From positions 1 to 53,991 of the IMG/VR virus record IMGVR_UViG_3300011189_000013: a DNA stretch of 53,991 nucleotides, one strand, 5' to 3'. Below the pieces are notes generated by a model. The model had not been told where the DNA came from. It did not search any database and saw only the letters and a program-made list of their open reading frames with translations. Positions within the stretch are counted from its first letter, which is position 1. Every line of letters begins with the position of its first letter. The stretch is from a virus. Both the position numbers and the translations under genes were made by a program. Of the stretch, positions 1 through 53,991 are shown piece after piece.

Positions 1-109
1 CTTCGTCTTCGTCTTCGTCTTCTCCACATTCAGCAAGAATCGGTAATAGATCTCCCCGCATATGAGGGTTCTTATAGGCTACTCGAATCAATTCATCGTA
101 TAAAGACAT
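1..109 (-). CDS. N-terminal fragment of a small acidic protein, Tag-like start (partial)
   Basis: Only the first 36 codons are inside the window; the gene continues off the left edge. It begins MSLYDELIRVAYKNPHM and continues GDLLPILAECGEDED, running into alternating Glu/Asp codons (the GTCTTC repeat at positions 1-23). The segment with LIRVA followed by LLPILAE resembles the N-terminal tag (LxxLG...LRPILxxL) of several other late proteins in this window. It is the next gene after the sheath in the direction of transcription and lies beyond the sheath terminator. An AGGACTTTTG sequence just upstream of the ATG can serve as ribosome binding site. Function unknown. Confidence 0.6.
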   Translation of the reverse strand, partial: MSLYDELIRVAYKNPHMRGDLLPILAECGEDEDEDE

Positions 110-132
110 CAAAAGTCCTCTGTGTAAAGGGT

Positions 133-159
133 AAAAGGGGCGGATTTATCTCCGCCCCT
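133..159 (-). terminator. Rho-independent terminator after the tail sheath gene
   Basis: Read on the minus strand, AGGGGCGGA - GATAAA - TCCGCCCCT forms a perfect nine-base-pair stem with a six-base loop and is followed by TTTT. It lies eight bases past the sheath stop codon. This is a textbook intrinsic terminator and should end the neck/sheath transcript. Confidence 0.85.
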
Positions 160-166
160 CACCTAA

Positions 167-3100
167 TTAGAAGCTACTGCTAGCTCCGATTGTATAAGTG
201 ATCGGGATATATTTCAGTGGGAAAATAGGCGCATAGAATGCGGACACCCGAAGAGACGTAGGATCATTGGGATCTGGCTCTGCTCGTACCCCTTGGAAAT
301 CTACGATGATCTGCTGCTGTACAAGAGAGTTCAACAACCCCGTCAGCGCCAGCTCCACGTCCTGCGATCGAGAAGAAAGGAACTTCAGACCAATAAAACG
401 ATCCAAAGTGTTCCGACTCTGCCGCTGTACATGGTCTTTGATCGCAATAATAGAAGGCGTTGAGGTGAATCTTGACTCCGTGTTAGTCGTAAGACCATCA
501 CGAACAACGAGACTCGTGCCTCTGTCTTCTAGAACAGTGATACCTGCACCGGCCAACTTGTTTTTGTCGATATCGTCGAGACTTCGATTCAATCGACGGA
601 ACCCTACCACTGTACGACGTGTAAGTGGAGTAGCCACATCAAACTGAGGGCTTACTTGTACACCTGCAAGAGCTGCCGCGATATATGTACCGTCCACAAT
701 GAAACTTCGATCGTCTCCCAGTGGATCAGTCAGGGTCACTACAGCACTGTCGGGATATACCAGAATAGCTCTCTCACTATTCAGTCCCTGCGCAATGGAT
801 CGGGCGTCTTTTGGTAGGGTACCCGAAGCTACCCCAAAGAGGCATCGCCGCTCTTGTCTATATCTCATGCTGGATTGGATCGAAGCATGATTTACGTAAG
901 CGCCCATTACCGATGGATCTGTGGTAAGAGGTACCAAAATATCCGGAACAATCCCAGCATCAAGAGGACGTCCCAGCTCTTCCAGAGCATCAAGGTATCT
1001 CCCAGCCGGAGCCTGTGCCCCACCTTCGGATTTGAGGACCTGTTTACAACCCACAACTACCGCGCCATTCAAAATAGCAAGGTAAGAGGCGAGAGTAAGA
1101 GGATTCTCTACCGAGAGTGATCCAAAATTTGCCTGAATATCACGGAATCTAGTGAAGAGCCTTGTAGAGAAATCGACCTTCTCATATTCATAAGAGATGT
1201 AGTAAAAATCTCCAATGCTAGGCTCTTGACCGTCTTTGTGATACGTGGTGACGATAGCCGTATCACCCTCTCCAAGGCCATTCTGTACTCCTGTATCATC
1301 TACAGTCATCTCAATGCCCGGAATAGCTCGTACACTCGTACCAGCTCCCGCTGTAAACACAGAACTTACATGAAGAGTGAAATACTCAGTGTCCGGGTAA
1401 TCGGAGACGAAAATTTCCTCTGCGCCGCCACCGACTGTAAACCGGAGTCCTGTGTTTGCATCTGTATAAGTCTGACCCACGACCCCGGAGCCGCTAGATC
1501 CAGTGCCCACGGGATTGGGAGATCCCAAATCATTGAGAGCAAAAGAGTCTACGTCAAATGCAGCAATCTCATCACTTCCACTAGTACTGTCTTCAGGATC
1601 AATTCCAAATCCCGTCATGTTGAGGGCGGAGGCCGTCCCATCTTCGAAAAGAAAAGACTGAGCTGATCCGGTACCAAAGGTAGCAAACTGAATGTAAGTG
1701 CCGTCTCCTAATACAGGGAACGCGCTTACAAAGGCCAGTGTTTCTGCCATATCAGTCCAGTCGACCAGCTGCTCATTGAGGGTAGCTGCCACTTCACCGG
1801 CAGTTGCCTGTCGTTGTGCAGCCTTATCACCTTTGGAGAAGCCGAGAGCCTCATTAGCAGTCCCATCTAGAATCTCGATGGAACTATCTTGGCTGTCATC
1901 GGAAGACGTAATTCTTATTGCCCCACTCACTTCTACAGCAGTTCCCGAAGTGATTTCAGTATCTATCTTTGTTACAATTGCAGCGAGGGCATCAGCGTCT
2001 GATAGAGCTACAGTATGTTCCGTGCCATTTAAGGTAAAGATGAAGTCCAGATCTTCTGTAAGGGGAGCTGTAACTGCATCTCCCAAAAGCGTAGCACCTT
2101 TATTTACAGCACTTTCGGAACCGGAAACAGAGACATTATCCACAAAGCCAAGGGTTTCATTAGCGTTACCCTCTAGGACCTTAATAGAAGTGATATCATC
2201 GGGACCAGTAGGCACTTCACGGGAGCGAATGATAAATCTAGCGGGACCATCAGCTTCGTCCCGGAAAAAAGCTACAGCATCACCAACACCAAGGGTGCTG
2301 GCCTCTACCGCATCATTAATCTCCCCTGCAATATCAGCTCCTGTAGTTAGGCCGGTAAGGTCGACTGATACTTCTTCCCCATCCACTTCGATAATGAACG
2401 TGTCATTATCTCCGGTGATAGAAAAAGGATCCCCATCGAGGGTGTCCGACACTAAGACGGCACGACCGGCGGCGGATAGATCAAGAGCAAGGGAAGGGGC
2501 CTCCAAAACCTCTACGTGGAGAGTATCACTCTCATTTTCGTGGAAGTCATAAGGAGCTACCTCACTATTTACGAAAATAGCCGGTTCCCCGGCCAAGGTC
2601 TTGAATCGAACCCGGACCGTCTCCTCAATACCAGATGTACCGGTGACAAAGGCGTCCAGATTGGTGTTCGCTCCTGTTTTCCAATTGACATTTACGCTTG
2701 GGTCACTGAGAGCACCAAACCGAACATCGGAAAGGGCTCCGGCAAGAGTAGAGCTGGTTACCGAATAAGTGGTAGCAGACTCCGCCTTGACCGTAACCGT
2801 ATCATCCTGCAAACGGTTGTAGTAGTACGTTGCATAGATCTCGTGATCGGTGGGGATCGCCTCAGATAGAGTGACTCTACGTGTGGTAGGATCCACATTA
2901 TGTACTTCAACGGGACCACGATCTTGGGCTTCCGAGAGGGTGGAACCATGATAAATTTTCACTAGACCGGGACGGTAAGTGCTAACCGGGATACGATCAT
3001 TGGAAATTCGCTGAAAAAGATCAAGATCAAGATCAGTACTTCGACCGTTACCCAACGTCGGGGCCTGTCCAAGCACTACGATTTTGTTCGAAGTTTCGGA

Positions 3101-4402
3101 GGGTGTTACAGAACGATCAACCCAACGGTCCACTTCTTCGAGGAAAATACGATTGTCCACGAGGGACACATCAATTTGAGTTTCCCCAAAAACATCGCCG
3201 CCGGTGTGTTGCCCCGTTTCTACAGTAGCAGCCGATCCCCAAAGAAGTCTACCGTTAGCGTCTACAACATAGTCACTACCTTCTAGGAAATCTCGGCGTC
3301 CGGGACTGATACCCACGCGCGCCACATTTCGGATTCCAGTATCGGGAAGGTAATCAAAAGTGTCCTGCCACGTATTATGGAAATACTGTACTACGACAGT
3401 AGCACCCGCAACTGGTGCCTCAGATAAGGTTACAGCACCCGACTGACCATCAAGCTCCGTAGGGATTACTTGAGAACCATCTACATGCACCGTAATATCA
3501 GAGGGATCTGTAGTGGTAATACCACCATTAGTCCCGTCTACAATAGGTGCGTTATAAACGTAAAAGGTACGGTTACGCTGTGTTTTACTTCCAACCCGAA
3601 AACCTATAGAGTTGTTTGCAGTACCAGTCAGTACCTCAATAACCGCTTCGGATTCTAGCTGAATGAGATCATCACCCTGATTGTCTTGTACTACTGTAGC
3701 CCCAAAACCTGCGGCATTAATTGCGGCGTCTATCTCTCCCGCAACTTCAGCAGCCGTTCGAGTGCCTGTAGTTAAGGTGACCGGATACTCAACACCATCT
3801 ACCAAAAGATTGAGTGTTTCACTCCTCACAGAAATAGCGTAAGGCCCTTGGACAGTAGACAGAAGGATTGCTTTCCCATCTGTTACCTGCTCCGATACGT
3901 CGTCTTCAAATTCGGAATCTTCCCGATTGAAGAAATAAGTGACCCGAACATCCTCTCCGGGCTGGGGAGCAACTTGGAGTGTTATAATCCCACGCTCACC
4001 ATCAAGAGCCGCCGGTGATACTAAATTACCGTCTACCGTAACCGTGATCTTGGTTGTATCATTGGTTACAATACCACGACCGTCTCCAGATACAATAGGG
4101 AAATTCTTGACTTGGAATCGAGATTCGGCCCCAGTCTTAGTCCCCAGCTCAGGGTTGTCCCGGTTGCTGAAATCGAGAACGAATAGATCGTTCACGTTTT
4201 CATTGACGATTCTCTGATCCACCGAAGCAGAAGAACCTCTCACCATTTCGAAATCGTCACGGGCCAGCGTTTCACGGCCCGTACCTACGAAAATGGGGAT
4301 ACGATTCCCGGACGGAGGTCCAGTCGTATCATCTTCAACTTGCGTTCGGGAATAAGCTCCGGGGGGAGCGTAATTTTCAAATGGTCCAAATGATGATGCC
4401 AC
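167..4402 (-). CDS. Contractile tail sheath protein, exceptionally large (1411 aa)
   Basis: Forms the contractile outer tube of the tail. The N-terminus (PFENYAPPGAYSRTQ, about 7-21) and the C-terminal 350 residues (1090-1411), with SERAILVYPD at about 1209-1218, match the architecture of gp18-like sheaths. Sheaths are usually 350-700 aa. Here some 800 extra residues sit between the two sheath parts. They contain repeats of one type with a PIVxG...DITVxVDG...LDG core (94-160, 277-345, a weaker copy near 478-529). A second type resembles the flagellar hook IN motif, with VDG, a helix and TANxxxGF (188-272, 662-755, 785-857). The inserts are probably surface Ig-like domains. The start is GTG with GAGG upstream. 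It is the last gene before a terminator. Confidence 0.9.
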   Translation of the reverse strand: MASSFGPFENYAPPGAYSRTQVEDDTTGPPSGNRIPIFVGTGRETLARDDFEMVRGSSASVDQRIVNENVNDLFVLDFSNRDNPELGTKTGAESRFQVKNFPIVSGDGRGIVTNDTTKITVTVDGNLVSPAALDGERGIITLQVAPQPGEDVRVTYFFNREDSEFEDDVSEQVTDGKAILLSTVQGPYAISVRSETLNLLVDGVEYPVTLTTGTRTAAEVAGEIDAAINAAGFGATVVQDNQGDDLIQLESEAVIEVLTGTANNSIGFRVGSKTQRNRTFYVYNAPIVDGTNGGITTTDPSDITVHVDGSQVIPTELDGQSGAVTLSEAPVAGATVVVQYFHNTWQDTFDYLPDTGIRNVARVGISPGRRDFLEGSDYVVDANGRLLWGSAATVETGQHTGGDVFGETQIDVSLVDNRIFLEEVDRWVDRSVTPSETSNKIVVLGQAPTLGNGRSTDLDLDLFQRISNDRIPVSTYRPGLVKIYHGSTLSEAQDRGPVEVHNVDPTTRRVTLSEAIPTDHEIYATYYYNRLQDDTVTVKAESATTYSVTSSTLAGALSDVRFGALSDPSVNVNWKTGANTNLDAFVTGTSGIEETVRVRFKTLAGEPAIFVNSEVAPYDFHENESDTLHVEVLEAPSLALDLSAAGRAVLVSDTLDGDPFSITGDNDTFIIEVDGEEVSVDLTGLTTGADIAGEINDAVEASTLGVGDAVAFFRDEADGPARFIIRSREVPTGPDDITSIKVLEGNANETLGFVDNVSVSGSESAVNKGATLLGDAVTAPLTEDLDFIFTLNGTEHTVALSDADALAAIVTKIDTEITSGTAVEVSGAIRITSSDDSQDSSIEILDGTANEALGFSKGDKAAQRQATAGEVAATLNEQLVDWTDMAETLAFVSAFPVLGDGTYIQFATFGTGSAQSFLFEDGTASALNMTGFGIDPEDSTSGSDEIAAFDVDSFALNDLGSPNPVGTGSSGSGVVGQTYTDANTGLRFTVGGGAEEIFVSDYPDTEYFTLHVSSVFTAGAGTSVRAIPGIEMTVDDTGVQNGLGEGDTAIVTTYHKDGQEPSIGDFYYISYEYEKVDFSTRLFTRFRDIQANFGSLSVENPLTLASYLAILNGAVVVGCKQVLKSEGGAQAPAGRYLDALEELGRPLDAGIVPDILVPLTTDPSVMGAYVNHASIQSSMRYRQERRCLFGVASGTLPKDARSIAQGLNSERAILVYPDSAVVTLTDPLGDDRSFIVDGTYIAAALAGVQVSPQFDVATPLTRRTVVGFRRLNRSLDDIDKNKLAGAGITVLEDRGTSLVVRDGLTTNTESRFTSTPSIIAIKDHVQRQSRNTLDRFIGLKFLSSRSQDVELALTGLLNSLVQQQIIVDFQGVRAEPDPNDPTSLRVSAFYAPIFPLKYIPITYTIGASSSF

Positions 4403-4475
4403 GACGAACCTCGCCTATTATCTGTTCTAGGATCTGCGACTGATCATAGAAACCAATTATCAATAAATTACCGAC

Positions 4476-4904
4476 TTATGAATCGGAGGACTCTTTCTTA
4501 CCGTGTTGGATCGCATCACTTCCTAGCTTGTGTAACCGCTGGAACTTTTTCACGTCTTTTTGCTGCATCGGCTCGTACTCGCCCTGCGAATTCATTCGGA
4601 GAGGAACCTTTTCCTCTCCGCCATGATCTCTCTGTACTTTTCGTTTCCGGCTGTTTCGATCTTTGACATACTCCCAACGCTTCTTTGAGTCGCGTCCGAT
4701 GTACTTGTCATAATCCCGATCTAAAGAGTCTACTCCTGAATTTCCCGGTGTCTTGCCATTATCGAAAACAAAACCGAAATCGGAAATGCAGCGTTTTGCT
4801 TGTTCTCCACAAGAATCGCATTCCAATGTTTCTGGAACATTTGATCGGAAAAACTTCTCTATACGTAGGCCACAAGCGCTACAAGAGTATTCTACAACCG
4901 CCAT
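4476..4904 (-). CDS. FmdB-type zinc-ribbon protein
   Basis: A 142-residue protein. The first 40 residues are a CxxC...CxxC zinc ribbon (CSACG at 8-12 and CDSCG at 29-33), like the FmdB regulatory zinc-ribbon family. The rest is a charged, probably flexible tail rich in Lys, Arg and Glu. A second protein of the same design is at 21063-21449. FmdB-like ribbons recur in large phage late operons, but their role there is not established. The start is ATG with AAGGAG seven bases upstream. It sits between the probable tail terminator and the sheath, so a virion or assembly role is an inference from context. Confidence 0.65.
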   Translation of the reverse strand: MAVVEYSCSACGLRIEKFFRSNVPETLECDSCGEQAKRCISDFGFVFDNGKTPGNSGVDSLDRDYDKYIGRDSKKRWEYVKDRNSRKRKVQRDHGGEEKVPLRMNSQGEYEPMQQKDVKKFQRLHKLGSDAIQHGKKESSDS

Positions 4905-4931
4905 ACTACTCCTTATCTACCTGTTGCATCA

Positions 4932-4944
4932 TATAAAGGGATTA
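4932..4944 (-). promoter_or_regulatory. Candidate late promoter motif (TAATCCCTTTATA)
   Basis: The minus strand reads TAATCCCTTTATA, with the TAA doubling as the stop codon of the 4942-6735 gene. The same 13-mer with few changes occurs upstream of at least four other late genes (9463, 24170, 27336, 33861). It would drive the zinc-ribbon gene and the sheath, leaving a leader of about 20 nt. Promoter function is inferred only from recurrence and position. Confidence 0.45.
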
Positions 4945-6735
4945 GCGAACCCGTTCATAGGAGCCCTTCTGATCAACCACGTAAATACGAGAAAATTCTT
5001 CCAGACCATTTTCAGGGGAAATGGTTAGCAGATCCGAATCCTCTAGGAGAATGCCGTTACGCTCTGCGGCCCGCCGTGCATCTTGGTCGAAAGAGCTAGT
5101 TGTAACCCTACGGATGAACAAAGGCTTCTCTACATAGAGTTCCCAATCCGTTAATAGGCTTACTGAGATTGATGCTAAATAATAATAGTCGTCACCGATA
5201 TCGTCGTAGGGCTCCTCAGACTCGCCACTAAAAGAGGCGTTCTCTATACTGATACCCTCCTCCGCTAATTTTTCCCTACGCCACTGCCACAAATACATTA
5301 AAGTGAGATCTGCAAGTTCATTCCGTGTCATAGTGTCACGAGCTATAATGGTAAAATCAACAGACATATCCATCTTACCTCCATAGACATCAGCGACCGC
5401 AGATCTTTTTGGCTCTACTACAACCGCCACCACATCCGCATCTTCTAGCTGGTTGCCAAAAGCCAAAACCACACCGGGAATAGCTTCATTGTTTGAAACC
5501 TCCCCACCACCGATCCGATAAGGACCTCTGGAGGCTGTAGGATACTTGTAGTCCGCCACTATCACAGTACCCGGTTCAAAGGTCGTAAGAAACGTCACCG
5601 TTCCTGTAACAGGGTCTAGGGTGTAATCCCCACCCGGAACCGTCGTAGCAATAAGAGACGTAGTACTGAAAGCTTCAGTAACTTCATCTGCAATCTCCCC
5701 TACTTCCCGATTGCCCGGATAGAGGGGTATTTCTAATTCCACCCCATCTACCACAGCCCGGAACGTTGAATTAACAGGAACATGGGGCTGGACAATAATA
5801 CCCGTAGCTACTACCGCCACATACCCAGAGGTAAAACCTAGATCTAGATTGGCGGTTGACACAAGATCATCTTCAAAACGAAGGCTGCGGGATGCTGTAA
5901 TTCTAACATTCCCATCCCCGGTCTCTTCCACTTCATATTCGTCATAAGAGATACCCGCAGCTTGTATAGCAGCTTGTATATCTCCTACCACCACAGAAGA
6001 GGAGACTCCTATATTTTCATCAAAAGTAACGGAAATTGGCTCACCATTCAGCTCAAAAGCTAATACATTATTTGTACTATCAAAATCATAGGGATCTGGG
6101 AAATCAGAAGTAGCCACCACAGGAACATACCCCTCCCCAAAACCTAGTGTAAGAGAGCCTCCCCCTACATAAAGGGACTCCTCCGCTTCTAAACGAATAG
6201 ACGTCCCTGATATTAGAGGAAAAGAGGGGTGGGCATAAAGATCTACTGTACCCTCTAGAACAGGAGCATTAGACAAAATCGCCTGTTCCTCGTCCCCAGT
6301 CACAAACTTTATGATCTGTTCCTCATAAACAGTGAGCAGGGGGTCGACCCAGAACTGAAAATCTGGAATATCTCCTGCTACCGTGATATCTTCTATCTCG
6401 ATATAATAAACGCCGGGTTCCGAAGGAAAATACCCCCCATTAGCCTCAACTGCACGTGCGTCTTCTCGTATCCAATCTAATGCGGTACCCCCATGATTAT
6501 CTACATGAGCTAGCATTATGTGGGAATGGAGAGTCCCCATAAAATTGTTAGCGGAAAGGCTTTGTGGAGTTGCGCTAGCACTCTCCAAAACAATCCCCTT
6601 CTGAGGGCGCTCAGAAAAATCGTACTTCTCCTGTATATGCTTGATTATATCCCGGTGTCGAGGGTTAGAATCAAAGCATAGTTTAAGCTCCTCTACAAGG
6701 CGCTTTTTTACTGCACGTGACAGGAAATGATACAC
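4942..6735 (-). CDS. Virion protein, probable neck / tail terminator with Ig-like repeats
   Basis: A 597-residue protein encoded just before the sheath. The C-terminal part (about 440-560) contains the segments SVDFTIIARDTMTRNELADL, SFSGESEEPYDDIGDDYYY and TDWELYVEKP. This pattern is familiar from myovirus proteins placed before the sheath and assigned to the tail terminator or neck, where short proteins end with a similar beta-rich fold. The middle (about 190-400) carries repeats of the hook-IN type (GGSLTLGFGEGYVPVVAT; LAFELNGEPISVTF; ANLDLGFTSGYVAVVAT) related to those in the sheath. It starts at GTG with AAGGAAG upstream. The tail terminator assignment rests on gene order plus these motifs and is not certain. 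Confidence 0.6.
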   Translation of the reverse strand: MYHFLSRAVKKRLVEELKLCFDSNPRHRDIIKHIQEKYDFSERPQKGIVLESASATPQSLSANNFMGTLHSHIMLAHVDNHGGTALDWIREDARAVEANGGYFPSEPGVYYIEIEDITVAGDIPDFQFWVDPLLTVYEEQIIKFVTGDEEQAILSNAPVLEGTVDLYAHPSFPLISGTSIRLEAEESLYVGGGSLTLGFGEGYVPVVATSDFPDPYDFDSTNNVLAFELNGEPISVTFDENIGVSSSVVVGDIQAAIQAAGISYDEYEVEETGDGNVRITASRSLRFEDDLVSTANLDLGFTSGYVAVVATGIIVQPHVPVNSTFRAVVDGVELEIPLYPGNREVGEIADEVTEAFSTTSLIATTVPGGDYTLDPVTGTVTFLTTFEPGTVIVADYKYPTASRGPYRIGGGEVSNNEAIPGVVLAFGNQLEDADVVAVVVEPKRSAVADVYGGKMDMSVDFTIIARDTMTRNELADLTLMYLWQWRREKLAEEGISIENASFSGESEEPYDDIGDDYYYLASISVSLLTDWELYVEKPLFIRRVTTSSFDQDARRAAERNGILLEDSDLLTISPENGLEEFSRIYVVDQKGSYERVR

Positions 6736-6776
6736 TTACGCTTCCTTCCTAAAAATATATTGTCTGTTCGACCTTC

Positions 6777-7202
6777 TTACCTCAAATAAGCCATCCCATT
6801 AGGCCCCGCTGCTCCTACCCCAAAATCAGAATCGAAAATATTGGAGCGTGCATGGCGTGCGGGCTTTTTCCACGAGGCGGCTTTCAGAACATCGCCTGTT
6901 TCCGTATCAATGAAAGCATAGGCTGATCTAGAAGACTTCTCAGTCTTTGCTATACGAAGATAGCGCCTACCACCTGTGATTTCTAAGACAGGAACTCCCA
7001 GTGGAAAATCTTTGTAATGCTCAGTTACAATTTTCTGAGCACCACGAATAAAGCCCTGTACTGCACGATCAAATTTTGCGGGATCTTCCGACCTACTCAT
7101 TCTTGCGGTTTTGCAAACGCTATCTAAAATAGGACGAAGATGTTGTTGTAAACTGGGCTCTTGGGCTCCCAGCTTGACTAGCTGCTCTTTAAATTTGGAC
7201 AT
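6777..7202 (-). CDS. Tag B protein with conserved KAASWKxPA domain
   Basis: A 141-residue protein in two parts. Residues 1-30 are Tag B (MSKFKEQLVKLGAQEP then LQQHLRPILDSV), shared with five other proteins here. Residues about 75-141 form a compact domain with YLRIAKTE, AFIDTETGDVLKAASWKKPA and ARSNIFD, ending GPNGMAYLR. This domain is a conserved phage family of unknown function that I recognise from many large phages; it is often attached to other modules. SD AAGG is eight bases before the ATG. Next in line is the probable tail terminator gene. Likely a minor virion or assembly protein, by context only. Confidence 0.6.
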   Translation of the reverse strand: MSKFKEQLVKLGAQEPSLQQHLRPILDSVCKTARMSRSEDPAKFDRAVQGFIRGAQKIVTEHYKDFPLGVPVLEITGGRRYLRIAKTEKSSRSAYAFIDTETGDVLKAASWKKPARHARSNIFDSDFGVGAAGPNGMAYLR

Positions 7203-7211
7203 TAGAGATCC

Positions 7212-8189
7212 TTAGATGCCATACATATTTTTGATATCTTCGGCAGCCTCTTCCAACAGCCTCTTAGACGTCGCCTTAGCAAACTCAGAAGCCATTGTAC
7301 GCATGTTCAAATATGACTCAAACTTGTCCATAAGATCCCCACCACGGTCCCGTGACGAAACCTCAACAGGCAAATCGTGCATTCGAGCGATGTGCTCGAA
7401 ATTCTCACGAGTTTCGTGCCCACCTACATACTGCATAAGATTGGACAGGGCTTCCTCGTCACCTAATGCTCTTACAACCTCTTCCCACTTGCGCCACGCA
7501 GAAGCGGTTCGTGGGCTCGCTTGCACTGAGGACTCTTTTACAAGAGTTATGCCTCTTTCAAGTAGCTGCTTTACTTTTGCGCCGGGCAAGGGTCCCAAAG
7601 CATCACTTTCCATAACTCCCATTCCTGTGGGAGCTTTAATGGCTTTGTACCCTCTATCACGAAGGCGATTCCAACGCGGCCCTAGTACTCCGGCAGCGAT
7701 ATCATCGGGATTACCCGGATCGTATGCAATCTTATCCAAAATCTCTTTTAGATGTGGCTGGAGGTGGGGCTGCTTAGCACCAAGGCGAATTAGCTGTTGC
7801 TTAATGTTTGACATAGACCTTTTCCTTTGCTGTTGACGTTTTTTGATCTCTTCCAGTGTAAGCTTTGGCTTACTGGGGCTTTTAGGACTTCGCGGAACTC
7901 TTCTACCACCTTGCAACTCACCTTGCAACTCAGCTTTCATATCTACGTATAAAGACCGCAAGAGGTCCTTTTGCGATTGCCGTAGACTGGTATCATTCCA
8001 GTACACCTGATTGAGTATCTCTAGTGCCCGGTCTGCCGAAGCTCTTGGGATTTCCCCCCCGCCTTTGGCATTCCTCAAAAAAGTATCCAGTGTCCTATTA
8101 GAAATAAACTGGAGAACCTTAGTGAGGCGGCGGGTGCATTTGGGGGAAACCGTCACAAAACGGCCACCTCTGGAAATTCTTAAAAGCAT
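7212..8189 (-). CDS. Tag B protein with a 125-residue N-terminal extension or a second, internal start
   Basis: The open frame codes for 325 residues. Tag B, normally at the very N-terminus, begins here at residue 126 (MSNIKQQLIRLGAKQP, then LQPHLKEILDKI). That methionine (ATG at 7814) has its own SD, AAAGGAAAAGG, so a 200-residue product from 7212-7814 is likely made. The first 125 residues are basic, ending in a Lys/Arg/Gln-rich linker, and may be a separate module fused in frame. The frame opens one base after the actin-like gene's TGA (TGATATG), which suggests coupling to it. The C-terminal part is helical with no family I recognise. Confidence 0.6.
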   Translation of the reverse strand: MLLRISRGGRFVTVSPKCTRRLTKVLQFISNRTLDTFLRNAKGGGEIPRASADRALEILNQVYWNDTSLRQSQKDLLRSLYVDMKAELQGELQGGRRVPRSPKSPSKPKLTLEEIKKRQQQRKRSMSNIKQQLIRLGAKQPHLQPHLKEILDKIAYDPGNPDDIAAGVLGPRWNRLRDRGYKAIKAPTGMGVMESDALGPLPGAKVKQLLERGITLVKESSVQASPRTASAWRKWEEVVRALGDEEALSNLMQYVGGHETRENFEHIARMHDLPVEVSSRDRGGDLMDKFESYLNMRTMASEFAKATSKRLLEEAAEDIKNMYGI

Positions 8190-8190
8190 A

Positions 8191-9390
8191 TCACTCGTAT
8201 TCAGCTAGAGACTGAACCAAAAGACCTTGAGCTACTGAAGTCATAGGATCTTCGGCTTGTCTGATTTCACTGATCTCAATTGGGAATCTCTTTCGCTGCC
8301 GCTCAAAAACCTCTTTGAAAAGGTCTAAGAATCCACCGGCTAAAGAGGTCCCTCCTGATACGATAATCGGAATCGCCTCTTGCAGCTCGGTATCACTCTG
8401 CGTCTGTTTGAACTTCTTGGAAATATTATCAAGAGCGTATTTGATTAGGCTTTTGTAATAAACGACGAGCGCCTCTTCATCTCGCGTCTTAGGGGCCATC
8501 AAATCAATGCCACGCTCTTTTACGGCACATAGACGTGAGGCAGTAGAGCCTACGGCTTTAGATGCGTGAGCATCAATCCAGTCGCCTCCACGCTGCACAC
8601 TAAACTCCAAAATAGGCATCGTCATGTAAGAGAGGGCTACGTTAGTCATCCCCGACCCAAAGGAGACTCCGATCCCACTAAAAGATTCGGCGGCGCACTC
8701 ACTATAGATAATAGCCATAGCTTCATTGCCGGAAATAGGGTCGTACCCCAACTCCTCTAGGATCTGACCGAAAACCGCTTCGTGATACACAACATCTTGA
8801 TCTGGATTATCAAGAGGTACAGCGGGGATGGAATAGTAGCAAATCTCACCCTCTTCTTGGGGTTTGCCTACCACCTGTTCAATGAGAATCGACAAGACTT
8901 CCAGAGCGTCAATCTCCGAAGATGAGATCAAGCCTTTAGAGAGAGGACGGCGCACTTCTTTTTTGAGCAACTGTGCAAGCTCCAATGCGGTGTCTCCGAG
9001 AATTAGTAGCTGATCCTCGTACTCCACGTAGGACGTGCCACGGAGATTCAACATCTTTTTCCGCTCTGCGTCTACATCCAGAAAAGCATCTCGCACTCTT
9101 TTGGTTTCAATCGATCCGCCTACTTTTCGTGCAGATACCAGATTCATCGTACCTACATCCAAACCTACACCCAACTGCGCCCGGTCTTCACTCATAACTT
9201 TACTCCCGTCTTCTGTACTATCAGAACTAATTAAACCACTATCAGACCCATTTTTGAGTCCGTATTCTTTCACCCGCTTTGAGATGGTAGTAGGGCTGCA
9301 TTCGTACTGCTCCGCAAGTTCTGTGTAGGTGGCCCCCGCTCGAAGGGCTTTTTCAAGCGCCTCTTTCGGTATGTTCACTCGTCGGACCAC
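8191..9390 (-). CDS. Actin/MreB-like ATPase with N-terminal helix-turn-helix
   Basis: A 399-residue protein. Residues 6-45 form an HTH of the homeodomain/transposase type (YTELAEQYECSPTTISKRVK). After a Ser-rich linker comes an actin/Hsp70-superfamily ATPase: phosphate-1 GLDVGTMN (76-83), a SIPAVP strand near 187, NEAMAIIYSE near 222, phosphate-2 VSFGSGMTN (242-250), and the adenosine loop IIVSGGTSLAGG (342-353). The length fits ParM, Alp and MreB. Filament-forming ParM proteins normally use a separate DNA-binding partner, ParR; here DNA binding appears fused to the motor. The start is GTG with AGG upstream. It lies among late genes after a candidate late promoter. Its cargo could be phage DNA; this is an inference. 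Confidence 0.8.
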   Translation of the reverse strand: MVRRVNIPKEALEKALRAGATYTELAEQYECSPTTISKRVKEYGLKNGSDSGLISSDSTEDGSKVMSEDRAQLGVGLDVGTMNLVSARKVGGSIETKRVRDAFLDVDAERKKMLNLRGTSYVEYEDQLLILGDTALELAQLLKKEVRRPLSKGLISSSEIDALEVLSILIEQVVGKPQEEGEICYYSIPAVPLDNPDQDVVYHEAVFGQILEELGYDPISGNEAMAIIYSECAAESFSGIGVSFGSGMTNVALSYMTMPILEFSVQRGGDWIDAHASKAVGSTASRLCAVKERGIDLMAPKTRDEEALVVYYKSLIKYALDNISKKFKQTQSDTELQEAIPIIVSGGTSLAGGFLDLFKEVFERQRKRFPIEISEIRQAEDPMTSVAQGLLVQSLAEYE

Positions 9391-9462
9391 AAACTGACCT
9401 ATTACGTATACAGAACCTAGTAATCCCGGTTACCTACCAAGATTAAACTCACACCCCCTGAA

Positions 9463-9474
9463 TATAAAAGGATT
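9463..9474 (-). promoter_or_regulatory. Candidate late promoter motif (AATCCTTTTATA)
   Basis: The minus strand reads GAGAATCCTTTTATATTC, matching the recurring late motif. It lies in the 108-base gap between the CCA-adding enzyme gene and the actin-like gene, about 75 bases before the latter's GTG. The rest of the gap holds nothing else that I recognise. Confidence 0.45.
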
Positions 9475-9498
9475 CTCGACTGCGCTGTAAAAGACCGT

Positions 9499-10647
9499 TC
9501 AGGCTTTGAGCATGTCTCGCACGGCTTCTGTGAGGGAAGCCGCATTCAAGCGTAATGTGGGCTCTTCTAAAAGCAAATCACGGGCAATCACCATTATTTT
9601 TCGGATCTCAGGCCCCTGAAACCCAAACTCGTCGATCAGTTCTTTCGTGTCTAACAACCGGCCCGGCTGTTTCAAGAGGTCTACGAAAACAGAAGATTCT
9701 TTATCTCCCAACTCGACGGAAACCGCACGGAGACGAGTCATCTGCATCTTATCTAGAAAACGTATGCGCCGGTTTAGAGGGAGGCCGTAATCCATCATAT
9801 CGAATAGAAAGAGAATACGAGAATCTCTCGCAGACCAATTCACCATCGTCTGTCGGAAAGCCTTGTCCTCTTCCAACATTTCCGACAGCACTGCGAGAAG
9901 TCCTAATTCCTTTAGGACTTTGAGTGTAGTTTTAGACTGACTCATATTCAGGATGTCGTCTACCAGAATAGTAGCGATAGCATTCTGGGGCGCATTTTTG
10001 AGTTTACCTGCATTTCGCACAATTGACTCCGCTACGATAGGATCAATATGGAATCCATATTTGACCATAAATTTCACGGATCGTAGCATCCTTGTCGGGT
10101 CGTCAGAAAAAGTTTTATCAGGGTCTGAGGGGCAGCGCATAACACCCTCTTGGAGGTCAGATAGGCCACACCCTGTAAGATCTATAATCTTCGCTTTATC
10201 CGGCCCCTGTGCAAGCTGTGATAGCTGCCACATGAGCGTATTAAAAGTAAACTCCCTACGCTTTATGTCCTGCGCTATAGGAGCGATCTCAACTTCGTGT
10301 GGTTTGTATCCCTTCCCCCCTTCCCCCCCGTAAGACTCTTCCCGGCCATTTGCAATTTCAATAACCTCACCCTGTAACTCTTGCCCATCTACCTCCCACG
10401 ACTCGTGGATAGTGAAAATAGCAACACCGTACTGGTTCGTTTGAAGTGCGGTATGTACTGGAATTGTGGACGCCAACTCTTCTGCAAACCAAGCTGAGTC
10501 CCTACCTTCTCCCAGTGTTGCCGCATCTATTACGATATCAATATCTTTGATGGGCTGGTCGATCACAAAATTACGCACAGCTCCCCCAACCACGTAAACG
10601 TGGTCCCCTACATCCAGTTGGGCTGCAACCCCCGATAGGAAACGCAT
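9499..10647 (-). CDS. CCA tRNA nucleotidyltransferase-like protein
   Basis: Adds or repairs the 3' CCA of tRNAs, by family. Counting from the ATG at 10647, motif A is VYVVGGAVRN with DIDIVID (18-41), motif B is RREFTFNTLMW and motif C is DDPTRMLRSVKFMVKYGF. A helical C-terminal half of about 150 residues follows. These are the hallmarks of class II CCA-adding/poly(A) polymerase enzymes; 382 aa is a normal length. The ATG overlaps the previous stop codon (TAATG), so translation is probably coupled; an in-frame TTG at 10683 is an alternative. No tRNA gene lies in the window. It could serve host or phage tRNAs during infection. Confidence 0.85.
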   Translation of the reverse strand: MRFLSGVAAQLDVGDHVYVVGGAVRNFVIDQPIKDIDIVIDAATLGEGRDSAWFAEELASTIPVHTALQTNQYGVAIFTIHESWEVDGQELQGEVIEIANGREESYGGEGGKGYKPHEVEIAPIAQDIKRREFTFNTLMWQLSQLAQGPDKAKIIDLTGCGLSDLQEGVMRCPSDPDKTFSDDPTRMLRSVKFMVKYGFHIDPIVAESIVRNAGKLKNAPQNAIATILVDDILNMSQSKTTLKVLKELGLLAVLSEMLEEDKAFRQTMVNWSARDSRILFLFDMMDYGLPLNRRIRFLDKMQMTRLRAVSVELGDKESSVFVDLLKQPGRLLDTKELIDEFGFQGPEIRKIMVIARDLLLEEPTLRLNAASLTEAVRDMLKA

Positions 10648-10934
10648 TAGGGCAATAGATTTTTTGTGGGCTTGGTTGGACAATATACACGCTCGGAAGC
10701 TAGACGAGTTTTTTCTCGATAGTAAAAAGCACCATCATGATAGGTCAATTCACCCATATTTACAAGTGTCTCAATAACATCCCCCATCAGTTCCGAATCC
10801 CCTGCCATAGCATCTACCAACTCATCAAACTGGTCCAGTGCTACATCCATATGGGACGCATCCACTTTTCGACTCCCGTAACCAATGAGTCCTCGTATAT
10901 ACTGTGCAGCTACTCTTTTAGCTAGATTATTCAT
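10647..10934 (-). CDS. Small Tag A protein, winged-helix-like
   Basis: A 95-residue protein. The first 18 residues (NLAKRVAAQYIRGLIG) are Tag A, the KRVAxxY motif that recurs in many late proteins here. The remainder is an acidic helical stretch followed by MGELTYHDGAFYYRE, which could be the wing of a winged helix; a similar segment (IEKGSVFWWDDY) is found in the protein at 17067-17861. SD GGGGAAAG precedes the ATG. It overlaps the upstream gene by 8 bases and the CCA enzyme gene by one. Function unknown. Confidence 0.55.
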   Translation of the reverse strand: MNNLAKRVAAQYIRGLIGYGSRKVDASHMDVALDQFDELVDAMAGDSELMGDVIETLVNMGELTYHDGAFYYREKTRLASERVYCPTKPTKNLLP

Positions 10935-11589
10935 CTTTCCCCTTACGCAATGACTTCAACGCCGAGGTAGCATCACTAAGCTGATTGCTTGCCTCTTTGG
11001 ACTCAGACTGCACTTCACTCCCACCAGAAGCTTTCGCTTTCCCTGAGCGGATCTTAGACGGCACAAAAGTAGGGACATCCTCATCTATATCCTCATAACT
11101 TTCAGTAGGTTTCTGTCCCCCGGAAGATGCTACACCACCCGAAGATATAACCTGTACCGGTCGATCCATATACTCTGTCAGCTTCTCTAACAGGAGATCC
11201 TGACTTTTCAGAAGTTTGTTCGTGGTAGCTACAAGATCCTTATTCATATTACGCAAATCTTCATTCTCACGTAAAGATTGCTCTAGCATTTCAGTAGTAG
11301 CACTAGCATCTTCTGTAACAGGCGCAGATTTAGACTTTGCTATCTGTCGGGGGGCTTTGCTCGTACTTTGGATAGCACGACTTTTAGGAGAGGTCGTAGC
11401 CTTCTCCTGCAAAGTTATAACCCTTTTTTTAAGAACACACCTTTGCTGAATCGCACTGGAAAGATCCCGACTCCAACTCGCTTTTTCATAGTCGAGTTTC
11501 ACCTCTTGGTCGTAAGGTACATTCTCATCTAAGTCAGAGATGTAATGCTTGGGGTAAACTCTCCCTTCAATGATTAGATATTTTTTCAC
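10927..11589 (-). CDS. Coiled-coil protein with low-complexity linkers
   Basis: A 220-residue protein starting at GTG with AAAGG upstream. Residues 1-45 form a small folded-looking region (KYLIIEGRVYPKHY). A helical, coiled-coil-prone centre follows around 95-145 (EMLEQSLRENEDLRNMNK), flanked by Ser/Lys/Ala-rich linkers, and the C-terminus is charged. No known family. It follows the tail-completion-like gene by only a base and overlaps the next gene by 8 bases, so it belongs to the same late operon. It may be a structural spacer or adaptor. Confidence 0.5.
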   Translation of the reverse strand: MKKYLIIEGRVYPKHYISDLDENVPYDQEVKLDYEKASWSRDLSSAIQQRCVLKKRVITLQEKATTSPKSRAIQSTSKAPRQIAKSKSAPVTEDASATTEMLEQSLRENEDLRNMNKDLVATTNKLLKSQDLLLEKLTEYMDRPVQVISSGGVASSGGQKPTESYEDIDEDVPTFVPSKIRSGKAKASGGSEVQSESKEASNQLSDATSALKSLRKGKDE

Positions 11590-11590
11590 G

Positions 11591-12097
11591 TTACAAGCCT
11601 TTTATTCTATTTGTTAAACGTTGTTTGATATCATCTGATATCTTCTTTTTGATGATTTTTCTGGCCTGATCAACGCCTCTATCCAGAAAATTCTTGCCCC
11701 GTATGCCGGGATGTACCCATTTACCCTCTTGCATACTTTTAGGGCTGGCATTACGGAAGATCACTTCCCCATTATCTTTTATAATAGGAATAGGGCGGCT
11801 GGCCTTAGTCAAGTGAGTCATCTGGTATCTTCTAACACCTTTATCTAAATACTTAGCCGCCGGGTGATCTGACTCAATAACAAGAGTACTCTCCCCTTCA
11901 ATTCGATAACTGAAACTCTCTAGAAGGCGATCTGCACTTCCTTTGAAAGTGAGACGCCGGATCTCAGCCTTAATAGCATTTATAGCCTCTTCGCCCGTCT
12001 CTTCTAACAAAGAAGTACGGTCCGGTGTGTCGTCTAGGGGAGTACCCTTTGTTAGGGGCTTTCCATAAACACCCCTCAATCGGTATTTTCCAGCCAT
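11591..12097 (-). CDS. Head-tail joining / tail completion protein (HK97 gp10-like)
   Basis: A 168-residue basic protein. The centre and C-terminus show the layout of the HK97 gp10 / minor tail completion family: FSYRIEGESTLVIESDHPAAKYLDKGVRRY, here split as SFSYRIEGESTLVIES and HPAAKYLDKGVRRYQM, then WVHPGIRGKNFLDRGVDQA near 125-145. Family members bind the head-proximal end of the tail or the neck. SD AAGG precedes the ATG. Its neighbours (virion proteins on the right, coiled-coil protein on the left) agree with a neck role. The family call is by pattern, without an alignment. Confidence 0.6.
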   Translation of the reverse strand: MAGKYRLRGVYGKPLTKGTPLDDTPDRTSLLEETGEEAINAIKAEIRRLTFKGSADRLLESFSYRIEGESTLVIESDHPAAKYLDKGVRRYQMTHLTKASRPIPIIKDNGEVIFRNASPKSMQEGKWVHPGIRGKNFLDRGVDQARKIIKKKISDDIKQRLTNRIKGL

Positions 12098-12106
12098 AAC
12101 AATACC

Positions 12107-12751
12107 TTAACAAAGGATCAATTGAGTCTCTTGGGACTTCCAGTGAAATTCACCATAAGCGTCGCTACACGTGATGATTTGGTGGTCGGAGTAGTATTTT
12201 ACCAGAGGCAGTAAACGGTTCACCTCTCTCATAACACCAGAGTGGGCCTCAAAAATAACCACATCATACCTACGACCACGCATCTGATTTTCCAAAGTAT
12301 TCACCGTTGTGAAATCTGCACGTCCTAGACCGATCAATTTCTTATACAAAAACCGTACTTGGTAATTACTGCCAACTATTAACACACGGGGAGCATCCCC
12401 AATCCCAAGCATGTCAATTCGGGCCTCTACTAACTTGTTTACAGCTCTTGTGTGACCTTTCTGACGCCCAAAAGAAAGATAGAGGACCTCATCTTCTATA
12501 TAAGCTACTCGTGTGTTTGCCGTAACAAAACCACCCATCAAGTAAGTTTCCATACACATGCTTATCAGGTTTTCCGCATCGTCCCATCTCGAATTCCATC
12601 TAAGCACCCTACCACTTTTTCCAAGAACTATAGGATCTACTCGCACACCAGACCCCTGTCTCCGTACCTTGAACCGACAGTCGTCGGGCCATCGATCTAT
12701 CACCCCAGTCTGAGCCAGCGTGTAAACATCATTTAGCCTATTAACCAACAT
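12107..12751 (-). CDS. Degenerate P-loop NTPase-like protein, copy A
   Basis: A 214-residue protein with two modules. The N-terminal module (MLVNRLNDVYTL ... FKVRRQGSGVRV, 1-38) is duplicated in the neighbour at 12741-13028. The second module (about 50-214) carries LSFGRQKGHTRA at about 92-103, which looks like a Walker A loop whose catalytic Lys is replaced by His, and a hydrophobic strand ending in Glu (YDVVIFEAHSG) in the Walker B position. The protein at 13223-13807 is a paralogue of this module. Its ATG lies in the shared junction TATGTTGGTTAATA, overlapping the previous stop codon. It probably does not hydrolyse ATP in the usual way. Role unknown. Confidence 0.6.
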   Translation of the reverse strand: MLVNRLNDVYTLAQTGVIDRWPDDCRFKVRRQGSGVRVDPIVLGKSGRVLRWNSRWDDAENLISMCMETYLMGGFVTANTRVAYIEDEVLYLSFGRQKGHTRAVNKLVEARIDMLGIGDAPRVLIVGSNYQVRFLYKKLIGLGRADFTTVNTLENQMRGRRYDVVIFEAHSGVMREVNRLLPLVKYYSDHQIITCSDAYGEFHWKSQETQLILC

Positions 12752-13028
12752 AAAAAGGTCCCGGCCCGTCTATTTCACGCCCAATTCTCTCCCTTTCAGC
12801 CGTGATCTCAGCTACAGTACCCACGATCCTACCCCCCTGACTTCCGGTTCTATCAGACTTTCTCCGAGTACCTTTAATCTTTGTTGAGGGGAACATAGTA
12901 GGCGTCTGGGTGGTAGGGTTTATGATCTCCACCCCGCAACTAGTATGTCGAACTTGAAAAGGTCCCTCAAAATCTAGGTACCTCATCTCATAAAGCGTAT
13001 ATACATCATTCAATTTATTATCCAACAT
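12741..13028 (-). CDS. Small modular protein, copy B of the duplicated N-module plus R-module
   Basis: From the ATG at 13028 (SD AGGGGG) it codes for 95 residues. Residues 1-32 (MLDNKLNDVYTLYEM ... FQVRHTSCGVEI) match the N-module of the protein at 12107-12751. The C-terminus (GRIVGTVAEITAERERIG ... GPFYVG) matches the C-terminus of the next gene upstream (RIVGTVRDRNEARNRW ... WYYVG). Both copies of the FYVG/YYVG end run into the same overlap, TATGTTGGNTAA, where the next gene starts. This shows that a gene segment together with its junction was duplicated. Function unknown. Confidence 0.55.
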   Translation of the reverse strand: MLDNKLNDVYTLYEMRYLDFEGPFQVRHTSCGVEIINPTTQTPTMFPSTKIKGTRRKSDRTGSQGGRIVGTVAEITAERERIGREIDGPGPFYVG

Positions 13029-13254
13029 AGTACCACCCCCTGTCTTCCTTAGCGTTAGTGGCCCACCGGTTACGGGCCTCATTCCGATCTCTAACCGTAC
13101 CCACGATGCGAGAGGTCGCCGTTTGGTTATTAAGGAAAATTTGATACAAAGGAGAACACTGTGATGCGGATATCTGGATCCGAAGACTCATACCCTCCCT
13201 GTCTGCTACAGAAGCAAACCGCTCAGATAGCAATATATTTTTTCGAGATGCCAT
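13018..13254 (-). CDS. Small protein with the R-module, copy C
   Basis: A 78-residue protein beginning MASRKNILLSERFASV; an in-frame GTG six bases earlier is an alternative start. The N-terminal 45 residues look like a small beta-rich domain (MSLRIQISASQCSPLYQIF). The C-terminus RIVGTVRDRNEARNRW ... WYYVG is shared with the protein at 12741-13028. It overlaps the upstream P-loop-like gene by 32 bases and the downstream gene by 11, so all four genes of this cluster are nested end to end. Function unknown. Confidence 0.5.
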   Translation of the reverse strand: MASRKNILLSERFASVADREGMSLRIQISASQCSPLYQIFLNNQTATSRIVGTVRDRNEARNRWATNAKEDRGWYYVG

Positions 13255-13807
13255 AACCACTTACCAATTTCTGGAGGTTAATTGAATAGTCTTCAACCTG
13301 AATTGTAACGAGGGCCTTAATGCTACTCGTACGCACTCCATCACTAATTGTAGATATAATGGGGGTACGGTGAGGGAGATTGCGGTACATCGTTGTGAGA
13401 CGATATAGAGGCTCTAAATGAGCATTATAATCATCCCATGACAGATCAATAAAAACTACGTCCGGATACCACCCTCTCAACCCGGAGTCAGCCTCCGCTA
13501 CTGAATAGTACCTGTTTAAGGGGTTGGGATCAAGTGCTGACACACCACTCAACATCGCAGGGTCGTGGGTGATCACCGCAACCTGTAGATCCTCATAACC
13601 ATCTAAGAATTGGAGAATTGCCGAGGTATGTCCTTTACCTCTACCAAAGGATACGTGCAGGGCTCCATCTCTCTCATATACAACTTCCCTATCAGCCCAT
13701 ATCTTTTTACCGCGTACATAGGACTCGAACAGGGCTTCTATTAAATTAGTAGCATTGTTCGTCGGATCCCACTCTATTCGGCTTATAATCCCACGGTAAA
13801 AAATCAC
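13223..13807 (-). CDS. Degenerate P-loop NTPase-like protein, copy D
   Basis: A paralogue of the second module of the 12107-12751 protein: WxxxxNATNLIEALFESY, then VSFGRGKGHTSA (Walker A-like, His in place of Lys), a strand VAVITHD and PDVVFIDLSWDD, a good Walker B candidate. It lacks the N-module. I chose the GTG at 13807 because AGGAGGGAG lies just upstream, which gives 194 residues. An ATG at 13840 would overlap the previous gene by 28 bases and place the SD inside the coding region. The C-terminus overlaps the next gene. Role unknown; the location among neck genes suggests a virion assembly function. Confidence 0.6.
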   Translation of the reverse strand: MIFYRGIISRIEWDPTNNATNLIEALFESYVRGKKIWADREVVYERDGALHVSFGRGKGHTSAILQFLDGYEDLQVAVITHDPAMLSGVSALDPNPLNRYYSVAEADSGLRGWYPDVVFIDLSWDDYNAHLEPLYRLTTMYRNLPHRTPIISTISDGVRTSSIKALVTIQVEDYSINLQKLVSGYGISKKYIAI

Positions 13808-13812
13808 AAAGA

Positions 13813-15144
13813 CTAACTCCCTCCTGAGATATTTTCCCAAACAGCAGTTCGTCCACTCTCTTGAACTCCGGCGGAGCCTTCCGTCCCTGTGATCTGAGGG
13901 TACCTTAGCTCATCGGGCTCATCATCCCAGTCCATCGTTCTAGTCTCAGGGAAGGCCAACCCATCTGTCCCGAGTATTGGCACCTCGTGACGAATATCAT
14001 TACTGGCCAAAAGGTTTACATCAAAATGCTGTTGCAGCACCGAACCTCTATTAGTAGGTACAGACACAGGCCCTATGGAATATCTATCTCCATTGAGTTT
14101 TACAATGAAGTCCCGTTGGGATAGCAAAGGACGCGGACCCGTCCAGACGTCATAATTTTTAGCGTGCTCTCGTCCCCAGCTACTTTGCTGAGAAGATCTT
14201 TTCGAATTGGGAGGGGCTAGTAAAATCTCATAGGGACCCTCGTAGCCTCCCCTAATGCCAGTACCAAAACACACACCGCATTGGTTATAGGGATGGGGGT
14301 CAGAAGTCCTCCGGTGACACCCACAGGGCACTCCACGGTACTTGTGGATGAATAGCTTAACGCGCTCCCCACCTTGATCTAGTATCCACCTGTTCCGCCT
14401 AATAGCCTCTTCCCAGATATAGTCAAGATTCTCATTCTGGTGAATATGAGCAGCCTCCGACCAATTCAAGGGCGTCTCTTTTAGTTCCCCATCCCAAGAT
14501 GAGTAACCTACTGTGGTGATCCTATAGAAAGTCCGGCGGTGCAGGGCACTCTCTATTGTGTTCGTCCGGTAGCTATAAGAGCACAAGACTACGGAATCCG
14601 GACGAGGTAAAATAGCGTCGATACGCTCGTTAGAGGCCACGTCATAAGTGGGTTGAGTTTGCAGGTAGATCTCCCCCGTCTCTCCTATAACACGAAGCGG
14701 CTTTACCTGCTCCCCGTCAATTGTAATAGTTATGTCATGGATGCTATTAGCAATAACCCCAGAATCCGCAGGTCTAATAAGCGGGTAATTTTCCACCCGG
14801 AATACCCAGCCCCCAGACTCATCATCGGTAGATAGAAAACGTGAAGATACATCTTCGCCACTCACCACAGCTACAGTGGTTTGATCTCGATAAAACTGCG
14901 CCCCTATTGGAAAATCAGTGAGACGGTGGTAAGGACCATACTCGGAATCAAATGACCGATAGATGTTTACCCCTATAATATCAAAGCCCGTATTAGTGGG
15001 GAGTAGGGATGGGTCTTCCCAATATAGATCAACCGCGTCCTCTTCTGCTGAATATGACCACTGGGCATTCACATTCATAGGAGGGTTGGGATGCGTCGGA
15101 TTCTGACGCTCCTTGGTTTTGGTCTTTCTATCCCGATTAACCAT
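13813..15144 (-). CDS. Virion (neck) protein with fibronectin-like, repeat and zinc-binding parts
   Basis: A 443-residue protein. Residues 20-80 resemble a fibronectin type III fold (VDLYWEDPSLLPTNTG ... GVNIYRSFDSEYGPYHRL). Residues about 110-165 (WVFRVENYPLIRPADSGVI ... DITITIDGEQVKPL) are a copy of the PIVxG repeat of the tail sheath. The centre holds a Cys cluster, CGCHRR ... CGVCFGTGIRGGYEGPYEI, probably binding zinc; similar clusters occur in structural proteins of other large phages. SD AAGGGAG precedes the ATG. Gene order and shared repeats support a neck or head-tail joining role. Exact position in the particle is unknown. Confidence 0.6.
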   Translation of the reverse strand: MVNRDRKTKTKERQNPTHPNPPMNVNAQWSYSAEEDAVDLYWEDPSLLPTNTGFDIIGVNIYRSFDSEYGPYHRLTDFPIGAQFYRDQTTVAVVSGEDVSSRFLSTDDESGGWVFRVENYPLIRPADSGVIANSIHDITITIDGEQVKPLRVIGETGEIYLQTQPTYDVASNERIDAILPRPDSVVLCSYSYRTNTIESALHRRTFYRITTVGYSSWDGELKETPLNWSEAAHIHQNENLDYIWEEAIRRNRWILDQGGERVKLFIHKYRGVPCGCHRRTSDPHPYNQCGVCFGTGIRGGYEGPYEILLAPPNSKRSSQQSSWGREHAKNYDVWTGPRPLLSQRDFIVKLNGDRYSIGPVSVPTNRGSVLQQHFDVNLLASNDIRHEVPILGTDGLAFPETRTMDWDDEPDELRYPQITGTEGSAGVQESGRTAVWENISGGS

Positions 15145-15153
15145 AGTACTCCC

Positions 15154-15600
15154 TTAAATCATTGCTAGGAGTTCTCGGACCATACCATCGGCGTTGGCCT
15201 CTATCGTCTGAGTGCTCTCATCCCACGTCTTTCTGTTGTTGCTGAGCTTAAAAGTAGCAGTACGGATGAAAGCGTGATAGGTATCTCGCATCTCTAAAAT
15301 AACGTTCCGTACGAAAGGGTCGGTGGGATCTCCCCATTTCACCACGAGATATACCTCGGGATCCATTGAGTCCCCACGCCCCAGACCGGAATCTGCAATT
15401 TGATATTCGATATAATCATCATATTTTCTACGAGCCGCAGCCGGGACTTCCCGCTCTAGGCGCTTTTTAATTTCCCTAGCTTGAGCACGTCCCGTATATT
15501 TACGAGCTACACGGGAACTCAATCTTAATTGATCTAGGACATTTCGAATATGGTTTCGCACTTTTCCCAGTTTTGTAAGTTGTTGTACTAAGTTGGACAT
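15154..15600 (-). CDS. Small Tag B protein
   Basis: From the ATG at 15600 (SD GGAG) it codes for 148 residues. The first 25 residues, MSNLVQQLTKLGKVRNHIRN then VLDQL, are Tag B. A basic helical segment follows (ARKYTGRAQAREIKKRLERE), then a mixed alpha/beta domain with VYLVVKWGDPTDPFVRNVIL. The upstream extension to 15645 has no ribosome binding site and would bury the tag, so I rejected it. No known family. Confidence 0.55.
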   Translation of the reverse strand: MSNLVQQLTKLGKVRNHIRNVLDQLRLSSRVARKYTGRAQAREIKKRLEREVPAAARRKYDDYIEYQIADSGLGRGDSMDPEVYLVVKWGDPTDPFVRNVILEMRDTYHAFIRTATFKLSNNRKTWDESTQTIEANADGMVRELLAMI

Positions 15601-15678
15601 TAGAAAGGGCTCCACTAAAAAAGGGTACAGTAGTTTACCTACCATACCCTTTATATAAGGGAAAAACCGACCTCCCTA

Positions 15679-16053
15679 TTACAGGATCACTTCTTTCAGA
15701 TCTCCCACAACCCGATCCATAAACATCTCAGCTTCCTCGTCTGTCGCTCGCATCCAACCGAGCACCACAGCTCCCGACTCGATGATTAGACCCTTGGGCA
15801 ATCTCTTTAGTAAATGCTCCTGTACGTCTTCCTCTTCGGGCCATGCATAGCGATAAACCATGCCGTCCGATTTCTCTTCCATTACGACCAACCGCTTCCG
15901 GAGAAGATCCGACATAAAATCTTGGGTATTTGCAAATTTATGATATCCCCGTCGAAATTGCTTCTGCTTGTACCTTGGAAGAGGTACATAGTAGAATGTA
16001 AAATTTGGGTAGGAGGGAGAATGATACCGATATAGCGCTTCTTGTGTCCACAT
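15679..16053 (-). CDS. Conserved-looking late protein of unknown function
   Basis: A 124-residue protein with an aromatic-rich N-terminus (YRYHSPSYPNFTFYYVPLPR), a basic stretch (KQKQFRRGYHKF) and an alpha/beta C-terminal half (KGLIIESGAVVLGWMRATDE). SD GAGGGG lies upstream of the ATG. No signal peptide or membrane segment. The 115 bases between this gene and the next one upstream hold a weak copy of the late motif. I do not recognise the family. Confidence 0.5.
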   Translation of the reverse strand: MWTQEALYRYHSPSYPNFTFYYVPLPRYKQKQFRRGYHKFANTQDFMSDLLRKRLVVMEEKSDGMVYRYAWPEEEDVQEHLLKRLPKGLIIESGAVVLGWMRATDEEAEMFMDRVVGDLKEVIL

Positions 16054-16097
16054 AAGCCCCTCGCTTATACAATGTGTTAAAAGGTATCTACACGGGG

Positions 16098-16110
16098 CAT
16101 AAATGAATTC
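16098..16110 (-). promoter_or_regulatory. Weak match to the late promoter motif
   Basis: The minus strand reads GAATTCATTTATG, which keeps the AAT...TTTAT pattern of the motif TAATCCTTTTATA at lower similarity. It lies 45 bases before the gene at 15679-16053, in a 115-base gap that is otherwise empty. Confidence 0.25.
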
Positions 16111-16168
16111 TCAAACTACCGGAACAGCACATAGGAAATAGCAGTCTTGATCACCGCTATATAGGACA

Positions 16169-17059
16169 TCATACCCCTATGAAATTTCGGGGAGTCATCA
16201 CGCCACTACCTACGTGTGGGCCAAAAGAGCTTCGGACTCCCATCCCATATCTACTCTGCTGGAGCCCTCTCATAATCTTTACCGTTCGGGACTTATTATC
16301 CATGAACTTATCAAACCTTCCCTCTGCATTTTGCTTGATTTGCTGGTACTTAGAAGATTTTTCAATCGAGAGAGAAATGCCCCCGATAGAGTAATCAAAC
16401 TCGTCGGCAATCCAGTTTAGGGATAAGGCAATACAGGCATGTGTAATAGCGCCCATCATGATCCAAGGCGTCCAAGAGCGCTTTCCCTTTACCATATGAT
16501 CTAAGGTATTAAAATGAGTCTCAGGGGGAGATGCGTCAATAGCCCACACCGCCTGCTCCATATATTCAATCAATTCCTCGTCCTCCCAGATATAGGCGAA
16601 GACTCGATTGAATTTGTTGACCGTACCAGAAGATGTCGGGGGACGGAAGTGATAATGCTTATCAGGATTGTTGTCCCGCAAAAGTCTACGGAGACGTTGA
16701 ATCATATCGGCCTGCGTGGGTGTCCATAGTTGTGACTGTATGGCAGACTCGCGGACCACCTCAAATTCTTGCATCACCATCTGGACAGGATCATTCTGGA
16801 CCTCTTGAAAGGTCCACCGTATCCTGTAAGCCCCATAGGCCGCATTCTCTGGAATCTGAAAGTGAGCGTAGTAGTGCCCAAGCTCGACACGTACAGGGTT
16901 GCGCTCAGCGGGTCCTATGAGTACTTCCACACCCGTAGTCACGTCGTACAGAGCATACGTGATGCTGTACGGGTCGATCGGCTGATCGGAAACATCTACC
17001 AACTGTATATCGAGGTCATCGGGTTCCGTGATATGTCCTCTACTTATCTGGAGCGGCAT
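16169..17059 (-). CDS. Neck / head completion protein with N-terminal Ig-like domain
   Basis: A 296-residue protein. The N-terminal 105 residues are beta-rich (DLDIQLVDVSDQPIDPYSIT ... GAYRIRWTFQEV) and resemble Ig-like carbohydrate-free adaptor domains. The C-terminal part is helical: MIQRLRRLLRDNNPDKHYHF, a long helix pair, and DYSIGGISLSIEKSSKYQQ near 225-245. The Leu-Arg-Asp-Asn opening and the GGISLSI...SSKY segment are typical of phage head-tail connector proteins in the terminase-portal-neck gene order. SD GAGG precedes the ATG. The connector call is an inference. Confidence 0.5.
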   Translation of the reverse strand: MPLQISRGHITEPDDLDIQLVDVSDQPIDPYSITYALYDVTTGVEVLIGPAERNPVRVELGHYYAHFQIPENAAYGAYRIRWTFQEVQNDPVQMVMQEFEVVRESAIQSQLWTPTQADMIQRLRRLLRDNNPDKHYHFRPPTSSGTVNKFNRVFAYIWEDEELIEYMEQAVWAIDASPPETHFNTLDHMVKGKRSWTPWIMMGAITHACIALSLNWIADEFDYSIGGISLSIEKSSKYQQIKQNAEGRFDKFMDNKSRTVKIMRGLQQSRYGMGVRSSFGPHVGSGVMTPRNFIGV

Positions 17060-17066
17060 ATTAGCC

Positions 17067-17861
17067 TCAGTAGGTCCAAGGGACCATAACAGTTTTCACC
17101 TTAAAAGATTTTAGAGCCTTAGAGACAAGGGCTCGGGCCATTCTTTCGATGTCCTCAGATTGGTATTTGAGGCTATCCCGAAACAGCACTTTATCCTGAG
17201 CATCTAGACCGTCTACTACCACCAATGTAAGACTTTTTGCTCCCGGTGTCACTCCCGTAAAGGAAAACATAATGGGATCTCGATCCGCATGGGACACTGA
17301 AAAGTGAACCATTGACCAACCCTCGGCAGCCTCTACCAAGCGTACCTTAAAAGGTTGAAGAGTCCGGGCCATCATAGATTCCAGCGCCTTTGCTCGTTGC
17401 TGAAAATCCGGATTGGCTTGTCTCATTTCAGCTAGGATGGGGCGAATATGAGGACGTAAGTCTTTACGCACTTTACCCAAACGTACTAGGTGTTCTTCTA
17501 AGGGCTCAGAAAGTTTTGAAGAGCGTAAGGAAGAAAGGGAAGAGTTTTTATTATTTTTCATAGCACTCACTATTGAGAGGATGGCGGGATGGTTCTCAAG
17601 GGATTTTAGGACCCCTTGATAGGGTCCAATAGGGGTAGGATCCGGACCTAAATAATCATCCCACCAAAATACAGAACCTTTTTCTATACGAACAACTCTT
17701 GCGTCGGTTAGTTCATCTAACAGATCTTGGGCGACCTTATTGCTAATAGGCTGAATCCCATCTCGCAAAAGATCGGAAGCTAGTTGTGATATACGAAGAC
17801 TACCATGACCCGTATAAGCATCTATCAACCCTTGCACTTCGTATCGAGATTTTTTTAGCAC
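17067..17861 (-). CDS. Winged-helix-like module fused to a Tag B protein
   Basis: A 264-residue protein starting at GTG (SD AGGAAG). Residues 1-70 look like a winged helix (ISQLASDLLRDGIQPISNKV ... VVRIEKGSVFWWDDY). Residues 101-120 are a Ser/Lys/Asn linker, and 121-146 are Tag B (EEHLVRLGKVRKDLRPHIRP then ILAEM). The remaining 115 residues form an alpha/beta domain. ATG 101 (position 17561) is a possible internal start, but has no clear SD. Together with the gene at 7212-8189, this is the second case in which Tag B sits inside a longer frame. Role unknown. Confidence 0.55.
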   Translation of the reverse strand: MLKKSRYEVQGLIDAYTGHGSLRISQLASDLLRDGIQPISNKVAQDLLDELTDARVVRIEKGSVFWWDDYLGPDPTPIGPYQGVLKSLENHPAILSIVSAMKNNKNSSLSSLRSSKLSEPLEEHLVRLGKVRKDLRPHIRPILAEMRQANPDFQQRAKALESMMARTLQPFKVRLVEAAEGWSMVHFSVSHADRDPIMFSFTGVTPGAKSLTLVVVDGLDAQDKVLFRDSLKYQSEDIERMARALVSKALKSFKVKTVMVPWTY

Positions 17862-17873
17862 GAGGGCTTCCTG

Positions 17874-18107
17874 TTAGAGGTGACACAATCTTTTGAGATT
17901 CTTAATCTCATTCGCATGGCGGAGTGCGGACACCTTTGCGGTACCTGCAAAATACCCATCACGGTATTCCCGCACGCCCTCTGCGGTATCAAAAATGAAA
18001 TAGGTCTTTCGTCCCACTTTCGCCGAACCCGAAAACGGGATGTCAATCGCTTTCAAGTAGGCTGCGAAATATAGGTCGCAAGTACGAAAATCTTTTTTGA
18101 CTGACAT
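17874..18107 (-). CDS. DUF5659-like small protein
   Basis: A 77-residue protein starting MSVKKDFRTCDLYFAAYL; a second ATG nine bases earlier (18116) is possible. The pattern FRTCDLYFAAYLKAIDIPF, a Lys-rich hairpin (GRKTYFIFDT) and a short helix with a Gly-containing C-terminal segment matches the DUF5659 family, common in phages and plasmids and of unknown function. GGAAG lies three bases before the chosen ATG, which is close. Sits between two Tag B genes. Confidence 0.6.
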   Translation of the reverse strand: MSVKKDFRTCDLYFAAYLKAIDIPFSGSAKVGRKTYFIFDTAEGVREYRDGYFAGTAKVSALRHANEIKNLKRLCHL

Positions 18108-18128
18108 AACTTCCATAATATAGAGGGA

Positions 18129-18536
18129 TCACACAATAACTAGCTCAAAATGAAAGCTATAATCAGCGAGCCCCTTACCCTTCTTAACCTCATAGGACCG
18201 TGCATTCAATTTCTCGGAGATAAGGAAAGCTAAGTCCGCTGCGACGGCACTATCCGTGACGGGCCTTTCTGCACCCATACTCTCGGGCATTACATCTACC
18301 CTCAACTCAATTTTCTTTTTACCGAGGTCAAGATCGGCAAGACTGACGCCCACCATATACCCTCTCCTCCCCAGAATTCGATTCATCATTGCTTCGGTCT
18401 TACGGTCGACCTTTGCAGTCTTTACCGCAGACACACGGGAAGACTCTCGAAGATGCGCTAGGACAGGGCGAATATAGGGACGAAGATCTTTTCTACTCTT
18501 GCCTAGCTGTACTAGCTTTGCTTCTATATTGGACAT
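18129..18536 (-). CDS. Small Tag B protein
   Basis: A 135-residue protein whose first 29 residues are the clearest example of Tag B: MSNIEAKLVQLGKSRKDLRP then YIRPVLAHL. After a basic linker (VSAVKTAKVDRKTEAMMNRI) comes a beta-rich domain of about 80 residues (GKKKIELRVDVMPE ... DYSFHFELVIV). SD AAAGG precedes the ATG. The stop codon lies within TGATCCCTCTATA, which resembles the late motif and could be a weak promoter for the next gene. No known family. Confidence 0.55.
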   Translation of the reverse strand: MSNIEAKLVQLGKSRKDLRPYIRPVLAHLRESSRVSAVKTAKVDRKTEAMMNRILGRRGYMVGVSLADLDLGKKKIELRVDVMPESMGAERPVTDSAVAADLAFLISEKLNARSYEVKKGKGLADYSFHFELVIV

Positions 18537-18564
18537 ATTGAATTCCTTTTATTCACCACACTGG

Positions 18565-18602
18565 GAGTGCTACGGAAACCATGAAGAATTTCCGTAGCAC
18601 TC
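18565..18602 (-). terminator. Perfect 14-bp hairpin, possible terminator or processing site
   Basis: GAGTGCTACGGAAA (18565-18578) and TTTCCGTAGCACTC (18589-18602) are exact inverted repeats separated by ten bases. The hairpin lies 45 bases past the stop codon of the 18647-19117 gene, in a 110-base gap. Neither strand has a proper T-run directly after it, so it may be an RNA-processing or stability element rather than an intrinsic terminator. Confidence 0.5.
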
Positions 18603-18646
18603 TACCTAGTTAGGATGAGTTTTTAAATTGGACAGGGGTTTATGAA

Positions 18647-19117
18647 TTACAGCTCAAACAACTCGTCGCCAGCGTCTGTAAAGACCTTGATCCAAGGATT
18701 AGCATCCCCAGCCTCATCCTTAGCTTCAAGCATCCCACGAATTACACCACCGTGGAAAGAGAGAAGGAAATGCCCCGTTTCGATGATCTTATAAGAAAGG
18801 AGATCTTGAAGATCCTCCCCTTCCGTTACAGTAGTACCGGAGATACCAGTCATAGCATCTGCTGCGGTTCGGATAGTAGCTACGGAAATATCATCAGCAC
18901 CTACCGTTGCCGCAATAAAAGCTGCAAGTTCAGCAGCCACTGCTGTACCACCCAAGCCTTCTAAGGCTGTGGTAAGAGCCCCTTCCGAATCTACAGGACG
19001 AATATACCGCTCCTGTCCGGGGGGGTGAATTGTGTGCTCTCGTAGCGTCTGACGCTTTTCGAGATCTTGCAAAAGAGCCTTATCAAAAGGCGTTCCGATT
19101 ACCGCTATTCTAGCCAT
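18647..19117 (-). CDS. Probable virion protein, unknown family
   Basis: A 156-residue protein with a strong SD (AAAAAGGAAA). The N-terminus MARIAVIGTPFDKALLQDLE is followed by HPPGQERYIRPVDSE, an Ala/Gly/Thr-rich helical centre (ALEGLGGTAVAAELAAFIAA) and an acidic C-terminus (DAGDELFEL). The strong ribosome binding site and a hairpin directly after the gene suggest that it is made in quantity. No Cys residues, no membrane segment. I cannot assign a family. Confidence 0.5.
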   Translation of the reverse strand: MARIAVIGTPFDKALLQDLEKRQTLREHTIHPPGQERYIRPVDSEGALTTALEGLGGTAVAAELAAFIAATVGADDISVATIRTAADAMTGISGTTVTEGEDLQDLLSYKIIETGHFLLSFHGGVIRGMLEAKDEAGDANPWIKVFTDAGDELFEL

Positions 19118-19129
19118 TGTGTTTCCTTT

Positions 19130-19492
19130 TTAGGTTTCCGGGTCAAAATAACCCATTCTCTCCAATCTCGCCAACTCTTCTAAGACCTTTCCTGAAAGGT
19201 CAAAGACTATACCAACTTGACGAAAAAACTCGCCTTGATCATACAGCCTATTCCTTCGAACCTTCTCATACGCTATCACTATATCGTGCTGATAGCGTCT
19301 CAATGAACTTGAGGTTGGTAGGTCCTCCAGCGGCAATCCTTCAACTTCTTCTGACAAATCTCTAACAACTTCCAAAACCAAAGCCATCGTGTTAGTCTGT
19401 ACTACACGTCGAGGTTGCCACTCAACCCCCCGAAAATCTGACCGGTGAGCATCAAGTACTTCTCGAATCTTTTTTGACTGATTACCATTCAT
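19130..19492 (-). CDS. Small helical late protein
   Basis: A 120-residue, mostly helical protein (KKIREVLDAHRSDFRGVEWQ; MALVLEVVRDLSEEVEGLPL; GKVLEELARLERMGYF). The ATG lies ten bases after the upstream stop codon without a clear SD, so it is probably translated by coupling. Charged throughout with no Cys. Unknown function; it sits between two probable virion genes. Confidence 0.45.
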   Translation of the reverse strand: MNGNQSKKIREVLDAHRSDFRGVEWQPRRVVQTNTMALVLEVVRDLSEEVEGLPLEDLPTSSSLRRYQHDIVIAYEKVRRNRLYDQGEFFRQVGIVFDLSGKVLEELARLERMGYFDPET

Positions 19493-19502
19493 TTAATCAC
19501 TG

Positions 19503-20057
19503 TTATGCGGTGTGATCTACAGATACAGCATTGGAATCTTTTCTGTTAGCCGTAACAACAACTTCTTCTCCGGAGCTATAAGCTGTCCCTGTAGTAATAG
19601 TGATTGTAGTGGCGCTATCCACAGAAAAATCGCCAGCATCCAGCGCTACTCCAGCAATCGCTACTCCAGTAACATCGGGAGAAAACGATTCAAAATTGGT
19701 ACCGGAAACAGTAACGTCGCCCGTAGTGGTCTGTGTGACAGTAGAAATAGTCGGAGCATTCAAAGCGCCCGTAGGAATTTCAATAACAGCAAAGAACTCT
19801 TCCGTAGCAAGAGCCGCAATAACTCCCTGCGCCACCGAAAGCCGTACTTTATCCGACTGTACGAGATCAATGAAACCGGGATTGTCACGGTCTATCTCTA
19901 CCAGCCCATCAGATCCAAAGAAAGATCGGTAGTAAGGGACATAAACGCCCGGCTGTTTGCGATAGATTCCGAACTCCTCATTTGGTAATCCTGACTCAAT
20001 GTCAGTTACCAATAGAGCGCCGTCTGTATTTTGACTATGTACTAAACGAATAAACAT
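19503..20057 (-). CDS. Virion protein with C-terminal IPT/TIG-like Ig domain
   Basis: A 184-residue protein. The N-terminal 105 residues include FGIYRKQPGVYVPYYRSFFG and DRDNPGFIDLVQSDKVRLS. The C-terminal 75 residues (APTISTVTQTTTGDVTVSGT, NFESFSP, VVVTANRKDSNAVS) have the strand pattern of an IPT/TIG immunoglobulin-like domain, common in phage surface proteins. SD GGAGG precedes the ATG. The Ig domain could decorate the capsid or tail. It is the first gene after a candidate late promoter copy. Confidence 0.55.
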   Translation of the reverse strand: MFIRLVHSQNTDGALLVTDIESGLPNEEFGIYRKQPGVYVPYYRSFFGSDGLVEIDRDNPGFIDLVQSDKVRLSVAQGVIAALATEEFFAVIEIPTGALNAPTISTVTQTTTGDVTVSGTNFESFSPDVTGVAIAGVALDAGDFSVDSATTITITTGTAYSSGEEVVVTANRKDSNAVSVDHTA

Positions 20058-20096
20058 ATGGGCCTCCGCCAGAAATTGATGTCTCTTTTAGGGAGA

Positions 20097-20109
20097 TATT
20101 AAAGCATTA
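20097..20109 (-). promoter_or_regulatory. Candidate late promoter motif (TAATGCTTTAATA)
   Basis: The minus strand reads TAATGCTTTAATA, ten of thirteen bases identical to TAATCCTTTTATA. It lies in the 57-base gap between two virion genes and about 45 bases before the ATG at 20057. Confidence 0.35.
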
Positions 20110-20114
20110 TCACG

Positions 20115-21059
20115 TTACGCAATAAACTTGGAAGTGAGGATAGTGGTGTAAATCTCTACGTCAGTAGAGCCACCGTCTCCTCGAAGTGTGAAACCTGTAA
20201 TATTCACGCGAGCATCCGAAAAAGAATCTCCCGGCTCTAATACCCACTCGGCTTGTCCTGATTTGAAAGCAAAGCGTAAATCATTTGCCCCTTTATTTCG
20301 GATCTCAAAAGAGGAACTGCGTATTGGGAATTGCAGATACAAACCATCGGAAAAAGAAGCGGCCTGTGGTACTGTTCCGGTAAGGAGAAGTGCGTCTTCA
20401 CCTACGTCCAATGCTTGGTCTGCCGTCATGACAATCTCGATAGGACCCTCATCAATCTCCTGCCCATCTACTACAGTAGAGATCTGGAAAAAACTCACAT
20501 CCGTATCCGTAACGCTATAATCACTAGGATCAAACAGGAATCGAGTGCGATGCTTTAGCTGTCCTGCATCAATTCGATAGGCATCCTGATATTTTCGCAC
20601 AGTTGAGGAGACGAAGCCTCCGGGCCGGGGAACAGCCTGCATATCAGCAAACACACCATCCCAGTTGGAAGCATTCTTAACGGTATAGCTCTGGGGATAG
20701 GCTCGTGATACTGAAATACTACCCTCCCCATCTGTAGTGGTAGCCTCGTAGTTGTCGGATGACGGCACCTGACCAAGACGGTCAAACCGAATGAGGACCT
20801 CATTACCCGCCGCTCCGGAAAAGGCTTCCACCAGCTCCGATCCTGCATTTATCTCCGCAATCAAAGCCGTAGCTATCGCAGCGGAGCTGTCAGATGCTGG
20901 AGTAGGGTCGGCAACCAGAAATCTAGTGCGGAAAATTCTAACCCCATAGTCCCCGCCTCCTGTGGCTCCGTCTGCTACTACTACTTTCAACCAGAAATGA
21001 TCACTGATCAGCATGTCGATCAGATTGTCTTTTCTGCGATAGATATACGACTTTTTCAT
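20115..21059 (-). CDS. Probable virion structural protein, beta-rich
   Basis: A 314-residue protein. The N-terminus is basic (MKKSYIYRRKDNLIDMLI). Residues 20-130 contain a segment with IATALIAEINAGSELVEAF and a following strand (NEVLIRFDRLGQ), similar in layout to the hook-IN-like repeats of the sheath. The middle carries SYTVKNASNWDGVF. The C-terminal third is beta-rich (SFEIRNKGANDLRFAFKSGQ; NITGFTLRGDGGSTDVEIYT). SD AGAGGAT precedes the ATG. I assign it to the particle on composition and location only. Confidence 0.5.
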   Translation of the reverse strand: MKKSYIYRRKDNLIDMLISDHFWLKVVVADGATGGGDYGVRIFRTRFLVADPTPASDSSAAIATALIAEINAGSELVEAFSGAAGNEVLIRFDRLGQVPSSDNYEATTTDGEGSISVSRAYPQSYTVKNASNWDGVFADMQAVPRPGGFVSSTVRKYQDAYRIDAGQLKHRTRFLFDPSDYSVTDTDVSFFQISTVVDGQEIDEGPIEIVMTADQALDVGEDALLLTGTVPQAASFSDGLYLQFPIRSSSFEIRNKGANDLRFAFKSGQAEWVLEPGDSFSDARVNITGFTLRGDGGSTDVEIYTTILTSKFIA

Positions 21060-21062
21060 ATC

Positions 21063-21449
21063 TTATCCTCTGGCTTCTTTATGGATCAACGGTTCGTAAG
21101 ACGCTACATTTTTACCGTCATCACGAGCGGCATCCCTAGCCTCAGTCCATGTCTCCGCTTCCTCTCCCCTATAATTAGGTTTGAGAGTAGGCGTCTTGAC
21201 GTTTTTAGCTTGTCGGGCGGCCATATATTTCGAACGATTTTTTCGGAACGCTTTCTCTTTGTAATTCTTATCTGCCCAAGCATCCCCTCTAAAACAAATC
21301 CCAACTTCGGCAGCTTGGAATTTAAACTTGGCAGTATCTCCACACTCCCTACAAGACATTCCAGACTCTTTTTTTACTTCAAACTCGTCCAATGAAAATT
21401 CTGCGGTTTGGACGTGATCACAGGTGACACATTTAAAATCGTACTTCAC
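21063..21449 (-). CDS. Second FmdB-type zinc-ribbon protein
   Basis: A 128-residue protein that starts at GTG overlapping the upstream TGA (GTGA). The N-terminal 45 residues are a zinc ribbon: CVTCDH (7-12) and CRECGD (33-38). The rest is a basic tail with WADKNYKEKAFRKNRSKYMA. It shares its design with the protein at 4476-4904 but differs in sequence outside the ribbon. It lies downstream of the SWIM-zinc-finger cluster. Function in phages is unknown. Confidence 0.6.
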   Translation of the reverse strand: MKYDFKCVTCDHVQTAEFSLDEFEVKKESGMSCRECGDTAKFKFQAAEVGICFRGDAWADKNYKEKAFRKNRSKYMAARQAKNVKTPTLKPNYRGEEAETWTEARDAARDDGKNVASYEPLIHKEARG

Positions 21450-21865
21450 TTCAACCTCCGTAACTTCTGTATGTAAGTAGCACCGACCTTTCGAGCTATC
21501 GTTAGCATGGTCGGATCAAAAATCCCCCGGTGTGGTCGGACCACAGGGAGATCTAATAACGTACCAAAATACTTATCAGAAAGCACCTCTTTTGCCAACG
21601 CCTTTGCTCTAGCTTTACAAGAGCAAGCTTGTTGTGCTATGGACTCCGCCTCGGCCTTGATCTCGTAAAACCGAAAAGACGCCTCTAAAAGTTCCTCTTC
21701 TGAGCATTCCAACTCTTCTAGCAATATCGGTAGATCCTCATTACGACTTAGTATAGCATCAACAATTTCTTCCACATTCTCTAAAAGTTCCGCCGTAAGC
21801 TGAAAATTTCTTGCCAGCTCGTACACCTTATTAGCGAATGGGGTTATGCCTGATTGCTTTTTCAT
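21446..21865 (-). CDS. Helical protein with Tag A at its C-terminus
   Basis: From the ATG at 21865 (overlapping the upstream TGA as ATGA) it codes for 139 residues. Mostly acidic helices (LLENVEEIVDAILSRNEDLP; ECSEEELLEASFRFYEIKAE), a CSCKARAKALAKEV segment, and a C-terminus PTMLTIARKVGATYIQKLRR that matches Tag A, which is N-terminal in most other proteins. Part of a run of four genes joined by four-base overlaps (22933 to 21063). Function unknown. Confidence 0.5.
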   Translation of the reverse strand: MKKQSGITPFANKVYELARNFQLTAELLENVEEIVDAILSRNEDLPILLEELECSEEELLEASFRFYEIKAEAESIAQQACSCKARAKALAKEVLSDKYFGTLLDLPVVRPHRGIFDPTMLTIARKVGATYIQKLRRLK

Positions 21866-22368
21866 CGCCGGGTATCCATATCGAAATAAATCCCTTTTGC
21901 TTCCTGCAAAGCCGCATATACATGTTTGCATACATAATTATGCTTCTGAGGATCTCTGATATCTGGTGAAGCCAAAGTACCAATAGGATATTCTTCTGCA
22001 TACAGATATCCGCCTTCCTTCGCATGGTGCTCGGCACCTCCATAGCGCCAATGTCGACACGAACAGGATACCAAAACATCGGACTTCCAGTACTGGTTCT
22101 CTTTGCCTTCTGGGACCGCTCTAATCATTACGGTGTACTGAGATCGGGTCTTACCCTTCACCGTATACTCCAATTGGTTTATCGACGGATTATGGCGGAC
22201 ATTCAATAAATTAACATCTGAGGCCCTCTCCACAATCGCGGGATTGAGTCCCGACAATATCTCCTCTGGGGTCTTTGCCACCTTATAGGTGCGACTAAGG
22301 GCCACACGAAGGGGATAATGCCGCAGTCGATATTGAGCTATAACTCTATGTACTAGCCTATTTTTCAT
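21862..22368 (-). CDS. SWIM zinc-finger-like protein with Tag A-like N-terminus
   Basis: A 168-residue protein. The start MKNRLVHRVIAQYRLRHYPL is a variant of Tag A. The C-terminal half contains VSCSCRHWRYGGAEHHA and, about 45 residues later, YVCKHVYAAL: a CxC...CxH pattern, the signature of the SWIM zinc finger, which usually mediates DNA or protein contacts. Overlaps its neighbours at both ends by four bases (ATGA). Similar SWIM-like proteins are present in other large phages; their role is not known. Confidence 0.65.
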   Translation of the reverse strand: MKNRLVHRVIAQYRLRHYPLRVALSRTYKVAKTPEEILSGLNPAIVERASDVNLLNVRHNPSINQLEYTVKGKTRSQYTVMIRAVPEGKENQYWKSDVLVSCSCRHWRYGGAEHHAKEGGYLYAEEYPIGTLASPDIRDPQKHNYVCKHVYAALQEAKGIYFDMDTRR

Positions 22369-22607
22369 CTTCGAATAGCATCGTCTGAGACATTGGGAGT
22401 GATGTACCCAGTTCCGTGATCAGTCCAATCTGTGATCTCGTTCGGCAAAGGCTCTTTTAACTTATTTTCGGAATCCTCTTCCGCAGGACCTTCTCGATTC
22501 ACATAAGTGGGAAAACCAGCTAGGTCCTCTATGTCCGTACGAAAAGAGAGAAGCCTCTTTACGTAAGCAGAAGCTACCCTCTTTGCTAAAACTCTCCTAG
22601 AGGTCAT
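22365..22607 (-). CDS. Small Tag A protein
   Basis: An 80-residue protein with Tag A directly at the start (RRVLAKRVASAYVKRLLSF). The remaining 60 residues are acidic and Pro/Asn-rich, probably unstructured (EGPAEEDSENKLKEPLPNE). Four-base ATGA overlaps at both ends tie it to its neighbours. Composition suggests a helix with a flexible tail. Unknown function. Confidence 0.5.
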   Translation of the reverse strand: MTSRRVLAKRVASAYVKRLLSFRTDIEDLAGFPTYVNREGPAEEDSENKLKEPLPNEITDWTDHGTGYITPNVSDDAIRR

Positions 22608-22933
22608 AGCTTCCCCTTCAAGGCTTTGTCTAGTTCTTTCCGCAACGCCGGGTTCAAATCATCCGCAGCTCCGGTAAGGGCCATCTTATCTAGGAGATAA
22701 GAAACCACAGCCATCTGCTCAAACATTCGATCGAGGGTGGTCTGATACGTATAAATCATATCACCACCATCTTTGTAGATTTCCTCTTGGTACTCGGAGC
22801 TGTCAATAAGATCAACCGCCCTTTCCGTAAGCCCCTGAATTTTAGATAGGTCTACCCTTACGGTAGAAACGGCTTTTAAGAGGTAATCACACAAGATGCG
22901 AGACATATGTTTTTTGGCAATTCTCTTGTGCAT
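22604..22933 (-). CDS. Small helical protein with Tag A-like start
   Basis: A 109-residue helical protein. MHKRIAKKHMSRILCDYLLK resembles Tag A (R-[VI]-A-x-x-[YH]-M). Two further long helices follow (LTERAVDLIDSSEYQEEI; MFEQMAVVSYLLDKMALTGA). SD AGG is seven bases upstream of the ATG. First gene of the four-base-overlap cluster, placed after a hairpin that ends the preceding gene. No known family. Confidence 0.5.
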   Translation of the reverse strand: MHKRIAKKHMSRILCDYLLKAVSTVRVDLSKIQGLTERAVDLIDSSEYQEEIYKDGGDMIYTYQTTLDRMFEQMAVVSYLLDKMALTGAADDLNPALRKELDKALKGKL

Positions 22934-22949
22934 ATCACATACCTATGAA

Positions 22950-22969
22950 GGGGACCCTTTCGGATCCCC
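22950..22969 (-). terminator. Hairpin after the Gln-rich virion gene
   Basis: The minus strand reads GGGGATCC - GAAA - GGGTCCCC: an eight-base stem with one G-U pair and a GAAA tetraloop, nine bases past the stop codon at 22979. Only two T residues follow, so termination would be partial. Confidence 0.5.
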
Positions 22970-22978
22970 CTCTGACAA

Positions 22979-24091
22979 TTAACCGCCAAGGTTCAGATCC
23001 GGGAACTGAGATGCAATATGTACTTTCATCGCATCAGACTCTACTGCATACACAGTGCATACAAATAGAGGATTGGCATTCGTTTCCAAAGATTTGAGCT
23101 TGGTCTTCCAGTGCTGTCCAAAATCCCAATCGAAATTGGGCATCATCTGCCGGGCAAATGCCAGTCGAGATTCTTTATCTTCTACAGAGATCTCAGGAGT
23201 CACATACTCAGGAGCCTGTGGAACCTGTGGAGCCTGTTGAGGGGCCTGAGCCTGAGCCTGAGCCTGTTTTGTTACTTGCCCAACTACATCGGCACCATGA
23301 CCGTCCCAAATCCCTTCAGGAAGGTTTGACGCTGTTTGAGGTGTTGTGCCCGCAGCATTCTCTGAAATACCCTCAGTTCGGAACTGAATACCTTCACGGA
23401 CCTGTACCTGCTCTTGCGGAGCTTGCTGTTGTAGCTGCTGTTTCAATGCTGCAATCTCACGTTCCATTTTCTGCCGTTCAAGCTCTTGGAACTGCGCCAA
23501 CTTTGCATTGCTGTTGCCTTCCTGCGTAGCATTTTGGCTTACTTGATCTGTTCGGAACGAATCTTTAAGGGATTCGGATCCTGCTTTGGTCGTAAAACTC
23601 ACACCTCTAACCTCTTCCCCACCTTGAGGTTCCAGAACCATCTGATTTCGAAACCCAGCGGAAGGCGGACGATGTTGCGGTACCTGTTGCTGTTGTTGCT
23701 GTTGTTGCTGTACATGATGCTGTTGTGCATCTCGTTGCTCTCCACTACGAAAAGCCTGTACGCTACTTACTTCCCGATCTTCCTCGGCAATAGTAGCACG
23801 GGACGCCACTACATCTTTCTGTTGGGGAGTGGCCGCACTCATAGTAATATGAGCAGACTGAGGCTGGTACGGACCTGCTGTATTAATGCCCAACTCCTCC
23901 GTATCTACCAACCAACGGGCTTTGATCGCGGAACTCAGTTTCGGGAAATTGTACTCTTCTCCCTCAATAATAGCCACTGTACCGTTATACTCTACGACCG
24001 TGCCTTTATCAACGGCGATGCTCGTTTCCTTGTCTACACCGATGTTGATCTTTGCAGCAGCCACATAACTTCTAAACTCTTTATTCGCCAT
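22979..24091 (-). CDS. Probable virion protein with Gln-rich centre
   Basis: A 370-residue protein. The N-terminal 65 residues form a compact domain (INIGVDKETSIAVDKGTVVE, then IEGEEYNFPKLSSAIKARWL), which I recognise as recurring at the N-terminus of late proteins in large phages. The centre is low complexity: a run of nine Gln near 130, PQ/AQ repeats near 285, and coiled-coil-prone stretches (ELERQKMEREIAALKQQLQQ). The C-terminal 75 residues are a second folded part ending FPDLNLGG. SD AGGAG precedes the ATG. First late gene to the left of the divergent region at 24.1-24.3 kb. Confidence 0.5.
   Translation of the reverse strand: MANKEFRSYVAAAKINIGVDKETSIAVDKGTVVEYNGTVAIIEGEEYNFPKLSSAIKARWLVDTEELGINTAGPYQPQSAHITMSAATPQQKDVVASRATIAEEDREVSSVQAFRSGEQRDAQQHHVQQQQQQQQQVPQHRPPSAGFRNQMVLEPQGGEEVRGVSFTTKAGSESLKDSFRTDQVSQNATQEGNSNAKLAQFQELERQKMEREIAALKQQLQQQAPQEQVQVREGIQFRTEGISENAAGTTPQTASNLPEGIWDGHGADVVGQVTKQAQAQAQAPQQAPQVPQAPEYVTPEISVEDKESRLAFARQMMPNFDWDFGQHWKTKLKSLETNANPLFVCTVYAVESDAMKVHIASQFPDLNLGG
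23239..23269. repeat. Tandem GCCTGA repeat within a coding region
   Basis: The plus strand contains four consecutive GCCTGA-type units, coding on the minus strand for alternating Gln and Ala in the protein at 22979-24091. A second simple repeat, TGTTGT/TGC at about 23686-23712, encodes its Gln run. Both keep the reading frame. Confidence 0.7.
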
Positions 24092-24169
24092 ACCTTCAAC
24101 TCCTCATACCAGATTGGTTCCTAAACACCCGCCGCCCTAAGCCACGGGTAATGATATACCTATAGATCT

Positions 24170-24182
24170 CATAAAAGGATTA
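24170..24182 (-). promoter_or_regulatory. Candidate late promoter motif (TAATCCTTTTATG)
   Basis: The minus strand reads TAATCCTTTTATG, twelve of thirteen bases equal to the copy at 33861. It is about 80 bases before the ATG of the Gln-rich virion gene and is not next to any stop codon, which favours a promoter over a gene-end signal. Confidence 0.45.
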
Positions 24183-24209
24183 CCGCTTTTGCGTCGATAA
24201 AAAACATTT

Positions 24210-24238
24210 TTGACGAGGGTCCTACCTTGGGGTATAGT
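24210..24238 (+). promoter_or_regulatory. Sigma-70 promoter for the plus-strand island
   Basis: TTGACG (24210-24215), a 17-base spacer, and TATAGT (24233-24238) form a near-consensus housekeeping promoter pointing to the right. The first gene starts at 24288, so the leader would be about 42 bases. This is the best host-type promoter in the window and suggests early expression by unmodified host RNA polymerase. Confidence 0.8.
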
Positions 24239-24287
24239 TAAGTGAGCATGACGAAATGACAACAACTAAAGAACGAAAGGAAACGAC

Positions 24288-24719
24288 ATGAGCCTCCAAT
24301 ACGCATATGATACTTTTCGAAATAATCTGGGCCTTATTGCCCGTGATGAGGCTTCTGATTGCCCTTGTAGGGGTTATGGATGGATATCCAGCCCCTTTGA
24401 TACGCAACACAAATGTCCCCGTCACTTTGCGGGACAGCGGCATCCCGAAAGCGATGAGTACGCGCTCCCCGAAGTGGTTTTAGTTTCAAAGGTGGAAAAT
24501 GGGGAACAGGTTCCGGTGTATCAACTTCTGTTAACCATCGGACACTGTGGTTACGACGATGCCGAGGCGACCTTCATGCACTTCTATGAGTTCGATACAG
24601 AAGATAAAGCCAAAGCCTTTGGAGATAAAGTGGCCCTACGAGCTGATATTTCGAGCCGGGTCACCAACAACGAGTACTGGATGCTTATCCCGGAAGTGCC
24701 GACACGCGACGAAGAGTAA
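24288..24719 (+). CDS. Putative zinc-binding protein of the plus-strand island
   Basis: A 143-residue protein with SD AAAGGAAA. Residues about 24-50 form a candidate zinc site: CPCRGYGW ... HKCPRHFAGQRHPE, four Cys/His pairs in total. The rest is alpha/beta with acidic character (LLTIGHCGYDDAEATFMHFY). It is driven by a strong sigma-70 promoter on the opposite strand from all neighbours. That arrangement is typical of small early genes that act on the host, or of later-acquired cargo genes. Function unknown. Confidence 0.6.
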   Translation: MSLQYAYDTFRNNLGLIARDEASDCPCRGYGWISSPFDTQHKCPRHFAGQRHPESDEYALPEVVLVSKVENGEQVPVYQLLLTIGHCGYDDAEATFMHFYEFDTEDKAKAFGDKVALRADISSRVTNNEYWMLIPEVPTRDEE

Positions 24720-24756
24720 AAAATCCCCCTTAATGCTTTACCAAGGATGGTACCTA

Positions 24757-25050
24757 ATGAATTTTATAGCCTACGAAATTTCTACCGACGACGAGGGGAT
24801 GCATTTCGTCTCCGCATTTGACTACAACAATCCCGAGCGGCAATTTGCACATTATGACCGATGCCATGAATACGGAAACGCTCTTGACCTCTGCAATGAT
24901 ATCTCGGAGGCTGACAGTTTCGGAAACGTCGAGGAAATCGAAGCATCGGGGGACTGGGAAGAGCTGTCATTTGATGGGTCTGAGATCTGCGAGGAAGCCT
25001 TGGACCAGACTCCCGACCTCTATGAACTACTAGCCCCTACCCGGTCTTAG
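24757..25050 (+). CDS. Small acidic protein, second gene of the plus-strand island
   Basis: A 97-residue acidic protein starting MNFIAYEISTDDEGMHFVSA (ATG at 24757, SD AAGGATGG). The N-terminal part looks like a small alpha/beta fold; the C-terminus is Asp/Glu-rich (EDSFxxxEEIEASGDWEELS type composition). It follows the first island gene by 37 bases and should share its promoter. Its stop overlaps the stop of the convergent minus-strand gene by four bases. High negative charge is common in phage inhibitors that mimic DNA, but that is speculation. No family recognised. Confidence 0.55.
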   Translation: MNFIAYEISTDDEGMHFVSAFDYNNPERQFAHYDRCHEYGNALDLCNDISEADSFGNVEEIEASGDWEELSFDGSEICEEALDQTPDLYELLAPTRS

Positions 25051-25478
25051 GAGAGGTAAGCGACCACTTCAAAGTGGTCGGGCCTTAGCTCGGTCCAGCT
25101 AAAGTGAAGGACCGAGTTGGAGATAGCCTCCGGGCTAAACGGATCTGACGGGTTTGAAAAAGCAATACTCATTGGGACCGTGCCTTCGGGCTTCTGATAG
25201 GCAAAAGCTGAAAACACCTCGTCAGGCTCTATGCCAAAGTCCTCTAACACTCGAAAGGCTTTTGTGATGGCAGTGCCTACAGAACGGTACCGACCATTAC
25301 CGTCAAAGCCTGCTCTTTGGAGAGCAGCATTCGCACTTCTCCGCTCACTAGAGTCTAACTTTTGAGAAGCCGTCTTGAGATGATCCAAAACAGGGCGTAA
25401 GTGCTCTTGCAAATTTGGAATATCCGCCCCGATCCGAATAATATTCTCTACTAACCTGCTCTGTTTATATTTGCCCAT
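25047..25478 (-). CDS. Small Tag B protein
   Basis: A 143-residue protein with an excellent SD (AAAAAGGAG). After a short basic lead (MGKYKQSR) comes Tag B: LVENIIRIGADIPNLQEHLR then PVLDHLK. The rest is alpha/beta (VGTAITKAFRVLEDFGIEPD; TVPMSIAFSNPSDPFSPEAI; ELRPDHFEVVAYLS). It converges on the plus-strand island. It has the same layout as the proteins at 15154, 18129 and 6777: tag, linker, unrelated small domain. Function unknown. Confidence 0.55.
   Translation of the reverse strand: MGKYKQSRLVENIIRIGADIPNLQEHLRPVLDHLKTASQKLDSSERRSANAALQRAGFDGNGRYRSVGTAITKAFRVLEDFGIEPDEVFSAFAYQKPEGTVPMSIAFSNPSDPFSPEAISNSVLHFSWTELRPDHFEVVAYLS
25061..25080. terminator. Hairpin at the convergent gene ends
   Basis: CGACCACTT - CA - AAGTGGTCG is an inverted repeat with nine-base arms just past the stop codon of the plus-strand island, within the last codons of the opposing gene. 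No T-run follows on either strand, so it may only weaken transcription. It could separate the two convergent transcripts. Confidence 0.35.
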
Positions 25479-25529
25479 AGTACTACTCCTTTTTCTGTAT
25501 GCAGTAAAACGATATCTTAGACTTCAAAC

Positions 25530-26570
25530 TCATTCAGGCCACGGAAACCGCTCTGTATTTAAAGTGTACGGAAACCCTAGACTGTAAGTAGTTTTTAAGA
25601 ACGGACCATTGGGACCACTGACTATTTTCCCATACTGAGCCGAATTTGCAAAAGCACCGTATTGTCTGACTAAGTTAGTATCTAGAATTCCTTTTTCATA
25701 ACTTACGCTTGCCAGTGTTATAGATTTCCACTTGTACTCACCAGATGTATTAAGAGAATTCTCATAAGTGTAATGATCCTGTGTATATGATAAATCAAAA
25801 AGCTCCACATCGCCGGTCAAGTTGTAAGCGTATACTTGATCAGCCCCTATGCTACCCCATTTACGACTACTATCATAATCAAGCTCTAAACATAGAGTTG
25901 CCTCTGTATTTGTATCCGCACCATCTGTATTAACAGTCATAGACCCCAACATCATAAGACCGCAAGCTGCAAAAGCATAACCATCGGTTAAATACACAGC
26001 CAAGCTGGGTGAGTCCTCGTCAAACACAAAGAGAATTCGATCGAACCGGTCCCATGTGATATCCATGTAATATCCCGGTAGGCATTCTGTAGCGGGCATG
26101 AAATCTGTATAAGCTGCGGATGCTGGGTTGTGTAGAGGGGCAGAAAAATCGCCACCCGTGTAGGTCAAAGCAGTGGCATCGTCAAACCCCATCCCATAGC
26201 TTTCATTTCCGCAATTATAATGAACCAACACCTTAGACTCGTCATATATATTCGTAGAATAGGCATCATAATTTTTGAAATAGTCACCTACATTCCCAGA
26301 ATTTGTGGAACCAGTGAATATACGCCCTATATAGTTAGTAGGGTCAGTGCTATGGGGGGTCATAATAAGCCATTCCCTCGCCCCATTTTTGACAATAAAA
26401 GCGTACCCATCGCTGTCCGGGTCACTACCAGAATATTTTGCTATGTCAGAAACAACAAAACTCGATGCAGCCAAAGATGATCTTAAATCATCTCTTAATT
26501 TCTCTACGGTATCTTCGTGAATTGAAATAGTCTGTCGACCCTTCGATGTCCAAATTGCTGAATATCTCAT
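25530..26570 (-). CDS. Probable virion surface protein
   Basis: A 346-residue beta-rich protein, rich in Tyr, Asp, Ser and Gly. It opens MRYSAIWTSKGRQTISIHED and contains GYAFIVKNGAREWLIMTP, PGYYMDITWDRFDRILFVFD and KWKSITLASVSYEKGILDTN. No Cys clusters. SD GAGG precedes the ATG, which overlaps the previous stop codon as TAATG. Composition is that of an exposed virion protein (fibre, decoration or adhesin-like). I do not recognise a family. Confidence 0.5.
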   Translation of the reverse strand: MRYSAIWTSKGRQTISIHEDTVEKLRDDLRSSLAASSFVVSDIAKYSGSDPDSDGYAFIVKNGAREWLIMTPHSTDPTNYIGRIFTGSTNSGNVGDYFKNYDAYSTNIYDESKVLVHYNCGNESYGMGFDDATALTYTGGDFSAPLHNPASAAYTDFMPATECLPGYYMDITWDRFDRILFVFDEDSPSLAVYLTDGYAFAACGLMMLGSMTVNTDGADTNTEATLCLELDYDSSRKWGSIGADQVYAYNLTGDVELFDLSYTQDHYTYENSLNTSGEYKWKSITLASVSYEKGILDTNLVRQYGAFANSAQYGKIVSGPNGPFLKTTYSLGFPYTLNTERFPWPE

Positions 26571-26770
26571 TATACGTCCTCGGTTGCTTCTGAAGTACCA
26601 ACAGATGGGTTGGCACCGTCTAGCGGCGCTGATTGTACTTGTCGGTCATTATTTTCTATCGTCTGAAAATTGGCCAGATCGTTATTATTAAAGGCTCCTA
26701 CCTCAATAACACTCCCCCCTTGTAAGGGACTGATTTTGAGATTCAGAGCATTGAAATCAATTTTAGGCAT
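26570..26770 (-). CDS. Short acidic late protein
   Basis: A 66-residue protein, MPKIDFNALNLKISPLQGGS at the start and Asn/Asp/Ser-rich to the end. Its stop codon overlaps the next start (TAATG), so the two are probably translated together. There is no clear SD, which lowers confidence in the start. It may be a partner or an extension for the following surface protein. Unknown function. Confidence 0.45.
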   Translation of the reverse strand: MPKIDFNALNLKISPLQGGSVIEVGAFNNNDLANFQTIENNDRQVQSAPLDGANPSVGTSEATEDV

Positions 26771-26795
26771 GAATAAGACCGGGCTATATGTTCAA

Positions 26796-27299
26796 TTATT
26801 TGTGAGAATTTAGAAGGTCCATGTAGCGGGAAGCTACTTTCCGGGCCACAGAAGAGATCTTATCTGAAAACGACTGCGAATGTAGCTCTTGTAATAGAGG
26901 CTGACTACCGGGACTATTATAGGTAGTCTTCGTCTCCCCTACCGTAAAAGCCTCGTCCGGCATCGTCGCACGAAAAATAAGTTCTCGAAGATTATCTGCA
27001 TCTGCAATAAGCGGATCTTCTACCACCTTCTCTACTAGAATTTCTAACTCTTCCCGGCGGAAAACTCCTCCGACCCCGTGCGCCCTTTTCGTATTGAAAA
27101 GTGTCTCACACCAAGAGATGGCATTTTCCAGATGCTCATCGTCTCTGATCCCCTCAAAATCTGTTATGGGCATAGAAATGCCAGTACCATCGTCAAAACG
27201 TACCATCATCGCCTCACTATTTAAGCGGACGGACTCTACCACGGACCCCCGCTGGGGCAATGCTCTGAGAGAGGACAGGATTGCGGAAGTTTTCTTCAT
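26796..27299 (-). CDS. Late protein with C-terminal Tag A
   Basis: A 167-residue protein with SD AAAGGAA. The N-terminal 60 residues look like a small beta barrel (SVVESVRLNSEAMMVRFDDG). A helical centre follows, and the last 20 residues, ISSVARKVASRYMDLLNSHK, are one of the clearest copies of Tag A. Only this protein and the one at 21446-21865 carry the tag at the C-terminus. It comes directly after a candidate late promoter. Function unknown. Confidence 0.5.
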   Translation of the reverse strand: MKKTSAILSSLRALPQRGSVVESVRLNSEAMMVRFDDGTGISMPITDFEGIRDDEHLENAISWCETLFNTKRAHGVGGVFRREELEILVEKVVEDPLIADADNLRELIFRATMPDEAFTVGETKTTYNSPGSQPLLQELHSQSFSDKISSVARKVASRYMDLLNSHK

Positions 27300-27335
27300 G
27301 TTAAATTCCTTTGGTATATTCCAACCAAAGGTAAA

Positions 27336-27348
27336 TACAAAAGGATAA
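27336..27348 (-). promoter_or_regulatory. Candidate late promoter motif (TTATCCTTTTGTA)
   Basis: The minus strand reads TTATCCTTTTGTA, eleven of thirteen bases like the copy at 33861. It sits in the 63-base gap between the capsid mini-paralogue and the gene at 26796-27299, about 40 bases before that gene's ATG. Confidence 0.4.
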
Positions 27349-27362
27349 CCATTCTTTACTTT

Positions 27363-27677
27363 TTAAGATAGCCGACCGTGTGCCGTCGTATCAGATGCCG
27401 AAAAGACTAGACGCATAACCAATTCCTCTTCCTGACGGATTCGATCCTTGGTGGCCTTCGTAGGTCCAAAAACCCGTGGGCTCGACTTATAGGGGAAAGT
27501 TGGCACTATCACCTTGCCACCCGTATTCACCTGTAATATCCTCTGGCCCTCTTCTCCGATGATGTAAGCAGGGGCGTCTACGTCTTTATCATAGATGGTC
27601 CGTGCGACTTCTTCGGCGTGTAATACCTTGCGGGCGAAAGACTCATCCATCCTACTCATATCTTCTGTTTGACTCAT
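27363..27677 (-). CDS. Mini-paralogue of the major capsid protein N-terminal region
   Basis: A 104-residue protein that aligns to about residues 45-125 of the adjacent capsid protein. It reads VYDKD-like IYDKDVDAPAYIIGEEGQRI where the capsid has VYDKDPDVTAYVVGEEGENI. Then KVIVPTFPYKSSPRVFG corresponds to RVIFPLFEIASNPEIPI, and IRQEEELVMRLVF to the start of the capsid spine helix. The rest of the HK97 fold is missing. SD GAGGG precedes the ATG, and the gene follows the capsid terminator by about 100 bases. It could be a partial duplication kept as a decoration, vertex or assembly factor. Confidence 0.65.
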   Translation of the reverse strand: MSQTEDMSRMDESFARKVLHAEEVARTIYDKDVDAPAYIIGEEGQRILQVNTGGKVIVPTFPYKSSPRVFGPTKATKDRIRQEEELVMRLVFSASDTTAHGRLS

Positions 27678-27778
27678 AATTTCCCTCTACACCATCACGT
27701 TATATTACAACCTAGATTCTTTGGTCATGTTACCCACAACCATACCACTACACCCACCACAGAGCAACTCCGGCCATT

Positions 27779-27809
27779 AAAAAACCCCCGGCTCTTGCGA
27801 ACCGGGGGT
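27779..27809 (-). terminator. Rho-independent terminator after the major capsid gene
   Basis: The minus strand reads ACCCCCGG - TTCGCAAGAG - CCGGGGGT followed by TTTTT: a strong GC stem with a T-run, about 35 bases past the capsid stop. A smaller AAACCCT/AGGGTTT hairpin (27815-27837) lies between. This separates capsid transcription from the downstream late genes. Confidence 0.9.
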
Positions 27810-27841
27810 CAATAAAACCCTGTTATTTCAAGGGTTTATGC

Positions 27842-28729
27842 TTATCGCTGTACGACAAGTCGGACAAGGGCACGAGGATTAAACGCTCCGATACCTAAGT
27901 TTTCGAAGCAGGAAAAACCTATCATTCTAGCTCGCGGATTGTCCGCGCTAAGAACGGTCAACTCAGTTCGGACGGGGATACGTCCAAACATCTCGGGCTC
28001 GCCACATACGTAGACGAATCCGGCGGGAACCAAACGGCTGGTGATGATCTGAGCACCCCAAAGGGTGGATTGCAGACCAGTTTTCAGCAATTCGGCTTGG
28101 CTGTTCACATCCAAGATTTCACGGCCAAACTTACGAATGTCCGCGTAATCTTTAGCGTTCATGTAGATACGAGCAACACGAAGGTCGTGTCGTTCGATCT
28201 CAGCAAACGCATCGGCAAGTACAGCCGAGGAAATGGGGGCAACTACCTGAAGATCAGGGTTGACGCTACCGGGAACGGAATCGAATCCGTTTGTCGCAAT
28301 CGAATCAAGTACGGCAAAGACACGTTCATCTTCGGCGGCTTGAATGGCTGCCTGCGCAAGCTGCTGCGATCGAGCAATGAGGTCGAAACGACGCTCTTTG
28401 ATCTGAGTGATCGGGATCTCCGGGTTCGAGGCAATCTCGAACAAGGGGAAGATCACACGCTTTGGCTTCTGCACGGCAAGGATATTTTCACCCTCTTCAC
28501 CAACCACATAGGCGGTGACGTCGGGATCTTTGTCGTACACGGGCAGCGCTCCGTCAGGAAGCTGCTCTACGAGGAAGGTACGGCGTCCTACAGCAGAATA
28601 ATCTCTGCGGGATCGAAGCGGTTGAGTCATCGAAGCTGCCAATCTCGCTCGCCCTGCGGCGCTCGCGATGTGACGGCTGATAAGCTCTTGCTTTGCCGCG
28701 TTGTCTAGCTGGGTTGTTTGGTCAGACAT
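27842..28729 (-). CDS. Major capsid protein (HK97 fold)
   Basis: A 295-residue protein forming the icosahedral shell. The N-arm (1-45) is Ala/Arg-rich with an amphipathic helix (ELISRHIASAAGRARLAASM), which might be removed on maturation. Then an E-loop-like segment (VYDKDPDVTAYVVGEEGENI), the spine helix (RRFDLIARSQQLAQAAIQAA) with ERVFAVLDSIA, and a P/A-domain part (HDLRVARIYMNAKDYADIRK; GAQIITSRLVPAGFVYVCGE). The end is FENLGIGAFNPRALVRLVVQ. SD AAAGGAG is perfect. Base composition is more GC-rich than the neighbours, which fits high expression. A strong terminator follows. Preceded by scaffold and probable decoration genes, the usual order. Confidence 0.85.
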   Translation of the reverse strand: MSDQTTQLDNAAKQELISRHIASAAGRARLAASMTQPLRSRRDYSAVGRRTFLVEQLPDGALPVYDKDPDVTAYVVGEEGENILAVQKPKRVIFPLFEIASNPEIPITQIKERRFDLIARSQQLAQAAIQAAEDERVFAVLDSIATNGFDSVPGSVNPDLQVVAPISSAVLADAFAEIERHDLRVARIYMNAKDYADIRKFGREILDVNSQAELLKTGLQSTLWGAQIITSRLVPAGFVYVCGEPEMFGRIPVRTELTVLSADNPRARMIGFSCFENLGIGAFNPRALVRLVVQR

Positions 28730-28752
28730 ATTCAGTCTCCTTTGGTTGGCAC

Positions 28753-29352
28753 TTAGATGCGCTGGTCGTAGACCATCTCAGCGTGAACGGAATCCGGCGC
28801 GATCTTGAGGACACCGATAACAATTGCGTCTGCTGCTCCACCAACTGTGTTGTCGTCAATTGCAAGATTGGTTAGGTAGCCATTGACACTGGCATACAGG
28901 GAATCACCAACCGCATAAGTGAGAGCATTACCTACGCCTGTTCCAGCAACAATGCTTGTCTCATAGAGACGGTTGCCGTAGGTTCCCTGACCAGACATGT
29001 ACGGGCCTTGTCCAGAAGCAGGACCGGGCGTATTTTCATACGCATTACCTGCGGCGTCATTGATGAAGACACCAAGGGGAACGATTCCAGCGCCTGCATC
29101 GGCGGGGCCTCCGACCATACCGTTACCAGCGTCGGGACGAGTGAAACATACGGACCCACCTAGAACTCCACGTTTGGGAGCGGATGGAAGGGTTTCCGTT
29201 ACATTAGTTGTGGGTAGAGCGGGTGGATTCGTTTGGACGAATGCATCCGTTGTGAGTTTAGCACCTGCTGTGTTTCGGATCCCTACATACATGATCCGTA
29301 GCGCAGAGGAGCTTTCGGTGAAATCACCGCTTGCTTGTCCGGGAAGAGCCAT
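28753..29352 (-). CDS. Probable capsid decoration or accessory head protein
   Basis: A 199-residue protein rich in Gly, Ala, Thr and Asn, encoded directly before the capsid gene with an ideal SD (AGGAGG). Strands such as LRIMYVGIRNTAGAKLTTDA, GGSVCFTRPD, VPLGVFINDAAGNAY and AIVIGVLKIAPDSVHAEMVY suggest a beta fold. Capsid cement proteins are often encoded at this position. It shares the capsid gene's higher GC content, as expected for an abundant particle protein. The assignment is by position and composition only. Confidence 0.5.
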   Translation of the reverse strand: MALPGQASGDFTESSSALRIMYVGIRNTAGAKLTTDAFVQTNPPALPTTNVTETLPSAPKRGVLGGSVCFTRPDAGNGMVGGPADAGAGIVPLGVFINDAAGNAYENTPGPASGQGPYMSGQGTYGNRLYETSIVAGTGVGNALTYAVGDSLYASVNGYLTNLAIDDNTVGGAADAIVIGVLKIAPDSVHAEMVYDQRI

Positions 29353-29425
29353 TATAGCCTCCTAAAGAGTTTGCTTGATTGATTGACGACGAACTTCAAA
29401 TAAGTGAAAGCGGAGTCGTCTCCAA

Positions 29426-29446
29426 GGGGCCTCCAAAAGAGGCCCC
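29426..29446 (-). terminator. GC-rich hairpin after the scaffold gene
   Basis: GGGGCCTC - CAAAA - GAGGCCCC forms an eight-base stem eight bases past the stop codon at 29454 (reading right to left). Only two T residues follow on the minus strand, so it probably gives partial termination or protects an mRNA end between scaffold and head genes. Confidence 0.55.
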
Positions 29447-29453
29447 GTCCATC

Positions 29454-30467
29454 TTACGAAAAGACGTTGGAAACGTCGGGAGCACTGTCCCACAGACCTG
29501 AAAGTGGATCTGTAGCTGTGGAACCTGCTTCTTTCACCCGCCCAAGTTGATTGACTTTTTTGCGAATGTTAGCCTGTCGGCTATTCTGTGTAGCTTCAAC
29601 CCCGTAGTTCTGGTTCATAAGAGATTGCAATGCATCATCGCTCTCTTCCAGAAGCGCTTCGTGGTCTAGGAGATCGAGCTGGGGCTCCATATCGATACCC
29701 AATTCTGCGGTACCCATGTCGCCACCCATATCGGTTTCCATATCAGCGAGCATAGCGTCAAGATCTTCGTCCAGATATGCACTGGCTTCTTTGTCGCTTT
29801 CTTCGCCATCTTCCTCTTTGGCATCGTCGCCATCTTCATCGGCGTCGTCACCAGCTTCTTTGGCTTCATCTTCGTCGTCTTCATCGTCTTCGTCGTCGCC
29901 ATCTTCTTTGGCTTCATCTTCCTCTTCCTCTTCGCCTTCTTCTGCTTTCATAATTCGAAGCATTTCAGCGGAGCTTAGTTTGGAAGCCTCTTTCTCCTCT
30001 TCCTCTTCCTCTTCTTCCTCTTCCGAGGCAAGAACACCAAGATCTGTAAGGCGGATCGATGTGTCCATTACAGACTCATCGGGAAGGGGCATTAGATCGA
30101 GAGCTTGTGCCGCGATAACATCTTCGCCTGCACCGGGAAGAAGTGCTTCTGCGATGCGGACACATTGAAGAGCCTTTTTCTCGAAATGCTGCTCCATTTT
30201 CGCAATCTGCATTCTGGCCTCACGGACAGAACGAGCACTACGATTCTCGGGCAACATTTCGGGCATTCCGATCTCATTCCGGTCAGTACCGTCCATGTGG
30301 GACAGATCATCAACGGGATCTTCAGCCCATTCGGAAGGATCTCCTACCATATACTCCTCAACGGGTACATGAGTTCGATCCTGATTCATTGTATAGGGGT
30401 CAGCCGTTTTGCGGTTACGGCGCTTGGATTCTTTGGTCTTCCAAGATAGACGCTTTCTTCTACTCAT
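29454..30467 (-). CDS. Acidic scaffold-like / prohead core protein
   Basis: A 337-residue protein with a basic start (MSRRKRLSWKTKESKRRNRK), a helical part (SVREARMQIAKMEQHFEKKA, about 80-110) and a very acidic middle (about 150-230) made of Glu and Asp runs. The C-terminus is a mixed helical region with QANIRKKVNQLGRVKEAGST. It lies between the prohead protease and the capsid genes, the classical position of a scaffold or prohead core protein. Acidic low complexity and a basic end fit this role. SD GGAGG precedes the ATG. The DNA carries CTT/CTC and GTC/TTC simple repeats that encode the acidic runs. Confidence 0.65.
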   Translation of the reverse strand: MSRRKRLSWKTKESKRRNRKTADPYTMNQDRTHVPVEEYMVGDPSEWAEDPVDDLSHMDGTDRNEIGMPEMLPENRSARSVREARMQIAKMEQHFEKKALQCVRIAEALLPGAGEDVIAAQALDLMPLPDESVMDTSIRLTDLGVLASEEEEEEEEEEKEASKLSSAEMLRIMKAEEGEEEEEDEAKEDGDDEDDEDDEDEAKEAGDDADEDGDDAKEEDGEESDKEASAYLDEDLDAMLADMETDMGGDMGTAELGIDMEPQLDLLDHEALLEESDDALQSLMNQNYGVEATQNSRQANIRKKVNQLGRVKEAGSTATDPLSGLWDSAPDVSNVFS

Positions 30468-30631
30468 TGATGGAACCTCCAGTAAACTTTTCCGGTGCCG
30501 GTTTGCGATATCTTCTTATCTTTCTAAACTGTCTTACACATGTCTCTGTGAAGACATAAATTGCAGTCAGATGGGCTCCATCATAATGAGATGAAACACA
30601 CCCCTGTACAGACGTGCTAATACACCCCCTC

Positions 30632-30644
30632 TATAAGTGCATTA
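30632..30644 (-). promoter_or_regulatory. Possible late promoter motif (TAATGCACTTATA)
   Basis: The minus strand reads TAATGCACTTATA, ten of thirteen bases like TAATCCTTTTATA. It is in the 195-base gap between the protease and scaffold genes, about 165 bases before the scaffold ATG. The remaining gap shows no other feature. Confidence 0.35.
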
Positions 30645-30661
30645 TTAAAGAAAAGGGCATA

Positions 30662-32176
30662 TTAATTGAGTATTTTTGCTCTTTCGAGCAATATAACAGC
30701 TTCTCCACGTGATAGTTTTTTACCCATCTGTTTTGAACAAGCCACTAAAAAGCGCCGTAGAGACCCGTACTTCTTAGCCGACCCTATTTTTTGCAAACAT
30801 ACATACATGTTTGTAGGAAGGGTTTCTTTTTTACCATCCCGATCATGAATATACATGGCCGTTATGATGTCCCTATTGGATAGAGTATGCTTATGAGCAA
30901 GAAATAGGTTGTTGCTCTCCAGTAAGCTTAATACGTCGAAAACGGGTTTCGTTTTCTCGCCAAGTTCACGTGCATACCGGGAAGCAAAAATCTGATACGA
31001 CTTGTGAATGGAATCATTAGGTGCAATCTCAGACTCGGGTGTCACCTTTTTAGGCCCACCTTCTTCCCCCAATTCCTCTCGCAAATCCTCTACGAGCTTC
31101 CTTCGTATCTTTTCTTTGATCTCATCGGCCACATCATCAACTAGACCCGGATTCTCTTCCGCCGGAGGAGCTTCTTTTTCCTCTTCCTCTCCCCCTTCAT
31201 CCCAGTTTCCGGACTTCAATGCCTGAGACATTCCAGTTTGAATATCCTGTAGCTGCGAAGCTGTTTTCAAAAAGAACTGAGTCCAATCTTCGGTCGGGGC
31301 CATATTGGATTTAATATGAGCCTCTTGGATCATGTCCTGTAATTTATCATGCTCATAGGGGGTAGGCTCTTTGGTGTTCGTCAAATTGAGGATATTCCTC
31401 ATTACCGCTCCCTTAAAGGCGGGGTTGCCGACCCAAGAGGCTTCGATAAACTTTACAGACTCTGGGTCCGTGTAGTGACCACAAAGTTCTGCAACAACCC
31501 GGATCTTTCCATCGGGTCCTACGAACTTGTTACCCTTCTCATACTTGACATGGTTACACAGTTGGGGCTCATCAATCGCCTGATTTCCACACTTGGTGCA
31601 GATGGAATACGAGATCGTGCATCCCATAGACAGGGTGTTGAGATCCCCTGATTCGATCCGTGCTACGAGATCTTTGTGTTTACGATCCGTAGCTACTAGA
31701 ATGTCTACATACACCGTTTCGCCCAGATCACGAGCCACAGCGTCTATGATTTTACCCTTAGACAGCTCCGGGATCTGGATGTGCTCTACATAGTTCTCCG
31801 CCCCAATGAAAGTCTTATAGGTAGCTAGGAGAAGCTTCCTCTCCCAAGCATCCCCATTCTGATTGATATATTTGGAGCAGTCAGGCTTGATGAGATAATC
31901 AGCATGTGGCCGATTAACCTTACTACCATCTGCGATAACCACATCACTACCGGTCTTACCTGACGTATCTTCTACGTCGACAGAAGCGATAATAGTACAG
32001 TGAGTAAGAAGGTACTTGTCCGGGCTGTAATTCTCAATAGTAATAGAAGACGCACGGTTGGCGAAATCTACACTACCCAGCCCAGCATGGGCCATCTTCC
32101 TTCGATAGGAATTCCATCCGTCAAGTCCTACACGGGGTGTTTGTACAACAGCTTTAGCAAACTTGGAAAAGGCCAT
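30662..32176 (-). CDS. Prohead protease with zinc-binding insert and C-terminal extension
   Basis: Matures the prohead by cleaving scaffold and capsid proteins. From the ATG at 32176 (a GTG lies nine bases before it) it is 504 residues. The protease part spans about 1-260: YVEHIQIPELSKGKIIDAVA with a likely catalytic His near 132, and LNTLSMGC with a likely catalytic Ser near 183, as in other phage head maturation proteases. A zinc site follows directly (CTKCG ... CNH, about 193-209), then FIEASWVGNPAFKGAVM. The C-terminal 240 residues are acidic, then helical, and contain FASRYARELGE, similar to Tag A. It is longer than most proteases, so the extension may act as scaffold. Confidence 0.75.
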   Translation of the reverse strand: MAFSKFAKAVVQTPRVGLDGWNSYRRKMAHAGLGSVDFANRASSITIENYSPDKYLLTHCTIIASVDVEDTSGKTGSDVVIADGSKVNRPHADYLIKPDCSKYINQNGDAWERKLLLATYKTFIGAENYVEHIQIPELSKGKIIDAVARDLGETVYVDILVATDRKHKDLVARIESGDLNTLSMGCTISYSICTKCGNQAIDEPQLCNHVKYEKGNKFVGPDGKIRVVAELCGHYTDPESVKFIEASWVGNPAFKGAVMRNILNLTNTKEPTPYEHDKLQDMIQEAHIKSNMAPTEDWTQFFLKTASQLQDIQTGMSQALKSGNWDEGGEEEEKEAPPAEENPGLVDDVADEIKEKIRRKLVEDLREELGEEGGPKKVTPESEIAPNDSIHKSYQIFASRYARELGEKTKPVFDVLSLLESNNLFLAHKHTLSNRDIITAMYIHDRDGKKETLPTNMYVCLQKIGSAKKYGSLRRFLVACSKQMGKKLSRGEAVILLERAKILN

Positions 32177-32200
32177 TTGGGCCACCTATCTCAGTTAAAA

Positions 32201-32686
32201 TTATAGCCATTCATTGAAGGCTTCAGAAGGGTCCTTAATAACAGGATCCCATCCGTATTGTTCTGCCGCCTCTTCTTGTTCATCCTGTCCCATAGAATCG
32301 AGAATATCTCCGGGAGCGATCAGGAACAAACAGTCTGGACAGGCATATAGCTTCGTCCATTTTTTATAGATGGTTTTTTTAAGTTCTGTCTTACATCTTG
32401 GACAGTGAAACTCACCGCAGTCCAGCTCTGACTTAGAGGGGCAATACTGGCGACCTTTGTCTTTCCAGTACATCGCCTCTCGTACCTCATTTGAATTGCT
32501 ATAAGCTACTGTGATGGCAGCCTTCACTTCAAAGTCAGAAAAATTAGGGCGGTGGTGATCATACAGCATCTCATATGCGTCCATCTCCGCGATCCCACGA
32601 TCACAGAAATGACTTGCATCCCTATACAACGGATAGATTCTTTTTTGGTATTTTGAAGCTACGAGATTTTTCATTTTATCACCCAT
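32201..32686 (-). CDS. Zinc-ribbon late protein with Tag A-like start
   Basis: A 161-residue protein from the ATG at 32686 (a second ATG follows at 32674). KMKNLVASKYQKRIYP at the start resembles Tag A. A four-Cys zinc ribbon is at about 112-133 (FHCPRCKTEL ... LYACPDCLFL). The C-terminus is acidic (GQDEQEEAAEQYGWDPVIKD). Its start overlaps the stop codon of the upstream gene by eight bases (ATGGGTGA), implying coupled translation. It lies just before the protease gene. Function unknown. Confidence 0.5.
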   Translation of the reverse strand: MGDKMKNLVASKYQKRIYPLYRDASHFCDRGIAEMDAYEMLYDHHRPNFSDFEVKAAITVAYSNSNEVREAMYWKDKGRQYCPSKSELDCGEFHCPRCKTELKKTIYKKWTKLYACPDCLFLIAPGDILDSMGQDEQEEAAEQYGWDPVIKDPSEAFNEWL

Positions 32687-33311
32687 TGATTGTCTCCAAA
32701 CGGTTTCTGCGCCACTCTTCAAAATCCTCAGACTCAAAATGAGTCAGGGGATATAGCGCTTGAATAAGCATGTTGCCGGGAGTAAGGTGATTATCTCGAT
32801 CAGAGTAGGCCATAAAAGAGACGTCGTGTAGCTCTTCCTTAATAACTACGGGCCTCCTGACATCTACTCTAAAGCGGAAAAGCCCTTCGGTTGGTTGCGC
32901 AAACAGAGAGGCCCTTGCATCCTTTACTTCTGTGGCTATTATAAACTCAGGTGATACCCACTCTTCTGGGTTTGGAGACAATAATCGAGGACGGTAGGTA
33001 AGAACTTCTAGCCCATAAGGCTCTAACTCCCTTACCGCCCCCGACAAAAATGCCTGAAATTTTTGAGCGGCTTCTTTCATCACTCTAAAAATTCTATCAT
33101 TGAGCTGTTTAAAATCACTCAATGCCTGAGCGTGGTTTTCAACCCCACTATCCCAGCGGGGATCCTCTTCATCTACAACCCAATCAACGTCCGTACGTTC
33201 CCGTACAAGACGAGTAATATGCTGCTCTTCATCAAAGACTACTGTCCCTAACGTAGTAGACTGTCCTACTACCTCACGAGAAGAAGCTGGAGTTGTAGAA
33301 AAAAGAGGCAC
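32679..33311 (-). CDS. Unknown head-module protein
   Basis: A 210-residue protein starting at GTG with AAGGTAGG upstream. The N-terminal 60 residues are acidic and polar (TDVDWVVDEEDPRWDSG). A helical segment (NDRIFRVMKEAAQKFQAFLS) is followed by a beta-rich domain (SPEFIIATEVKDARASLF; FRFRVDVRRPVVIKEE) and a helical end (LTPGNMLIQALYPLTHFE). It overlaps the next gene by eight bases. Located between portal and protease genes, it is probably a head accessory protein. No family recognised. Confidence 0.5.
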   Translation of the reverse strand: MPLFSTTPASSREVVGQSTTLGTVVFDEEQHITRLVRERTDVDWVVDEEDPRWDSGVENHAQALSDFKQLNDRIFRVMKEAAQKFQAFLSGAVRELEPYGLEVLTYRPRLLSPNPEEWVSPEFIIATEVKDARASLFAQPTEGLFRFRVDVRRPVVIKEELHDVSFMAYSDRDNHLTPGNMLIQALYPLTHFESEDFEEWRRNRLETING

Positions 33312-33323
33312 AAGGCACCTACC

Positions 33324-33785
33324 TTATCGTTGGCCCCGAGTGTACCAATTGCTTTCGCTGGCGGATCTAGTAGACCGGGTATACCAGTTATCTTCTCCAC
33401 TGGCAGAAACGTCCCAGTCACCATCATTTACAGGGGACAGATCATTATCGTCCATAATCTGTAAGGGATCGTTCTCAAACTGACGCATATAAGGCTCATC
33501 TGCGTCCATCTGGTGAGGCTGGTGAGGACTATCAAACGTATCCATGTACTGCTCGTCCATATCACGCTGGAGCGTAGCAGCGTCTACCTCTTCATCTTCG
33601 TCTTCCTGCTCATCACCGTGATCCTCAGAGGATCTTTCAAGTAGATCAGAAGTCTGATCCAAATAGAGACAAAAGTTGTACGCCTCTTTTTCAGACAGAC
33701 CAATTTCTGCATAACGACTCTCAACATGATTTGAGATCTTGTCTAGACGTCTTGTGAGGGCTTGTGCTTGTTTACGATTCAACAT
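33324..33785 (-). CDS. Acidic head-module protein with a C-terminal repeat
   Basis: A 153-residue protein from the ATG at 33785 (SD GGGAG). The N-terminal 60 residues are helical (RKQAQALTRRLDKISNHVES). The rest is very acidic and low complexity (DHGDEQEDEDEEVDAATLQ; MDEQYMDTF and ADEPYMRQF). It ends with a short tandem repeat, DNWYTRSTRSASESNWYTR. The helix-plus-acidic-tail design resembles prohead core proteins. Its position beside the portal and protease supports that, but it is an inference. Confidence 0.5.
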   Translation of the reverse strand: MLNRKQAQALTRRLDKISNHVESRYAEIGLSEKEAYNFCLYLDQTSDLLERSSEDHGDEQEDEDEEVDAATLQRDMDEQYMDTFDSPHQPHQMDADEPYMRQFENDPLQIMDDNDLSPVNDGDWDVSASGEDNWYTRSTRSASESNWYTRGQR

Positions 33786-33860
33786 ATCAATCTCCCTAAT
33801 GGGGGTTAAACGGGTTATGACCAAGTGAAATGGGATTGCTCCACGCTACTGGTCACGAAG

Positions 33861-33873
33861 TATAAAAGGATTA
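33861..33873 (-). promoter_or_regulatory. Candidate late promoter motif, best copy (TAATCCTTTTATA)
   Basis: The minus strand reads TAATCCTTTTATACTTCG, with TAA also serving as the stop codon of the 33871-35478 gene. It lies 76 bases before the ATG at 33785. I took this copy as the reference for the recurring motif. Confidence 0.45.
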
Positions 33874-35478
33874 GCGACTAACCTGAGACAAACCTGCTTT
33901 CTGGAAGGCACTTTGAATGCCTGCCTGTACTGCACGAGCATTATCAACATGACTCATTTTCGATCCCATATCAGACATCCAATCAAAAAAGGTATCCCAA
34001 AAAGGCTTGGCATGGGAATTTTCGGGGGATGTCAAGTCGAAACCTTGATCCTGTAGATCTTTGAGCGCTTTATCTCTATATGCCAACAATGAACCTTTAT
34101 CGAACATGCTATTTGTATCATCATCATGAAACCTAACCTGCTCGAAAGTCCCCCTAACGCTCAGGTCTTCACGAAGGGAGTCTACAAACGATCTGCGTTC
34201 CCTATCCGTAATAGACACCTCGTCAGGGTTGTCTCCCTCTCCAAAACTAAAATGCATTCGGTACAGGGGCTCATCTTTTACCAACTGAGCCAAATCAGCG
34301 GAGCTAAGAGATTCGACTTTACCTACAAAATCTCCTATCTCCTGCGGGTTGGTAAAATCATATTCGCCGGGGTCAAGGTCCTTTAGGGCCTCAGAATCTG
34401 AATCTCTAATGCCAATCAGTAGCCTATCTGCCGTTGAATTTTTATCCAACATTTTACGATCTCTTACATCTTCTAATACAGAAGCCATCTCTTTTAGATA
34501 GGCTCCCTTTTTAGAATCAGGATCTACCTTTTCCAGTAAATCCTGTGTCTTAGTAAGCTGACCTCCCACGGTATTTAGGGGGGAGAACATAGAGGACTGG
34601 TACCAGTCTTTTTTCTTTTTCTGGAGATCCCGAGCGTCGTCCTCCCCAAAAGCACCATCTGGGTCTTCAATGTCTAGTAGCTCCTCGGGGCTATCTACTT
34701 CCCGAAGATCCACAGTTCTGACCGCAGCGGAAGAGTCCTCATACACCTCCATAATTGACTGAAAATAATCTCGATCTCGATCATTACCCGCCATCATAGC
34801 CATATGCTTATCTGTCTCCAGCTCAAACATATTCTGACTATAATCCAGTGCGTCCCAGCTCTTGATCTGTTTTTTGAGACTCTCTACAGCTTTTTCTCCC
34901 AGCTCCCCCTTAAACTTTGAGGAATCAGGCATATCAGGAGGTAAAGGCTTCTTACGCTCTTGGATAATTTTCATCGCCGCATCGCGCTCTTCCTCAGTAC
35001 CGTTCTCCGCCGCATCATAAAGAGCCTCGGTTTCAAGCTCTCTACTAACCTCACCAGAAGGTTCCTTTTTCTTGGGGGCAGGTTTGGGAGCAGGTTCAGA
35101 TTCCTTTTTAGGCTTTTTAGTAGGCTCAGGGGCTTTGTTTAATACCTTGTCAGAGGACTCACCGTCGATGGTGTGGTTAGAAGGGTCGGCGTCAGGGTGT
35201 TCCTCCATATATCCCTTGAAAGCGGGCTCAGAAGGGAAATCCATAGCTCTCTTCATATAAGTAGAGGCTACATACATTGCCATGACTACGGTCCCACCAA
35301 TGTCTTTGTAGTTCATTGATAGATCCTTATCATCCTTATCTACATCCTCATCCTCCAAACGGATCCTCTCCCTCTCTTTGTCAGGGCGGGGGGCCTTTTC
35401 AGTTGGAGATTTCCGAACGAGGCGCTCCACCTCTTCCTCTTCCTTCTCCGAAGGATCTTTTTTCGATAAGATTACCAT
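33871..35478 (-). CDS. Large charged head-module protein with internal Tag A
   Basis: A 535-residue protein following the portal gene with a short overlap (ATG inside the portal's last codons). The N-terminal 55 residues are highly charged. Residues about 62-82 (VVMAMYVASTYMKRAMDF) are a copy of Tag A. A Pro/Lys/Glu-rich linker (PEPTKKPKKESEPAPKPAPK) leads to a helical C-terminal 370 residues with many Asp and Lys. It ends DNARAVQAGIQSAFQKAGL. Function unknown; its size, charge and place beside the portal are compatible with an internal or core head protein. Confidence 0.5.
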   Translation of the reverse strand: MVILSKKDPSEKEEEEVERLVRKSPTEKAPRPDKERERIRLEDEDVDKDDKDLSMNYKDIGGTVVMAMYVASTYMKRAMDFPSEPAFKGYMEEHPDADPSNHTIDGESSDKVLNKAPEPTKKPKKESEPAPKPAPKKKEPSGEVSRELETEALYDAAENGTEEERDAAMKIIQERKKPLPPDMPDSSKFKGELGEKAVESLKKQIKSWDALDYSQNMFELETDKHMAMMAGNDRDRDYFQSIMEVYEDSSAAVRTVDLREVDSPEELLDIEDPDGAFGEDDARDLQKKKKDWYQSSMFSPLNTVGGQLTKTQDLLEKVDPDSKKGAYLKEMASVLEDVRDRKMLDKNSTADRLLIGIRDSDSEALKDLDPGEYDFTNPQEIGDFVGKVESLSSADLAQLVKDEPLYRMHFSFGEGDNPDEVSITDRERRSFVDSLREDLSVRGTFEQVRFHDDDTNSMFDKGSLLAYRDKALKDLQDQGFDLTSPENSHAKPFWDTFFDWMSDMGSKMSHVDNARAVQAGIQSAFQKAGLSQVSR

Positions 35479-37241
35479 CTGCCACCATCATCGTCTTCTG
35501 CGGGTGGGATATACCGCAAGCCAAGGTATTGTACGATTCGTTCGACCATATCCGATCGATCTTTCATTTCCCGACCGACCTCACTATAAGCAGATCGGAT
35601 TATCTCGTTGAACATAGCATCGTTTACTGTCATCAAGTTCCCGCGCAGCCGCTCTTCTACAGCTTGAGGGTCTAGGTTGAACAATTCGAGGATGTAATCG
35701 ACAGACAACGAACCTTTTTGATACAGATTAAACATCGCATCAAAAGTATCTCGGTTATCCCGGAGTGCCAATCGAGTGAAACTAAGACGGGGATATAGAA
35801 GAATGCGGTTATTAAATTCATCGTATTCGAAAAACCCCTTCTTCTCTGCCACCGGCTTAAACAAGTGCTCCTCTACATAAGTCTGTATACGTTCTCTATA
35901 AAGCATATACCGAGTGTTGATCACCTCAATATTGATCTTCTCACCTGCGTACCCATGAGAGTCTCCAGTCAGCATACTTTCAGTCACCCCAAGACCGGCA
36001 AACAACTGCGCATTCGTGATGTCGTACTCTCCCCGGAGATCCAAAAGGCGGTCCCTCGCAGAGATCTCTTCCCAGTTTACGTTGAAGTTCGTGATAATAC
36101 TGTAGTCAGGATCTAACAGTGCCATATCAACCTGCTCCCGGAGATCCTCTACATCGTACTCATCCATATCCTCTGCCCACACCAGACGTTTAGGCGTCAT
36201 AGCTCGGGAAGCAATAGATGTTTGGGTCTGCCTGAGCTTGTCTCGATAAACTAGAGTCCTGAGACATCGCTGGAGTATACTAGTACCGTGATCCTCACCG
36301 GGGGGCTTTTTACGAGACAGTTGAAAGACGAAAGACCCTTCAAAAGGGTCGGTCCCCAGTGGTAGATTCTCTGCATTAGCGATAAATTCGATAATCTCTT
36401 CTGGTACGTCTTCTAGAGATTCCGCAGCTTGTTGATCTCCCATCGCCGCCGCTTGTACCAGCGACTTGATTTTTTCATCGGGTACCAGCTCTACTCGTAT
36501 TTTATTACTATACTGGAACGACTCTATATTCACTTGATCAGGAGGTAGGAGGATAATCCGATCCCACCCTTTGTAGTTGTTCTGCTTATACTGCTCTATC
36601 AGCAAATCAGCATTTTCTCTACGCTCCAAAGTGGTCGTTGTTTCTCCAGTATCAGCATCCCACCGGTTTACCCTCTCAAGGTACACGTATTCTGGGACCT
36701 CCACATCGCTATCTTCCGCAAAGATGAATGCCTCTCCAATCACGTAATACTCACGGGTGGCATCAATCAGGACGTCGAGCAGCCTTGTCCGCTTAGACAT
36801 ATCCTCAAAAAATCGAAGGATCTCCCTGTTGCGATCTGGATTAGACCCTTTCGGAAGCGTCAGCCTCAGTTTTGATAGGGGCAATTCTGTGTGTAGATCA
36901 ATAGCTTGACCGACAAAAGGGTCGTTGTTGTAGAAAAATCGGTAGTAAGATCTCTGTTCTGAAAGAGTCTGAGGAAGTTCTAGGAAATCAGTAGACAGGT
37001 GGGGGCTGTACACATTAGTAGCCGTGCCCATAGCTGCACCACCATTATTAAAAGCTCCCATTCCACTAGACCCTACGGATCCCCCAAAAAAGCCGGTGCT
37101 ACTTGTAATTTTACGACTTTGAGGGCGTATCTTGGAAGTGGTAGCAGATCTTCTGCGGCTCATCATATTTTGTACTTGTGACACACTAGATACGACCACT
37201 GAATCCTCGTCTTGCTCTCGCATTTTACTTCCTATTGGCAT
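35472..37241 (-). CDS. Portal protein
   Basis: Forms the dodecameric ring through which DNA enters and leaves the head. The 589-residue protein has a typical portal layout: an early segment YYRFFYNNDPFVGQAIDLHT, a wing/stem part with RVNRWDADTGETTTTLERR, and a C-terminal crown/clip part ITNAQLFAGLGVTESMLTGD followed by RYMLYRERIQTYVEEHLFKP. It lies one small gene after the large terminase, as expected. SD GGAG is seven bases before the first ATG; a second ATG six codons later also has an SD. The N-terminal 75 residues are polar and probably flexible. Confidence 0.9.
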   Translation of the reverse strand: MPIGSKMREQDEDSVVVSSVSQVQNMMSRRRSATTSKIRPQSRKITSSTGFFGGSVGSSGMGAFNNGGAAMGTATNVYSPHLSTDFLELPQTLSEQRSYYRFFYNNDPFVGQAIDLHTELPLSKLRLTLPKGSNPDRNREILRFFEDMSKRTRLLDVLIDATREYYVIGEAFIFAEDSDVEVPEYVYLERVNRWDADTGETTTTLERRENADLLIEQYKQNNYKGWDRIILLPPDQVNIESFQYSNKIRVELVPDEKIKSLVQAAAMGDQQAAESLEDVPEEIIEFIANAENLPLGTDPFEGSFVFQLSRKKPPGEDHGTSILQRCLRTLVYRDKLRQTQTSIASRAMTPKRLVWAEDMDEYDVEDLREQVDMALLDPDYSIITNFNVNWEEISARDRLLDLRGEYDITNAQLFAGLGVTESMLTGDSHGYAGEKINIEVINTRYMLYRERIQTYVEEHLFKPVAEKKGFFEYDEFNNRILLYPRLSFTRLALRDNRDTFDAMFNLYQKGSLSVDYILELFNLDPQAVEERLRGNLMTVNDAMFNEIIRSAYSEVGREMKDRSDMVERIVQYLGLRYIPPAEDDDGGRW

Positions 37242-37253
37242 TACTTAACTCCA

Positions 37254-37616
37254 TTACTTCTGTAGAAACTTGCCCAAAAGATCCTCTAAAGACTCCCGGA
37301 CCTCACTGGCCTGCCGCATAACGGCTGCGTCTTCATACTCTTGTTCTAATTCACGTTGCTGTATCCGACCTTCAACATCGGGAAGCCTACGTCGTACCAT
37401 CCTAGACATAGGGAAATTATCTACCATACTACGCAATTGACTCAGGTACCTTGCCTCTCTTCTAACCAAACTTTGCAAATCCGAATCATCTTGACATACC
37501 GACTCCAAAGCCTGTGCTGTCCGATTTAGATTACGGATCTGAACCTGAATGTGTCGAATAGACTCATCCATTTCTGATAGATATGATTCAACTTTTGAAA
37601 GGTCACCCATCTCCAT
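37254..37616 (-). CDS. Small coiled-coil protein between terminase and portal
   Basis: A 120-residue, almost entirely helical protein (VESYLSEMDESIRHIQVQIR; LVRREARYLSQLRSMVDNF). I chose the ATG at 37616 because AAGGA lies eight bases upstream; ATGs at 37625 and 37610 are also in frame. The start overlaps the preceding gene by fourteen bases. Strong heptad pattern. Could be a DNA packaging or portal accessory protein, by position only. Confidence 0.5.
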   Translation of the reverse strand: MEMGDLSKVESYLSEMDESIRHIQVQIRNLNRTAQALESVCQDDSDLQSLVRREARYLSQLRSMVDNFPMSRMVRRRLPDVEGRIQQRELEQEYEDAAVMRQASEVRESLEDLLGKFLQK

Positions 37617-37848
37617 GATCTTCATCCTTTGTAAGTTTTCGTCGTAAATAAACTTTAGCGCATTGGCGTAATAGGCCCCAACTGTCAGTGTCCCCAGACG
37701 CTAGCGCCACCCATGACCCTTCAGCCCGCTCATACAGGGCTCCAATCACTGTGAGATCAACCTCAGAAGGTTTGAACCCTTTATTGATCTTACGCAACAC
37801 CTGCAAGACACAAGTCTCCCAGAAGCGGTCTGAGACGTGCTTGGTCAT
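37603..37848 (-). CDS. Small helical protein after the large terminase
   Basis: An 81-residue basic protein. Its start overlaps the terminase stop (ATGA). MTKHVSDRFWETCVLQVLRK is followed by SEVDLTVIGALYERAEGSWV and LLRQCAKVYLRRKLTKDEDH. No family recognised. The tight coupling to the terminase gene suggests a role in packaging or portal function. Confidence 0.5.
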   Translation of the reverse strand: MTKHVSDRFWETCVLQVLRKINKGFKPSEVDLTVIGALYERAEGSWVALASGDTDSWGLLRQCAKVYLRRKLTKDEDHGDG

Positions 37849-39836
37849 CTTCTACTCCAGCCCGGAACAAGATCTATAGACCGTTTCCCTTGGTAATTAT
37901 GCTTCCTCTGTCTTCGTCTTTGATAAGATCGAGCTGAAATAGATTTATGTTGCGCGCCGTGAGCTTCCGCAATATCCCCAGTCTTTCCAGATCCGGCAAT
38001 ATAATTAGTGTTCCCTACCCGGTGAAGAGTAAGCCACACACTACGTACTAATGCGTCGGCAAAGTCATCGTATTTATTAGGACCGTTAGGGGCCTCGACT
38101 AGCACCACTTTTTTTGACTTCTTTTCAGCTCTCAATTCTAGTAACTGCTTGATATAGGGGGCGTGTTTAACTGCACCTTCACTAAGGACAGAGTTCTCCA
38201 GATCTCCCTCATCGTCGTCGTCTTCGACTTCCCTGATCGCATAATCGTATAGTAGTAGGCGACCATGATACATCAAAGTCTTGAAAGCATCAAACATCCT
38301 AGACGATTCATCTCGGGTAAATTGCTTAGACTCGATCTGTTTCAAGCCCATCTTATCTAGTGTTTGCTGAAAACTGATCCCTTGCCATTGGTCAAACACA
38401 CCATCTACAATATAAAACCGCTTTGAGAGAGCCTGTATCCACTCCGCTAAGGCATCAAAGTCCAACATGTCCGTATTATGCAATTCCTTTGCGTACGGAA
38501 TAATCGGCTCCTCCAGATGTGGATTTAGATCGTACCAACTCTTCCCGGCTTGCCACTCCTCATGATAAACCAGCCGAATTTTGTCGCCATCGGGTCGTGT
38601 AAGAGCCACAGAGGTACGGTCACCTTTAACCGCCAAGTCAAGCCCTAAACTATGTGGGACACGGGGCTTACCTTTAACGGAGGGACGTAGATCTGTATCC
38701 AAACAGACCATAAGGTCTTTTTCTCTCTCAATCCACGCCATTACCCGGTCAGTGAATTCAGCCCCGAACTCTGTAGCGAAAGCTACTGGATCTTTTCCGT
38801 GGTGATTCTCTAAGAATCCAATAGGCACTTGGGGGTTAACTTCCCACGTAGGAGCCTGTACCATTAGGATATCTCGTGAAGCCGCACCACCCACTTTTGA
38901 TTGCTCATACTTATCGTAAAACAATCCGTCTTTATTGAAAGGGGAGGAGATCATAATAATACGTCCCTCAGAATCCCGATGCAAAGTCTCTTGCGTTCCG
39001 TTAGGGTCTAGAGGGGCAAAGGTAGCCGTAGAGGGAGCGGCGGCTTGGTACACCGCATCTGCACTGGAAGCTCCCTTATCTTTGAAGAAAGCAACCTCAT
39101 CCAGAATGATTACGATATTAGACAGACCACGAATACCGCTGGAGACAGAGGAGAAAAACATTACCTGTACAGAATCTCGTCCACCGTCTTTTGCTGCCCC
39201 AGTCTGGTCAAGGTCTTGGGGTGTTTGGAACCGCACGTAGCTCTGTGTGTCCCGGCTGAGATAGGGAGTGAAGAAATCACAATTTTGGAAATTGTTTCGG
39301 GTAGCATTGTAGAGGATCTTGGATTGATCCTTAGTGGGAGCGACCATTGAAATGGTAATCTCAGCGCCGTCTTGAACCCCATAATACCGCTGGGGGTTGC
39401 CTTTCCTAAGAAGTCTGTAAATCTCATAGGAGGCAATCATAGACGAGATTAGAGATTTACCACTTCTACGTCCAATAGGTAGAATCAGTTCGTGCCTGTC
39501 GTGATCCTGCTCTTTGATATTACAACGCCCTTCGTTGTAGAGGTACTTCATGTACTCTACTTCGGTGAAGGTGTGGTAGTGCTCCGGCTTAGCACTCTGT
39601 GCATATCTCCATGACTTAGGCACCTTGATGTTGCGTACCTGATCATCAAGGGGGAGATTATAGAAGCATTTGAGAATGAATTTTTGGACGGGAAACAAAG
39701 ACATCCCACACAGCTCTTGGCTGAACCCAAGACCGAAAGGGGACTCTACATACTCAATAATGTTGAGCACTTTACCGGAACTGTATCCGTCAGAAGACTT
39801 GCGCCCTACTTGACGAAAGAGATCTGACATAGACAT
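37845..39836 (-). CDS. Terminase large subunit
   Basis: Pumps DNA into the prohead and cuts it. The 663-residue protein has Walker A GRRSGKS (122-128), Walker B IVIILDE (241-247), and a coupling motif near ISSPF (296-300). The RNase H-like nuclease has acidic residues in LGLDLAVKGD (397-406), FYIVDGVFD (475-482) and DDFADALVR (590-598). The size is typical of T4-like large terminases. SD AGGAG precedes the ATG. The C-terminus is basic (RSYQRRRQRKHNYQGKRSID). It is flanked by a probable small terminase and portal genes. Confidence 0.95.
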   Translation of the reverse strand: MSMSDLFRQVGRKSSDGYSSGKVLNIIEYVESPFGLGFSQELCGMSLFPVQKFILKCFYNLPLDDQVRNIKVPKSWRYAQSAKPEHYHTFTEVEYMKYLYNEGRCNIKEQDHDRHELILPIGRRSGKSLISSMIASYEIYRLLRKGNPQRYYGVQDGAEITISMVAPTKDQSKILYNATRNNFQNCDFFTPYLSRDTQSYVRFQTPQDLDQTGAAKDGGRDSVQVMFFSSVSSGIRGLSNIVIILDEVAFFKDKGASSADAVYQAAAPSTATFAPLDPNGTQETLHRDSEGRIIMISSPFNKDGLFYDKYEQSKVGGAASRDILMVQAPTWEVNPQVPIGFLENHHGKDPVAFATEFGAEFTDRVMAWIEREKDLMVCLDTDLRPSVKGKPRVPHSLGLDLAVKGDRTSVALTRPDGDKIRLVYHEEWQAGKSWYDLNPHLEEPIIPYAKELHNTDMLDFDALAEWIQALSKRFYIVDGVFDQWQGISFQQTLDKMGLKQIESKQFTRDESSRMFDAFKTLMYHGRLLLYDYAIREVEDDDDEGDLENSVLSEGAVKHAPYIKQLLELRAEKKSKKVVLVEAPNGPNKYDDFADALVRSVWLTLHRVGNTNYIAGSGKTGDIAEAHGAQHKSISARSYQRRRQRKHNYQGKRSIDLVPGWSRR

Positions 39837-39894
39837 CAGTGACTCCTAAATCATGTGAACCCCGATCATGGTAGTGTGATAGTCTGGTGGGTGA

Positions 39895-40449
39895 TTACAT
39901 CGAACTTTTGATATATTTGAGGGCCTCATCTTCCCAACCCTCAAATTCTTCTCCTGCAATTTGCATTAACTTTTGCGCTTGCTCTTCCGGCATACCCGAT
40001 TTATCACAGCACAGCCGAAATTTGCTCACAATGAACTCAAAAAGCTTTTGGAAATTCTTACTCTTTAGGTCAAAATTCTCATTGACAACCGCATCTCTCT
40101 TTCGAAAGTAGGTATCAATCAGTGCCTTGGTAGCGTTGATCTTCTTGGAGGATAGAGAAGCGGTATCCTTCCCCTTACGCTCAGCCTCACCCCGCTCAAA
40201 GTCCAAAGAAGCACTTTCTTTCGCAAGCTCCTGCATCGCAATGTCTAGAACATCCAGACTATCCGCATCCCCACGTACCTGTTTAAGAAGGGGGTGATTA
40301 TCTTGATGCTTTTTTTTATTCTTCATCAACTGAGCCACTTCTGGGCTCGTTGGCTTAATAGGGATCTTAGGAGGCCGCCCACGACCACGGCTCTTTTCCT
40401 TTTTCTCCAAAGTGATGACCTGCACCTGCAACTCTTTTGTATTACTCAT
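39895..40449 (-). CDS. Probable terminase small subunit with AT-hook-like start
   Basis: From the ATG at 40449 (SD TTGGAG) it is 184 residues. Near the start is RGRGRPPKIPIKP, an AT-hook-like DNA-binding motif. The rest is helical with SSKKINATKALIDTYFRKRD and a C-terminal segment FIVSKFRLCCDKSGMPEEQA. Position directly before the large terminase and the mixture of DNA-binding and oligomerising helices suggest the small subunit that recognises phage DNA. Sequence similarity to known small terminases is too low for me to confirm. Confidence 0.55.
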   Translation of the reverse strand: MSNTKELQVQVITLEKKEKSRGRGRPPKIPIKPTSPEVAQLMKNKKKHQDNHPLLKQVRGDADSLDVLDIAMQELAKESASLDFERGEAERKGKDTASLSSKKINATKALIDTYFRKRDAVVNENFDLKSKNFQKLFEFIVSKFRLCCDKSGMPEEQAQKLMQIAGEEFEGWEDEALKYIKSSM

Positions 40450-40460
40450 ACCAACTCCAA

Positions 40461-43148
40461 TCACTCAAGAATTAGACCGCCACCAAAATTTATATCCATA
40501 GCGGGTTTACGCTTACCATGAAAATCAATCTCAGCAAGATCCCCATCCTGCGCTATAGGAGCCATGTCAAAATCTACCATTAGCTCATCTCCAGAAGCCG
40601 CAATGTCAGGTGACAGACTAATAGAGTCCAAAGCTACCTTTGTATTGGCAGTCTTTTGTTTACTGGAGCGGGCCTTTACCAGATTGCGGGCATATAGAAG
40701 GCAACGGTCAGTTTTGTCATAAACACAGCCACTGCATTTAGATGCTCGCACAATTTCCTTCACGGACGACCCTACTTTGCGAGTCCCCTCAGAGCAGTCG
40801 TCAAAACTATCTGCCGTAATATATGCCTCACCATAATGACCTTCCGATTCTCGGAAAGCTATAATAACGGGAGCATACTCTAGGAGTTGGGCGTAAGAGA
40901 ATTCGTCTTTCAGTTCCGATGCTAACTTTTGCCCACGGCTGCCTTCCAGTAAACGATCTCGAAGAAACCTTCCCATTTTGGTTCGTAGCATTTCTGCCGT
41001 GGGAGCCATAATTCCCGAAGGCTTATAATTCCCTGACAGGACGGCTGATAGAATCTCACGGGCATCTTCTTTGGCCGTATTAGACGCACGCAGGTTGGTG
41101 GCTACTTTACCTTCTCCGGACAGATACACCCTACGAAGGCGATCTAGTCCTATTTTAGCGGCTAGTACCCGCAGAAAGTCTTCTCCTACAGGAGAGGAGA
41201 ATACGCTACGTAAGCAAGTCATTGAGGTTGCTTCCGAAGCTCGTACGGAAGGTAGAGCCTTCTTTATCTTATCCGCAGGTTTTACCGAACCACTATATAC
41301 CGACTCGGTGTACTTATCAGGAAGAGCAAACACCTTTTTAGCAAATGCTCGTACCTCATCAGAACCAGAACCAGACAATGCGGAGATTACATCCCGGATC
41401 GTCTCATTACGGTCCGACCCTACATAACCCTTCACCGCCGCCACCTTTTGTGCAATCCTGAAATGGACTTCTGGATTGCTGAAAAACTGACCTTGGTTGT
41501 TAGGAGTCAATAGCGGTAGGTCTGACAGTTCAGGATTGGAGGCTGTTGCTGCCTCGATCTCTTTGGGAGAAGCTAAACTAGTTGAGACATACAAGCGACC
41601 TAGTAAGTGTAGGTGCTCTGCTAAATCAGAATCTTCGGCTACGAAAGAGGCTACCCGAGAACTGTGATCACCACGCAACATACGGGCTACCATCGATTTT
41701 CGGTACGCAACCTCAGAGGGGTTTTGTACTACCATTCTTTCGTGCTTATTGACCTCTTGTAACCTCTGGTCCGCCTCTTTGGAGGTAATACCTTTAGTCG
41801 GATCATAAATAACCTGTGCAGCGTACTGACGGGCCTTATGTGGGAGAGGATTTTTATAAACTCCCTGTGCGAAGCGTCGTACCTTGGTATCAGAGGTCTT
41901 CTGTAGACGAGCGAATAGCCGTTCGAACTGCTTTTTCTTCTTAGCAGTCATCTCATGCCCAAACTTGGACACAAAATAACGACTGACTACATGGGTCAAA
42001 GCTGTATCAGATCGGATATCAAATTGAGCCGCCTGTGCAAATCGGTTATCTAACTCCACCTCTTCAAACGGTATCCCTACTACAATTGGAGGAACAGTAC
42101 CAAGATCCGACATGAATTCCGAAGCTACCTTGTAGGTCGGAAAATAAGACAGGTCAAGATAGAGGTTGCCTAGTAGATAAGATTCGCTTTTGAGAGAAGC
42201 TAACACAGGGTCCATCTCTACCAGCTCTTGTACGTTAGGACCGTGGTTCCCCCGCATCATCTCCTGTGCAATTCGGCAAACTTTATGCTGTTTACGAACG
42301 TCAGCAACAATCTCTTGTTTGATATTCGACGAACGAAGTTTAGCTACCGCCTCCTCATAAGTAACGCCCGCCGTTGGGTCTGGCATTACCGGCTTACCAT
42401 CCAAGGGCTTCTGAGAGGGCTTAGGTGCCGCTAGAATCGCTTTCTGTAGACGAGCCTTTATGGGAAGGTTCGCAAAGGGTTGGAGGTCTTTACCTTCAAT
42501 CTGGAGTCTATCCTCGTACTCTTCCCAAAGGTCTTGGGTGTAATCGACTACATCGAAAACCAGCTCTTTTTGGAAAACAGAGCATCGACCCTCTAGATTA
42601 TGGATACAACCCGAACACTTATTCTTGGCGAGAACGTATTTGGCTTTTTTGGTATTAGCAGTCAATCCTTTGACTACCCCACCCTTGTAACAATCTTCCG
42701 ACAGGCTAGAGTCCACATATACGGAACCAAGAAGGCCCCGCTCCGTGAGTACATTCCGCACCGCCTCTTTTGAAATAGCAAGCACATCCGAATCGAAATT
42801 GCGCTTTAGGATCTTAATCAGATCCTTTCCCTTTACCCCCGCCTGTAGATGGCGCTTAGAGAATTTCTCAACAATCTCAATTGTAGCTGCTTTTTCCGAA
42901 GCATCTTTTGCCGTCAGGGGTTCAGCACTAAAAGAGGAAGTGTGTAGGTCTTGATTAACCGGGGACAGGTTATACTGATCTCCCTCAGAAAAATCTCCCC
43001 ACTGAGCTTCCAATTCTGGTATGGAGTTGTGCTCAGGTTCGGGCAAAGTATCAAGGGCTCTATATTCCTCTTCATCAACCTCCAGCCAATCTAAATCCGC
43101 CAGCGGCTTAGCGTTGATGATGTCCCCAATGTCTCCTAGATCTGACAT
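40461..43148 (-). CDS. Large repeat protein with two four-cysteine clusters
   Basis: An 895-residue protein. Five times a short segment of the form LLGxxYVDSS recurs (about 140, 345, 545, 690 and 775). The first and last copies are followed by matching cysteine clusters: C153...C178-x2-C181-x7-C189 (KCSGCIHNLEGRC) and C785...C805-x2-C808-x7-C816 (KCSGCVYDKTDRC). The segments between are helical (CRIAQEMMRGNHG; SMVARMLRGDHSSRV). The clusters could bind zinc or an iron-sulphur cluster. SD GGAG precedes the ATG. It is placed just before the terminase genes. Role unknown: virion protein, packaging factor or regulator. Confidence 0.6.
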   Translation of the reverse strand: MSDLGDIGDIINAKPLADLDWLEVDEEEYRALDTLPEPEHNSIPELEAQWGDFSEGDQYNLSPVNQDLHTSSFSAEPLTAKDASEKAATIEIVEKFSKRHLQAGVKGKDLIKILKRNFDSDVLAISKEAVRNVLTERGLLGSVYVDSSLSEDCYKGGVVKGLTANTKKAKYVLAKNKCSGCIHNLEGRCSVFQKELVFDVVDYTQDLWEEYEDRLQIEGKDLQPFANLPIKARLQKAILAAPKPSQKPLDGKPVMPDPTAGVTYEEAVAKLRSSNIKQEIVADVRKQHKVCRIAQEMMRGNHGPNVQELVEMDPVLASLKSESYLLGNLYLDLSYFPTYKVASEFMSDLGTVPPIVVGIPFEEVELDNRFAQAAQFDIRSDTALTHVVSRYFVSKFGHEMTAKKKKQFERLFARLQKTSDTKVRRFAQGVYKNPLPHKARQYAAQVIYDPTKGITSKEADQRLQEVNKHERMVVQNPSEVAYRKSMVARMLRGDHSSRVASFVAEDSDLAEHLHLLGRLYVSTSLASPKEIEAATASNPELSDLPLLTPNNQGQFFSNPEVHFRIAQKVAAVKGYVGSDRNETIRDVISALSGSGSDEVRAFAKKVFALPDKYTESVYSGSVKPADKIKKALPSVRASEATSMTCLRSVFSSPVGEDFLRVLAAKIGLDRLRRVYLSGEGKVATNLRASNTAKEDAREILSAVLSGNYKPSGIMAPTAEMLRTKMGRFLRDRLLEGSRGQKLASELKDEFSYAQLLEYAPVIIAFRESEGHYGEAYITADSFDDCSEGTRKVGSSVKEIVRASKCSGCVYDKTDRCLLYARNLVKARSSKQKTANTKVALDSISLSPDIAASGDELMVDFDMAPIAQDGDLAEIDFHGKRKPAMDINFGGGLILE

Positions 43149-43290
43149 ATACGATCTCCAATTTGAGGACAGCCTTACTGTCCTAGTTCCAAAAGTCCAG
43201 ATTTCAATACTAAAATACTATCCAGATCTTCCAGACTTGCACACTACCTGAATTGCAAAACCCACTCCCAGTGGAGGAGGCCAGAATACT

Positions 43291-43860
43291 TTATTTACCT
43301 AAAGACTCATCCACATCTTTTTTGACTTTTTCTTCATACTCTTCATCAACAAAGCCTTCGGGATCCTCTGCAATATCCTCTGAGTCCGACATCATTTCTT
43401 CAATATCAGCTTCATCTCTTTCATCTGTACCAACTTCATCGGGATCCCAGTGCGGGGCACTTATCTCATCATTAATGGTGTCCTGAATGGCAGAAAGAGC
43501 ACTTATACACTCATTAAATCCCTCCCTCATATCCGAAATATCTTGGACGTAACCTTTACCTCCAAGTTTACCGTCCGGACTGATATTAGAAGATTTGATT
43601 TTGGTGAAAGTGCCGTAGGCAGACACTAAATGCCCCAGAGCACACGAAATAGACCAGAGCACTTTGGCTAAGGGCTTTTTCGCTTTCGGGTTGAATTTGT
43701 AATCGTCAGTGATATCCCGTGCTTCTTCGTCGGGGCCATAATCTTTGACGAAACGAACTTCACCCGCCGTGCGGAGCATACTACCCGTTTTTTGCCTCAT
43801 ATATTCTGAGGCGACTCTTTTTACCAGACGATGACGCCTGTCTGAAGACCATTCACTCAT
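43291..43860 (-). CDS. Conserved Tag A protein
   Basis: A 189-residue protein. Residues 9-25 are Tag A (RHRLVKRVASEYMRQKT). The centre (KPLAKVLWSISCALGHLVSA; SSNISPDGKLGGKGYVQDIS; ALSAIQDTINDEISAPHWDP) is a domain I have seen in other large phages without an assigned function. The C-terminal 50 residues are very acidic. SD AAGG precedes the ATG; the upstream gene ends three bases before it. The 140-base gap after it holds only a weak CCACT-GGG-AGTGG hairpin followed by GTTTT. Confidence 0.55.
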   Translation of the reverse strand: MSEWSSDRRHRLVKRVASEYMRQKTGSMLRTAGEVRFVKDYGPDEEARDITDDYKFNPKAKKPLAKVLWSISCALGHLVSAYGTFTKIKSSNISPDGKLGGKGYVQDISDMREGFNECISALSAIQDTINDEISAPHWDPDEVGTDERDEADIEEMMSDSEDIAEDPEGFVDEEYEEKVKKDVDESLGK

Positions 43861-43863
43861 ATC

Positions 43864-44172
43864 TCACACCTTTAAGGGATTGCCGTCTTCATCAAAAAGG
43901 CGCTCGATAACCCACTCACCAGCATCGGACTGAGTAAGCGACCACAGGTCTCTTTCCGATTTGCGAATTAATGTATCACTGGCCACACGAGTAAAGCCCG
44001 CTAGCTGATCTACGCTCGAAACACGCATTTTGCGCGGAGTATCCCCTGTATCAGAAGATACCAAATCACGCAGATCTTGGACAGGTTCTACGTCATCTGA
44101 GTCGGACAAAAAAGAGTCCATTCCAGAAGACTGCATAACCACCGACCCCATATCAAAATCTTTGTAACCCAT
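43864..44172 (-). CDS. Small conserved late protein
   Basis: A 102-residue protein with SD AAAGGA. An acidic N-terminal half (MDSFLSDSDDVEPVQDLRDL) is followed by VDQLAGFTRVASDTLIRKSE and a short beta part ending DAGEWVIERLFDEDGNPLKV. FTRVASDTL is similar to Tag A. The C-terminal segment resembles a small domain recurring in other large phages near the same gene. Function unknown. Confidence 0.5.
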   Translation of the reverse strand: MGYKDFDMGSVVMQSSGMDSFLSDSDDVEPVQDLRDLVSSDTGDTPRKMRVSSVDQLAGFTRVASDTLIRKSERDLWSLTQSDAGEWVIERLFDEDGNPLKV

Positions 44173-44182
44173 GACGATCCTT

Positions 44183-44428
44183 TTAGAGGCCCGAATAATC
44201 TAGGCCAGTATTTTTAGCTTTAGCTTGAATAGTATCTACTACCGTGTGGTCCGTTGAAATGAAGAGGACATAATCGAAGCCCCTCCTACACGATACCTTC
44301 TCACCGTGAGATTGCTGGACCTCAGTAGTGAACCGTGATAGGTGCTGTTCATTTGTGAAATAAACGGTGAGAGTGGACGATGCCTCTAGTACCTTATCGA
44401 GATACGAGGCCGCCACTTTCTTCGACAT
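44183..44428 (-). CDS. Small Tag A protein
   Basis: From the ATG at 44428 it is 81 residues and starts directly with Tag A (MSKKVAASYLDKVLEASSTL). An ATG at 44455 is an alternative; neither has a strong SD. The remaining part is a small alpha/beta fold (LTVYFTNEQHLSRFTTEV; GFDYVLFISTDHTVVDTIQA). It is the last gene before the 64-base gap that separates this module from the replication block. Function unknown. Confidence 0.5.
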   Translation of the reverse strand: MSKKVAASYLDKVLEASSTLTVYFTNEQHLSRFTTEVQQSHGEKVSCRRGFDYVLFISTDHTVVDTIQAKAKNTGLDYSGL

Positions 44429-44519
44429 GATCACTTTTCGCAGACAGCTTTTCATTGTGTAACACTGAGGTTATAGATGCATGATTCCTAAAACGGTAGT
44501 ATATAAACAGAATACTGAA

Positions 44520-45311
44520 TCAAGAGATAGTGAAAGCGGGCCTATCCGACCATTTCGGCAACTTGATTTCCCGAAGAATGTTGAAATTGTACCGGATCTT
44601 CACAAAGGTCTTGTAATACTGAGAAAAAAGAAGTAACTCTTCATCTTGTAAATCTTCGGGGATTTCTTCGAGATCTCCTACAACCCCCTTCAATAAATTC
44701 TCTAGCTCCTCCGCCTCGATATCATCGGTGTCTCTAAGATCTTTATAGGAGGCTATCCCTTCCGAAATATTTAACACTTCCGAAAGCTCGCTATCGCTTT
44801 TCTGGACCCATGCATATATTTTATCTGATAAAATATCACCCATCCTAGCTAGATTGGCTATAAATCGGTGTCTTACCCGCCCCTGACTAATACTTAAAAT
44901 CTCTGCTACTTCGGACTGACACGTGGACTCGAACATTTCGGAAAAAATTCGGGCGTCCAGCTTCGTAGGCATCACAGGAAGAAGGTCTTCATAAAGCTCT
45001 TGCTTCGTGACTTCCGGTATCTCAATCAAAAATCGAATCCGGTCAAGAGCCCTTTTAAGCCGGTAAGAGACCGCCGCCTGAGTAATATTAAATATCTCCG
45101 CTATGTCGGTCTGCCGCTTGCTCTTGAAAAAATAGAGGCGAATCAAATCCGCCTCTCGATCTGGTAGACGATCTAAAACCTCTTTGATTTTCTCCAGATG
45201 AAGTTCTTTCCAATCATCATCCGGTCGGGGCAAAGGGGCAAAAGTGTCTTCTGTTGAAAATCTACTCGCCAGTTCCTGTGGATCTAGCGGCTGAATGTAA
45301 TATGCCGACAT
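44520..45311 (-). CDS. Sigma-region-4-like protein with two HTH domains
   Basis: From the ATG at 45311 (SD AGGAGA) it is 263 residues. Residues about 35-95 resemble sigma factor region 4: LDRLPDREADLIRLYFFKSK then RQTDIAEIFNITQAAVSYRL. A second HTH, SEVAEILSISQGRVRHRF, follows at about 135-155. The C-terminal 90 residues are acidic and include EELLLFSQYY, loosely like a clamp-binding motif. There is no obvious region 2, so it is not a complete housekeeping-type sigma. The start lies 50 bases inside the upstream exonuclease gene. It is a candidate late-transcription factor. Confidence 0.65.
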   Translation of the reverse strand: MSAYYIQPLDPQELASRFSTEDTFAPLPRPDDDWKELHLEKIKEVLDRLPDREADLIRLYFFKSKRQTDIAEIFNITQAAVSYRLKRALDRIRFLIEIPEVTKQELYEDLLPVMPTKLDARIFSEMFESTCQSEVAEILSISQGRVRHRFIANLARMGDILSDKIYAWVQKSDSELSEVLNISEGIASYKDLRDTDDIEAEELENLLKGVVGDLEEIPEDLQDEELLLFSQYYKTFVKIRYNFNILREIKLPKWSDRPAFTIS

Positions 45312-46248
45312 CGGTATCTCCTGTTTTGGCGAACCCAGTCTCAGCCGAAAACGAGAGTAAATCGGCACGGATGGATCCAAAATCTAACTGATCACAAAAT
45401 TGCTCAATGGTGTCTTTTTCGTGTGTACCCACAAGCTCTTCGTAATCGTCTACCGTGCGTAGCGTCATAACTTGGTGGTTAATATAAGCCTGTTCTTCAA
45501 ACTCGGTCATGGTCTTGCTTTGGAAATCGGTGAGCCTCACTTCACATTCTGTATAAATAGATTCCAGATCTCCATCATGCTCATTGACGATAGAAGCTAT
45601 CTTTTTCCGGGGGAACCTGTACATTCCCGGCATATTGTCACTTTTGTCCCCATCAAACGTTCGATAAGACAATAGCAGTCTTGGGGGGACGCCATACTCC
45701 TCTTGGACTTTAAACTCGTCATAAAACTTCTCTGGATGAGGGGTCATCATCACTGTGCCATCCCCTACTAGTTGCAATAAGTCACGATCACTACTGACGA
45801 TGATATTTTTATGATCAGAACCACTAAGATTTTCTCGAACAAGAGTGGCGATCATATCATCGGCTTCATAACCATCGGCCTTAACTTGGTGAATCCCCAT
45901 CACAGTTAACAGACCTTGCAACGCTTCTAATTGACTGTAAAGAGTACTACGAGGATCGTCTGAAGCATCCCCATCCGCCTCAGAAGGCTCCGAAGACTTT
46001 CGAGTGGCTTTGTACTCCGCATAGATGTTCTGACGTTCCTCATGACTTCTGAGGCCCTCCCACGCTACATAATAGGTTGCAGAAGGAAATCGATCTCTTA
46101 GTTTAACCATATGACGGACAAACCCATAGATGGTTCCTGTAGGGTCGCCAGCCTCGTTTTGCAACCCCTGTCGCTGGTCATAAATAAAAGCACAACGAAA
46201 GGCGATGTTCATTCCGTCCACGATCACATTGGTTTTCGTACTAGTCAT
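45262..46248 (-). CDS. 5'-3' exonuclease / flap endonuclease (RNase H type)
   Basis: Removes RNA primers and flaps at Okazaki fragments, by family. The 328-residue protein starts with VIVDGMNIAFRCAF (Asp at 11). Acidic metal-binding motifs follow: GYEADDMIATLVR (about 138-150), VSSDRDLLQL and FDGDKSDNMPGMYRFPRKK, the last being the helix-hairpin-helix region of the FEN/T4 RNase H family. The start overlaps the NusG-like gene by eight bases. Length matches T4 RNase H and T5 exonuclease. Confidence 0.88.
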   Translation of the reverse strand: MTSTKTNVIVDGMNIAFRCAFIYDQRQGLQNEAGDPTGTIYGFVRHMVKLRDRFPSATYYVAWEGLRSHEERQNIYAEYKATRKSSEPSEADGDASDDPRSTLYSQLEALQGLLTVMGIHQVKADGYEADDMIATLVRENLSGSDHKNIIVSSDRDLLQLVGDGTVMMTPHPEKFYDEFKVQEEYGVPPRLLLSYRTFDGDKSDNMPGMYRFPRKKIASIVNEHDGDLESIYTECEVRLTDFQSKTMTEFEEQAYINHQVMTLRTVDDYEELVGTHEKDTIEQFCDQLDFGSIRADLLSFSAETGFAKTGDTDVGILHSAARSTGTGE

Positions 46249-46780
46249 TGTCGCTATCCTCGTCTATAAGTTCAAAAAATTGGAACGGAAGTTCCACGAT
46301 CACCTTCATACTTTTCAGATCCACTACGTGAATTGAAGCCCGTTTGTTCTCAGGAAAAACTTCTAGGATTTTCCCCTTCAACTCGGAGTAGGCCCCTTCA
46401 CACACCTGTACATAATCCCCCACCTTAATATCTCTTCGTGCCTGTTTTTTAAGCTTCGATTGAAGCTCATCAATGGTATTTTGCTCTACGTAATAGAGGT
46501 AGCGACGACCTGAGTCATCACGGGTCAAGACCCTCTGGACATATGCCAGCTCCTCTAAGGCAAAATAGGAAGATGGAGGCAAAGCGGCCTCTATGAAAAA
46601 ATAGCCCTCCATCAAGCATATTGTTAGAACACTGTCCCTGCGGGAGAAAGTGATAGAAGGGATGAAAATTTCCACACCCTCCCCGACTTCCTCTTGCATC
46701 AGGGTAAGAAGCTCTTTATGAGTCTTCTTTTCGCCGTGATGGCTGAGTTCTAGTACTACCCACTTCTTAGGATCACTCAT
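46241..46780 (-). CDS. NusG-like transcription elongation / antitermination factor
   Basis: A 179-residue protein with the two-domain layout of NusG. The N-terminal domain (about 1-105) begins KWVVLELSHHGEKKTHKELL and includes IEIFIPSITFSRRDSVLTIC-like strands and GYFFIEAALPPSSYFALEEL. The C-terminal KOW domain is DIKVGDYVQVCEGAYSELKG ... VIVELPFQFFELI (about 125-170). NusG bridges RNA polymerase and ribosome or Rho; phage versions could redirect elongation or antitermination. The ATG overlaps the clamp loader stop by eight bases (ATGAGTGA). Its partner polymerase must be the host's, since no phage RNA polymerase is visible here. Confidence 0.8.
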   Translation of the reverse strand: MSDPKKWVVLELSHHGEKKTHKELLTLMQEEVGEGVEIFIPSITFSRRDSVLTICLMEGYFFIEAALPPSSYFALEELAYVQRVLTRDDSGRRYLYYVEQNTIDELQSKLKKQARRDIKVGDYVQVCEGAYSELKGKILEVFPENKRASIHVVDLKSMKVIVELPFQFFELIDEDSDND

Positions 46781-48191
46781 CGGAATCTTTGAAAAGGTTG
46801 CTCGCTTCTTCGTAATCTACACTTTTAGGATTGTGGTTGAGTGGAGTAGGAGGTAAACTCATTGGTCGCTTACCTCCCCGGTGGGTAGCTAAAGGATCTT
46901 CTTTCGCTGTAGAATTCACAGGTTTTTTCAGAGCAGCTTTTCCTCCGTAAAGGAATGCCTCATCTGCATACCGTTCATTCTCTTTCTCAAAGTTCCTATC
47001 TTCGGAACTTTGGTCAGCGGGTACCTCGGGAGCTTCATTTGAAGCCTGAGAGGTTTCCTGTGGCTGTTGGACTTGCTGAATGATGGTAGGACCCTGAGTG
47101 CTAACATGCACCGTGCCTGCTACCAACTGACTCTGGAGTAGTAATAACTCACACACCAGAGCATTCCGGTCCATTTTCCGGTTCGCATTCAAAATTCGAT
47201 GCGATATCGTAAGTAGTATGTCGTCCGCGTAGGTAGAGCTGATCTGATCTGCCAGATCCTTCTCCACATAACTCAGACCGATAGTAATGCCCTTAGACAG
47301 ACGGTAAGACGACATGGCCGCGTCTGCTATACCCTCATAAATTGAATCAGGGTCTGTCTGTGAAAGAGCTTCCATCAATAGCGCCATGCTTTGTTCGGGA
47401 TCATCCCGAAGGTGTAAAAGAATTTCGTACTGCTGGGAAATAACATCTAACCCAAGCTGTTGCCGCACTGAATCAGGATTTACGGGACCCACCCGACTAA
47501 CCCTCTCCAATGCATTCACCATATCTCTCAGGTGCCCCTTGCCATAATTGAAAATTAAATCCAAAGCTTCGGGGTTATATTCAATCTGCTCCTGAGCACA
47601 GATATAACGCAAACGAGACACCACATCATCCCTCGACGGCTCTTTTATACCAAAGACCATACAACGGCCTTTGATGGTTCCTCTCAGTTTCTGAGGCTCC
47701 GTAGTACAAAAAAGACATACGAGGCGTTTGTCCCTAGATCCCTTAACCGTATCTTCCATCGGTTTTAGGAGAGCATCCATCGCCTGCTTAGACAGACGAT
47801 GACACTCATCAATAAGATAGATCTTTCTGTCCCCTCCGTCAAGGGTATAATAATCTAACCCCTCGACAATTTTGCGGATATTGTCCGCCCCCGTATGGTT
47901 GGCAGCATCCATTTCCTTAAAAGCGGGGCTCTCCCCTCTATCTAAAATCTCTTTACAGGAAGAGCACTCATTGCAGGGCTCAAAGGTATGGGGATCCACA
48001 TCCTGACAAAGCATTGCACGTGCTAGAATACGTGCTGTAGTAGTTTTACCCGTACCAGAAGGTCCGGCAAAAACATAGCTCTTCTGGAAGACCTCACCGC
48101 GATTCAACAGCTCTTTTAAGATGTCTATCGTACTATCTTGCCCGATCACATCGGCAAACCTATCCGGTCTGTATTTGGTATCAAAAGCCAT
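46773..48191 (-). CDS. DNA polymerase III gamma/tau-like clamp loader
   Basis: Loads the sliding clamp onto primed DNA. The 472-residue protein starts with KYRPDRFADVIGQ, typical of DnaX. Walker A is GPSGTGKT (43-50); four zinc-binding Cys are at 62, 73, 76 and 79; Walker B is LIDECH (126-131); sensor 1 is FCTTEPQKL, and the arginine finger motif is KGRC near 174. Lid domain RLRYICAQEQ and collar segment follow. The C-terminal 110 residues are Gln/Pro/Ser-rich. The clamp is encoded in the same block at 51245. SD AAGGA is somewhat far (13 bases). Confidence 0.92.
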   Translation of the reverse strand: MAFDTKYRPDRFADVIGQDSTIDILKELLNRGEVFQKSYVFAGPSGTGKTTTARILARAMLCQDVDPHTFEPCNECSSCKEILDRGESPAFKEMDAANHTGADNIRKIVEGLDYYTLDGGDRKIYLIDECHRLSKQAMDALLKPMEDTVKGSRDKRLVCLFCTTEPQKLRGTIKGRCMVFGIKEPSRDDVVSRLRYICAQEQIEYNPEALDLIFNYGKGHLRDMVNALERVSRVGPVNPDSVRQQLGLDVISQQYEILLHLRDDPEQSMALLMEALSQTDPDSIYEGIADAAMSSYRLSKGITIGLSYVEKDLADQISSTYADDILLTISHRILNANRKMDRNALVCELLLLQSQLVAGTVHVSTQGPTIIQQVQQPQETSQASNEAPEVPADQSSEDRNFEKENERYADEAFLYGGKAALKKPVNSTAKEDPLATHRGGKRPMSLPPTPLNHNPKSVDYEEASNLFKDSDE

Positions 48192-48215
48192 ATTGCGGTG
48201 AGGTCCTTATCAGTC

Positions 48216-48728
48216 TTACGAGTTAACAGACACGTTGGTGTCTTGGCTTTCCGACGAACGTACTTCAGGCTCTTTCACCTTTGGCTTGTTCGACATATCA
48301 ATTACAGACAGCTTGTTCACTCCGGCGTCCCAGTTGGTGCCGTGACGAGATAGAATGACCGGGAAAGCTTGTACTTCCGGCTTTCGGATCTTCCATTTCA
48401 TTTCGCCATTGCTTTCGTTCTCTTCCCCGTAGCACTGTTCCAGAAGGTAATCTACCCAAGCTTCCTTCTGGTCATTACGAAGCTCCGTCCACACGTCTGC
48501 TCCGATAACAATCATGAAGTCATACCCACGATCTCCGGTATCGTTCTCTTCCATGATGGGCTGATACTTGGCCGGAATCTTGAAAGGCTTTCCTACGATG
48601 GGACGCCCATCTGAGCATGTCGCCTTCTCTTTGAAAAGCCAAGCAATCTGGGCTCCCGAAAGGTCAGGGTGATATTTCAGGTAATCATTTGCGAGTTTTT
48701 CGGGCTCATCTGCTTTCCAATAATCCAT
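48216..48728 (-). CDS. Phage metallopeptidase-like protein lacking the HExxH motif
   Basis: From the ATG at 48728 (SD AGGAGA) it is 170 residues. HPDLSGAQIAWLFKEKA, RPIVGKPFKIPAKYQP and YDFMIVIGADVWTELRNDQK follow the layout of the putative phage metallopeptidase family. Where that family has a DHELxH zinc motif, this protein reads AWVDYLLEQCYGE, so the metal ligands are missing. A role as a non-catalytic homologue is likely. The last 40 residues are polar. It lies between primase and clamp loader. Confidence 0.55.
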   Translation of the reverse strand: MDYWKADEPEKLANDYLKYHPDLSGAQIAWLFKEKATCSDGRPIVGKPFKIPAKYQPIMEENDTGDRGYDFMIVIGADVWTELRNDQKEAWVDYLLEQCYGEENESNGEMKWKIRKPEVQAFPVILSRHGTNWDAGVNKLSVIDMSNKPKVKEPEVRSSESQDTNVSVNS

Positions 48729-48790
48729 ACTTGATCTCCTAGTTTTTCGTTGTTGGTCTACTGCTTTGCCCGACACAGCGGGCTACACTA

Positions 48791-48819
48791 TTGCTACCAT
48801 TTGATCGGCAATACGTCAA
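48791..48819 (-). promoter_or_regulatory. Weak sigma-70-like promoter
   Basis: On the minus strand TTGACG (48819-48814) is followed after 17 bases by TAGCAA (48796-48791). The -35 is good and the -10 is poor. It lies in the gap after the primase stop codon and 65 bases before the metallopeptidase-like gene, followed by a GCCCG/CGGGC hairpin. Confidence 0.3.
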
Positions 48820-48825
48820 GGGCAC

Positions 48826-49527
48826 TTAAAATAGAACGTGAGAGCTGATACTTCGTTGAAATCTCTTCTCTCCCATCGCCGACCACATATCGGATACGTC
48901 TTTCCCACGGACCTCTATACGTTGCACTGACTTAAATTCGGACCCGTAATCCCTCTCAAATCTCTTCCAGAATTGATTACCTCCCCAGTCAGAATCAAAT
49001 ACCACATAGACATGATCCACAAAGCGACAGAGAAATTCGATCTGACGCTTACTAACATTAGCAGTTCCTGTGCAAACGGTATTTGGGAATGCCCGCTGCA
49101 AAGGGAAATAATCGAAAAGACCTTCGCAAAGGTATACCTCTCGTCTCTCCCAGATAGTAGGCATCGCTGGCCGTATCCCGAAGAATATAGCATCGACCTT
49201 AGACCGGGACAAATAGAACTTCGAGTAATCTTTCTGGGCAGGGTCCGGGGACCTAATCTGAATCCCCCGTAACAAGCCCAAAGGGTTTCGCATAGGGAAG
49301 ACCAGTTTCCCTCGTAACCGGTACCCTTTAGATGACCATTCCAAATAACTCAGAAGGTCCTCACTTTCCCCGGACATATAAGGAGGCCAAATCCCATCGG
49401 GAAAATAGCCAATACCAATATCACGTACCTGAGCGTCCGAAACTCCCCGACTCCTCAAATAATTATGAGCCTTCGGGTTCTGGACGTTCTTCTGTGCTGC
49501 TTTCAGTATCTGATCCAGAATCGTCAT
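48826..49527 (-). CDS. DNA primase, DnaG-like catalytic core
   Basis: Makes RNA primers for DNA synthesis. The 233-residue protein covers only the DnaG core. The N-terminal part is HNYLRSRGVSDAQVRDIGIG and KLVFPMRNPLGLLRGIQIRS. The TOPRIM metal-binding motifs are VYLCEGLFDYFPL (Glu at about 135) and VYVVFDSDWGGNQF (Asp at 178 and 180), with GKDVSDMW near 208. The zinc-binding domain and the helicase-interaction domain of cellular DnaG are missing. The ATG (SD AGGA) lies 65 bases inside the end of the upstream gene, an unusually long overlap. Confidence 0.88.
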   Translation of the reverse strand: MTILDQILKAAQKNVQNPKAHNYLRSRGVSDAQVRDIGIGYFPDGIWPPYMSGESEDLLSYLEWSSKGYRLRGKLVFPMRNPLGLLRGIQIRSPDPAQKDYSKFYLSRSKVDAIFFGIRPAMPTIWERREVYLCEGLFDYFPLQRAFPNTVCTGTANVSKRQIEFLCRFVDHVYVVFDSDWGGNQFWKRFERDYGSEFKSVQRIEVRGKDVSDMWSAMGEKRFQRSISSHVLF

Positions 49528-50197
49528 TCGTAAGTCCTACTCGTAGTATAATTACACTTCGCTCAGCGTTGTGTACCAAAATGCTAACATAATCTCCAAC
49601 CCGAGTCATGACCCCAACCTCTTTAGGATCCGCAGAAAATATAAGGTTGGACCCAAGATGTGGATTGTAAAACACGGGAACATCATCACCCACGCGACCT
49701 ATATGCAGGTACTCTGACATCCAGCCCAATAAGTGCGCTTCTGTGATAGCACTAGGATCTTCCACCTCTTCTGGGAGTTTAATAAAGTCCCCAGTAACCA
49801 GTGCAGCAAAACCCACAAGACCCACAAAGCATTGATGGCATTGGTTGTCATAGGCATTAAAATAAGACCAGACACCCGTTAAGACCTCATCGGTTACTGG
49901 AAATACCTCAGAGGAATTCCCCCACTCCCCCTTAGCACTCTCCTCAAACAAATAGGAGATGAGGGTTGCAAAAGCACCGTCCTCCTCTTCAACGTCTAAA
50001 TTGAAGAATCCGGATCTAGTAGGCCGCTGTGGCCGCACCCTAACCGTATGATACTCTCCAGTACGTAAACTGATACAGGAAGTCTCGAAACTCTCAGGAA
50101 CCGGGTAGGTTATCATAACCGGGGTTTTAAGACCCCCTTTTTCGGCTATATGACGTCGTTTACGGTCAACGTGTAGAAATTTGGTGAGGGACGACAT
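49463..50197 (-). CDS. Unknown protein of the replication block
   Basis: From the ATG at 50197 (SD AGGAG) it is 244 residues. It starts basic (MSSLTKFLHVDRKRRHIAEK) and contains PVMITYPVPESFETSCISLR, then GVWSYFNAYDNQCHQCFVGL, with two Cys near 131 and 134. A beta-rich segment (VGVMTRVGDYVSILVHNAER) precedes a Ser/Glu/Asp-rich tail. The tail codons overlap the start of the primase gene, so the two are translationally linked. No family recognised; a primase partner is possible by position. Confidence 0.5.
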   Translation of the reverse strand: MSSLTKFLHVDRKRRHIAEKGGLKTPVMITYPVPESFETSCISLRTGEYHTVRVRPQRPTRSGFFNLDVEEEDGAFATLISYLFEESAKGEWGNSSEVFPVTDEVLTGVWSYFNAYDNQCHQCFVGLVGFAALVTGDFIKLPEEVEDPSAITEAHLLGWMSEYLHIGRVGDDVPVFYNPHLGSNLIFSADPKEVGVMTRVGDYVSILVHNAERSVIILRVGLTNDDSGSDTESSTEERPEPEGS

Positions 50198-50198
50198 A

Positions 50199-50603
50199 TC
50201 AACTCCTAACAAACCATAATTTGATTTTTTGCCACCACGTCAATGTAGTAGTAGCTACCTCGGAGTCTTCCTCCAAAGTCCATAACAGCATCGCAATATC
50301 CCTGTACTCATTATAGAGCACGTCAGGGTCTTGAAGAAGCTCATCAAAGTCTTCTTTGAGCTGCGACTTGTCATATCGGTTTTTATAAAATGGGCAGGTA
50401 CGAACGTTCTCCACGGTGTCGCAGATATTGCCGGGCCAATTTTCAGGATCATCGGACCCTAGCATACATAACTGGGCTGACCCCTCTGCCGTCTCGTGCC
50501 TGTGATTGTGGACACAGTTACAAGGTCGAGGCTGGAGATACCGGCGCAGGTAGCGATACCTAGCCTCTCCTAATTTTTTCCTTACCTCAGATTCATCCTT
50601 CAT
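50199..50603 (-). CDS. Small Cys-rich protein of the replication block
   Basis: From the ATG at 50603 it is 134 residues. It has a cluster of Cys and His: CNCVHNHRHE, QLCMLG, NICDTVENVRTCPFYK (about 30-80). The pattern suggests metal binding, zinc or an iron-sulphur cluster. The C-terminal part is acidic then hydrophobic (TLTWWQKIKLWFVRS), which could be a short amphipathic helix. It follows the SMC-like gene by twelve bases. Similar Cys-rich small proteins exist in other large phages, without known function. Confidence 0.5.
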   Translation of the reverse strand: MKDESEVRKKLGEARYRYLRRYLQPRPCNCVHNHRHETAEGSAQLCMLGSDDPENWPGNICDTVENVRTCPFYKNRYDKSQLKEDFDELLQDPDVLYNEYRDIAMLLWTLEEDSEVATTTLTWWQKIKLWFVRS

Positions 50604-50615
50604 ACCATATCCCAA

Positions 50616-51245
50616 TCATCTTATCTTTTTAAGTTGTAGCCGCTCGTTAACGTCGGTAGATCCCATATAGGCATTATCACATTGGTCCACAAAAGCCGCA
50701 TTATGTGTAACCAGCAATATGTTCACACCAAGCTCCGAACACAGCTTTCTAAGGAAATCCCCACAGGGCTCTACATATTCCTCTGACAGGGAAGCCAGTG
50801 ACTCGTCCAGAATAAGGTAGCGGGCCATGTCTGCTTTGAGTACCACTAATACCCGCATGAGAAGGCTCACAACGGACGCTACACCCCCTCCAAAAGCTTC
50901 TAGGGGGTTTGCCCGTACACCATTCTCTTCTACGACAAAGTTAACGGAAACTTTACCCCGCTTCTGCTCCACTTCGATATCGAAACGAACATCTTGGTCG
51001 TGGTAAATACTTTGAAGACCTTCTGTGATGATCTGACTAAAAGACTCCGCGTACTCATACACGTACTTGTTGAGAAGATGTTTGAACAAAGCGGAGACTT
51101 TCTCCAATAAAACGTCTTCGTGGTGCAACTCCTCAATTTTGGTCTGTAGATTAACCTCTTGCTCTTGTAGCATAGTGTGAGCGGTTTCTACCCTACGAGC
51201 CTTCTCAATGAGATCTTCAAATCTTTGTGAAGTTTCAGGGGTCAT
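50616..51245 (-). CDS. C-terminal half of an SMC/Rad50-type ATPase
   Basis: From the ATG at 51245 (TAATG overlap with the clamp stop) it is 209 residues. It has a coiled-coil start (FEDLIEKARRVETAHTMLQE), then the ABC signature region AFGGGVASVVSLLMRVLVVL, Walker B ARYLILDESLASLSEEYVEP and the D-loop/H-loop LLVTHNAAF. Walker A, normally in the N-terminal half, is absent, and no complementary half is within the window. This matches the C-lobe of SbcC/gp46-like proteins. A partner encoded further upstream is likely. Confidence 0.75.
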   Translation of the reverse strand: MTPETSQRFEDLIEKARRVETAHTMLQEQEVNLQTKIEELHHEDVLLEKVSALFKHLLNKYVYEYAESFSQIITEGLQSIYHDQDVRFDIEVEQKRGKVSVNFVVEENGVRANPLEAFGGGVASVVSLLMRVLVVLKADMARYLILDESLASLSEEYVEPCGDFLRKLCSELGVNILLVTHNAAFVDQCDNAYMGSTDVNERLQLKKIR

Positions 51246-52477
51246 TATCTCATCCGTAGGATTACAAGACAAACTCGAACGTCATTTTGCTCGGTAACCT
51301 CATGGTATTTGACGTATTTGACGCTAGCACCATCATGTGCGCTAACCCCAACGCTAATCTCATCTCCATCATACAGAGATAGAGGGCTCACTAGAAGGTC
51401 CCGATTGACAATAAAAGACAGCTCCTCCTGAGCTACCTTCTCCCTAAAAACGGGAATCTTATAGGTGGACTCGTTACGATCTAAGGCGTCTTTCATGCTC
51501 AGCTCTAGCACACCATCCTCACCCTCGGCACCCGTCACTTTGACAGTTAGTGCCATATCCTCGGGGTCTGCGGTAGCCGCAAGAGCCGACACAGCATCAC
51601 TAAGGTTAGCCTTATTGACTTTCCAAATTTCAGGTTCTTCCAGTGCTTTAGGAAGACCACCGATCTTGGGCAAGTTGTAAATGGATGACGTGTACCCAAA
51701 AGCGGCACCGTCGTCAGACTCTACAAGAATCATATCGTTTTTGGAAACGGTGAACTCGCTGGTACACGTCTTGTTGAGGAATTTAATGAGACTTTTGATC
51801 TCGTCACGACCGACCTTGAACGTCAACTTCTGACGCTTTTTGATATCGGCGGGTTGGTCCCCCAAAGACTCCAGCATCTCCGCATAAGCGTCCAATGAAT
51901 CCGACCCCTCTTCTGTAGGGGCCACCACAAAGAGAGAAACAGATAATGAATCGGTAGCCACCATCTCTCTTCCACGCAATTCTGTGACCTGCATATTGTT
52001 GGCAGTTTTGTTGTTTGTCGTACACTCCCCAATGAAAGGAGCGACAAAACTCAGGGCGTTAGAGAACGTGGTCGGGTTCCCCGTAAAAAGCTTCGTAGGG
52101 GAATCTAACTGTCGCTGAAAATCGGGAAACTCTGCGGGATCCCTTGAAGCAAAATGCCCCTTAGCTTTTCCACAGTGCATTGTGATGGTCTGATCTTCTA
52201 CCTCCACATCAATAACGTCCTCTTTGACGTTTTTAATCCACTCCTGTAGACGCCCTGCCTCTACGGTAAATTTACCCTGACCTTGTAGAGTATCGGCAAC
52301 CAACGTCGTAGGGACCTTAGTCATCATCTTCCGGTCTGTTGACCATAAGACCAACTCATCCTCACTCCGAACATCGAAGAGAAAAGTTGATCGAATATCC
52401 TGCTCTTTTTTATCCACTGCCAAAATGGCTACGTCCATTGCGCTTTTGAGTAGATCTTTCTGAATGCTAAATCGCAT
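51245..52477 (-). CDS. DNA polymerase sliding clamp (DnaN-like)
   Basis: A ring that tethers the polymerase to DNA. The 410-residue length and three-domain layout match bacterial beta clamps. Typical elements are MRFSIQKDLLKSAMDVAILA at the start, FTVEAGRLQEWIKNVKEDVI, PAEFPDF near 115-121 (as in DnaN), TFKVGRDEIKSLIKFLNKTC, and a final strand VCLVILRMR. SD AGGACA precedes the ATG. The clamp loader is encoded 3 kb downstream. A GGCC-rich inverted repeat lies in the short gap before the gene. Confidence 0.8.
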   Translation of the reverse strand: MRFSIQKDLLKSAMDVAILAVDKKEQDIRSTFLFDVRSEDELVLWSTDRKMMTKVPTTLVADTLQGQGKFTVEAGRLQEWIKNVKEDVIDVEVEDQTITMHCGKAKGHFASRDPAEFPDFQRQLDSPTKLFTGNPTTFSNALSFVAPFIGECTTNNKTANNMQVTELRGREMVATDSLSVSLFVVAPTEEGSDSLDAYAEMLESLGDQPADIKKRQKLTFKVGRDEIKSLIKFLNKTCTSEFTVSKNDMILVESDDGAAFGYTSSIYNLPKIGGLPKALEEPEIWKVNKANLSDAVSALAATADPEDMALTVKVTGAEGEDGVLELSMKDALDRNESTYKIPVFREKVAQEELSFIVNRDLLVSPLSLYDGDEISVGVSAHDGASVKYVKYHEVTEQNDVRVCLVILRMR

Positions 52478-52516
52478 AGTATGTCCTGTGTTCGTGTAGG
52501 CCGGGGCCTAATTATT

Positions 52517-52783
52517 TCAATCGTACTGGGCCAATTTCTCTTCCGCCTCATCTAGAGCGGCTTCCAGTAACGCTATCTTACCATTTAGCTCTTTTCTTTT
52601 CTGAGGTAGGAGTTCAGGGATCTCTTTTAACTCATACCCCTTCTCAGTTGCCTCCTCTTTCAAGGCTTTAAGCTCCTCTTGTGCGCTCTTCAAACGAGCT
52701 ACCTTCTCTGCCTTTTTGTTTACGACCTGTTCCCGGCGAGATTTAATGGTCTTTATACGGGTTTCAAAATCTTCAGTACTCAT
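52517..52783 (-). CDS. Small coiled-coil protein
   Basis: An 88-residue, fully helical protein with strong heptads (FETRIKTIKSRREQVVNKKA; LNGKIALLEAALDEAEEKLA), no Cys or Trp. SD AGGAGG precedes the ATG. It lies between the Cas4-like nuclease and the clamp, and near a stand-alone SMC C-lobe. It might contribute a coiled-coil arm to that ATPase. This is a guess from proximity. Confidence 0.5.
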   Translation of the reverse strand: MSTEDFETRIKTIKSRREQVVNKKAEKVARLKSAQEELKALKEEATEKGYELKEIPELLPQKRKELNGKIALLEAALDEAEEKLAQYD

Positions 52784-52798
52784 GGTAAACCTCCTGTA

Positions 52799-53731
52799 TT
52801 ATTCTTCGTCGTCAAGCTGCTCAAAATGGCCTCCAAAGCCTATCATAGCAGATCCTGTGTTAGATTGCGAGAGTGAAGGTAAAACCTCCTCTCCCCTCTC
52901 TACACGCTTCCACCTCCGCTTCTCCCGGCGAATAGCTTTTTCCTTTTGCCGCTCCTCACATACAGTCTCCCACGGGCAGTACTTACATGCCTGTGAACTT
53001 GGTGTAGCTTTGAACCTCATTTTCTGTATGTTGGTAAACGCCTCTACCAAATCCTGTCGTAACTCTTCTATTTTTTGGAGATCAGGCTTGCTCCAATCAA
53101 ATGCCTTTTCGGAATCTTCGGCAAAACGATAATAATAGAATCCCAAACGATGAGGTAACTTACCGTGAATGAGCTTAAAAGCCAAGGCGTAAAACAGAAG
53201 CTGTCTTTCGTCAACATACTTCTCCCGGTGCTTAGAAGACTTACCATCTAGGAGAAGTAACTCGCCACTCTCGCGCCGGATGATAAAGTCTGCAAGACCA
53301 AAGAGGAAATAGCTACCCTGCAAATGAGCACGGAGCTTTACCTCTGATCGAGCGTAAGGACCAAGCAACTTTTCCCTTTTGATCCCTTCCAAGATCTGCG
53401 GCACAATTTCCTGACAAGTATTAAGAAGATCTAGCGGGGTAACTCGACAGGATATATGATCGAAATCTACATGTTCCTTGTCTAGAAACTCATAGAAATA
53501 CTTAGGAGTAAGCTCCATCAGCTTATCCGAAGTACGACTACCCAGTCTCCACAGCTCGTCATTATAAAAATCTTCGTAGACTCGCTGCACTACAGACCCG
53601 ACCACAGCATTATGCTTAGAGTCGGGCTCCGGGGGATCCGCCTTATCTACCTTCTTCAAGCGGTATTTTTTGGGACACTCTTGGTAGGTAGCAAAACCCG
53701 ACCACGATAACCAGTACTGCCGTTTCTTCAT
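52799..53731 (-). CDS. PD-(D/E)XK nuclease, Cas4/RecB-like with probable 4Fe-4S cluster
   Basis: A 310-residue nuclease. WLSWSGFATYQECPKKYRLK (about 7-26) provides the first Cys. The catalytic core is FGLADFIIRR, LLLLDGKSSKHREKY and ERQLLFYALAF (Asp, Asp-x-Lys and the Gln-x3-Tyr motif of the RecB family). The end carries ACKYCPWETVCEE, which gives three further Cys, as in Cas4 and AddB iron-sulphur nucleases. The basic C-terminus may bind DNA. It probably processes DNA ends during recombination or replication. No CRISPR genes are nearby, so it is not part of a CRISPR locus. Confidence 0.82.
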   Translation of the reverse strand: MKKRQYWLSWSGFATYQECPKKYRLKKVDKADPPEPDSKHNAVVGSVVQRVYEDFYNDELWRLGSRTSDKLMELTPKYFYEFLDKEHVDFDHISCRVTPLDLLNTCQEIVPQILEGIKREKLLGPYARSEVKLRAHLQGSYFLFGLADFIIRRESGELLLLDGKSSKHREKYVDERQLLFYALAFKLIHGKLPHRLGFYYYRFAEDSEKAFDWSKPDLQKIEELRQDLVEAFTNIQKMRFKATPSSQACKYCPWETVCEERQKEKAIRREKRRWKRVERGEEVLPSLSQSNTGSAMIGFGGHFEQLDDEE

Positions 53732-53734
53732 ACT

Positions 53735-53991
53735 CTATCCTGACGCTGCTTTTTCAAGGTAATGCAACGCCCGACTCTTTACCTCGTGATCGAATTCATC
53801 CAAACCTTCTATAGCAGCTTGGATGTTATCTTCTTCGTTCACGGACGCAGACCTAGAAAGGGTCTCTATGAATTGATCAATATCTTTACGCTCTTGCTTT
53901 AAACGATCATGCTTTTCAAGATCGAAAACCTCAGAAGCAGGCTGTACCTCGATCTCGATTGCCTCTGTGTGAATGATTACACCATCCTCAC
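53735..53991 (-). CDS. C-terminal end of an unknown protein (partial)
   Basis: The last 84 codons of a gene that begins beyond the right edge. The visible part is EDGVIIHTEAIEIEVQPASE, then a helical acidic region (HDRLKQERKDIDQFIETLSR; VNEEDNIQAAIEGLDEFDHE) ending ALHYLEKAASG. The stop codon lies three bases before the ATG of the nuclease gene, so the two are in one operon. Not enough sequence for a family call. Confidence 0.6.
   Translation of the reverse strand, partial: EDGVIIHTEAIEIEVQPASEVFDLEKHDRLKQERKDIDQFIETLSRSASVNEEDNIQAAIEGLDEFDHEVKSRALHYLEKAASG

Follow-up and report, generated by a model that had tools for sequence, protein, structure and literature searches.

The window analysed here is a 53,991-bp IMG/VR virus record. 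It encodes on its minus strand a 399-residue protein, read from a GTG start, within a block of predicted neck and tail genes (Table 1). This protein had been predicted from the letters alone to be a single-chain fusion of a helix-turn-helix (HTH) domain with an actin-like ATPase, and the fusion was recovered as one open reading frame occupying exactly positions 8191-9390. Residues 75-392 match the Pfam family Volactin (PF25216) with E=2e-77 and 261 bits for a cut-off of 35, over positions 3-319 of a profile of 321. In the full-length AlphaFold model, obtained from an alignment of 38 phage homologues (mean pLDDT 87), a three-helix HTH is followed by a disordered linker and by an actin fold. The HTH helices (residues 9-17, 22-28 and 33-42) have a pLDDT of about 84-95, and the third is basic (TISKRVKEYGL). 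Taken as a single sequence, the HTH gives sub-threshold profile matches to Pfam HTH_28 (E=0.0025) and to PHROG_664, a DNA-binding protein (E=2e-4). The top Foldseek matches of the model are the MreB, MamK and BeeR filaments (E about 1e-12), with DnaK ranked lower, and a profile search of PDB sequences with the actin found FtsA and MamK. An Hsp70-like or ROK-like enzyme, the alternative named in the original prediction, is ruled out by the Pfam profile and by these best PDB matches, which are filament actins. The comparison with ROK-family repressors (NagC/Mlc) deserves mention: they also join an HTH to an ASKHA-fold domain, but ROK domains are sugar-kinase-like and non-polymerising, whereas the best matches of phage volactin are filament formers.

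Table 1. Features of the HTH-volactin gene and of the surrounding neck-tail block in the window.
Feature	Position	Strand	Basis or remark
Tail sheath, 1411 aa	167..4402	-	phrog_2839, E=1.5e-33
cl1, neck/connector-like, 597 aa	4942..6735	-	structure and synteny
HTH-volactin gene, 399 aa	8191..9390	-	GTG start
Actin-fold ATPase (Volactin) domain, residues 74-398	8197..9171	-	profile, model, Foldseek
Adenosine motif IIVSGGTSLAGG	8332..8367	-	conserved in homologue alignment
Phosphate-2 motif VSFGSGMTN	8641..8667	-	canonical Asp replaced by Ser243
Glu223 in NEAMAI	8722..8724	-	invariant; presumed catalytic-Glu place of MreB/MamK (MamK alignment)
Phosphate-1 motif GLDVGTMN	9142..9165	-	D78, G80 and T81 invariant in 38 sequences
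Flexible linker, residues about 47-73 (51-68 disordered)	9172..9252	-	length varies among lineages
Internal ATG (Met66)	9193..9195	-	candidate start of short, bare-actin isoform
GGGAG, Shine-Dalgarno-like	9203..9207	-	7 nt before internal ATG
HTH domain, residues about 7-46	9253..9372	-	AlphaFold; homologous in L002, L005, L071, L168
cl5	10927..11589	-	synteny
cl6, tail completion/Neck1-like	11591..12097	-	weak phrog_5 match, E=0.0037; synteny
cl3, 443 aa	13813..15144	-	independent anchor for fetching loci

The three nucleotide-binding motifs of the actin/MreB superfamily that had been recognized in the protein did not fare equally. The phosphate-1 and adenosine motifs are conserved in the 38 phage sequences. 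VSFGSGMTN departs from the usual pattern: where MreB and MamK have the phosphate-2 Asp, Ser243 stands in 38/38 of them, and the position is also Ser in the PVC homologues with a readable motif. Judging from the alignment, this substitution could result in an altered or weak ATPase. Glu223 aligns with the residue which we take to be the catalytic Glu of MreB and MamK.

The distribution of the actin in related genomes was analysed. In viral loci fetched with the actin, the genes are arranged on the same strand in the order cl3, cl6, cl5, optionally cl10/cl7, actin, cl1, cl4 and tail sheath, so that the actin is flanked by neck/connector genes and precedes the tail sheath, in agreement with the late-gene (virion) setting first proposed. 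The family model of cl1 matches the neck of phage 812 (Foldseek, E=4e-8) as well as other necks, and in the great majority of viral loci cl1 follows volactin at a short distance on the downstream side. cl4 is zinc-ribbon-like, as judged from its cysteines, and a profile search of cl3 and cl6 against solved structures gave no meaningful matches. A tRNA nucleotidyltransferase of the CCA-adding type (9499-10683) lies inside the block, adjoining the actin, in the window and also in close relatives. When loci were fetched by cl3 and not by the actin, an actin was present downstream in 75 of 80; in the remaining five, none lies within the stretch covered, which for one or more of them, L165 included, is cut short by a contig edge. 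Conservation among the recurrent cassette genes is highest for the actin, with a median pairwise identity of 57% versus 47% for cl3, 44% for cl1, 39% for cl4, 35% for cl6 and 31% for cl5. Nearly all members of a large group of uncultured and often huge phages carry it, on contigs of up to more than 500 kb. One actin gene per record is found in 13 of 14 phage records searched; two of these 13 give a double match from an intein-split gene. The non-phage homologues are about 37-46% identical and belong mainly to Planctomycetota and Omnitrophota; three sequences from genome bins (L082-L084) reach 55-59% identity and cluster with the phage sequences. The HTH is missing from nearly all same-position phage relatives of the actin, and none of the PVC or other bacterial and archaeal loci examined showed an HTH fusion. 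In the literature searched, no earlier description of a phage volactin or of an HTH-actin fusion was found; in the jumbo-phage papers examined, tubulin (PhuZ) spindles are described and no actin like volactin is named.

Among related phages, the HTH is fused to the actin in five lineages: the window with L001; L002/L003; L069/L071/L073; L005; and L168, which was found through the neighbour gene cl3. This recurrence, together with the confident three-helix model, supports the predicted N-terminal HTH. Searching for further fused members with the HTH pattern only gave no new actin fusion. In a tree rooted on cellular homologues, the five fused lineages and the unfused L004 and L160 form one clade (96/93), so that a single gain followed by two losses, the HTH being lost or moved, is the simplest history. 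L160 is the sister of the window (best segment 82% identical) and its actin carries no HTH. The HTH and linker, with a Shine-Dalgarno (SD)-like motif and an ATG, now precede a different small protein (L160:4502-4975), resembling positions 10647-10934 of the window, and a homing endonuclease lies between this relocated HTH gene and the actin. The same HTH arrangement is present in L165/L166, and in L004 a homing endonuclease is likewise located at the HTH/actin junction. A group I intron was considered as the cause of the separation of HTH and actin in L160, and was rejected, Rfam giving no match around the homing endonuclease. Over the HTH, the window and L002 are identical at 61, 74 and 41% of first, second and third codon positions, with dN 0.46 and dS 1.69. 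This codon-position bias indicates that the HTH codons are under purifying selection and do not result from a mis-called start. Combined with the recurrence in five lineages it rules out a start-calling or frameshift artefact, and the HTH-actin fusion is confirmed as real.

To this architecture is added a putative internal start. In alignments, the unfused relatives begin at about the position of Met66, and an SD-like motif followed by an ATG is found between the HTH and the downstream domain in all six HTH-bearing genes (6/6). The motif before the internal ATG varies (GGAG, GAGG or AGGA), and the residues encoded across it differ: GSKV, GSK, RSDD, GSTD, GSS and RRSD. An SD-like motif precedes 61 of 607 internal ATGs (10%) in related loci, a background with which the 6/6 is compared for six genes related by descent and not as a test on independent trials. 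The long start is without such a motif in the window, L002, L071 and L005, the four lineages examined. That the motif and the ATG are kept despite the differing residues, with none at the long start, suggests that two products, HTH-actin and bare actin, may come from each of these genes. The HTH does lie within the same chain, but if bare actin is also made, the description as a single-protein system may be wrong even in the window. No separate adaptor gene of the ParMRC/AlpAC type lies beside the actin, the separate HTH gene of L160 being joined to another small protein.

The origin of the HTH was then considered. In an HTH-profile search of 27 phage records, the non-actin matches, where identified, were mostly homing endonucleases of EDxHD/Vsr-like, LAGLIDADG and GIY-YIG types, the EDxHD/Vsr assignment being read from a DFWHANPE-type motif and not from a profile search. 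Several homing endonucleases are located directly upstream of the actin gene in related phages. On these comparisons the HTH may plausibly derive from a homing endonuclease; this falls short of proof, since HTHs of such type are common. One could go further and regard the HTH as what remains of a decayed homing endonuclease whose reading frame runs on into the actin; the short actin would then be the working product, and the long form would have no job. These nearest identified relatives and their position upstream of the actin fit this reading, as do a nuclease domain of a homing endonuclease joined in frame to volactin (L236:12007-13527), a decayed copy just upstream of another volactin (L175:12480-12734) and the long starts devoid of an SD-like motif. 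A jobless domain agrees poorly with purifying selection on its codons and with its retention in five lineages of one clade, and we consider this explanation unlikely. As a separate observation, a homing endonuclease of L004 (4894-5886) carries a second HTH like the actin-fused one, and an exchange of domains is possible.

The phage volactins were compared with known cytoskeletal systems. The closest solved structures are MamK and MreB, which are only about 16% identical, have organelle and cell-wall roles, and carry at phosphate-2 an Asp where phage volactin has Ser. PhuZ of nucleus-forming jumbo phages is also a cytoskeletal filament of large phages, but has a tubulin fold and an unrelated sequence. 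The Haloferax volcanii volactin VolA, of the same family by profile and a filament-type actin, forms dynamic filaments in vivo (PMC10869688) and is the only family member known to do so; it is an archaeal cell-shape protein with no HTH reported, whereas the phage members are in a virion gene block. In the Corynebacterium prophage CGP3, the actin AlpC is coupled to a second protein, the DNA-binding adaptor AlpA, and early induction of alpAC accompanies excision of the prophage (PMC4446434, PMC5539076). The likeness is a phage actin coupled to DNA binding, predicted in our case; phage volactin and its HTH differ in forming one chain, encoded among virion genes. With ParM/ParR plasmid partition, the concept of an actin filament plus a DNA-binding module is shared, but phage volactin is of a different Pfam family, no centromere array was found and there is no separate adaptor.

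These systems bear on the original proposal of a one-protein segregation or positioning filament, in which every subunit would bind DNA and would push or anchor genomes free of any adaptor. The two modules are indeed in one chain, and there is a precedent in AlpC, a phage actin that moves viral DNA by way of its DNA-binding adaptor AlpA (PMC4446434). However, the HTH is absent at the same spot in nearly all relatives and lost from the actin of the sister L160, so the conserved role of the actin does not need it; bare actin is predicted as well; and no centromere-like repeat array was detected within 7800-10800 or by TRF, although distant or degenerate sites may remain. Single-chain DNA segregation is possible, is not favoured, and appears to us improbable. 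Equally improbable is a neck/tail assembly ATPase or chaperone forming no filament, with the HTH as a protein-docking module: the constant location of the actin gene in the neck and sheath block and the Hsp70 folds, which also match the model and constitute most named viral matches in BFVD, speak for it, but Hsp70s match less well than filament actins, a family member polymerises in vivo, and the HTH, with its basic third helix, resembles DNA-binding HTHs. Such docking would follow RodZ, whose HTH binds the actin MreB itself, a case that also weighs against the DNA binding predicted for the HTH of phage volactin.

We lean, at somewhat less than an even chance, towards a filament-type phage actin with a part in virion assembly or in the spatial organisation of late infection, whose long isoform would tether the filament to DNA. 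An actin of the volactin/MreB-MamK branch would be made with the virion genes, and would most likely position assembling heads, necks or tails, or DNA for packaging. In the clade of the window, a homing-endonuclease-like HTH would have been joined in front of the actin gene, sparing the ribosome-binding site and start of the latter; as these were kept, two products are expected, a long HTH-linker-actin, less efficiently started, and a short form without HTH and linker. Filaments containing both forms would display DNA-binding HTHs on flexible tethers, which may either link the filament to phage genomes or let it bind its own operon, tasks for which AlpA and ParR are separate adaptors; no operator-like repeat was identified near the gene. 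A fuller version, which we advance as tentative and rather doubtful, is that of a segrosome-like or assembly cytoskeleton built from one gene: internal initiation would supply a bare-actin body and a minor HTH-actin bolting the filament to DNA, with an HTH domesticated from a homing endonuclease, within an undescribed class of near-universal head-tail-block actins of huge phages. The conserved actin is in any case a near-constant neck-tail gene, to which one branch has added a predicted DNA-binding domain. The question whether an actin cytoskeleton serves phages in virion assembly or DNA placement is thereby opened to testing, and the branch illustrates a possible exaptation of a homing-endonuclease-type domain into a cytoskeletal protein.

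Several minor observations concern the actin genes themselves. Some of the volactin-like actins of Planctomycetota and Omnitrophota (L086-L134) have long N-terminal extensions. Two volactin genes, each accompanied by neck genes, are carried by a single 297-kb contig (L016 and L028), which corresponds either to two head-tail blocks or to an assembly artefact. Finally, intein-like insertions are located at the conserved RGGDWID motif of the actin in L071 (6001-8274), L073 and L160 (5947-8112); the inserted sequence looks alike in L071 and L160 despite differing flanking actin, as expected of a mobile element.
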